Origin: Sphingobacteriales bacterium
GTDB taxonomy: Bacteria > Bacteroidota > Bacteroidia > CAILMK01 > JAAYUY01
Assembly: GCA_012517435.1 (NCBI GenBank)
Contig: JAAYUY010000164.1
Coordinates: 1-36,714 of the forward strand
Length of the DNA: 36,714 nucleotides
Reading direction: 5' to 3'
Shown: positions 1 through 36,714 of the stretch, in pieces
How the letters are laid out: each line of letters opens with the position of its first letter
How positions within the stretch are numbered: the stretch's first letter is position 1
Position numbers and translations under genes: made by a program
Notes under the pieces: model-generated
Told to the model about the DNA's origin: nothing
Seen by the model: the letters and a program-made list of their open reading frames with translations, nothing else
Database searches by the model: none

Positions 1-72
1 AAAAACAGAAGAACTGAAATCATACTGACGCCACGTCTGGATGAACTCTTTCAAATTATCAACACGAATTAA

Positions 73-2391
73 TCAAAATGTAACACTGTACAAAACCGAA
101 TAATTGATTGGTGGCTGAATATCTCCCGGCCTCATCATGTATTCCCTGTTTAAAAAATTCTTGATTATCAGGTTTATCTTATGATTATTGCTGATGTTGT
201 ACCCTATCCTGAAATCGAAAATCCAATTCCCTTTATTATGTGCCATTCTGTATTCTTTTATACCCGGTAAAATAATATCACCAAATTGCAACGGAACATT
301 GTTTATCTTAACGGTCAGATTTTCAAATGCTTTGTCAATGTTCACAATCGGACTTAAATATATCAGTGAAAAACCCAGATTGAAATGATTAAAAGTTAAA
401 TCAAAATCAGACTTTAGCTGATGTTTAATCCGATATTTCAACATCCTTGAAGTCGAATCTGAAAATGAAGCCAAATAGGCAGAATCATTGTTTAAAGTTA
501 TTGGATTAATATAGGTATATCCGACATTAAAGTTTATTTGAAATTTTTCTAAATTGACTTCAGAAAAGATACCCGCTTCAAAGCCTGTAATCCTTGCATT
601 TTCTGCATTTTGTGCTCTGAAGCCAATCCAGTTAAATACGTAACCGGGAGAGTTGGGATTCCACGACAGTACCACATTCGAAGGATTATACAAACCAAAC
701 GAAAATTCTGTCATGTTGTAGTATTGGGTCCAGAAGGCCGCAACATCCAGGTATCCTTTGATAGGCCCAATCCTATATCCCTGATATAATCCTGCCTCTG
801 CACTCCATCCTTTTTCAGGATTTAGTTCCGGATTGGGAAATATGTTGAGGCTGCCTACTTGTGTCTGCGTGTACTTTTCGGCTATGGAAGGATATCTGAA
901 TCCCTGACCTACGGATGCACGCAGATTGGTGTATTCCATCAATTTGTAATTCATTCCAAGCCTGAACACTGGTAATGGCAATATTTTTACCGTATCGATT
1001 CGGAAATATTCCCACCTAAATCCTGCTGATAACTGCAAATTCTTGTATTTCTTATCTAATTGAGTATAAACACCTACATTATTACCCTTATGAATTGTAT
1101 CCCCATACAATTCAGATTTTGCTCCAAAACCGGAATAAGTTATACCCGAACTTACAACAAGTTTTTTATTAAAAAAATGTTGATAACGGTATTCTGTATA
1201 AAATTGATAATCTGTATTGTTTTGTTGAGTATTGTTAATATTATTTACATGATAAAACCTTGACTTTAAACTATGGAACGAATTGTTTTTATTGTACAGA
1301 ATATAAGGATCGATTATCAACCTGCTTACCTGAAATTGTTGAACAAAACTTTCTGCTATCTGATAAACTCCTGTATCTCCGTCTTTCCACAGAAAAAAAT
1401 TGCCTCCTTCCTTTATCATATACAAGAAATTGGAACCAATTTTCACTTGATTCTTTCCTCCGCTCTGGTACTGCAATTTACTGTAAATCCTTGCTTTTCT
1501 GTAATTGTCATTTTCTCTGTACCCTTCATCCTGACTAAAGTTTCCGGAGAAGGAACTGTTAAATTTGCCTTTGCTGAAAGAATGGTAAAACTGATAAAAT
1601 CCAAAATTTTGCCAGGCATCGCCCCACCATTTTTTATAATTTTCTTTAGGTGAGCCATAAATCCCTGTTGAAACTTTCATGGTGGTTAATGATTTACTTT
1701 GTGGGTTATTGGTTTTGATGTTTACTATCCCATTTAGAGCTGATGCTCCATATAATGCCGATGTTGCTCCTTTTATAATTTCAATCTGGCTTATGTTTTC
1801 AACAGGAATTAAATCCCAGATTGCTTCATTTGATGCTCCGGTCAGCAATGGCAGATCATCAAAAAGTAACAAAACTCGACTGCCTGCTCCATAACTATAT
1901 CCGCTTCCACCCCGAATACTCGCCTGCTTTTCCATTATCACCAATCCGGGTGCTTTTTGGAGTAAGTTTTCTATACTCAATATATTGTTGTTCTCAACCT
2001 GTATTGGTTTTATAATCTCCATCGAAATACTTACATCTGACTTTTTTTGCTCAAATTTTCCAGCTGAAACCACAATTTCATTTAAAACTTTGGATTCCTC
2101 CTGCATTTTAATGATAAGATTTTCAAAAGATACATTTCTATTTATAATTATTTTCTCTGTCTTATATCCAATATACCTGAATTCTATTTGATCGATGTTT
2201 TTGTTAGTTAAAATCCTGAAATGTCCTTTATCATCCGTTATTGTACCCGTGGAACTATCAATAAGAACATTTACACCAACCAATGGTTCCCTTGTAAAAA
2301 AATCAATTACATGTCCTGAAATGATATTCTGTGAAAAAACATTTTGAAGCACAAACAACAAATGCAAAAAAACCAATATTTTCCTTTGCAT
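73..2391 (-). CDS. TonB-dependent outer-membrane receptor
   Basis: Outer-membrane beta-barrel that takes up a ligand with energy from TonB; the substrate cannot be told from sequence. The ATG at 2391 is preferred over an upstream in-frame TTG at 2421 because it puts a signal peptide (MQRKILVFLHLLFVLQNVFSQ, about 21 residues) right at the N-terminus. Next comes a carboxypeptidase-regulatory-like domain (about residues 22-105, GHVIDFFTREPLVGVNVLID), typical of Bacteroidetes receptors, then a plug domain (about 110-235, with IRGGSGYSYGAG, IEIIKGATSALYGASALNG and IVNIKT), then a barrel of about 530 residues ending in an aromatic residue (YSVTF). The length of 772 aa is normal. No SusD partner is seen downstream within the 72 bases left in the window, and the gene upstream is divergent. 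Family very sure; substrate unknown. Confidence 0.93.
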   Translation of the reverse strand: MQRKILVFLHLLFVLQNVFSQNIISGHVIDFFTREPLVGVNVLIDSSTGTITDDKGHFRILTNKNIDQIEFRYIGYKTEKIIINRNVSFENLIIKMQEESKVLNEIVVSAGKFEQKKSDVSISMEIIKPIQVENNNILSIENLLQKAPGLVIMEKQASIRGGSGYSYGAGSRVLLLFDDLPLLTGASNEAIWDLIPVENISQIEIIKGATSALYGASALNGIVNIKTNNPQSKSLTTMKVSTGIYGSPKENYKKWWGDAWQNFGFYQFYHSFSKGKFNSSFSGNFSQDEGYRENDNYRKARIYSKLQYQSGGKNQVKIGSNFLYMIKEGGNFFLWKDGDTGVYQIAESFVQQFQVSRLIIDPYILYNKNNSFHSLKSRFYHVNNINNTQQNNTDYQFYTEYRYQHFFNKKLVVSSGITYSGFGAKSELYGDTIHKGNNVGVYTQLDKKYKNLQLSAGFRWEYFRIDTVKILPLPVFRLGMNYKLMEYTNLRASVGQGFRYPSIAEKYTQTQVGSLNIFPNPELNPEKGWSAEAGLYQGYRIGPIKGYLDVAAFWTQYYNMTEFSFGLYNPSNVVLSWNPNSPGYVFNWIGFRAQNAENARITGFEAGIFSEVNLEKFQINFNVGYTYINPITLNNDSAYLASFSDSTSRMLKYRIKHQLKSDFDLTFNHFNLGFSLIYLSPIVNIDKAFENLTVKINNVPLQFGDIILPGIKEYRMAHNKGNWIFDFRIGYNISNNHKINLIIKNFLNREYMMRPGDIQPPINYSVLYSVTF

Positions 2392-2438
2392 AAAGTTTTT
2401 TTTCAGCCGTAAAAGTATCAAAATTTTTCTAAATGCCT

Positions 2439-2446
2439 TAATTTTG
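2439..2446 (+). promoter_or_regulatory. -7 promoter element (TAATTTTG) upstream of the T9SS cargo gene
   Basis: TAATTTTG fits the Bacteroidetes -7 consensus TAnnTTTG, 29 bases before the ATG at 2476, in the divergent gap between the receptor and the cargo gene. No TTTG is seen at the -33 distance, so this is a weak call in AT-rich DNA. Confidence 0.4.
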
Positions 2447-2475
2447 CCTTTTAAATCAATTTAATTATTCTCATT

Positions 2476-3189
2476 ATGCGTAACATTTTATTTTGCTTTT
2501 CACTTGTCTTTATTTCATTTCTCTCTAACGCTCAATGTATCCCTGATTCCTTTTCCAAACCCAATATTTATCCTGATACCATTCGCAATCTTGATACAGC
2601 CTATGCAAACCAATACTATGAAATGAAAATGACTGCAGTAATTCCTGTTGATACCTTGGTTTTCGGAAACCGTATGCCTATTGATTCCATCGGTCTAATC
2701 TCCCTGACTGGCTTACCTGCAAGCCTTTCTTATGTTTCTAACTCACTTTCAGGATATTGGAAAGGTGGCACAAGTGGCTGTATTCTTATCTCTGGTACTC
2801 CTCAGAATAATGAAAACGGGGTGTATCCATTAAATATCATGGTTCGCGCTTTCGTTGCAGGTGTACCTGCCGATTATCCTGTTAAAGGATATAAAATTGT
2901 TGTTATTGGTAATTCCTCAATAAACAAATCTGATTTAAGTCATCAGGTTTCTTTTTACCCCAATCCTTCTTTTGATATTGCCTCTCTTCGGTTTTACAGC
3001 TCTGAAAACGCTGAAACATTTATTATTTTAAATAATTCCATTGGTAAAATTATTCGAAAAATACCGGTTACTGTATCAGCAGGTCATAACTCCGTTTTGA
3101 TACCTATTTCAGATTTACCCAAAGGAAATTATTTTCTACAGATTAATATTAACCAACAAATTATCACTTTTCCTTTTATAAAATATTGA
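2476..3189 (+). CDS. Secreted protein with T9SS C-terminal sorting domain
   Basis: Small exported protein (237 aa). It has a clear signal peptide (MRNILFCFSLVFISFLSNAQ) and a C-terminal type A sorting domain from about residue 155: VSFYPNPSFDIASLRFYSSE, then LPKGNYFLQI near the end. Such domains direct cargo through the type IX secretion system to the cell surface. The middle (about 21-150) has no fold I recognise; it reads like a beta-sandwich or cadherin-like segment with the phrases PIDSIGLISLTGLPASLSY and CILISGTPQNNENGVYPLNI, the latter typical of putative-Ig repeats. It ends in TGA, one of several genuine TGA stops in the window. The CocE-like hydrolase follows after 25 bases, probably in the same transcript. 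Export route sure; function unknown. Confidence 0.82.
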   Translation: MRNILFCFSLVFISFLSNAQCIPDSFSKPNIYPDTIRNLDTAYANQYYEMKMTAVIPVDTLVFGNRMPIDSIGLISLTGLPASLSYVSNSLSGYWKGGTSGCILISGTPQNNENGVYPLNIMVRAFVAGVPADYPVKGYKIVVIGNSSINKSDLSHQVSFYPNPSFDIASLRFYSSENAETFIILNNSIGKIIRKIPVTVSAGHNSVLIPISDLPKGNYFLQININQQIITFPFIKY

Positions 3190-3214
3190 TTTTATCTTTG
3201 ATGACCCGGTTGTC

Positions 3215-4903
3215 ATGACATCTTTTACTATTTTTCTGAATCAAAAGATTCCTGTTCGTGATGGAATTAAATTATCTGCTTCGTTGTATTTACCTAAAGA
3301 TATTTCACCTACTTCGACTCTTTTTCTGATAACTCCATACAATGTCGATAGAAATCATCAACAGGCATCTTTTTTTACTCAAAATGGGTTTTCTGTATTG
3401 CTTGTTGACTCAAGAGGCAGAGGCAACTCCGAAGGAAAATTTAATCCATTTAGTCAGCAGGATGGTAGAGATGGATATGATGTTTGCCAATGGATTTCAG
3501 AGCAGAATTGGAATAATGGACGAGTGGGAATGTTTGGTGGATCTTACCTTGGAATGGTTCAATGGCTTACACTTAAAGAAAATCCCCCTGCTTTAAAATC
3601 AATTGCTCCTACCGCTGCCGTTTGTCCCGGAATTGATTTTCCCAAAAAAAATAACATTTTTTATTCTTATTTAGCTCCTTATCTCAGCTTTATTTATGGA
3701 AAAACATCCAATCCTAATTTGTTCTCTGATACAAATTATTGGGAATCTTTTTATTATGATTATTATAGCGGGAAATTCCCTTATTCTGAGTTGTTAAAAA
3801 AATCTTTTATTTCTTTTCCAAAATTCAATCAATGGATCCGTCATCCTTCTTTCGATTCCTTTTGGAAAAGCATTATACCTGACAATTCTACCTATGAAAA
3901 AATTAATATACCAATCTTAACAATTACCGGATATTTTGATGACGATCAGTACGGTGCATTATATTATTACAAAAATCATTTAAAATACAACTTTTCGTTT
4001 TCTAAAGAAAATCATTACATTATCATCGGCCCCTGGGATCATGCAGGAACAAGAGACCCTCAAAAAACGATTGATAATCAGTCGTTTTCTGAAACATCTA
4101 CACTTAATTTTAATAAAATCCATCTCGATTGGTTTAATTGGACACTCAATAATAAAGAAAAGCCGGCCTATCTAAATAATACTTTTATTTTTTTCTTAAT
4201 CAACGAAAATAAATGGTACAATTTTCATTTTCACAATAGTGATCTGTTTTCAAATAAGCAATTCTTTTTTCTTGGAAACAATGGAACACTAAATTCTGAC
4301 TCTGAAAATAATTGTGAGTACATAATTAATATCAATTCTCTCAAAACTAAATTCAATTCCCCGGACTTAAAGCTTAATACTTCATACAATTATGCTTTCC
4401 ATTATTTTGATTTTTCTTCAGACGATAATGAAATACTTTTTGAGTCTCAACCGTTTTCAGAACCTTTATTCATTGCCGGAAATGCAGAATTGAATTTATT
4501 TGTCAAAACCAATCTACCTGATTTTGATCTTGAATTTCTTTTATATGATAAAGACCCCAATAATAATCATTACTTTATTACCCGTGATTTTTTACGCTTT
4601 AGATATAGCAAAACACTTGAAAAATCTGAAATTAATAAAACACCTGATAAAATAAACAAAATAAGTTTCAAAAATTCTAATATAATTTTTAAAAAAATAC
4701 CCACTGGTCATAAATTGGTGTTGCATATCAAACATTTGAATCTGTCAGTTTTTCAGAAAAATTATAATACAGGAAAAGATGTTTCTTATGAAACTTCTAC
4801 AGATGCTATTAACGGTTGTTTAACAATATTTTGTAATTCAAAGTTCCCATCTTCTCTTGCAATCCCACTCTTAACTGAATTTTATATTAATGAAAAATTT
4901 TAA
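3215..4903 (+). CDS. CocE/NonD-family hydrolase (X-Pro dipeptidyl-peptidase S15-like)
   Basis: Alpha/beta hydrolase of the CocE/NonD family, whose members cleave esters, amides or Xaa-Pro peptides; the substrate is not predictable here. Visible signature: VDSRGRGNSEGKF (about residues 65-75), the nucleophile elbow GGSYLG with Ser110, an acid in GYFDDDQYG (Asp242 or a neighbour) and the catalytic His276 in GPWDHAG, in the order Ser-Asp-His expected. The C-terminal third (about 370-562) fits the jelly-roll domain of X-Pro dipeptidyl-peptidases (SQPFSEPLFIAGNAELNLFV). At 562 aa it is of usual length. Many relatives carry a signal peptide but this one starts MTSFTIFLNQKIPVRDGIKL without one, suggesting a cytoplasmic enzyme. 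Its last 14 bases overlap the start of the U32 gene, indicating translational coupling. Strongly AT-rich. Confidence 0.85.
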   Translation: MTSFTIFLNQKIPVRDGIKLSASLYLPKDISPTSTLFLITPYNVDRNHQQASFFTQNGFSVLLVDSRGRGNSEGKFNPFSQQDGRDGYDVCQWISEQNWNNGRVGMFGGSYLGMVQWLTLKENPPALKSIAPTAAVCPGIDFPKKNNIFYSYLAPYLSFIYGKTSNPNLFSDTNYWESFYYDYYSGKFPYSELLKKSFISFPKFNQWIRHPSFDSFWKSIIPDNSTYEKINIPILTITGYFDDDQYGALYYYKNHLKYNFSFSKENHYIIIGPWDHAGTRDPQKTIDNQSFSETSTLNFNKIHLDWFNWTLNNKEKPAYLNNTFIFFLINENKWYNFHFHNSDLFSNKQFFFLGNNGTLNSDSENNCEYIININSLKTKFNSPDLKLNTSYNYAFHYFDFSSDDNEILFESQPFSEPLFIAGNAELNLFVKTNLPDFDLEFLLYDKDPNNNHYFITRDFLRFRYSKTLEKSEINKTPDKINKISFKNSNIIFKKIPTGHKLVLHIKHLNLSVFQKNYNTGKDVSYETSTDAINGCLTIFCNSKFPSSLAIPLLTEFYINEKF

Positions 4904-6128
4904 TGTTGAGATAGCTGCACCAGTTGGTTCATTTGAAGGTCTAATGGCTGCTATTCAAGGCGGAGCTGATAGTATATATTTCGGGATCGATTCTCTTAAT
5001 TTGAGAAGTGCTTCATCCTTTAATTTTAAATTGTCAGATATTAAAAAAATTTCTAAAATTTGTAATAATCACGGAATCAAGAATTATCTTACACTTAACA
5101 GTATTATCTATGATGAGGAAATTAAAAAAGCAAAAAAGATTATCGATTATTCAAAAGATTTTATAAATGGTATTATTGTTTCTGATTGTTCCTTATTGGA
5201 ATATCTGAAAAATCTTTCCCTACCTGTCCACTTAAGTACTCAATTGAATATTTCTAATCTTGAATCTTTAAAATTTTTTTCTCAATACTGTGATGTCATT
5301 GTTCTTGCACGCGAATTAAGTTTGAAACAAATTTCATTTATTTCCAGACAAATCAAAAAACACAACATTAAAGGCAAATCCGGCAATATTATAAAACTTG
5401 AAGTTTTTATTCATGGCGCTTTATGTATGTCTTTTTCAGGAAAATGTTTTTTGAGTGAACATACGCACGGAAAGTCAGCTAACAGGGGTGAATGCCTTCA
5501 GAATTGCAGACGTCCTTATTCAATTATTGACGATCAAAATAATATTTTCAAACTTGATAATCCATATATACTGTCAGCAAAAGACCTTTCTACTCTTTCT
5601 ATTTTGGACAAAATAGTCAAAACCTCTGTTAGTATTTTAAAAATTGAAGGTAGAGGACGTAGTCCGGAATACGTTAAGACAGTTGTCTCAACATATAATA
5701 AGGCATTGTCTCTTATTAATAACAATAGTTTTGATAGAATCAGCATTCAAAAACTTAACGAAGATCTTTCCTCCGTTTATAATCGCGGTTACTGGACAGG
5801 TCATTATCTTTCAGAATTTGTTTCCGATTGGAATACAGATGTTTCTGGTTCAAAATCTAAAGTGATAAAAGAATATATTGGAGATGTTACAAATTATTTT
5901 AGAAAAAATAGTGTTGTCGAAATTTTTGTTAATAATAGCCAAATTGTTAATAATGATAAATTATTAATTATTGGAAATAAAACAGGTGTTGTTGAATTAA
6001 AAATAGCTGAAATTTGGTTTGAAAATTCAATCATTTTAAAAGCTGAAAAAGGAAATAAAATAACATTAAAATGTAATGAAATTGTACGCAAAAATGATAA
6101 GGTTTATAAAATTGTTTCCAGAAATTAA
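4890..6128 (+). CDS. Peptidase U32 family protein (RNA hydroxylase-type, Fe-S)
   Basis: Member of the U32 'peptidase' family. Characterised members such as TrhP and RlhA take part in prephenate-dependent hydroxylation of tRNA or rRNA and bind an Fe-S cluster, so RNA modification is likelier than proteolysis. Seen here: the N-terminal barrel start VEIAAPVGSFEGLMAAIQGG ending in ADSIYFG, the family signature near residues 175-206 (HGALCMSFSGKC, then RGECLQNCRRPY), and the four expected cysteines Cys179, Cys186, Cys202 and Cys206, then KIEGRGRSPEYV (about 251-262). The length of 412 aa fits the shorter bacterial type. It overlaps the hydrolase gene before it by 14 bases. It meets the convergent lipoprotein gene tail to tail: both stop codons lie in one TTAA at 6125-6128. 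Which RNA it acts on is unknown. Confidence 0.85.
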   Translation: MKNFNVEIAAPVGSFEGLMAAIQGGADSIYFGIDSLNLRSASSFNFKLSDIKKISKICNNHGIKNYLTLNSIIYDEEIKKAKKIIDYSKDFINGIIVSDCSLLEYLKNLSLPVHLSTQLNISNLESLKFFSQYCDVIVLARELSLKQISFISRQIKKHNIKGKSGNIIKLEVFIHGALCMSFSGKCFLSEHTHGKSANRGECLQNCRRPYSIIDDQNNIFKLDNPYILSAKDLSTLSILDKIVKTSVSILKIEGRGRSPEYVKTVVSTYNKALSLINNNSFDRISIQKLNEDLSSVYNRGYWTGHYLSEFVSDWNTDVSGSKSKVIKEYIGDVTNYFRKNSVVEIFVNNSQIVNNDKLLIIGNKTGVVELKIAEIWFENSIILKAEKGNKITLKCNEIVRKNDKVYKIVSRN

Positions 6129-7708
6129 TTTGTAATATTTATTTCCTCAATGTATTCCCAGTTTTCCTTAATATTAAAATCCTTTTTTACTATTTTAAAT
6201 AATTCGGGTTTTTTTAATGATTTCAAGTCTCCTGTGTCCCATTTTCCATTTCTATTTTCATCAATAAAATAAAAAATATCATAAGTTCCGGGATTAATAT
6301 TACTAATTGTTATATCAATGCTAACATTTGTCAATTTTATTTTTTCTTTTGTCTGTTTATTTTTTATTTCCAAAATCACATTTTTATTTGTCGGATTTTG
6401 TAATAATAGTTTTAATAATCCAAAATCCTCACTATTTTTTGTTTTAATATCAACATTTGTTGATTCTATTGCATCCTCACAAAAGATTATTGAATTCTTT
6501 TCTAAAACTATTTTATATTCAGTTCCGTTATTAAGGTTGCTTATTGTTAATTTTTCAGGATCAGTATTAGTAAAATTTATTTTATATTCTTCTGCAATTT
6601 TTCCAGCAGCATTTATTTTAATTAAGCTATCGCTAATTTCTTTGATTGGTTTAGTAAAATATATTTCAATCTCATTTATTAATGGTTTTATTTCCGAGAT
6701 TAGTTTTTTATTGATTGATTCTTTTGATCTTATCTTTCTTTGATCAATGATTATTGTGTCTTTTTTAGTATCATATTCAAATACAAAATTCAATTTATTT
6801 AGTCTATCAATCTGTTCGCAAATCCAACAATTAAATGAATCAGACAATTTATTATCACAAATTACTTGAAATTCTCTTGTAAAAAGAGAATCAAAAATTT
6901 TGTAATTCCTTAATATTACTGGAGAAGTAAATTTTAAGTAAAATTTATTTTTTGTTTTAACATAATAATCATTAAGCCTGATTTCTTCCTGATTCCTGAA
7001 TAAATTCAATTCTATGTATTCAGAATGATTATTCGGTTTATCTGAACTGACGAAATCAAATCTTTCATCATTATCTACTATTTGGTTTTTATTCTTGTCA
7101 TCTAATGCCAAAATAAAATTGTAATCATTAGAAATATTGTATAAATTAAACTTTCCGTTTTTTTCGCTTACGGTTAATCCAACAATGTTTTCCTTCTTTA
7201 TTTTTCCATTGAAACCATCCGACAAATTTTCTTTTAATAAATATATATAAACATTTTCTAAAGGAACTTTTTCAATATAATCATATACCGTTCCTTCTAT
7301 TTTATTAGAATCAATATTTTGACTTTTTGAAAAAACATATTTAAAGCCTGATAGAGTGTTTCCTTCGTTAATATCTTTAATATTATTCAAAAAATTTATG
7401 GTATATGTTTGAATTTCATTTAAAGAATCAAGAGAAGGAAACTTTATTAATATCTTATCATTTTTTACTAAAAACTTGGTGTTTTGAACAGGTGGTGAAA
7501 TAATTACATCATTAGGATTTGCTATTTCAATTTTTTCACTCATTATTAATTTTATTGTTGTAGAAGAAAAATTAGTTGCACGGTTTTCCGGTATACATTT
7601 AATCACCTTTGGTGGTTCAGTATCTTTTGGGCCACCTTCAGGGGATCTCTGAACAGCACAATTTGAAAGAATTATTGCTGTCAGAAAAATAAATAAAAAA
7701 TTTTTCAT
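6125..7708 (-). CDS. Ig-like (Big_5/SbsA-type) domain lipoprotein
   Basis: Predicted outer-membrane lipoprotein of 527 aa. A signal sequence ends in a lipobox-like LSNC, making Cys17 the lipidated residue; Asn just before the Cys is not ideal. Then comes the stretch GGPKDTEPPKVIKCIPENRA, which I know from Bacteroidetes lipoproteins with a bacterial Ig-like domain (Big_5, about residues 31-125). A carboxypeptidase-regulatory-like segment follows (about 135-205, IEGTVYDYIEKVPLENVYIY ... GKFNLYNI). The rest is beta-rich, ending with DIFYFIDENRNGKWDTGDL, a calcium-loop-like repeat. It follows mnmG by one base, so it is the third gene of the ybeY-mnmG operon. Role not known; a surface or cell-envelope structural function is inferred. 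Very AT-rich. Confidence 0.75.
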   Translation of the reverse strand: MKNFLFIFLTAIILSNCAVQRSPEGGPKDTEPPKVIKCIPENRATNFSSTTIKLIMSEKIEIANPNDVIISPPVQNTKFLVKNDKILIKFPSLDSLNEIQTYTINFLNNIKDINEGNTLSGFKYVFSKSQNIDSNKIEGTVYDYIEKVPLENVYIYLLKENLSDGFNGKIKKENIVGLTVSEKNGKFNLYNISNDYNFILALDDKNKNQIVDNDERFDFVSSDKPNNHSEYIELNLFRNQEEIRLNDYYVKTKNKFYLKFTSPVILRNYKIFDSLFTREFQVICDNKLSDSFNCWICEQIDRLNKLNFVFEYDTKKDTIIIDQRKIRSKESINKKLISEIKPLINEIEIYFTKPIKEISDSLIKINAAGKIAEEYKINFTNTDPEKLTISNLNNGTEYKIVLEKNSIIFCEDAIESTNVDIKTKNSEDFGLLKLLLQNPTNKNVILEIKNKQTKEKIKLTNVSIDITISNINPGTYDIFYFIDENRNGKWDTGDLKSLKKPELFKIVKKDFNIKENWEYIEEINITN

Positions 7709-7709
7709 A

Positions 7710-9569
7710 TTATCTTCCTAAATGAACTAAAATAATAGATATATCGCTCGGAGACACTCCACTTATTCTCAAGGCTTGCCCAATCGACTTTGGTTTGATT
7801 TTATTAAGTTTTTCAACAGCTTCACTTGAAAGTGAATTTATTTTTTCATATTTTATGTTATCTGGAATTTTAATTTCTTCCATTTTATTCATTTTTTTTA
7901 CTAATTCTTCTTCCTTTTCTATATAGGATTTGTATTTTGCTTGAATTTCAAATTCTTTTATTGAATCATTTTTAAAATTTTCTAAAAATGTCGAAATTTC
8001 ATTAATTTCTCTTAAATCTTCAATTGATATTTCTGGTCTTAAAAGAATATTTATCCATTTTGTACTCTGTGTTATTGTTTTTGTCCCTTTTTTAATCAGA
8101 ACTTTATTTACTATTTCTGGATCACAAGACTGAGAGACAAAAAATGTGTTAATTTTTTCAATTTCATTAATTTTGTTGCTAATTTTTTCAATTCTTTCTT
8201 TCCCAATCAATCCTATATTGTATGACAGGGGTGTTAATCTGATGTCTGCATTGTCTTGCCTTAACAATATTCTATATTCAGCCCTTGACGTAAACATTCT
8301 GTATGGTTCATCAGTTCCTTTTGTAATTAAATCATCTATTAATACTCCAATATAAGCATCAGATCTTTTTAAAATAAAGGATTGTTTATTATTAATTTTT
8401 AAATGTGCGTTTATACCTGCTATTATTCCCTGTGCTGCTGCCTCTTCATAACCAGTAGTTCCATTTATTTGACCGGCAAAAAATAAATTTTCAACTTTTT
8501 TTGACTCTAATGAGTGTGATAATTGTGTGGGATCGAAATAATCATATTCAATGGCATAGCCTGGCCTGAATATTTTCACTTTTTCAAGTCCTCTTATTTT
8601 TTTTAAAGCTTTATACTGTATTTCCAGTGGTAAGGATGAAGAAAAACCGTTTAAATAAAATTCAATAGTATTCCAACCTTCAGGTTCCAAAAAAAGTTGA
8701 TGTCTATCCCTATTTGAAAATCTTTTAATCTTGTCTTCTATAGATGGGCAATATCTAGGACCAATTCCTTTTATCACTTCATTAAATAATGGTGAAAACT
8801 TAAAACCACTTTCCAATATTTCATGAACTTCAGAATTTGTATATGTAATATAACAAGGTAATTGATTTTTTATGGGCTCAGTAAAATCAGAAAAAGAGAA
8901 TTTTTCTGGAAATTCATCACCATTTTGAATTTCCATTTTTTTAAAATTTACACTCCTTCCGTCTATTCTTACCGGTGTTCCGGTCTTCATTCTTCCAAAT
9001 TCAATTCCATATCTTGAAATTTTTTCTGTAAAACTATTTACAGATTTTTCTCCTAATCTACCTCCACTTAAAATTGTATTGCCAATAAATATTTTACCGT
9101 TTAAAAAAGTTCCTGTTGTTAATACAATTGCTTTTGAATAGAAAATTTTTCCCATTGAAGTAATAACACTCTTTACTTTATCATTTTTTACAACTATATC
9201 AACAACAGAATCTTGCCAGAAATAAATATTTTTATTTTCTTCAAGATTTTTTCTCCAAATCTGACTAAACAACAGTCTATCATTCTGTGTACGAGGACTC
9301 CACATAGCAGGTCCTTTAGATTTGTTTAGCATTCTAAATTGAATAGTAGATAAATCTGAAACTATACCTGAATAACCTCCCAATGCATCTATTTCACGAA
9401 TAATTTGTCCTTTTGCAATTCCTCCCATGGAAGGATTACAAGACATTTGAGCAAAGTTTTGCATATTAAGAGTAATCAATAATACTTTTGATCCTAAATT
9501 TGCTGCTGCCATTGCAGCTTCACAACCGGCATGGCCTCCTCCGACAACAATTATATCATAATTTTTCAT
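7710..9569 (-). CDS. mnmG: tRNA uridine-5-carboxymethylaminomethyl modification enzyme MnmG (GidA)
   Basis: FAD-dependent enzyme that, with MnmE, adds the 5-carboxymethylaminomethyl group to wobble uridine 34 of certain tRNAs in the cytoplasm. Seen: the FAD-binding GxGxxG at residues 10-15 (VVGGGHAGCEAAMAAA), CNPSMGGIAKGQIIREIDAL, MWSPRTQNDR, RPGYAIEYDYFDPTQL, the GTTGYEEAAAQG motif, FTSRAEYRILLRQDNAD, and a C-terminal helical domain ending with LRISGVSPSDISIILVHLGR. At 619 aa it is complete. Its ATG overlaps the ybeY stop (ATGA, 9566-9569), and the lipoprotein gene follows one base after its stop. mnmE is not in the window. A parS site lies 12 bases upstream of its start. Codon use is strongly biased to A/T despite this being a core gene. 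Confidence 0.97.
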   Translation of the reverse strand: MKNYDIIVVGGGHAGCEAAMAAANLGSKVLLITLNMQNFAQMSCNPSMGGIAKGQIIREIDALGGYSGIVSDLSTIQFRMLNKSKGPAMWSPRTQNDRLLFSQIWRKNLEENKNIYFWQDSVVDIVVKNDKVKSVITSMGKIFYSKAIVLTTGTFLNGKIFIGNTILSGGRLGEKSVNSFTEKISRYGIEFGRMKTGTPVRIDGRSVNFKKMEIQNGDEFPEKFSFSDFTEPIKNQLPCYITYTNSEVHEILESGFKFSPLFNEVIKGIGPRYCPSIEDKIKRFSNRDRHQLFLEPEGWNTIEFYLNGFSSSLPLEIQYKALKKIRGLEKVKIFRPGYAIEYDYFDPTQLSHSLESKKVENLFFAGQINGTTGYEEAAAQGIIAGINAHLKINNKQSFILKRSDAYIGVLIDDLITKGTDEPYRMFTSRAEYRILLRQDNADIRLTPLSYNIGLIGKERIEKISNKINEIEKINTFFVSQSCDPEIVNKVLIKKGTKTITQSTKWINILLRPEISIEDLREINEISTFLENFKNDSIKEFEIQAKYKSYIEKEEELVKKMNKMEEIKIPDNIKYEKINSLSSEAVEKLNKIKPKSIGQALRISGVSPSDISIILVHLGR

Positions 9570-10006
9570 TTCAAAACTTTTGTTTCACGTGAAACATTTT
9601 TTATCAATTCATCTTCCCTTTTTCTCATTATTTTTATTTCTTCTGTCTCTTTATCATCATATCCTAAGAGATGTAAACATCCATGAAAAATAATACGTTT
9701 TAGTTCATTTTTAAATTCTATGTTTTCATTTTTTGCATTTTTTTTAATTTTTTCCAGGCAAATGTATGCTTCAGCTTCCACAATATTATCTTCATTATTT
9801 AGCTTTATTGTAATTATATCAGTCACATAATTATGTTTTAATAATTCATAATTTATAATTTTTATTTCCCTTTCTTTTAAACAGTGATATTTTAACTCCT
9901 TAATTTTCTTTTTTTCTTTTCTAAATGTCTCTTTTATGTAATTTTTAATTTTTTTTATTTCTTTTTCACTTAATTCATTCTCTATATCCTTGCAGAACAA
10001 TATCAT
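9566..10006 (-). CDS. ybeY: Endoribonuclease YbeY
   Basis: Metal-dependent single-strand RNase needed for 16S rRNA 3' maturation and ribosome quality control. The signature helix is present as IFHGCLHLLGYDD with His108 and His112. The third metal ligand, His in the E. coli motif HGxLHLxGYDH, is Asp118 here; I believe this replacement is common in Bacteroidetes. The following ETEEIKIMRKREDE also fits. Length 146 aa is normal. The protein is extremely rich in Lys, Glu and Ile and the gene is among the most AT-rich in the window. Its tail (NVSRETKVLK) lies outside the conserved domain and is dictated by the parS site at 9581-9596. It overlaps mnmG by four bases and is divergent from the pseudouridine synthase gene. 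Confidence 0.92.
   Translation of the reverse strand: MILFCKDIENELSEKEIKKIKNYIKETFRKEKKKIKELKYHCLKEREIKIINYELLKHNYVTDIITIKLNNEDNIVEAEAYICLEKIKKNAKNENIEFKNELKRIIFHGCLHLLGYDDKETEEIKIMRKREDELIKNVSRETKVLK
9581..9596. promoter_or_regulatory. parS: parS centromere site (ParB-binding)
   Basis: TGTTTCACGTGAAACA is a perfect 16-bp palindrome and matches the general chromosomal parS consensus TGTTnCACGTGAAACA. ParB (Spo0J) binds such sites and spreads to form the partition complex used in origin segregation and SMC loading. It lies inside the last codons of ybeY, encoding the peptide VSRET, and 12 bases upstream of the mnmG start. Chromosomal parS sites usually cluster near oriC, so this window is probably in the origin-proximal part of the chromosome. 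This was the only CACGTG I noticed in the window. parA and parB are not in the window. Confidence 0.93.
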
Positions 10007-10125
10007 TTCTATTTATTTAATTTTTCACTTTTATATATTCTTTTATTTTTTCTTTTTCTTTTTAATCTTTTTTTCCTCTCATAATAGATAAATGACTTAT
10101 TTTCGCAATATAATTTTTTCATATT

Positions 10126-10839
10126 ATGACGCAGAGCAAAGTCAGAATAAACAAATATCTTGCAGCTTGTGGATACTGTTCAAGACGCAAAGCTGATGAT
10201 TTCATAAAACAAGGCTTAGTAAAAATTAATAACAAAGTTATTACCGATTTTTCATTCAAAGTTTCTATTCATGATGATGTTTTTGTTAATGGTGTTAATA
10301 TTAAACCTAAAAAACTGATTTACATTGTTTTAAATAAACCAAAAGATTATATTTGTACAGTATCAGATGAAAAACTACGCAAAACTGTTTTTGACTTGAT
10401 TGATATTCCGAAATCCGGATTATTTTCCGTTGGAAGATTGGACAGAAACACAACAGGTACTTTACTTATTACAAATGATGGTATATTAACACACAAACTT
10501 CTACATCCTTCATCTTCTATTATTAAAGTTTATCACGTTACTTTAGATAATTATTTACCTAATACTATATTATCAGAATTAAAATCAGGTATAACTATTG
10601 ATAATCGCTTGATTTTTTTTGATGAAATCTTTCCATTAAATACAGAAAATAAGAACGAAATAATAGTGTCTTTACATTCTGGTCAATATCATATTATTAA
10701 AAGAATATTTTCTAAATATGGTTATTTAGTAAAAAAACTTGATCGTATTTCTTTTGCCGGAATTGATTATTCTTCTCTAAAAAGAGGTGAATGGAGATAT
10801 TTAACAAAAAATGAGGTAAAATATCTTTATTCATTGTAA
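10126..10839 (+). CDS. RsuA/RluB-family rRNA pseudouridine synthase
   Basis: Isomerises a specific uridine to pseudouridine in ribosomal RNA. The N-terminal S4 RNA-binding domain is clear (about residues 5-50, VRINKYLAACGYCSRRKADD), followed by the catalytic domain with KPKDYICTVSD and the family motif GRLDRNTTGTLLITNDG, where Asp106 is the catalytic aspartate. TVFDLIDIPKSGLFSVGRLD is typical of the RluB/RsuA branch; between RluB, RluE, RluF and RsuA I lean to RluB but cannot settle it, so no symbol is given. Length 237 aa is usual. It is divergent from ybeY (119 bases between starts, pyrimidine-rich on this strand) and ends in its own hairpin terminator, so it appears to be a single-gene transcript. 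Confidence 0.9.
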   Translation: MTQSKVRINKYLAACGYCSRRKADDFIKQGLVKINNKVITDFSFKVSIHDDVFVNGVNIKPKKLIYIVLNKPKDYICTVSDEKLRKTVFDLIDIPKSGLFSVGRLDRNTTGTLLITNDGILTHKLLHPSSSIIKVYHVTLDNYLPNTILSELKSGITIDNRLIFFDEIFPLNTENKNEIIVSLHSGQYHIIKRIFSKYGYLVKKLDRISFAGIDYSSLKRGEWRYLTKNEVKYLYSL

Positions 10840-10871
10840 ACAACTCGTAAATTTCGTTTACAAGTTTTTTT
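10834..10871 (+). terminator. Intrinsic terminator after the pseudouridine synthase gene
   Basis: A perfect 8-bp inverted repeat (TTGTAAAC at 10834-10841, GTTTACAA at 10856-10863) is followed closely by T7 at 10865-10871. An alternative longer pairing (10842-10851 with 10857-10866, one mismatch) also runs straight into the T tract. The stop codon at 10837-10839 lies inside the left arm of the first pairing. Confidence 0.75.
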
Positions 10872-11192
10872 CTCATTCATTTTTCAAAAATTTTCACTTT
10901 TTAATTATTTTCTTAACACTATTTTAAATGCCATACATTATTTTACTAACATAATATTCCTGTTTTTACACCAGCATTTTTTCACAATTTTACTTTCAAT
11001 TTGTTTTGTTTATTTTTCACATCATCTTCATTTTCAATCATATTTATTCATCCTTCTTTTTTTTCATTGTTTATACATTGTTAACCTTATATTGTTTCAG
11101 ACATTTTCGAAAAGGATTTTTCAACATCCTAATTAATTAATACTCTTTATGTTCAAACTTTTTAAAATCGATTCATTTATGATTAATTGTGT
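10872..11192. other. AT-rich gene-free stretch before nusA
   Basis: About 320 bases with no credible open reading frame on either strand and no recognisable tRNA or riboswitch. It is very AT-rich and pyrimidine-rich on the + strand, with ATTGTT occurring three times near 11068-11100 and a weak 5-bp stem (AGGAT...ATCCT) near 11118-11132. It separates a terminator (ending 10871) from the nusA promoter and hairpin. In many bacteria rimP occupies this place; no rimP reading frame is seen. Confidence 0.5.
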
Positions 11193-11200
11193 TAACTTTG
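11193..11200 (+). promoter_or_regulatory. -7 promoter element (TAACTTTG) of nusA
   Basis: TAACTTTG matches the Bacteroidetes -7 consensus TAnnTTTG. Transcription would start near 11205, only a few bases before the leader hairpin at 11212. The -33 region has no clear TTTG, so the element is supported by the -7 match and position only. Confidence 0.5.
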
Positions 11201-11211
11201 CACCTTGAATT

Positions 11212-11232
11212 GGGGTGAGAACCCCTTTTTTT
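11212..11232 (+). terminator. Terminator-like hairpin with T7 tract in the nusA leader
   Basis: GGGGT (11212-11216), loop GAGA (11217-11220) and ACCCC (11221-11225) make a perfect 5-bp stem with a GNRA tetraloop, followed directly by seven T (11226-11232). This is the layout of an intrinsic terminator or pause site, placed 28 bases before the chosen nusA start (11260) and just after the predicted transcription start. An out-of-family start (GTG 11215) would lie inside it. It could act as an attenuator, a 5'-stabilising hairpin, or the terminator of an unseen upstream RNA. Confidence 0.55.
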
Positions 11233-11259
11233 ATGAATGGTTTTATTAAAAGTACAAAG

Positions 11260-12495
11260 ATGGATAAGAACGAAATTATAGAATCGTTTGCAGGATTGAA
11301 AGAATTGAAAAATATTGACAGGGCAACTATGATAAGAGTCCTTGAAGATGTATTCAGAGATGTTTTGGAGAAAAAATTTCAGGTAACTGAAAACATTGAT
11401 ATTATTATCAATGCCGAAAAAGGGGATGTTCAAATTTGGAGAAACAGAACTATTGTAGAAGACGGAAAAGTAACCGATCCTAATCTTGAAATTTCGCTTT
11501 CTGAAGCAAGAAAATATGCTGATGATTTTGAAATAGGAGAGGAGTTTTCTGAAGAAATTAAAATAAATTCATTTGAAAGAAGAGCCATACAAAATGCTAA
11601 AGTCAATCTTCAGAACAAATTATTAGATATTGAAAGGAATGATATCATAAGAAGATATCAGGACAGAATAGATGAAATTGTTACTGGTGAAGTTTACAGA
11701 GTTTGGAAAAAGGAAGTTTTGGTTTTAGATGATGATGGAAATGAATTGGTTTTACCAAAAGCATTACAAATACCGAAAGATTATTTTTCAAAAGGAGATC
11801 AGGTAAGAGCAATAGTTCATACCATTGAAAACATGAGTGGAATACCAAGGGTTATATTATCAAGAGTATCTCCGGTATTTCTGGAAAGGTTGTTTGAGCT
11901 TGAGGTTCCGGAAATTGCTGATGGACTTGTTAGTATTCGGGCAATAGTCAGAGAGCCTGGAGAAAGGGCAAAAGTAGCAGTTGAGTCTTACGATGACAGA
12001 ATAGATCCTGTGGGGGCATGTGTTGGTATGAAAGGGAGCAGAATTCATGGAATTGTCAGGGAGTTAAGAAATGAAAATATAGACATTATTAACTATACCG
12101 ATAATATATCCTTATATATTTCCCGTGCATTAAGCCCTGCAAAGACTGGACAGATAATTATTGATCAGGAAAGAAAAAGATGTCAGGTTTATTTAAAACC
12201 AGATCAGGTTTCACTGGCTATTGGAAAAGATGGGATTAATATAAAATTGGCTGCTAAATTAACAGGCTATGAAATTGATATTTTCAGAGAAGTGGATGAA
12301 GGAGATTACGATATAGAAATTGATGAATTTGCAGATGAAATTGATCCCTGGATAATTGATGAAATTAAGAATATAGGGTGCGATACAGCGAAATCAGTTT
12401 TGTCGATGACAGTTGAAGAGGTTGCAGAGAAAACAGATCTTGAGATTGAAACAGTTGAATATGTTTTCGAAATATTAAAAAAGGAATTTGAATAA
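11260..12495 (+). CDS. nusA: Transcription termination/antitermination factor NusA
   Basis: Binds RNA polymerase and nascent RNA, promoting hairpin pausing and termination, and also rRNA antitermination with NusB. Domains: N-terminal polymerase-binding part (about residues 1-125, IDRATMIRVLEDVFRDVLEK), S1 (about 128-195), two KH domains (about 215-345, with VGACVGMKGSRIHGIVRELR and SLAIGKDGINIKLAAKLTGY), and a short acidic HhH-like tail. The start ATG at 11260 (MDKNEIIESFAGLKELKNID) is chosen because other Bacteroidetes NusA proteins begin just before a similar I-DSF-KELK-IDR stretch; in-frame ATG 11233 and GTG 11215 would add residues lacking family similarity. Length 411 aa is right for the phylum. 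infB follows after 12 bases. The leader hairpin suggests possible feedback by NusA itself. Confidence 0.95.
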   Translation: MDKNEIIESFAGLKELKNIDRATMIRVLEDVFRDVLEKKFQVTENIDIIINAEKGDVQIWRNRTIVEDGKVTDPNLEISLSEARKYADDFEIGEEFSEEIKINSFERRAIQNAKVNLQNKLLDIERNDIIRRYQDRIDEIVTGEVYRVWKKEVLVLDDDGNELVLPKALQIPKDYFSKGDQVRAIVHTIENMSGIPRVILSRVSPVFLERLFELEVPEIADGLVSIRAIVREPGERAKVAVESYDDRIDPVGACVGMKGSRIHGIVRELRNENIDIINYTDNISLYISRALSPAKTGQIIIDQERKRCQVYLKPDQVSLAIGKDGINIKLAAKLTGYEIDIFREVDEGDYDIEIDEFADEIDPWIIDEIKNIGCDTAKSVLSMTVEEVAEKTDLEIETVEYVFEILKKEFE

Positions 12496-12507
12496 ACGAA
12501 ATAGTAG

Positions 12508-15357
12508 ATGTCAGAAATAGTTGCAAAAAGATTATCCAAAGTGGCAAAGGAGTTTAATATTGCCACTTCTACAATAATTGATTTTTTAAAATCAAAAAAT
12601 ATAGTTATTGAGGATAATCCTAATTCAAAAATTACTCCGGAGCAATATGAATTACTTCTTTCAAAATTTCAGACTGATAAAATTTCAAAGGAAATTATTG
12701 ACGAAAAGAGGGAGGAGGTAAAAAAAGAAGAAAAAATCCGTAAACCGAATTTACAAACCGAAGAAAAAGAAGATATATTAATCAAGACAAATCTGATTCG
12801 TGATCGTGATATTTCACTTAAAGAAAAACCAATAAAAACTGAAAAAGAAAAGACTGAAATTAAAAAAGAATCTGGATTAAAGGTATTGGGAAAGATTGAA
12901 ATAGGTGAAAAAACACAAATCAATAAAGAAGAAAAAGAAGAGAAAAAAGAGGAGATAATCCAAGAAGAAAACATTTCAGTTGAAGTAGAAAAAAGCGTAG
13001 AACAGGAGGAATCAAAAGTCTTTGAAGAAATTTCTTTAGAGAAAGAAGAAAACACCAAGACAGAAGAATTTGAAAAGAAAGAAGAGTTAATACTTGCAGA
13101 AACAGAAATAAAGGTAGAGGAACCAATAACTCAAACTGAAGAATTTATTGAAGAAGAAAAGGATACTTCAGAATCATCCGATGAAAGAGAAACAGAAGAG
13201 GATATAGAAACAGAAGAACATCCGGAAATACCAGAGGTAAAAGAAGAAACAGAAGAATTTGGATTAAAAATTAAAGGTAAAATTGATTTAGAACAATTTG
13301 AGCCCAAGAAGAAAAAGCCCGTTGCATCAACATCTGATCCGGCAACAATAAAACATCGGAAACGTAAACGAATTGTAAAAAATGAAAAAGTTGCACTTCA
13401 GGAAGAGGAGAAAAAAGTAAAAGAAAAAACAAAACAAAAAAGGGAGCCAAAGAAGCCTGAAGTAGATGAAAAAGAAATAAAAGAACAAATTTCAGCAACC
13501 CTTGCAAAGTTGAGCGGAAAAACAGTTCCAAGTGCAAAATTAAGAGTTAAAAAATTAAAGAAGAGAGAGCAGAAAGAGAGGGAGTTTTCTCAACAGGAAG
13601 AAGCGAGTAATGTCATTGAAGTAATTGAATTTATTACGGTTAGTGAACTTGCAAATCTGATGAATGTTTCAGTTTCTGAAGTGATTACAGTTTGTATGGA
13701 GTTGGGATTAATGGTTAGTATCAATCAAAGACTTGACGCAGAAACTATTGCAATTGTTGCAGATGAATTTAATTATGAAGTAGTATTTAAACACGATAGC
13801 AGTACAGAGCCATCACTTGAAGAGCCAGATGTTGAGGAGAGAATGGTTGAGCGTGCACCGGTTGTTACTATTATGGGACATGTTGATCATGGGAAGACAA
13901 CCTTGTTGGATTATATCAGAAAAAGTAAAGTTACGGAAGGTGAAGCAGGAGGTATTACGCAACATATTGGTGCGTATAGTGTTGAATTACAAAATGGCAA
14001 ACAAATCACCTTTCTCGACACGCCCGGTCATGAAGCATTTACTTCCATGAGAGCAAGAGGTGCAAAAGTTACGGATATTGCGATTATTGTCATTGCAGCA
14101 GACGACAGCGTCATGCCTCAGACGAAAGAAGCAATTAGTCACGCCCAGGCTGCAGGTGTAAAAATAGTATTTGCCTTTAATAAAATTGATAAAGAAGGTG
14201 CAAATGCAGACAGAATCCGTGAACAGCTTGCTGAAATGAATATACTTGTGGAAGAGTGGGGTGGAAAATACCAGACTCAGGAAATCTCAGCAAAAAAAGG
14301 AATAAATGTAGATAAATTGCTTGACAAGGTTCTTTTGGAAGCTGAAATGCTTGAACTAAAAGCTGATCCTGAAAAACGAGGTGTTGGAACCATCATTGAA
14401 GCTTCAATGGACAAAGGCAGGGGTGTGGTGGCAACCGTTTTAGTGCAAAAAGGAAAGTTGAAGGTCGGGGACCCCATACTTGCAGGAGCTTATTATGGAA
14501 AAGTAAAAGCTCTATATAATGAAACAAGAAAAAGGATTAATAAAGCAGGACCTTCAACACCAGTTGAAGTAATTGGTTTTGATGGTACACCCACTGCAGG
14601 AGATATTTTATACGTTGTTGAATCGGAAAGTGTTGCAAAAGAAATAGCCACACAACGCAAACGACTTATCAGGGAACAAGGAATCAGAGCCACCAAACAC
14701 GTAACATTGGACGAAATTGGAAGAAGAATAGCATTAGGCAACTTTAAAGAACTTAACATTATAATTAAAGCAGACGTGGATGGTTCAGTTGAAGCTTTGA
14801 CCGATTCCATTCAAAAACTTTCAACAGAAGAAGTTCAGGTAAATGTTATTCACAGAGGGGTTGGTCAAATTTCAGAATCTGATGTATTGCTGGCCTCTGC
14901 TTCAGATGCAATCATTATTGGTTTTCAGGTACGTCCTTCTCTGAATGCAAGGAAATTAGCCGAGCAGGAACAAATTGATATCAGATTGTATTCAGTCATT
15001 TATGATGCAATAGAAGAGGTCAAAGCCGCTATTGAAGGGATGTTACAACCCACGGAAGAAGAAAAAATATTATGTAATGTGGAAGTACGCGAAGTTTTTA
15101 GAATTTCAAAAGTTGGCAATATAGCAGGGTGTATGGTTTTGGATGGAAAAATTACCAGAAATACAAAAATCAGAATTGTCAGGGAAGGCGTTGTGATTTA
15201 TACAGGAGAATTAGCCTCCTTAAAAAGATTTAAGGAAGATGTGAAAGAGGTTTCTGCAGGTTATGAATGTGGAATTGGCATACAGAATTTCAATGATTTA
15301 AAAGTGGGGGATATAATTGAAGGTTTCACAGTAGAACAAATAAAAAGAAAACTATAA
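12508..15357 (+). CDS. infB: Translation initiation factor IF-2
   Basis: GTPase that brings formyl-Met-tRNA to the 30S subunit and promotes subunit joining. An N-terminal IF2_N module (about residues 3-50, [20 protein letters not shown]) is followed by a long Glu/Lys-rich low-complexity linker (about 60-350), a second IF2_N-like module (about 372-430, [20 protein letters not shown]) and the GTPase domain: G1 GHVDHGKT at 457-464, G2 [11 protein letters not shown]3 DTPGH at 504-508, G4 NKID at 558-561. Domains II to IV complete the 949 aa, ordinary for Bacteroidetes. It sits 12 bases after nusA. The deoxysugar genes begin 10 bases after its stop, so they may be read from the nusA promoter. Confidence 0.97.
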
Positions 15358-15366
15358 TCATATTTT

Positions 15367-15909
15367 GTGGAAATAATCAGATTAGGCATTGAGGGTTTAC
15401 TATTGATTAAACCGGTTGTATATGAAGATGAGCGAGGTTATTTTTTCGAATCCTTTAAAAGTCCGCTATACGAAGAATTAGGCCTGGTTACGAGTTTTGT
15501 TCAGGATAATGAGTCGATGTCGCATAAAAACGTTATTCGTGGACTTCATTTTCAAAATCCCCCGTTTGCACAGGGTAAACTGGTTCGTGTTGTGCATGGA
15601 TCAGTATTGGATGTAGCTCTGGACATCAGAAAAAACTCCAAGACTTATGGAAAATGGCATGCCGTAGTATTGACCAGTCAAAACAAGCTGATGTATTGGA
15701 TACCGGAAGGATTTGCTCATGGTTTTTGCAGTCTGGAAGACAATACAATACTTACTTATAAATGCACGAATCTATATGATAAGGAATCAGAAGGATGTAT
15801 TTACTGGAACGATCCCGATCTGGCAATTAATTGGCAAACATCCTCACCTGTCGTATCAGCCAAGGACAATCAGGGAATTTTATTCAAAGATTTTCAAAGT
15901 CAGTTTTAG
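15367..15909 (+). CDS. rfbC: dTDP-4-dehydrorhamnose 3,5-epimerase (RmlC), copy 1
   Basis: Cupin-fold epimerase acting on dTDP-4-keto-6-deoxyglucose, the third step of dTDP-L-rhamnose synthesis. Key residues look intact: catalytic His61 in RGLHFQ, Asp86 in ALDIRKNS, and tyrosines at 131 and 137 in YKCTNLY; GFAHGF at 115-120 is the canonical form. The start is GTG at 15367, which gives the expected N-terminus (MEIIRLGIEGLLLIKPVVYE, then DERG). Length 180 aa is normal. It lies 10 bases after infB and 8 bases before a second RmlC-like gene. The companion genes rfbA and rfbB are not in the window. Function of the fold is sure; the exact sugar product depends on the second copy and the broken rfbD. 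Confidence 0.9.
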   Translation: MEIIRLGIEGLLLIKPVVYEDERGYFFESFKSPLYEELGLVTSFVQDNESMSHKNVIRGLHFQNPPFAQGKLVRVVHGSVLDVALDIRKNSKTYGKWHAVVLTSQNKLMYWIPEGFAHGFCSLEDNTILTYKCTNLYDKESEGCIYWNDPDLAINWQTSSPVVSAKDNQGILFKDFQSQF

Positions 15910-15917
15910 GTAGAATT

Positions 15918-16484
15918 ATGCAAATCAAAGTTCAGAATACAGAAATAGAAGACGTCATAATCGTCATTCCCGAAGTTTTCGAAGATGAAAGGGGATTTTT
16001 TACAGAAACTTACCGTTATGATCAGTTTCTTGAGTTAGGTTTACCCGGAAATTTTGTTCAACTCAATCATTCCCGTTCAGCGAAGAATGTATTGAGAGGA
16101 TTGCATTTTCAGTGGGAACCACCGATGGGCAAAATGATGAGAGTTTTGTTTGGCCAGGCATTTCTGGTAGCTGTTGATATCAGGAAAAACTCACCTGATT
16201 TGGGGAAATGGATTGGTATTACCTTATCAGAGAGAGATAAAAAATGGATTTATGCACCAGCAGGATTTGCCCGAGGATTTTGTGTCTTGTCAGATTTTGC
16301 TGAGATAGAATACCTTACAACGGGTGTTTATAATAGCAAAGCAGAATCAGGGATACTATGGCGTGATAAAGAAATTGGGATAAAGTGGCCGGTTGAAGAG
16401 CCTGTATTATCCCAGAAAGACAAGGTTGCACAGACATTATCAGAATGGTTAAAAACCAAAGAATCAGATTATTTTAAAAAATAG
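15918..16484 (+). CDS. RmlC-like dTDP-sugar epimerase, copy 2
   Basis: Second RmlC-family cupin (188 aa). The ATG at 15918 is used because the reading frame upstream (from 15831) only shadows copy 1. The fold markers match copy 1: His63 in RGLHFQ, Asp87 in AVDIRKNS, Tyr138 in TTGVYNSKAE. It differs from copy 1 throughout and has GFARGF (116-121, Arg119) in place of GFAHGF, next to the active site. It is therefore a diverged paralogue rather than a recent duplicate, and could be a 3- or 5-epimerase with a different product, or simply a second RmlC. It sits between copy 1 (8 bases) and the SDR epimerase (3 bases) in one operon. Confidence 0.82.
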   Translation: MQIKVQNTEIEDVIIVIPEVFEDERGFFTETYRYDQFLELGLPGNFVQLNHSRSAKNVLRGLHFQWEPPMGKMMRVLFGQAFLVAVDIRKNSPDLGKWIGITLSERDKKWIYAPAGFARGFCVLSDFAEIEYLTTGVYNSKAESGILWRDKEIGIKWPVEEPVLSQKDKVAQTLSEWLKTKESDYFKK

Positions 16485-16487
16485 GCC

Positions 16488-17459
16488 ATGAAAATATTAG
16501 TTGCCGGTGGAGCCGGATATATCGGATCTGTGGTAGTTCCAAAACTTGCAGAAAGAGGTTATGAAGTGGATGTTGTTGATTTATTGTGGTTTGGAAATAA
16601 ATTACCTGCCGATATCAAGGTTATTCAAAAAGACATTTTTGACCTTGAACCGGAAGAACTGAAACCTTATGATCAGGTTATTTTTCTTGCCGGTTTGTCC
16701 AATGATCCTATGGCCGAATTTTCTCCAAAAGATAACTTTATTCAAAATGCCTCTTCCCCTGCATATTTAGGATATATTTCAAAAATTGCCGGTGTTAAAA
16801 GATTTATTTATGCCGGCTCTTGCTCTGTTTATGGTTATACGGTTAATGAATTATATGATGAAAAATCACCGGCTGTTTCGAATTACCCTTATGGCATTTC
16901 AAAACTACAGGGAGAGTTTTCAGTATTGCAGATGATCGATAAAAGCTTTTCAGTAATAGCATTTCGGCAGGGAACGGTATCCGGCTATAGTCCCCGAATG
17001 AGGCTTGACCTGATCGTTAACACCATGTTTAAAAATGCCATTCAAAAAGGAGAAATTACAGTAAATAATCCATCTATCTGGCGACCTGTTTTAAGTATAA
17101 AAGATGTTGCAAGTGCTTATATCAGGGCTGTTGAAGCCAATTACGACATTTCCGGTGTTTTCAATATTTCTTCGGGGAACTATACGGTTGGAGAGGTGGC
17201 CGATATGGTCAGCGACACATTACTTGAAACATTGGGATTAAAAACAAAGCTTATCATTAAAAACATTCAGGATTTCAGAAATTATAAGGTAAGCATTGAG
17301 AACGCCATGAAAATATTAAGTTTTAAACCCATGCACACGGTGATTGACATTGTACATGATTTAATTCAGCATAAAGAGCAATTCAACGATTTTGATAATC
17401 CAGCTTATTACAACATACAGGTTTTCAAATCATTAAAGCAAAGCGAAGGCAAAAAATAA
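16488..17459 (+). CDS. NAD-dependent sugar-nucleotide epimerase/dehydratase (extended SDR)
   Basis: Extended short-chain dehydrogenase/reductase of 323 aa. NAD-binding GxxGxxG lies at residues 7-13 (VAGGAGYIGSVVVPKL), AGSCSVYG at 109-116 holds the catalytic Ser region, and Tyr135 with Lys139 (YGISK) form the catalytic YxxxK pair. FRQGTVSGYSPRMRLDLIVN and IWRPVLSIKDVASAY are typical of NAD epimerases in polysaccharide clusters. LSNDPMAEFSP (70-80) is a form often seen in sugar epimerases near glycan genes. Acting on a dTDP- or UDP-sugar is inferred from the flanking rmlC and rmlD homologues; the specific reaction (4-epimerase, 4-reductase or dehydratase) is not clear. Spacing is 3 bases from the gene before and 5 from the one after. 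Confidence 0.85.
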   Translation: MKILVAGGAGYIGSVVVPKLAERGYEVDVVDLLWFGNKLPADIKVIQKDIFDLEPEELKPYDQVIFLAGLSNDPMAEFSPKDNFIQNASSPAYLGYISKIAGVKRFIYAGSCSVYGYTVNELYDEKSPAVSNYPYGISKLQGEFSVLQMIDKSFSVIAFRQGTVSGYSPRMRLDLIVNTMFKNAIQKGEITVNNPSIWRPVLSIKDVASAYIRAVEANYDISGVFNISSGNYTVGEVADMVSDTLLETLGLKTKLIIKNIQDFRNYKVSIENAMKILSFKPMHTVIDIVHDLIQHKEQFNDFDNPAYYNIQVFKSLKQSEGKK

Positions 17460-17464
17460 ACAAG

Positions 17465-18319
17465 ATGAAAGTTGCAATCATTGGAGCTAACGGACAGCTT
17501 GGAATTGACCTCATACAGGAATTCAAAACTGCAGGAGATGAAGTATATGGGTTTAATCATTGCGATGTCGAACTGTATGATATTGATTCAATTGTAAATG
17601 CGATTAAACTTTCCAGGCCTGATTTACTCATCAATACGGCTGCTTATCATCATGTGGAGAAATGTGAAGAAAATCCCCTGAGAGCACATCAGATAAACTG
17701 AATAGGAGCAAGAAATCTTGCGATGGCTTGTGCCGAACATGATGTATTGTTTTTTCATTTCAGTACGGATTATGTTTTTAACGGGAAGCAAAGAATTCCC
17801 TATACCGAATCAGATTGCCCGAAACCATTAAATGTTTATGGTAATAGTAAATTATCCGGAGAGCATTACATTGCTGCCATTGCTGAAAAATACTTAATTA
17901 TCAGAACTTCAGGGCTTTACGGTAAAAATCCATGCCGGGCTAAAGGCGGGCTAAACTTTGTTCAACTTATGTTGAAACTGGCAAACGAAGGAAAAAAAAT
18001 CAGGGTTGTTGATAATGAAATATTAACACCTACTTCTACAAAAGAACTTGCCAGACAGGTAGTTAAAATTAAAAATCCGGATTTTTACGGAATTGTACAT
18101 GCCACCTCAGAGTGTGAGTGCTCCTGGTATCAGTTTGCCAAAGCTATTTTTTCAATTACCGGCTTAGATCCTGACCTTCAGATAGCTGCACCGGATGAAT
18201 TTCCATCCAAAGCCAAGAGGCCTGAATACAGTGTGCTGGAAAATGGAAAATTAAAAGCATACAATTGCAACATCATGAAAACATGGGAAGAAGCTTTGAA
18301 AGAATATTTGCTTAATTAA
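17465..18319 (+). pseudogene. rfbD: dTDP-4-dehydrorhamnose reductase (RmlD) interrupted by an in-frame TGA
   Basis: The family makes dTDP-L-rhamnose by NAD(P)H reduction of the 4-keto sugar. One continuous frame of 284 codons encodes a full-length RmlD, but codon 79 (17699-17701) is TGA. Before it are the nucleotide-binding GANGQLG (7-13) and TAAYHHVEKCEENPLRAHQIN; after it the family sequence resumes without a frameshift: IGARNLAMACAEHD, STDYVFNG (100-107), and the catalytic YGNSK (Tyr125, Lys129). Relatives usually have a small residue (Ala, Val, Thr) at the TGA position. Other genes here end in TGA, so general recoding is unlikely. The second half could start at ATG 17723 but would lack the cofactor-binding motif. 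Either a recent nonsense mutation or a sequencing or assembly error; no decay elsewhere in the frame. Confidence 0.85.
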
Positions 18320-18321
18320 TT

Positions 18322-19317
18322 TTAAGATTGATTTAACAGATTCCACAATTTTCTTTTCAGAGCGTTAATTCCTAATCCGGAAACAGAAGAAATAAAGAGG
18401 TAGTCCGTATCTGGGGGTAAAGTGCTTTTAATATTTTTCAAAAAATCATAGTCAACGATATCACATTTAGTAATAGCCAGAAGTCTTTTTTTATTCAACA
18501 ATGCAGGGTTATACTTTTCAAGTTCATTGAGTAATATCTCAAATTGAGAAGTAATATCCTGATTTTCAACACTAATCATAAAGAGAAGGACTGAATTTCG
18601 TTCGATATGGCGAAGAAAACGAAGTCCGAGCCCCTTTCCTTCTGATGCGCCTTCAATGATACCCGGAATATCGGCCACCACAAAAGACCTGTATTTCCCT
18701 GCCTGAACAACTCCAACATTGGGGACAATGGTTGTAAAAGGAAAATCGGCAATTTTTGGTCTGGCAGCGGAAATCACACTCAATAGTGTTGACTTTCCCG
18801 CATTGGGAAAACCAACAAGACCAACGTCTGCAAGTAGTTTTAATTCAAATATGACTGTTTTTTCAATTCCGGGCATACCGGGTTGTGCAAATTGTGGTGC
18901 CTGACGGGTGGGGGATTTGAACTGCCAGTTGCCTAATCCTCCTTTTCCACCCTCAAATAAGATTTTTTCTTCCCCGTGCTGAGTTATTTCCATCAAAAAG
19001 GCATTGTTTTCCGCATCTTTAACAATAGTTCCCAATGGTACCTCAACAACAATATCTTTTCCACTAGCTCCTGTTTTATTTTGAGAAGATCCGTTTTTTC
19101 CGTTTTCAGCAAATAAATGTTTGGTGTATCGTAAATGAAGCAAAGTCCAAAGATTCGCATTTCCTTTTAAAATGATGTGTCCGCCACGTCCCCCGTCTCC
19201 ACCGTCAGGGCCACCTTTGCGGGTAAATTTATCTCTGTGAAAATGAACAGAGCCTGCTCCACCAGCTCCTGAACGGCAAAAAACTTTTATTTGGTCAATA
19301 AAATTTTGTTCTGACAT
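18322..19317 (-). CDS. obgE: GTPase ObgE/CgtA
   Basis: Conserved GTPase that binds the 50S subunit and links ribosome assembly to stress and replication control. The glycine-rich Obg fold fills residues 1-158 (GAGGAGSVHFHRDKFTRKGG, DGGRGGHI), then the GTPase domain: G1 GFPNAGKST at 169-177, G2 TTIVPNVGVV, G3 DIPG at 216-219, G4 TKCD, G5 SSVSG. Length 331 aa matches the Bacteroidetes type without a C-terminal OCT domain. It is convergent with the broken rfbD (2 bases between stops) and divergent from the DUF2795 gene; its promoter must lie in the 162-base gap, where I see no strong -7 match on this strand. Confidence 0.96.
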   Translation of the reverse strand: MSEQNFIDQIKVFCRSGAGGAGSVHFHRDKFTRKGGPDGGDGGRGGHIILKGNANLWTLLHLRYTKHLFAENGKNGSSQNKTGASGKDIVVEVPLGTIVKDAENNAFLMEITQHGEEKILFEGGKGGLGNWQFKSPTRQAPQFAQPGMPGIEKTVIFELKLLADVGLVGFPNAGKSTLLSVISAARPKIADFPFTTIVPNVGVVQAGKYRSFVVADIPGIIEGASEGKGLGLRFLRHIERNSVLLFMISVENQDITSQFEILLNELEKYNPALLNKKRLLAITKCDIVDYDFLKNIKSTLPPDTDYLFISSVSGLGINALKRKLWNLLNQS

Positions 19318-19447
19318 AAATTAAGTTACTATATGTGTTGTAAGGTATCGGAATGGCCAATACAAGTAAGAAATCAATAAATACTGAAAGTGCAAAAATC
19401 GGTAAAATTGGCATTATTTTTATTAAGTGGTTTGTAAAATAAATTCA

Positions 19448-19455
19448 TACTTTTG
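19448..19455 (+). promoter_or_regulatory. -7 promoter element (TACTTTTG) of the DUF2795-gpmA unit
   Basis: TACTTTTG fits TAnnTTTG, 24 bases before the ATG at 19480. A TTTG occurs at 19431-19434, but the 13-base spacer is shorter than usual, so the -33 part is doubtful. Confidence 0.5.
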
Positions 19456-19479
19456 CATAAAGAATAAAATTGTCTGATT

Positions 19480-19701
19480 ATGTATTGGACGCTGGAATTA
19501 GCTGGATATTTGATTGATGCACCGTGGCCTGCAACAAAGGATGAGCTTATTGATTATGCTATCCGGACTGGTGCACCACTTGAACTGATTGAAAATCTTC
19601 AGGAACTTGAAGATGATGGTGATCCGTATGAAAGCATTGAGGAGATTTGGCCCGATTATCCGACCCATGATGAATTTTTCTTCAATGAAGACGAATATTA
19701 A
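19480..19701 (+). CDS. DUF2795-family acidic mini-protein
   Basis: A 73-residue, strongly acidic protein (MYWTLELAGYLIDAPWPATK, then DELIDYAIRTGAPLELIENL) ending in a run of Asp, Glu and Phe (DEFFFNEDEY). I recognise this as the short DUF2795 protein that is strikingly conserved across Bacteroidetes; its role is unknown. The N-terminal helix pair with the APWPATKDELI motif is the likely domain. The conservation of such a short protein and the good promoter element argue that it is real. gpmA begins 25 bases downstream on the same strand, probably on the same mRNA. Confidence 0.85.
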   Translation: MYWTLELAGYLIDAPWPATKDELIDYAIRTGAPLELIENLQELEDDGDPYESIEEIWPDYPTHDEFFFNEDEY

Positions 19702-19726
19702 ATTATTAGATTTCAAATAGCAGGTA

Positions 19727-20473
19727 ATGCATAAGTTAGTGTTAATCAGGCATGGAGAAAGCCTTTGGAACCAGGAAAACCGTTTTACAGGATGGAAGGA
19801 TATTGATTTAAGTGAAAAAGGAATCAATGAAGCACATCAGGCTGGCAAAATTTTGTTTAAAGAAGGCTATCATTTTTCAAAAGCATATACTTCAGTATTA
19901 AAAAGAGCCATACGGACACTCTGGATTGTTTTGGACGAACTTGACCTGATGTGGATTCCAGTTGTAAATTCATGGCGGCTGAACGAAAGGCATTATGGGG
20001 CACTTCAGGGGCTAAACAAGAATGAAATGGTTCAGCTTCATGGAGAAGAGCAGGTTCATAAATGGAGGAGGGGTTTTGATGTTCGTCCTCCCGCTATGGA
20101 AATAAGTGACGAAAGATATGTGGGAAATGATGTTCGCTACAGTCAATTGAAAAAAGAAGAAATCCCGCTTACTGAAAGCCTGAAAGATACCATCGACAGG
20201 CTTTTACCTTTGTGGGAAAATGATATTAAACCCGATATTCAGAAAGGCGAACAGCTTATCATAGCCGCTCATGGAAATAGCCTTAGAGCTATTGTAAAAA
20301 CGCTTGATAATCTTTCAGATGAAGAAATAATGGAATTAAATATTCCTACCGGAATACCACTTGTTTATGAGCTTTCAGAAGATTTAAAACCATTGCGCCA
20401 CTATTATTTAGGTGATCCTGAAGAAATTGAGAAAGCCATTGCTAAGGTAAAGGCACAGACTCAAAAGAAATAA
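19727..20473 (+). CDS. gpmA: 2,3-bisphosphoglycerate-dependent phosphoglycerate mutase
   Basis: Interconverts 3- and 2-phosphoglycerate in glycolysis. Catalytic residues are all present: the phosphorylated His9 in LIRHGES, Arg60 in LKRAIRT, Glu87 in RLNERHYG, and His182 in AAHGNSLRA. The stretch [10 protein letters not shown] (113-122) is typical of the dPGM group. Length 248 aa fits. It ends one base before the stop of the convergent prmC gene, leaving no room for a terminator. Very sure. Confidence 0.97.
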
Positions 20474-20474
20474 T

Positions 20475-21323
20475 TCAATCCTTCCTGCAGAAAACTATCC
20501 GGTTTTTATTATTGATGTCTTTATGAATCCTGATTTCTTTCAAACCAAATGAGGACAGTAGTTCTGTCATCATGTATCCGTTTTTCTCATTTATTTCGAA
20601 GTAATATTTTCCATGAGATTTTAAAAATTGTAAAGTTTTTTCAATAATAATCCTGTAAAAAACAAGCGGATCGTTGTCGGGAACAAACAATGCTTCAGCG
20701 GGTTCATGGTTCAGGACCCTTTCCGACATGAATTGTTTTTCTTTATTTAAAACATAAGGAGGATTGCTGACAATTATATCAAATTGATATTCTTTGAGTT
20801 CTGATAAGTCAGACGAAAACAAATCGGCCTGAATAAAAGTTATTTCAGCTGATTGTCTTAGTGCATTTTCCTTAGCAACTGAAAGAATTTCAGGTTTGTA
20901 ATCAAGAGCAAAAACTTGTGAATCAGGAAGATTGATTTTAAGAGAAACGGCAATACAACCAGAACCTGTTCCAATATCGAGTACTGTATTTTTTTTATGA
21001 GAGTTTTCCCTGATAATCAGATCGACAAGTTCCTCTGTTTCAGGGCGGGGGATTAAAACTTCAGGATTAACCAGAAACTTTAAATCATAAAAATGACAAA
21101 AGCCTGTGATGTATTGAACAGGCTCATTATTAAGCAATCTTTGGGTTGCATCTGATAGCGCAGTCAGCTGGGCAGCATTGAGCTGAAGGCCGGGATGAAT
21201 AAAAATATCTGTTTTCTTAAATCCTAACAGGTCAGTGAACAGAATTTCTGCCATGGCGGTAGCCTCCTGATGAGAATAATTACCTTTCAGGGTTTGGACA
21301 ATATGGTTAAATTCGCTGGTCAT
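20475..21323 (-). CDS. prmC: Peptide chain release factor N5-glutamine methyltransferase PrmC (HemK)
   Basis: Methylates the Gln of the GGQ motif of release factors RF1 and RF2 using S-adenosylmethionine. Seen: the N-terminal helical domain with NEPVQYITGFCHFY (67-79), PRPETEELVD (92-101), the SAM-binding DIGTGSG at 116-122, and the substrate-binding NPPY at 187-190. At 282 aa it is complete. The ATG at 21323 is divergent from the ribD start (21366), so any promoter lies in this short gap or in the other gene. It ends in TGA, one base from the gpmA stop. Confidence 0.95.
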   Translation of the reverse strand: MTSEFNHIVQTLKGNYSHQEATAMAEILFTDLLGFKKTDIFIHPGLQLNAAQLTALSDATQRLLNNEPVQYITGFCHFYDLKFLVNPEVLIPRPETEELVDLIIRENSHKKNTVLDIGTGSGCIAVSLKINLPDSQVFALDYKPEILSVAKENALRQSAEITFIQADLFSSDLSELKEYQFDIIVSNPPYVLNKEKQFMSERVLNHEPAEALFVPDNDPLVFYRIIIEKTLQFLKSHGKYYFEINEKNGYMMTELLSSFGLKEIRIHKDINNKNRIVFCRKD

Positions 21324-21365
21324 TCAATTTTGATTGCAAAAATAAAATTCTTAAATAAATTAGCC

Positions 21366-22421
21366 TTGACTGACGAGTTGTTAATGAGCAGATGTTTAGA
21401 CCTTGCGAAAAGCGGATTTCCGGCTGTTTTACCGAATCCGATGGTAGGGGCGCTTATTGTGTCAGAAGCAAGGATTATTGCAGAAGGCTATCATCATTAT
21501 TTTGGCGGAATACATGCCGAGGTTGATGCCATCAGAAAGGTTAAAGACAAGGAGATATTAAGAAAATCAACATTATACGTGAACCTTGAACCCTGTTCTC
21601 ATTTCGGAAAAACGCCTCCTTGTGTTCATCAGATTATTGAAGCCGGTATTCCTGAAGTGGTAGTTGCAGGTAAAGATCCGAATCCACTGGTCAACGGCAG
21701 GGGAATTAACATCCTGAAAGAGCACGGAATTGTTGTCAGAGAAGGGGTCAGAGAAACTGAGGCTATTGAATTAAACAAGCGTTTTTATACCTTTTACCGA
21801 AAGAACAGGCCATATATCATTCTGAAGTTTGCAACCACAAAGGATGGATTTTTAGCAAAAGAAAATTATTACTCGAAATGGATCAGCAATGAGTATTCCC
21901 GAATATTGGTTCATAAATGGAGAGGAGAAGAAATGGCCATTTTAACCGGAGCCAATACAGTCAGATATGATGATCCTCATTTAACCAACAGATTTTCGAA
22001 AACAGGTAATCCTGTCAGAATCTTTTTTGACAGGGATTTATCAATTCCTGTTACAAAGCATATATTTGATAACAGCAGCAGAACCATCGTATACAATTTT
22101 GTAAAAGAAGATAAAGACAATCAGACAGAGTGGGTAAAATTAGACCGCACGAAAGATTTTATAGCACAGATAATCAATCATTTATTCACGATAAACATTC
22201 AATCTCTGATAGTTGAAGGCGGAGCGAAAATACTGTCGGCCTTTCTGGATAGAAATTTATGGGACGAAGCCAGAATTTTTACTGCCGAAAAACTGTTCAG
22301 GTCTGGTATTAAAGCTCCTGAAATCAGAGTTGAGCCATTTGAGACAATTGAAATAATTGACAATCAGTTGAATATTTATTTTAATAGCGGACAAGGATTA
22401 AAAAAACCAGATAAGGCTTAA
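21366..22421 (+). CDS. ribD: Bifunctional riboflavin biosynthesis deaminase/reductase RibD
   Basis: Carries out deamination and reduction of the pyrimidine intermediate in riboflavin synthesis. The N-terminal deaminase has PNPMVGALIV, the zinc motifs HAEVDA and PCSHFGKTPPC, then VAGKDPNP and the GR-GI turn; the C-terminal reductase has KWISNEYSR, ILTGANTVRYDDPHLT and VEGGAKILSAFL. The TTG at 21366 is chosen as start because TDELLMSRCLDLA aligns with the usual N-terminus of the family; ATG 21384 would trim it, and ATG at 21270 or 21303 would run into the divergent prmC gene. Length from TTG is 351 aa. First gene of a four-gene operon with the delta' gene 11 bases downstream. Confidence 0.92.
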   Translation: MTDELLMSRCLDLAKSGFPAVLPNPMVGALIVSEARIIAEGYHHYFGGIHAEVDAIRKVKDKEILRKSTLYVNLEPCSHFGKTPPCVHQIIEAGIPEVVVAGKDPNPLVNGRGINILKEHGIVVREGVRETEAIELNKRFYTFYRKNRPYIILKFATTKDGFLAKENYYSKWISNEYSRILVHKWRGEEMAILTGANTVRYDDPHLTNRFSKTGNPVRIFFDRDLSIPVTKHIFDNSSRTIVYNFVKEDKDNQTEWVKLDRTKDFIAQIINHLFTINIQSLIVEGGAKILSAFLDRNLWDEARIFTAEKLFRSGIKAPEIRVEPFETIEIIDNQLNIYFNSGQGLKKPDKA

Positions 22422-22432
22422 AATTGAGAATT

Positions 22433-23578
22433 ATGAGATTTGCAGATATACCGGGGCAACAGAAAATAAAAGAAGAGCTTATTACAAGTGTAAAGAACAA
22501 TAAGCTTAGCCATTCAATTATGCTGGTGGGGAATGAAGGTTATGGTGCTTTACCGCTTGCACTTGCACTTGCCAGCTATATCAATTGTGAAAATAAAGGA
22601 GAAAGAGATTCCTGTGGCGAATGTCCATCGTGCAGAAAATCGGATAAAATGATTCATCCTGATATTCATTTTACGTTTTCGACATATTCCGATTCAGGCG
22701 GAAAGCAATTCCTGAGTGAAAAATTTATTCCGCAGTGGCGTTCGGCAATTGAAACAAATCCCTATATGACTGATTTAGACTGGCTGACATTTATTAATTC
22801 AGGAAACAAGCAAGGGAATATTTATATCGCTGATTGTCATCAGATTATTAAAAATCTCAGTTTAACCACCTATGAAAGCGGAGCCAAAATACAAATCATC
22901 TGGCAGGCACAAAATCTTGGGAATAATGCCAATTCTCTTTTAAAAATTATAGAAGAACCATCACCAAAGACTTATTTTATTTTTATTGCCCCCTCAACAG
23001 ATAAAATATTGAGTACCATTTTATCAAGGACAAGAGTTTATTCATTGCCACCCTTTAATCCGGAAGACATCGAAGCAGAGTTAAGAAAACGGAGTGAGGA
23101 TGAGACATTTATAAAAGAAATAGCGCTAAGGGCAAATGGTGATATGAACGAAGCTTTAAAACAACTCGGTAATATTGCTGACAATGATAATATGATGGAG
23201 AAACTAAGAAATTGGTTTTTGGAATCATATTTTATGAAACGAGTTGAGCTTTATAAAACGATAGGAAATTTTTCAGAAATGAGCCGAGAGCAGGCAAAGG
23301 AATTTCTGAATTATGCATTGAGAATTATCAGAGAATCAATAGTTCATCAATATGATGATAAAAAATTAAGTCATTTTTCACACAAGGAATCTGAATTTTT
23401 ACAAAAGTTTGGTTCGTTGATAAAAGGGAAAAATGTTTACCAAATGGTGGAAGATATTAACCAGGCAATGTATCACATCGAGCGTAATGCCAACATAAAA
23501 TTTGTGTTCTTTCATTTATCTTTGCAATTTTATAAATTATTCGGAGAAGGACAAAAGAGCGAAAGGAAAGAAGAATGA
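22433..23578 (+). CDS. holB: DNA polymerase III subunit delta'-like protein
   Basis: Clamp-loader subunit of the AAA+ family, 381 aa. The start ATG at 22433 gives MRFADIPGQQKIKEEL, typical of the family; a TTG at 22424 would add three residues. The P-loop is degenerate (GNEGYGALPLALAL, with no Lys in the GKT position), as expected for delta', which does not hydrolyse ATP. Zinc-binding cysteines lie in SCGECPSCRK (about 61-70). KIIEEPSPKTYFIFIAPSTD and LSRTRVYSLPPFNP fit the sensor region of delta'. The last third is helical, the collar domain. It overlaps the next gene by ATGA. Clamp-loader role is a family inference; sure of the family. Confidence 0.85.
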   Translation: MRFADIPGQQKIKEELITSVKNNKLSHSIMLVGNEGYGALPLALALASYINCENKGERDSCGECPSCRKSDKMIHPDIHFTFSTYSDSGGKQFLSEKFIPQWRSAIETNPYMTDLDWLTFINSGNKQGNIYIADCHQIIKNLSLTTYESGAKIQIIWQAQNLGNNANSLLKIIEEPSPKTYFIFIAPSTDKILSTILSRTRVYSLPPFNPEDIEAELRKRSEDETFIKEIALRANGDMNEALKQLGNIADNDNMMEKLRNWFLESYFMKRVELYKTIGNFSEMSREQAKEFLNYALRIIRESIVHQYDDKKLSHFSHKESEFLQKFGSLIKGKNVYQMVEDINQAMYHIERNANIKFVFFHLSLQFYKLFGEGQKSERKEE

Positions 23579-24627
23579 CAAGCAACAAGACACTACAAAG
23601 ATGGATGGTCAGCAGGGAAGAGTGTAAATACTGCTGCAATAAATTATCGACATTTGACTGGCAGGAAGAATTAAAATTCACTAATAATCAATATATACCA
23701 GAGTTTGTTGAAGTAAGATTCAAAAGCACTAAGAAACTAATCTGCAAGAATATCAACAAATACAGAATTCACACCGGAGATATACTGGTGGTTGAATTTC
23801 CAACTGGTAATGATGTCGGGATCGTAAGTCTGGCCAGCCCCCTTGTATATCGTCAGATTAAAAAGAAAAACATTGATATTGAGCATTATGAATTTCCTAA
23901 AATTCTCAGGCATGCAGGAGAAAAGGACAAGCAGATATGGCAGGAAAATATCAATAAGGAATATGAAGTTTTGTTGAAAGCAAGAAAGATTGCCGCTGAC
24001 CTGAAACTACAAATGAAATTGGATGATATTGAAATTCAGTCGGATGGGAAAAAGACTACTTTTTACTATACAGCTGAAGGGAGGGTTGATTTCAGAGAAT
24101 TGATTAAGGTATATGCGAGGGAGTTTAAGACAAAAATTGAAATGAGGCAGATTGGTATAAGACAGGAATCAGGACGGGTAGGTGGTATCGGAGATTGCGG
24201 TCGTGAATTATGCTGTTCGTCATGGCTGACAGAATTTAATTCGGTACCGACTATTGCTGCAAAACAACAAAATCTTTATCTGAATCCCTCCAAATTATCT
24301 GGTCAGTGTGGGCGTTTAAAATGTTGCCTGAATTATGAACTGGATGCCTATTATGAAATTTATGAGAAATTTCCGTCAGAAAACACTGTCTTAAAGACCA
24401 AAAATGGAAATGCTGTTGTATTCAAGCTGGATATTCTCAGGGAAATCATGTATTTCACTTATGAAGACAGCCGGGAAGTGGAAGTCGTTCCGGTTCATAT
24501 TAATCAGGTAAAACAAATCATGGAGATGAACAAAAAAAATATTTACCCCGATCTTGCAGAATACAAGGCTGAAACAAGTAAAAAGAATAATGATTCAGAA
24601 TTTGACCTGAAAGATGAGTATTTTTAG
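23575..24627 (+). CDS. ricT: RicT-like PSP1 domain protein
   Basis: Protein of the YaaT/RicT family (PSP1 C-terminal domain), 350 aa. In Bacillus subtilis RicT works with RicA and RicF in an Fe-S complex affecting RNase Y and development; in Bacteroidetes its role is not established. The PSP1 domain spans about residues 110-200. Six conserved cysteines follow at 208, 213, 214, 245, 250 and 251, in GDCGRELCCSSW and SGQCGRLKCCLNYE, fitting an Fe-S cluster. The N-terminus also has CKYCC (17-21). It is translationally coupled to the delta' gene upstream (ATGA) and overlaps gldH by 14 bases, an arrangement seen in other Bacteroidetes. Confidence 0.85.
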   Translation: MTSNKTLQRWMVSREECKYCCNKLSTFDWQEELKFTNNQYIPEFVEVRFKSTKKLICKNINKYRIHTGDILVVEFPTGNDVGIVSLASPLVYRQIKKKNIDIEHYEFPKILRHAGEKDKQIWQENINKEYEVLLKARKIAADLKLQMKLDDIEIQSDGKKTTFYYTAEGRVDFRELIKVYAREFKTKIEMRQIGIRQESGRVGGIGDCGRELCCSSWLTEFNSVPTIAAKQQNLYLNPSKLSGQCGRLKCCLNYELDAYYEIYEKFPSENTVLKTKNGNAVVFKLDILREIMYFTYEDSREVEVVPVHINQVKQIMEMNKKNIYPDLAEYKAETSKKNNDSEFDLKDEYF

Positions 24628-25102
24628 AAACAAAATATGGATTTTAATCGGACTTTGGGTGTTGCTGCTGATGGGTTGTGGCAGGGGGATTATTTATACC
24701 CGCTATATTAAAATTGATAACTTCGTCTGGAATTTTAACAAAAAGATTGAATTCAAGGTTAATATAAAAGAGACTGACAAAAAATACGAGGTTTTACTGC
24801 ACATTCGTAATGCAAGCCAATATCCATACAGCAATATCTGGATTAATGTATCTGGTGTTGATCCCGATGCTAAAAATATCTTTACCAGAAAATATGAATT
24901 CACTCTTGCTGACGAAAGTGGCAGATGGTTGGGAAAAGGTCTTGGAGATATTATTGATAATCAATTTATTATAGTTGAAGATTTTTCGGCAGAAAAAACC
25001 GGCACCTATTCTTTTATCGTAAACCATGAAATGAGGGTTGACAATGTACCCGGAATCATGGATATTGGATTGACAGTGAGAGAGAAAAAGAATAAAGATT
25101 AA
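24614..25102 (+). CDS. gldH: Gliding motility lipoprotein GldH
   Basis: Lipoprotein of the Bacteroidetes gliding and T9SS accessory set. The signal peptide with lipobox LLMGC puts lipidated Cys22 first in the mature protein, followed by a beta-rich domain (about 35-155) with VNIKETDKKYEVLLHIRNAS, FTRKYEFTL, GRWLGKGLGDI and EKTGTYSFIV, matching the GldH family in sequence and in place after ricT. Length 162 aa is usual. It is also found in non-gliding Bacteroidetes. It overlaps ricT by 14 bases. Its stop and that of the convergent gyrB share one TTAA (25099-25102). Confidence 0.85.
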   Translation: MSIFRNKIWILIGLWVLLLMGCGRGIIYTRYIKIDNFVWNFNKKIEFKVNIKETDKKYEVLLHIRNASQYPYSNIWINVSGVDPDAKNIFTRKYEFTLADESGRWLGKGLGDIIDNQFIIVEDFSAEKTGTYSFIVNHEMRVDNVPGIMDIGLTVREKKNKD

Positions 25103-27054
25103 GCGTCAATATTGGCGTAGCGTGCATTTGTCTCAATAAATTCTCTTCTGGGTGCTACGTCATCGCCCATTAAAATAGAAAAAATCCTATCGGCTTCAGC
25201 AGCATTTTCAATGCTAACCAAACGTAAAACCCTCTTTTCCGGATTCATGGTTGTATTCCATAATTGTTCTGCATTCATTTCGCCAAGACCCTTATAACGT
25301 TGCACGTAAACAGAGCCATCTTTTCCACCGGAATTCAGTTCACTCAGGATTTTATCCCTTTCATCGTCTGACCAGCAATAAACTTCATCTTTACCCTTAC
25401 GAATCAGGTAAAGCGGAGGAGTGGCAATGTAAACATAACCATATTCGATAAGCTCTTTCATATAACGGTAAAGGAGAGTGAGAATCAAGGTGGTAATATG
25501 GCTGCCATCCACATCGGCATCGGTCATAATGATAATTTTCTTATAACGAAGCCTGTCAATGTTCAAAGCATGGCCATCTTCGGCAGTACCGATGGATACG
25601 CCCAAAGCGGTGAAGAGGTTTTTAATTTCTTCGTTATCGTAAATTTTATGTTCAAGAGCCTTTTCGACATTAAGGATTTTGCCTCTGAGAGGAAGAATGG
25701 CCTGAAATCGTCTGTCTCTTCCCTGTTTGGCTGTTCCGCCAGCTGAATCACCTTCAACGAGAAAGATTTCACATTCGTCAGGGTCGTTTGAAGAGCAATC
25801 GGCAAGTTTACCAGGAAGTCCGGCTGAGTTGAATCCGTTTTTTCGCTGAACCATTTCGCGTGCTTTTCTGGCTGCATGTCTTGCCTGAGCCGACAAAACC
25901 ACTTTGTTGACAATGGCTTTGGCTTCTTTGGGGTGTTCATCCAGGTAAGTCATCAGGGCATCTGAAATAAAGCTATCGACAGCTCCAAGGGCATCTGAAT
26001 TCCCCAATTTAGTTTTTGTCTGTCCTTCAAACTGTGGCTCCTGAATTTTAATTGAAATAACAGCTGTTAGGCCTTCTCTGAAGTCATCCCCACTGATCTC
26101 AAATTTTACATTTTTCAGCAAACCTTCTTTTTCAGCATAATTTTTAAAGACCCTTGTCAGTGCTTTTCGGAAGCCAGAAACGTGTGTTCCGCCTTCTATG
26201 GTGTTGATGTTGTTTACATAGGAATGAAGATTCTCATTATAGGAAGTATTGTACTGAAAAGCAACGTCAATCGGAATGTCATTTTTAATTCCACTGAAGC
26301 TGATAGGTTCAGGAATGAGTGATTCACGGTTAATATCGATAAAGGTAACAAATTCACTCAATCCACCAAGTGAAAAAAATTCCTCAAATTGTTTTCCATT
26401 GCCATTCTCACTTTCTCTTTCGTCTTTCAATGTAAGACGCACCCCTTTGTTGAGAAATGCAAGCTCTTTTAGTCTTGTTTTTAATGTATCGTATTTATAT
26501 TCAGTGGTTTGGAATATAGAAGAGTCGGGTTTAAACCACACATAAGTTCCTGATTTTTCGGTAGTTCCATTTTCCTTTACCGGGTAAAGCGGTTTTCCTT
26601 TTTCATATTCCTGAACGTAAATTTTTCCCTTTCTGTAAACCTCTACTTTCAGTTTTTCAGAAAGTGCATTGACGCAGGAAACACCAACACCATGCAAACC
26701 ACCTGAAACCTTATAGGAATCTTTATCGAACTTCCCGCCTGCATGTAAAACAGTCATGACTACTTCGAGTGCTGAGCGCTGTTCTTTGGGATGTATTTCA
26801 ACGGGGATACCACGTCCGTTATCTTCAACACTGATAGAGTTATCAGGATGAATAACAACGTTTATTTCGGTACAAAATCCAGCTAAAGCTTCATCAATTG
26901 AGTTGTCAACCACCTCATATACCAGATGATGAAGGCCTCTCTGACTAATATCTCCAATATACATAGCAGGTCTTTTTCTGACCGCTTCAAGACCTTCAAG
27001 AACCTGAATATTTTCTGCCGTATAGTTGTTTACAAATTCCTCTGCAACTGCCAT
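25099..27054 (-). CDS. gyrB: DNA gyrase subunit B
   Basis: ATPase subunit of gyrase, which introduces negative supercoils. Seen: Glu47 and Asn51 of the ATP site (EVVDNSIDEA), DNGRGIP (78-84), GGLHGVGVS, the QTKTKLGN switch (345-352), the Toprim motif EGDSAGG (434-440), the metal-binding DADVDGSH with Asp512, Asp514 and Asp516, and the tail QRYKGLGEMNAEQLW. At 651 aa it is of the shorter type without the Gram-negative insert. The ending REFIETNARYANIDA is typical of GyrB rather than ParE. coaE lies 110 bases upstream on the same strand; I see no convincing -7 element for gyrB in this gap. Confidence 0.97.
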   Translation of the reverse strand: MAVAEEFVNNYTAENIQVLEGLEAVRKRPAMYIGDISQRGLHHLVYEVVDNSIDEALAGFCTEINVVIHPDNSISVEDNGRGIPVEIHPKEQRSALEVVMTVLHAGGKFDKDSYKVSGGLHGVGVSCVNALSEKLKVEVYRKGKIYVQEYEKGKPLYPVKENGTTEKSGTYVWFKPDSSIFQTTEYKYDTLKTRLKELAFLNKGVRLTLKDERESENGNGKQFEEFFSLGGLSEFVTFIDINRESLIPEPISFSGIKNDIPIDVAFQYNTSYNENLHSYVNNINTIEGGTHVSGFRKALTRVFKNYAEKEGLLKNVKFEISGDDFREGLTAVISIKIQEPQFEGQTKTKLGNSDALGAVDSFISDALMTYLDEHPKEAKAIVNKVVLSAQARHAARKAREMVQRKNGFNSAGLPGKLADCSSNDPDECEIFLVEGDSAGGTAKQGRDRRFQAILPLRGKILNVEKALEHKIYDNEEIKNLFTALGVSIGTAEDGHALNIDRLRYKKIIIMTDADVDGSHITTLILTLLYRYMKELIEYGYVYIATPPLYLIRKGKDEVYCWSDDERDKILSELNSGGKDGSVYVQRYKGLGEMNAEQLWNTTMNPEKRVLRLVSIENAAEADRIFSILMGDDVAPRREFIETNARYANIDA

Positions 27055-27164
27055 TTAATTTAACTTAAAAATTCGTTGTAAAATTAGGTTTTTTTGCAAA
27101 AATCCGTATTTTTTTTTCAGGCATTTTATCAACAAAATTCAAGCCGAAAAATTATTTGTAAGTA

Positions 27165-27758
27165 TTAGATTATCAGTCTTTTACATATTTCGTCATGAAT
27201 ATTTTGCACTTGTGTTTTTACGTGTGCCAAATCGCCTGAAACTATCACAAAATCAGCATATTGTGATTTTTCCTCATCATTCATCTGATTTTCCATTCGT
27301 TTTAAGATTTTTTCGCGGCTCAGTTTGTCTCTTTCTGCGATGCGTTTTATTTTTTCTTCTTCATTGGCAACAACACAAATTAACAAATCAAGCGTTTTAT
27401 AAAGGCCGGTTTCGACAAGCAAGGCGGATTCAATAATGACATAAGGATAATTGTTCTTTGACAGACACCAATGTTGAAAATCTTCAATTACAAACGGATG
27501 AACGATGCTGTTGAGTGTTTTTAACTTTTCGGGATTGTTAAAAACTTCTTCAGAAAGGTATTCCTTGTTGAGCACATTATTGATATAGGATTTTTCTCCG
27601 AAAGTACTGATGATTTTATTAATCAGCTTTGAGTTTGTATTCATTAATGATTTTGCCTGAATATCAGAATAATATACAGGAATTCCAAGTTCTTCAAAAA
27701 ATTCACAAACCTTTGTTTTACCTGAGCCTATTCCTCCGGTAATGCCAATTTTCTTCAT
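27165..27758 (-). CDS. coaE: Dephospho-CoA kinase
   Basis: Last step of coenzyme A synthesis: ATP-dependent phosphorylation of the 3'-OH of dephospho-CoA. The P-loop GGIGSGKT is at residues 8-15; VYYSDIQAKSLM (Asp) and HPFVIEDFQHW, ALLVETGLYKTLD and RDKLSREKILKRMENQM are family motifs. Length 197 aa is normal. Its start overlaps the end of the ybbR-like gene (ATGA, 27755-27758), so it is the last gene of the nusB-to-coaE series; gyrB lies 110 bases downstream on the same strand. Confidence 0.95.
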   Translation of the reverse strand: MKKIGITGGIGSGKTKVCEFFEELGIPVYYSDIQAKSLMNTNSKLINKIISTFGEKSYINNVLNKEYLSEEVFNNPEKLKTLNSIVHPFVIEDFQHWCLSKNNYPYVIIESALLVETGLYKTLDLLICVVANEEEKIKRIAERDKLSREKILKRMENQMNDEEKSQYADFVIVSGDLAHVKTQVQNIHDEICKRLII

Positions 27759-28723
27759 TGCACTTTTTTAACGACAAAGTTGACATATTCAGGAGAAAAC
27801 CTGATGTTTTTAATCAGGGTTTTATCATAATCTACAATTACTTTAACCTTGTTGCCCTGAATGAGTTTTTTGTTTTCAGGATTTGTAAAAGCATGAAAAT
27901 GAGAAGGATTAACCTGATTGAAGCTGCTAAGGGTAGCCTGAAAAGTAACTGAAATTTTATCAGGAATGATGAGATATTTTTTTAGAGCGGAAGGAGGCAT
28001 ATTAATGTCAAGCCGGAATGTTCCTTCAGTCAGCTGTTCAATTTTCTGAGAAACGACAACTTTTTCAGTGTTAAGTTTAATGAGCGGATTTTCAGGCTTT
28101 TTCAGCAGGATGGAATCACTGATATCCTGATAAACGTCTGTATATTGCTTAAAATGAGTTGATATGGAAGTAATTTCCCTGACTTCTTTTTCAGGGCCTT
28201 TAATTTCAACAAATCTTGGATTGACATGAAGACTATCAACAGGATAATAATGTTTCCGGTAATTGATTTTAATATCAGGAACAACTGAAACCTTTTTACT
28301 GAAGAAATTATCATAATCAAGGTAAATGACAGTAGGGCTGACACTAATAATTGAAATTTTTTCAACTCCTTCAGGTAAAAAATAGCGTAAGTTATATTCG
28401 GATAATACAATGTTTTTCTGATGGTTTTTAAGGTTGATAGTTAAGGAATGGTCTTTTCTCCAGTTTTGCAGCTTAATTAAATCCCAGCCTTTTGCCTTGA
28501 TTTGCAAGACAATTTCGTTTGGAAGTGGTTTACTTAAAACCTTATCTTCAGGATAATTGATATAATTCAGTTTAATCTGAACAGTAACCTTGTAGTTTTC
28601 ATCCAGAGACTGGATTATCCAGATAAAAAAAGCAATGACAACACAAACTAATAAAACAATCCATCCGGGTCGATCGCCTGAATCATTTTGTTTTTTAATA
28701 ATGTGGTCAGGATTGATTACCAA
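27755..28723 (-). CDS. YbbR-like domain protein
   Basis: Single-pass membrane protein of 322 aa with a hydrophobic segment at about residues 20-40 (WIVLLVCVVIAFFIWIIQSL) and beta-rich YbbR-like repeats after it (about 45-320), for example VVPDIKINYR and FVEIKGPEKEVREI, the latter the usual YbbR signature. The domain is likely outside the cytoplasm. In Firmicutes a YbbR protein (CdaR) regulates the cyclic-di-AMP synthase CdaA; no such cyclase is seen here. It sits between yajC (6 bases upstream) and coaE (4-base overlap), a conserved order in Bacteroidetes. Role unknown. Confidence 0.78.
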   Translation of the reverse strand: MVINPDHIIKKQNDSGDRPGWIVLLVCVVIAFFIWIIQSLDENYKVTVQIKLNYINYPEDKVLSKPLPNEIVLQIKAKGWDLIKLQNWRKDHSLTINLKNHQKNIVLSEYNLRYFLPEGVEKISIISVSPTVIYLDYDNFFSKKVSVVPDIKINYRKHYYPVDSLHVNPRFVEIKGPEKEVREITSISTHFKQYTDVYQDISDSILLKKPENPLIKLNTEKVVVSQKIEQLTEGTFRLDINMPPSALKKYLIIPDKISVTFQATLSSFNQVNPSHFHAFTNPENKKLIQGNKVKVIVDYDKTLIKNIRFSPEYVNFVVKKVQ

Positions 28724-28729
28724 TAAATA

Positions 28730-29074
28730 TTAGTTTTTATCATTTTGGTTTAATACCCTTGATGCTTCCATTGAAACTGCATCTTTTTGAATGGTAATTC
28801 TGACATTGGGGGCTATTTCAATCACGAAGTCTTTATCCTGCACTTCAACGATTTTTCCATGAATACCACCAATGGTAACAATTTTATCGCCTTTTTTAAT
28901 TTGTTCTTTGAAGGCTCTTTGTTCTTTGGCTTTTTTACTTTGAGGCCTGATCATGAAAAAATAAATAATAACCAGGATTAAAATAAATGGTAACAAAGAA
29001 GTCAGAGGGTTTGATTTCTGCCCGGGTGTTGTCTGAGGGGCCATCAGTAAAATAAAATTCAATAAATTCATCAT
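28730..29074 (-). CDS. yajC: Preprotein translocase subunit YajC
   Basis: Small inner-membrane protein of the Sec accessory complex with SecD and SecF. One transmembrane segment (about residues 25-42, LTSLLPFILILVIIYFFMIR) followed by the RPQSKKAKEQ basic stretch and a cytoplasmic domain with GDKIVTIGGIHGKIVEV, typical of YajC. Two adjacent ATG codons (29074 and 29071) are possible starts. Length 114 aa. It lies 5 bases after the DUF1573 gene and 6 before the ybbR-like gene. secDF is not in the window. Confidence 0.93.
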   Translation of the reverse strand: MMNLLNFILLMAPQTTPGQKSNPLTSLLPFILILVIIYFFMIRPQSKKAKEQRAFKEQIKKGDKIVTIGGIHGKIVEVQDKDFVIEIAPNVRITIQKDAVSMEASRVLNQNDKN

Positions 29075-29079
29075 AATGT

Positions 29080-29535
29080 TTATCTGTTAGTTATGTTTCC
29101 TTTAATATAGATTACGGTTGAATTGGGAATTGTGTTGGCATAAACAGTAACATCTTTGTTGAATGTACCGCTTCTGCCTTTGCTGTCAAAAGTAACGTCA
29201 ATATAGCCTGATTCCCCGGGTTTAATGGGTTTTTTGGGAAAATCAGGTACTGTGCAGCCACAGGATGGGATACAGTTTGAGATAACAAGGTCGGCTTTGC
29301 CTGTGTTGGTAAATTTAAATGAAAATGACACTTTTGAGCCTTCAATGATGTTTCCGAAATCGTGTATGGTTGTTTTAAATGTCAGCTCAGGTAATTTTTC
29401 CTTTTTTGCTCCTGATGATGCTGAATTGGGATTTTTAATCAGGTCAGGGGTAATTTTATCCTTCTTGTTCGTTTGGGAGCATGATATGAAAACAGCTATT
29501 GAAAAAATCAGTATTATTTGTGAAACAGTTTTCAT
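29080..29535 (-). CDS. DUF1573 lipoprotein
   Basis: A 151-residue predicted lipoprotein. The signal peptide ends in FISC, making Cys19 the lipidated residue, then a low-complexity linker (20-45) and a DUF1573 Ig-like beta-sandwich (about 50-148) with HDFGNIIEGSKVSFSFKFTN, SCGCTVPDFPKKPIKPGE and GYIDVTFDSKGRSGTF. The paired cysteines in PSCGCT are typical of the family. Function not known; many Bacteroidetes have many copies of this domain. It has its own good promoter in the gap after nusB, and yajC follows after 5 bases. Confidence 0.85.
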   Translation of the reverse strand: MKTVSQIILIFSIAVFISCSQTNKKDKITPDLIKNPNSASSGAKKEKLPELTFKTTIHDFGNIIEGSKVSFSFKFTNTGKADLVISNCIPSCGCTVPDFPKKPIKPGESGYIDVTFDSKGRSGTFNKDVTVYANTIPNSTVIYIKGNITNR

Positions 29536-29555
29536 CTAAGTGCTATTTTTGGGGG

Positions 29556-29588
29556 CAAAGATACATGAAATCGCATTCATTTGTCAAT
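29556..29588 (-). promoter_or_regulatory. Promoter of the DUF1573-yajC-ybbR-coaE series
   Basis: On the minus strand, TATCTTTG (29563 to 29556) matches TAnnTTTG exactly and is preceded, 21 bases away, by ATTG (29588 to 29585), close to the -33 TTTG. The -33 part lies in the last codons of nusB. The ATG of the DUF1573 gene is 21 bases beyond the -7 element, so the leader is very short. Confidence 0.65.
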
Positions 29589-30530
29589 AAGGCCAATCCC
29601 TTTTTTATTTATTTTTCCCTGACTGTTTAAATCTTTGACCAGATTGTCGAGTACTCCGTTGATAAAATTCTTGCTCCCATAAGTGCTGTAATTTTTTGCC
29701 AATTCAATGCATTCATTAATGGTTACTTTGACGGGAATGGTTTCAAAATATAGAATTTCTGAAAGGCCGATATAAAGAATGATTAAGTCGAGGAGTGGCA
29801 GGCGGGAGGGTTCCCATTTCTGTACCTTGCTTTGGATGAGTTTGTCAAATTCCGGTTGATTCTGAATACAAACATGCAGTAATCTTTTACCGAAGTCAAT
29901 ATTTTCATTTTCATCATTGGACAGTGAAATGATTATGTCAGGATTTGTCAGTTCCTTCGCAAGTATTTTTAATGATTTGACAGCCATGTTGACGGCCATT
30001 TTTGCATCATCAGGCCAGTTGATAAAGATGTCTTCAATGTGAGAATCAAGCAGATTGAAATTGATGGTGTAGTATTTCAGGAAAAAAGAAAACAGTTCCA
30101 GATCGGTTTGTATATCGTCTTTATCGTTATGAACATATTCCCGGTAGATTTCATTGTTTTTAAGGTCAACGAAAACCTTTCTGAGAATTTCGATATGATC
30201 GGGACTAAAGAAAACAGCATTTTTCCGGCAGGCTTCATCAAGTGCAGAATGGTTGTTCAATGCTGTAATCAGGGAATTTTTATAAAAGCGTGAATTGGGA
30301 TTTAATTGCCTGACACCTGGAATATTCGACTGAATTTCGTCATCGTATTTTTCAGCAAAGGAAGTGATTTCTCGCAGGAGCAAAAGAAGGTAGAGGTAAA
30401 CCCTGTAAAGTCGTTCAATGTTGTCGAGTAATTCTTTTTCGTAATGAGAAATATTGTTCTTTTCATCATTAATATAATAGGAGTAGAGTGCCTGCATCAC
30501 TTTAATCCTGACATGGTGTCGGTTGAGCAT
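29577..30530 (-). CDS. nusB: Transcription antitermination factor NusB
   Basis: Binds boxA RNA with NusE to form the antitermination complex on rRNA operons. The NusB fold is in the C-terminal half (about residues 190-310: MAVNMAVKSLKILAKEL, LDLIILYIGLSEILYFETIP, VTINECIELAKNYSTYGSKN, FINGVLDNLVKDL); the N-terminal half is a long helical extension (starting MLNRHHVRIKVMQALYSYYI), as in other Bacteroidetes NusB proteins of about 310 aa. At 317 aa it is complete. It heads the series nusB, DUF1573, yajC, ybbR, coaE. A promoter with a perfect -7 element lies 50 bases upstream. Its partner nusA is in the same window. Confidence 0.93.
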   Translation of the reverse strand: MLNRHHVRIKVMQALYSYYINDEKNNISHYEKELLDNIERLYRVYLYLLLLLREITSFAEKYDDEIQSNIPGVRQLNPNSRFYKNSLITALNNHSALDEACRKNAVFFSPDHIEILRKVFVDLKNNEIYREYVHNDKDDIQTDLELFSFFLKYYTINFNLLDSHIEDIFINWPDDAKMAVNMAVKSLKILAKELTNPDIIISLSNDENENIDFGKRLLHVCIQNQPEFDKLIQSKVQKWEPSRLPLLDLIILYIGLSEILYFETIPVKVTINECIELAKNYSTYGSKNFINGVLDNLVKDLNSQGKINKKGIGLIDK

Positions 30531-30579
30531 AAATTAAAATATCGTTTTTACAGTTGAACTTTTCACTGAAAATTCACTG

Positions 30580-30610
30580 CAAAGGTAGGGATTAATATGT
30601 CTCCGCCAAT
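30580..30610 (-). promoter_or_regulatory. Promoter of nusB
   Basis: Minus strand TACCTTTG (30587 to 30580) fits TAnnTTTG exactly. ATTG (30610 to 30607) lies 19 bases upstream, one base off the -33 TTTG. The start codon at 30530 is 50 bases from the -7 element, giving a leader of roughly 40 bases. Confidence 0.62.
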
Positions 30611-30622
30611 AAATAAATGTAA

Positions 30623-32863
30623 TTACCTGATTATTAGTGGAATATTTTTAATACCCTTTTCTCCTGAAACAGACACAATATAAATTCCTTTTGCCAGATT
30701 GCCGGTATTGTAAGTAAAGTTGTTGTTTCCCCGGATTAAATCATGTTGCTCTCTTAAAATTACGGAGCCATAGATATTGATAATTCTGATTTGAATTATT
30801 TCAGGATAATCAGCGTTTAATGAAACTGTAAAGGTGTTTGAAGTGGGATTGGGGAAAATTGAAATATCTGGTAACTTATTGTTTTCATTCATCGATTCAA
30901 TTCCGCCAAATGGTAAACGGTTTGATTTGGAAGAACAACCATACTGGTTGGTAACTACAACATGATACCAGCCTTTTTTAGTCACAAAATAGGCCTGGCC
31001 AACAGCATTAGGAATGAGGGTATCATTACGATACCATTGATTGCCCGTCATCACATTTGAAACAAAAAGAGAATCAGTTTGTTTTGTAATGACAGGAACA
31101 GGTGGTTTGGGATAAACAGTAACCACAAGCAAATCGGATGAACCACTGCACCCCGCACCGTTTGAAACAAACAGCGAATACGTGCCTTCTTCTTTAATTA
31201 CTATTTGTTTTTGTGAGGATATTACAGTTGTTCCCTTTTTCCATTGATATTGAGGAAAGTTTTCAAGAGGATAGACCACCAGACTGTCTCCCTGACACAA
31301 AGTTTTATTTCCTGAAATGTTTAAAGTCGGGGAAAGTGAGCCCAGCGTAATTTTTATTTCATCACTGGTTCCTTTGCAGGGGCCTGAAATAACCTCCAGT
31401 TTATAAGTTCCTGAATCATAAATGGTAAGTGATTGCTTGTTGGGGCCTTCTATAAATTTGGAGCCGTTTTTATACCAGATATAATTATCAAATCCGGATT
31501 GTCCGACCAAAATAGCACTGTCTCCTGCACAGAAAGACTTTTTTGTGGGTATTAAAGAGGGTTTTAATGTATAAACGTTGATTTTAAACGTATCGGAGTA
31601 ACCAATACAAAGATCATTATTTTCAACCTTGAGATAAACGGTAGCGGATTTGTCAACGGTAATACTTTTGGTGGTTTCTCCGGTTGACCACATATATTTT
31701 TTATAACCATCAGGAGCAGTCAGTGTAAGCTGATCTCCCTTACAGAATGTGGTTCCCCCCGAGAGTGTAAGATTTACTTTATAGGGATCGCAAATCACTA
31801 TTTTACGGATGACATGGTTGTTAAAATCAGCGGCATAGACAAAATGATAATCTTTAGGGTCAACCACCATCTGCCTGATAGAGTTAAAACGAGCAGCTGT
31901 TCCCGTGTCGTTGACATAACCTGTGGGGCCATTGTGATAGGGTGATCCAGCAAATATTGACCAGTTGGTTTTGTCATAACGGATGATTCTTGCCAGATCG
32001 CTGATGTAGAATATTTTTCTGCTATCCTGAATTACATCACTCGGATTCCAAAGCGGAGGGAATGACAGCACAGTCGAAACCTTTCCGCCACTTATTTTTC
32101 TTAATTTTGAATTGCCCCATTCAGCCACATAAATGTCGCCATTATCATCAATACTTACCCCAACCGGATACCAGAATTTTGCGCTCAGGGCATTGCCATC
32201 TTCATCTCCTGAAACACCGGGAGTTCCGGCAATGGTTGTTACATATCCAAGTGTATCAATTTTACGGATGACATGGTTATTTTTATCGGCAACATACAGA
32301 TTCCCAAATTTGTCGCTGCAAACATCAGCGGGTTCGTCAAACTGAGCTTCAAGCCATTTCCCGTCCTTATATCCCGGATATCGTGTCAGGCAGTTAGGAT
32401 TGCCAGGACCCGGGGCAGAAAATTTTCCGGCTTTTACGTCACACCAATGAGCCTGGCCGACTTGTCCCTGGTAGGGATCAATTTTACGGATGACATGGTT
32501 CCCCTGATCTGCCACATAGATAGTATCTCCTTTTCCCACGCATATTCCGGCCGGATTACTAAATCTTGATGCTGTAGCTGCAGCATTCTTGAAACAATCC
32601 TGTTCAAACCCTCCTGCTTTGGTATAAACCTGTCCGTTAGGCGTAATCATTCTGATGGTATGGTTCGACCACTCCGACACCCAAAGGTTTCCCCAACTAT
32701 CGAAAGCAAGCCCACATGGATTGTAAAAATAAGCATCTAAAAGTGGAACACTTGTAGCATTTTGTCCTGATGTATCCGGATGCCCGGCATAGAGGAGTAC
32801 TTGTTGAGCTCGTGAAGAAATAGCAAAGAATATGAGAATAATGAAAAGGTAAATATTTTTCAT
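30623..32863 (-). CDS. Secreted NHL-repeat protein with T9SS sorting domain
   Basis: Large secreted protein of 746 aa. After a signal peptide (MKNIYLFIILIFFAISSRAQ) comes a beta-propeller made of NHL repeats (about residues 40-365), with blades such as LAFDSWGNLWVSEWSNHTIR, DTIYVADQGNHVIRKI, NLYVADKNNHVIRKI and FVYAADFNNHVIRKI. Then follow three Ig- or PKD-like modules (about 370-640; LTLSGGTTFCKGDQLTLTAP, KSFCAGDSAILVGQSGFDNY and KTLCQGDSLVVYPLENFPQY each start one) and a T9SS sorting domain (ISIFPNPTSNTFTVSLNADY to the end). It is probably attached to the cell surface or released through T9SS. Ligand or enzymatic role unknown; no catalytic residues recognised. Follows the DHODH-like gene on the same strand after 108 bases. 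Confidence 0.88.
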   Translation of the reverse strand: MKNIYLFIILIFFAISSRAQQVLLYAGHPDTSGQNATSVPLLDAYFYNPCGLAFDSWGNLWVSEWSNHTIRMITPNGQVYTKAGGFEQDCFKNAAATASRFSNPAGICVGKGDTIYVADQGNHVIRKIDPYQGQVGQAHWCDVKAGKFSAPGPGNPNCLTRYPGYKDGKWLEAQFDEPADVCSDKFGNLYVADKNNHVIRKIDTLGYVTTIAGTPGVSGDEDGNALSAKFWYPVGVSIDDNGDIYVAEWGNSKLRKISGGKVSTVLSFPPLWNPSDVIQDSRKIFYISDLARIIRYDKTNWSIFAGSPYHNGPTGYVNDTGTAARFNSIRQMVVDPKDYHFVYAADFNNHVIRKIVICDPYKVNLTLSGGTTFCKGDQLTLTAPDGYKKYMWSTGETTKSITVDKSATVYLKVENNDLCIGYSDTFKINVYTLKPSLIPTKKSFCAGDSAILVGQSGFDNYIWYKNGSKFIEGPNKQSLTIYDSGTYKLEVISGPCKGTSDEIKITLGSLSPTLNISGNKTLCQGDSLVVYPLENFPQYQWKKGTTVISSQKQIVIKEEGTYSLFVSNGAGCSGSSDLLVVTVYPKPPVPVITKQTDSLFVSNVMTGNQWYRNDTLIPNAVGQAYFVTKKGWYHVVVTNQYGCSSKSNRLPFGGIESMNENNKLPDISIFPNPTSNTFTVSLNADYPEIIQIRIINIYGSVILREQHDLIRGNNNFTYNTGNLAKGIYIVSVSGEKGIKNIPLIIR
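31801..31819 (-). repeat. Exact 19-bp repeat in NHL blades (copy 1 of 3)
   Basis: ttttacggatgacatggtt occurs here and identically at 32260-32278 and 32482-32500 (given on the + strand; it encodes NHVIRKI on the minus strand). Copies 2 and 3 share five further bases on the left. Sharing at DNA level in a coding repeat suggests recent duplication or conversion between blades. Confidence 0.85.
32260..32278 (-). repeat. Exact 19-bp repeat in NHL blades (copy 2 of 3)
   Basis: Identical to the copies at 31801 and 32482; encodes NHVIRKI. Confidence 0.85.
32482..32500 (-). repeat. Exact 19-bp repeat in NHL blades (copy 3 of 3)
   Basis: Identical to the copies at 31801 and 32260; encodes NHVIRKI. 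Confidence 0.85.
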
Positions 32864-32902
32864 GCCTTTTTATTTAAGGATTTAACCATTAGAAATCATC
32901 CA

Positions 32903-32910
32903 CAAAAATA
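32903..32910 (-). promoter_or_regulatory. -7 promoter element (TATTTTTG) of the NHL protein gene
   Basis: On the minus strand TATTTTTG (32910 to 32903) fits TAnnTTTG, 39 bases before the ATG at 32863. The -33 region holds the palindrome at 32921-32939 instead of a TTTG, so only the -7 part is supported. Confidence 0.42.
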
Positions 32911-32920
32911 ATAAATCAGA

Positions 32921-32939
32921 AAGCATTATTATAATGCTT
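32921..32939. other. 19-bp inverted repeat between the DHODH-like and NHL genes
   Basis: AAGCATTATTATAATGCTT has two perfect 8-bp arms around a 3-base centre. It lies 32 bases after the DHODH-like stop and just upstream of the NHL gene's -7 element. No T tract follows on the minus strand, so it is a poor intrinsic terminator; an operator or an mRNA 3' hairpin are the alternatives. Confidence 0.5.
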
Positions 32940-32971
32940 AAGAATAAAAATAATATACCTGCGACAATTTA

Positions 32972-33985
32972 TCAGCGGAGCGGATATTTGTCAAAAATTC
33001 TGTTTGCCTTCATCAGAATATCAACGTATTGAGCACGTTTGTAGGCATAAGGATCTTTAATATACTTTTTTGACATGGAGCCACGGAATTCATCAGGGGA
33101 ATTGTATTTTTTATCGTCCATCCATTTTTCAATGTCTTCAAGCATTTTTGCTACATAAGCCGGTTTGTGTTTATAAATAGTGCTGACCACCTGAACACAG
33201 TCAGCTCCTGCAAGCATGGTTTTTATCACGTCTTCACCTGTATAAATTCCTGTATTACAGCAGATTGAAGCATTTATATTTCCATGTAAAAGTCCGGCAA
33301 AGCGGATGGTCAGCCTGTTTTCATCAGGGTCACTGAGGTTATATGGGAAAATCATTTCACGGGTCTGGATATTGATGTCCGGCTGAAAAAGTTTATTGAA
33401 CAGAACAAAGCCTTTTACGCCCTCCTGATCCATTTTTTTAATTAAGTTGAGCGGATTGGAGTAAAATGGGCTTAATTTAACACTAACGGGTATTTTGACT
33501 GTTTTCAGTATTTCTTTGAGGACAGACAGTTGTTCATTTTCAATTTCAGCAGGCTCTTTATTGAAATCGGAAGGTACCCAAAAAAAATTAAGCTCAAGTG
33601 CAGCTGCTCCGGCTTCTTCAAGTTTTTGAGCGTATTCGATCCATGTGTCAGTAAATGTACAGTTCAGACTGGCAATTAATGGAATATTCAGACTATCTTT
33701 TGCCTTTTTAAACATCAGCAGGTGTTCCTGCGGGCCGGCATGGGCAATTTCAGGAAATAAACTGATCATTTCTGCATGCCGGTCACTATATTCTTTTAAC
33801 TGAAGGTCAAATTCAAGCTCTTCCAGTTGAACCTGCTCTTCAAACAGTGATTTGTAAACAATTGCTGAAGCTCCTGCATTTTCAAGTTCTTTCAGTATTT
33901 TGAGATCAGTAACCAGATTGCTTGCTCCAATGATAATAGGATTTTTTAAGTTTAATCCCAGATATTTAACATTCAGGTTGGCCAT
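32972..33985 (-). CDS. Dihydroorotate dehydrogenase-like flavoprotein
   Basis: TIM-barrel flavoprotein of the dihydroorotate dehydrogenase superfamily, 337 aa, cytosolic. N-terminal KYLGLNLKNPIIIGASNLVT and the phosphate-binding region CNTGIYTGEDVIKTMLAGAD followed by CVQVVSTIYKH match the family. The catalytic loop differs: where class 1 enzymes have N-[IL]-S-C-P-N with the catalytic Cys, this one has LELNFFWVPSDF, without Cys or Ser at that place. It is therefore unlikely to be the pyrimidine enzyme PyrD; the family is commonly labelled only 'dihydroorotate dehydrogenase-like'. The C-terminal tail (FRGSMSKKYIKDPYAYKRAQ) is outside the barrel. It has the best promoter in the window, and the NHL gene follows after 108 bases. 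Confidence 0.82.
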   Translation of the reverse strand: MANLNVKYLGLNLKNPIIIGASNLVTDLKILKELENAGASAIVYKSLFEEQVQLEELEFDLQLKEYSDRHAEMISLFPEIAHAGPQEHLLMFKKAKDSLNIPLIASLNCTFTDTWIEYAQKLEEAGAAALELNFFWVPSDFNKEPAEIENEQLSVLKEILKTVKIPVSVKLSPFYSNPLNLIKKMDQEGVKGFVLFNKLFQPDINIQTREMIFPYNLSDPDENRLTIRFAGLLHGNINASICCNTGIYTGEDVIKTMLAGADCVQVVSTIYKHKPAYVAKMLEDIEKWMDDKKYNSPDEFRGSMSKKYIKDPYAYKRAQYVDILMKANRIFDKYPLR

Positions 33986-34036
33986 ATTCAGAGAAAATTT
34001 TATTTTTAAACAATAGAGGTATAAAATATATCCTTA

Positions 34037-34066
34037 CAAAGATAGGAAAAAAATAAACACTCCAAA
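34037..34066 (-). promoter_or_regulatory. Complete Bacteroidetes promoter of the DHODH-like gene
   Basis: Minus strand TTTG (34066 to 34063), 18-base spacer, then TATCTTTG (34044 to 34037). Both the -33 and -7 elements match the Bacteroidetes consensus (TTTG / TAnnTTTG) without mismatch. The start codon is at 33985, about 50 bases beyond. Confidence 0.75.
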
Positions 34067-34130
34067 ATGCTGAACCTTTCCTGATGAATAAATTAAAGTT
34101 AAATTCTACATGTTAAAATATTCTGTCAAG

Positions 34131-34142
34131 AAAACCGGTTTT
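34131..34142. other. 12-bp perfect palindrome AAAACCGGTTTT in a divergent promoter region
   Basis: AAAACCGGTTTT lies between the divergent DHODH-like and AlkD-type genes, 63 bases upstream of the AlkD -7 element. It could be an operator, but a single 12-bp AT-flanked palindrome may be chance. Confidence 0.3.
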
Positions 34143-34204
34143 GTGATTTTTCATTGATTATCAGCCGTCTGTAAAGTATTTTAATTCAGGTGAATAAGAT
34201 TATT

Positions 34205-34212
34205 TACCTTTG
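34205..34212 (+). promoter_or_regulatory. -7 promoter element (TACCTTTG) of the AlkD-type gene
   Basis: TACCTTTG fits TAnnTTTG exactly, 22 bases before the ATG at 34235. The -33 position shows no TTTG. Confidence 0.55.
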
Positions 34213-34234
34213 AATTCTTTTTAAAATTACAGCA

Positions 34235-34924
34235 ATGAATAGATATTCAGACTCATTGAAGAATTTTCTGGAAGGATTGGCCGATAAGGAAAAAGCCATA
34301 CAAATGGAAAAATACATGAAGAATAAAGTTCAGTTTTTTGGCGTTCCTTCAGATTTACGGGAAGAATTTTATAAAGATTATATGATAATTCACGGTGTCC
34401 CAGATGATAAGGAACTTTTGCTTATTATCAGGGACTTATGGGAACAGCCGCAACGTGAATATCAATACTTTGCAATGGAGATGTTACGGAAACTTAACCG
34501 CTTTGCCAACACTGAAAGGCTCGAACTGTATGAATTTATGATTGTAAATCGTTCATGGTGGGACACTGTTGATTTCATTGCTTCCAATCTGGTCGGACCC
34601 TTTTTTCTGAAATATCAGGAAATGAAAGAAGAATACTGCAAAAAGTGGATGCAGTCGGGAAACATATGGCTTCAGCGGACAGTATTGCTATTTCAGTTGA
34701 AATATAATGAGAAAACAGATACCGCACTACTTAGCCGGGCCATCTTGGAACTGTCCTCGTCAAAAGAGTTTTTTATCAGGAAAGCAATTGGCTGGTCGTT
34801 AAGGCAATATTCAAAAACCAATCCTGACTTTGTATCTGATTTTGTTGAAAAAAACAAAGAAAAACTGTCGCCTCTTAGCAGAAAAGAAGCCTTGAAAGTG
34901 ATAAACAAAAAAAGGATGGATTAA
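34235..34924 (+). CDS. AlkD-type DNA alkylation repair glycosylase
   Basis: HEAT-like-repeat DNA glycosylase that removes N3- and N7-alkylated purines. The residues that define the active site of Bacillus cereus AlkD are found at the very same numbers: Trp109 and Asp113 in SWWDTVDFIA, Arg148 in WLQRTVLLFQ, and Trp187 in AIGWSLRQYSK. The family phrase YQYFAMEML (77-85) is also present. At 229 aa it is complete and needs no signal peptide. It is a single-gene unit, divergent from the DHODH-like gene, and its last codons overlap the terminator of the convergent surface-protein gene. Confidence 0.92.
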   Translation: MNRYSDSLKNFLEGLADKEKAIQMEKYMKNKVQFFGVPSDLREEFYKDYMIIHGVPDDKELLLIIRDLWEQPQREYQYFAMEMLRKLNRFANTERLELYEFMIVNRSWWDTVDFIASNLVGPFFLKYQEMKEEYCKKWMQSGNIWLQRTVLLFQLKYNEKTDTALLSRAILELSSSKEFFIRKAIGWSLRQYSKTNPDFVSDFVEKNKEKLSPLSRKEALKVINKKRMD

Positions 34925-34939
34925 GAATAACCCATCCTT
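34907..34939 (-). terminator. Intrinsic terminator of the surface-protein gene
   Basis: Arms AAGGATGG (34912-34919) and CCATCCTT (34932-34939) pair perfectly over 8 bp. On the minus strand the stem runs into seven T (A7 on + at 34907-34913). No T tract follows on the + strand, so it is built for the minus-strand gene. It lies over the last codons and stop of the AlkD-type gene. Confidence 0.72.
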
Positions 34940-34959
34940 CAGATGTAATGAGTGGAATA

Positions 34960-36714
34960 TCAATACTTTAGCACACGAATAGTTTTAAAATATGATGCTG
35001 TTTCTACCTGAATCAGATAATACCCTTCGGGTTGATCCGATAAATTGATAGAAAGTTGTTGACGGCAGATATTTTCTGTTGAAGTAATCAGTTTTCCTGT
35101 CATATCAAAAACTTTGACACCTGTAATATTTTCTCCGGAGCTTAGATAAAAATTGTCATGAACCGGATTGGGATAAACGGCAATAAGTATTTCATTTTCA
35201 GGAACAGAAACATTGTGAAGAACCCTAAATCCTTTTGTCAGCATGAACATACCCTCAATGTCGGTGGTAATGACGATATCATAATAGCCCAGTTCAGCAT
35301 TTTTCGGAACTGAAAAGTAAATATTGACAACAGTATCATTTACAACAAGCTGTGAGTCAATAGCAAGAAGATTAGTGGACGGACTTATTATTTCAATTTT
35401 CAAAAGTTTTGCACGGGTAAATTTTGTTCCTGAACAATTTATTTTCATTGTCAGGTTGTTTTGTCCGTAATAGGCACTATCGGGATCCACGGATTTGATA
35501 AGAGGTATAACGGGAACAGGAATAACTTCAAAAGCATTGGTGGCGAGGAGAGTACCTTCAGGTGTATTTTGCAGGCGTGCATTGTACATACCTAAAGCTG
35601 CATTGTTGGGTATGGTTACAGAAGCATTGAATGAAGTGTCATTAATAACGGTGATGCCAGTTGCATTAAAGTTTGTTCCTCCTTGTCTGAAGATGTTCAA
35701 TGTCAGATTGGTGGCTTTGGTCAGCGTGGTGTTGGAAGTATAAACTGTGATAGACATGGTAGCTCCGGGAGTACCGCGTGAGGGAGTGATATAACGAATT
35801 TGCGGAGCTGTTGGCGGAAGCAATATTTCAAATGACTGAGGCAGTGTAAGATTTCCGTGGATGGTTCCGGAAAGTAAAACGCCATATAATCCTGCCTGAG
35901 CATTGGTGGGAATGGAAAAATACCCTATTGCAAGTGAATCATGAATTATTTTGGTAGAATCAGGGTTGATAAACTGACCGCCTCCACGGGTCAGCCTGAC
36001 CATTTGATTGCTACCCTGTGTAAAGGTTACATTTTTACCATACACATAAATGGCGACTTTTTGCCCCTGATAGGCTTTTGTAGGATTGATTTTTGAAATC
36101 TGAGGTGAAGTAGGGGAAATGATAATGGTAATGGCTTGCGGTAAAGTCAGATTTCCGTCTGCTCCGCCTCCAACGATTAGATTGTACTGACCTGTTGTGG
36201 CAGTTGGTGCAATGGTAAAGTAAGCATAGAGAAGGGTGTCATTTTTAACCTGAACAGAGTCGGCATTAATATTCTGGGCGTTAAAGTTCAGGCGGACAGT
36301 TGGCTTATTTCCTTTTGTAAAATTGGTTTTTGTGGCAAATATTTTCACCAGATACTTTTGTCCCTGAACCAATGTATCAGGATCGGCATGGAGAATTCGT
36401 GGCGGGTTAGGATTAACAATAATCGTAAATGACTGTGGAAGAGTGAGCTGACCGTCAATCGAGTTACTAACTCTCACATCATACAAACCGGTTTGCACAG
36501 CGGTGGAAATGGTAAAGTCAGCTATCATGGCCGTATCATTTATCCTCGTTATTGCATCAGGATTAATGGTTGTATTTGGAGACATGAACAGGGAGACATT
36601 TAAATTAAGCCCTGAGTCAAAATGAGTATTTATTCCAAGAATTGTTACGCTGACTTTTGTTCCCTGAATGGCTGTATCAGGGTCAACGGAAAATATTTTG
36701 GGAGCCTTTGACGA
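34960..36714 (-). CDS. T9SS surface protein with tandem Ig-like (TIG/IPT-type) repeats, 5' end cut off
   Basis: The reading frame is open to the right edge of the window, so the N-terminus is missing; 584 residues are visible. They form at least five repeats of about 95-105 residues, each beginning like PKIFSVDP, PRILHADPDT, PQISKINPTK, PQIRYITPSR or IPLIKSVDPD and ending with ...GxLTLPQSFTIIV or similar, a pattern of IPT/TIG or related Ig-like beta-sandwiches. Each repeat contains a N-D-[ST] turn followed by a beta strand and a GLY or GYY turn. The end is a T9SS sorting domain: AVYPNPVHDNFYLSSGENIT, then LITSTENICRQQLSINLSDQ, PEGYYLIQV. Likely a secreted or surface-anchored adhesin or filament. 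No catalytic domain seen. A terminator lies just downstream. Confidence 0.85.
   Translation of the reverse strand, partial: SSKAPKIFSVDPDTAIQGTKVSVTILGINTHFDSGLNLNVSLFMSPNTTINPDAITRINDTAMIADFTISTAVQTGLYDVRVSNSIDGQLTLPQSFTIIVNPNPPRILHADPDTLVQGQKYLVKIFATKTNFTKGNKPTVRLNFNAQNINADSVQVKNDTLLYAYFTIAPTATTGQYNLIVGGGADGNLTLPQAITIIISPTSPQISKINPTKAYQGQKVAIYVYGKNVTFTQGSNQMVRLTRGGGQFINPDSTKIIHDSLAIGYFSIPTNAQAGLYGVLLSGTIHGNLTLPQSFEILLPPTAPQIRYITPSRGTPGATMSITVYTSNTTLTKATNLTLNIFRQGGTNFNATGITVINDTSFNASVTIPNNAALGMYNARLQNTPEGTLLATNAFEVIPVPVIPLIKSVDPDSAYYGQNNLTMKINCSGTKFTRAKLLKIEIISPSTNLLAIDSQLVVNDTVVNIYFSVPKNAELGYYDIVITTDIEGMFMLTKGFRVLHNVSVPENEILIAVYPNPVHDNFYLSSGENITGVKVFDMTGKLITSTENICRQQLSINLSDQPEGYYLIQVETASYFKTIRVLKY

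Follow-up and report, generated by a model that had tools for sequence, protein, structure and literature searches.

The locus described here raises the question of what a perfect 16-bp palindrome, identical to the parS consensus, is doing at the 3′ end of ybeY and just ahead of mnmG. The palindrome lies on contig JAAYUY010000164.1 of the draft genome of a Sphingobacteriales bacterium (GCA_012517435.1), of which a stretch of 36,714 nucleotides, referred to as the window, was analysed. Our reading of the sequence data, to which we give a probability of roughly 0.93, is that the palindrome is a chromosomal parS, a centromere-like ParB nucleation site, located ∼1.3–1.6 kb from the probable replication origin. 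The basis for this assignment is the perfect and single exact site, the presence of ParA and of a ParB with a parS-type helix, the adjoining switch in GC skew, and the conserved position of the site at mnmG. The features of the locus are collected in Table 1.

Table 1. Features of the parS locus, with positions and strands as in the window.
Feature	Position	Strand	Evidence
parS, TGTTTCACGTGAAACA	9581..9596	.	exact match, chance estimate, same place in relatives
mnmG (gidA), parS anchored to it across the class	7710..9569	-	TIGR00136, 822 bits
ybeY, rRNA maturation RNase, 146 aa, non-domain tail hosts parS	9566..10006	-	PF02130; TIGR00043 above cut-off
S4-domain pseudouridine synthase (RsuA/RluB/RluF type), syntenic in order relatives	10126..10839	+	
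AT-rich intergenic gap (24% GC) from rsuA/rluF-like gene to nusA, probable oriC region, cumulative GC-skew minimum at 11169	10840..11259	.	
nusA, first gene right of the skew switch	11260..12495	+	

The sequence TGTTTCACGTGAAACA has 0 mismatches to the parS consensus of Livny et al. 2007, as quoted in PMC10197239, and a scan of the window with up to 3 mismatches allowed returned positions 9581-9596 as the sole match. The number of exact copies expected by chance is 1.4e-5 per window, given the base composition of the window, and 1.2e-3 per 3.19-Mb genome. In the whole draft genome (3.19 Mb, 252 contigs, 97% complete), exact TGTTNCACGTGNAACA occurs once. The other 8 matches each carry 2 mismatches, a number near chance since the reversed control gives 5. 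Further parS copies could be present in sequence missing from the 252-contig draft. On the minus strand, the site provides codons 138-142 (V-S-R-E-T) of YbeY, preceded by the third base of codon 137. It lies beyond the Pfam YbeY domain, which spans residues 14-137, and ends 11 bp ahead of the mnmG start. ybeY and mnmG are co-directional, and the stop of the former overlaps the start of the latter (9566-9569). A preliminary description of this DNA had reported a perfect parS palindrome at this place, had argued that it did not arise by chance, and had located it at VSRET in the non-conserved tail of YbeY. All three statements are borne out, by the window scan, by the low expectation for both window and genome, and by the in-frame position of the codons beyond the Pfam domain; moreover, the draft genome contains one exact site and no scattered copies.

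A ParABS system, which the same description took the palindrome to imply, is encoded in the genome in the form of ParA (L011:6706-7488) and a parS-type ParB (5797-6690), both on contig C207 and thus separate from the parS contig. parB is immediately downstream of the ParA ATPase gene and is followed by a small unnamed gene and by dapB-like and signal-peptidase-like genes, the latter two named from reading their translations. A profile search gave one ParB_N protein above the cut-off, and the best solved relatives of this ParB are Caulobacter ParB, Spo0J, and Noc. The Noc-binding site (NBS) is a ATTTCCCGGGAAAT-type sequence, and the core of the site in the window is CACGTG, not CCCGGG. No Noc protein was found in the genome, the sole ParB-like protein scoring 223 bits against the Noc model TIGR04285, under its cut-off of 315. 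ParB has residues R173, Y179, K184, and G201 (Caulobacter numbering), of which R173 and G201 form the pair that defines specificity for parS and not for Noc/NBS (Jalal et al., quoted on ParB). Both residues of the pair are present in 19/19 readable ParB loci out of 28; the other nine were without a motif match and were left out.

The site adjoins a switch in nucleotide skew. Plus-strand GC3 skew is negative in 8/8 genes up to 10839 and positive in 19 of the 23 genes from 11260 onwards, and the switch holds for genes of both strands, so gene direction alone cannot explain it. The cumulative skew has its minimum at 11169, in the 420-bp gap between the rsuA/rluF-like gene and nusA and ∼1.6 kb from parS. 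Because the skew changes sign before nusA, oriC is probably located in this gap. Its exact place we infer, since the DnaA boxes seen in this gap are all degenerate TTTTTCACA-type ones, without enrichment and with no convincing cluster. dnaA is on another contig. In three relatives (G003, G002, and G006) the skew minimum is in or beside the same rsuA-nusA gap, and in two more (G004 and G007) it is near the rsuA-like gene. For complete genomes of the class, skew was sampled at points spaced around the chromosome, and distances below 10 kb from mnmG are too noisy to place the exact switch. At this resolution the skew is positive on one side of mnmG and negative on the other in five of six genomes, which puts the origin near mnmG. 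The pattern is clear in G127, G155, and G085, and weak in G107 and G141. G049, the remaining genome, lacks an exact site, and no clear sign of an origin was seen at its mnmG. The window skew is local, and for this draft genome the chromosome-wide position derives from the complete relatives; on these grounds parS is probably near oriC, in agreement with the preliminary description, as the window contains the skew minimum.

Several observations concern G049 and the gene order around the gap. At the mnmG of G049 (L187) there are two degenerate sites only, with 2 mismatches each, and a 1-mismatch site at 2151014 is close to another skew switch; the origin of this genome has perhaps moved. rimP precedes nusA in G006. 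Neither the window nor the gaps of its same-family relatives G003 and G002 have it between the operon leader and nusA (about 0.5 kb missing), and RimP_N had no match anywhere in the whole draft genome of the window. Directly ahead of nusA, positions 11212-11225 read GGGGTGAGAACCCC, followed by seven T. A similar GGGGAC..GTCCCC-T element is found in the same place in G003, G002, and G006, and is perhaps an operon leader or attenuator. Among words common to the rsuA-nusA gaps of four relatives, only this GGGG-loop-CCCC-T leader before rimP/nusA stands out. In two loci of same-family relatives (L173 and L174), a gene for a secreted-looking protein of 586 aa is present between ybeY and the rsuA-like gene; it is absent from the window. 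In the region surrounding the skew switch and to its left (window ∼4000-12000), the G+C content drops to 24-31%, compared to mostly 32-41% elsewhere in the window.

The position of the site next to mnmG is widely shared. We sampled 80 Bacteroidota mnmG loci and counted as a site any sequence with at most 1 mismatch to TGTTYCACGTGRAACA within 500 bp of mnmG. Such a site is upstream of mnmG in 62/80 loci, downstream in 42/80, and in either position in 66/80. The density of parS-like sequences is 1.70 per kb near mnmG versus 0.023 per kb over the remainder of these loci (73-fold), and the reversed control gave 0 matches in the 80 loci. In 27 relatives with few contigs we found 23 exact sites, spread over 15 genomes. 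Nearly all of them (21/23) are at most 1.2 kb from mnmG, and the other two, both in G129, are 61 kb away. The remaining 12 relatives have no exact site, and in several of them mnmG is accompanied by a version with one or two mismatches. ParB is far from mnmG in the complete genomes, and hence only the site, not the par genes, is anchored to mnmG. A literature search of limited reach found no paper stating a class-wide anchoring of parS to mnmG.

The neighbouring genes bear on a claim of the preliminary description, namely that the site couples chromosome segregation to RNA modification. Stated as an alternative, parS would also be a local regulator, with loaded ParB altering the transcription of ybeY and mnmG. 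In its favour, the site is placed where two overlapping genes of the same direction meet, and in Pseudomonas aeruginosa raised ParB represses the promoters next to parS3 and parS4, according to the title of PMC5521831. However, in 23/80 loci no ybeY was found upstream of mnmG (contig ends truncate some of them), and the site is retained in 13 of the 23. The many sites downstream of mnmG likewise argue against this role, and conservation tracks the parS bases and not the position of an operator relative to a promoter. We regard such regulation as improbable. The coupling claim itself is not supported, as the site stays with mnmG with or without ybeY, on either side, and in any frame. Coupling is also not needed, because gidA (mnmG) is among the ten classical origin-associated genes (PMC2099444) and co-location is therefore expected. 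The spread of the site fits its retention as DNA close to a gene linked to the origin, and not a link specific to the operon.

What is conserved is the DNA. In the window and seven relatives of the same order the site overlaps the 3′ end of ybeY in all cases, and is read as VSRET, VSRGT, or VPRGT in six, as GFTWN in G006, and as CST-stop in G004, where the site supplies the stop codon. Flavobacteriaceae ybeY genes read it as MFHVEQ or similar, and in many other relatives the site comes after ybeY or no ybeY was found upstream. Across relatives it occurs in all three ybeY reading frames. Because the frame changes while the site stays, it is the DNA and not the peptide that is conserved, and the VSRET peptide, the conservation of which the preliminary description had left to be checked, is not conserved across Bacteroidota. 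As judged from these comparisons, selection acts on the DNA and fixes a few residues at the YbeY C-terminus as a by-product. In 143 conserved sites, positions 2-4, 6, 10-11, and 13-15 are invariant and the centre CACGTG is nearly so, as are the positions known for parS.

The same 143 sites bear on an alternative in which the palindrome acts in RNA, as a hairpin or transcription terminator closing ybeY, and does not bind protein as DNA. In the transcript a stem of 6 bp with a loop of 4 bases can form, but this fold is no better than that of shuffles (z -0.15) and no terminator was called at the site. In addition, 36/143 sites have C at position 5 and A at position 12, and positions 1 and 16 are unable to pair in 39/143, while the CACGTG centre is nearly invariant. 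With its stem pairs often broken, a shuffle-level fold, and no terminator called, this explanation was rejected as highly improbable. Still less credible is a chance occurrence, or a conserved VSRET peptide of YbeY that happens to spell parS: VSRET or VPRGT-like tails do recur in several order relatives, but the expectation per genome is far below one exact copy, in other relatives this DNA encodes MFHVEQ, GFTWN, or CST-stop or is found outside ybeY, and the frame changes together with the 21/23 exact sites at mnmG refute it.

For a chromosomal parS, established ParABS biology suggests how the site would work. CTP-bound ParB dimers would load at parS as clamps and slide onto the neighbouring DNA, here ybeY and mnmG. 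ParA would then move the ParB-DNA complex, and the newly copied origin would segregate first. parS can lie inside ybeY because few, non-conserved C-terminal codons are affected. The origin-proximal neighbourhood of mnmG is the place where the phylum keeps its parS.

SMC (TIGR02168, above cut-off) and ScpB (PF04079) were detected in the same 4 of 16 Bacteroidia genomes (G045, G049, G085, and G107). Both were undetected in the other 12, which are the genome of the window and 11/15 relatives, all five order relatives tested among them. This absence agrees with the available text of PMC10197239, in which no known condensin is reported for two Bacteroidota, and parS here therefore probably works without SMC-ScpAB, a call based on the SMC and ScpB searches. 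Since SMC-ScpAB is undetected in the genome, ParB probably does not load it. We tentatively suggest, at somewhat less than even odds, a wider pattern in which parS is fixed beside mnmG across most Bacteroidia and SMC-ScpAB is missing in most lineages, including that of the window, with ParB either segregating origins by ParA alone or recruiting an unrecognised condensin-like complex.

The parS site itself is standard and in a conserved place; its class-wide anchoring to mnmG, kept through frame changes and without SMC-ScpAB, may be useful to specialists. parS beside mnmG marks the Bacteroidota origin where dnaA does not always do so, and helps to place oriC in fragmented genomes. Furthermore, the ParABS centromere persists without detectable SMC-ScpAB, and the phylum can show the role of ParB-parS when that condensin is lacking.

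Compared to chromosomal ParABS systems in general, the site is alike in its identical 16-bp sequence, few copies, adjoining skew minimum, and a parA-parB pair with parS-type residues. It differs in that parA-parB is not beside the site and that the usual partner SMC-ScpAB is undetected in the genome. Two Flavobacteriaceae papers, in the parts available, likewise assign oriC next to mnmG by Ori-Finder and skew, for Mariniflexile litorale and Algorimicrobium (PMC11278836, PMC12843772), and make no mention of parS sites there. In Mariniflexile litorale dnaA did not align with the skew (PMC11278836), and one figure legend of the Mariniflexile paper is at odds with its own text, labelling mnmG as ter. 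In contrast to these origins, as far as the accessible text describes them, the skew switch of the window lies across ybeY from mnmG, in the rsuA-nusA gap. Two Bacteroidota, Bacteroides caecimuris and Muribaculum intestinale, are among the gut bacteria of a Hi-C study (PMC10197239), the available text of which does not name the gene next to their parS sites. According to that text these two resemble the present case in having parS at ori and no known condensin, and in that study parS clusters mark an ori that is not always at dnaA.
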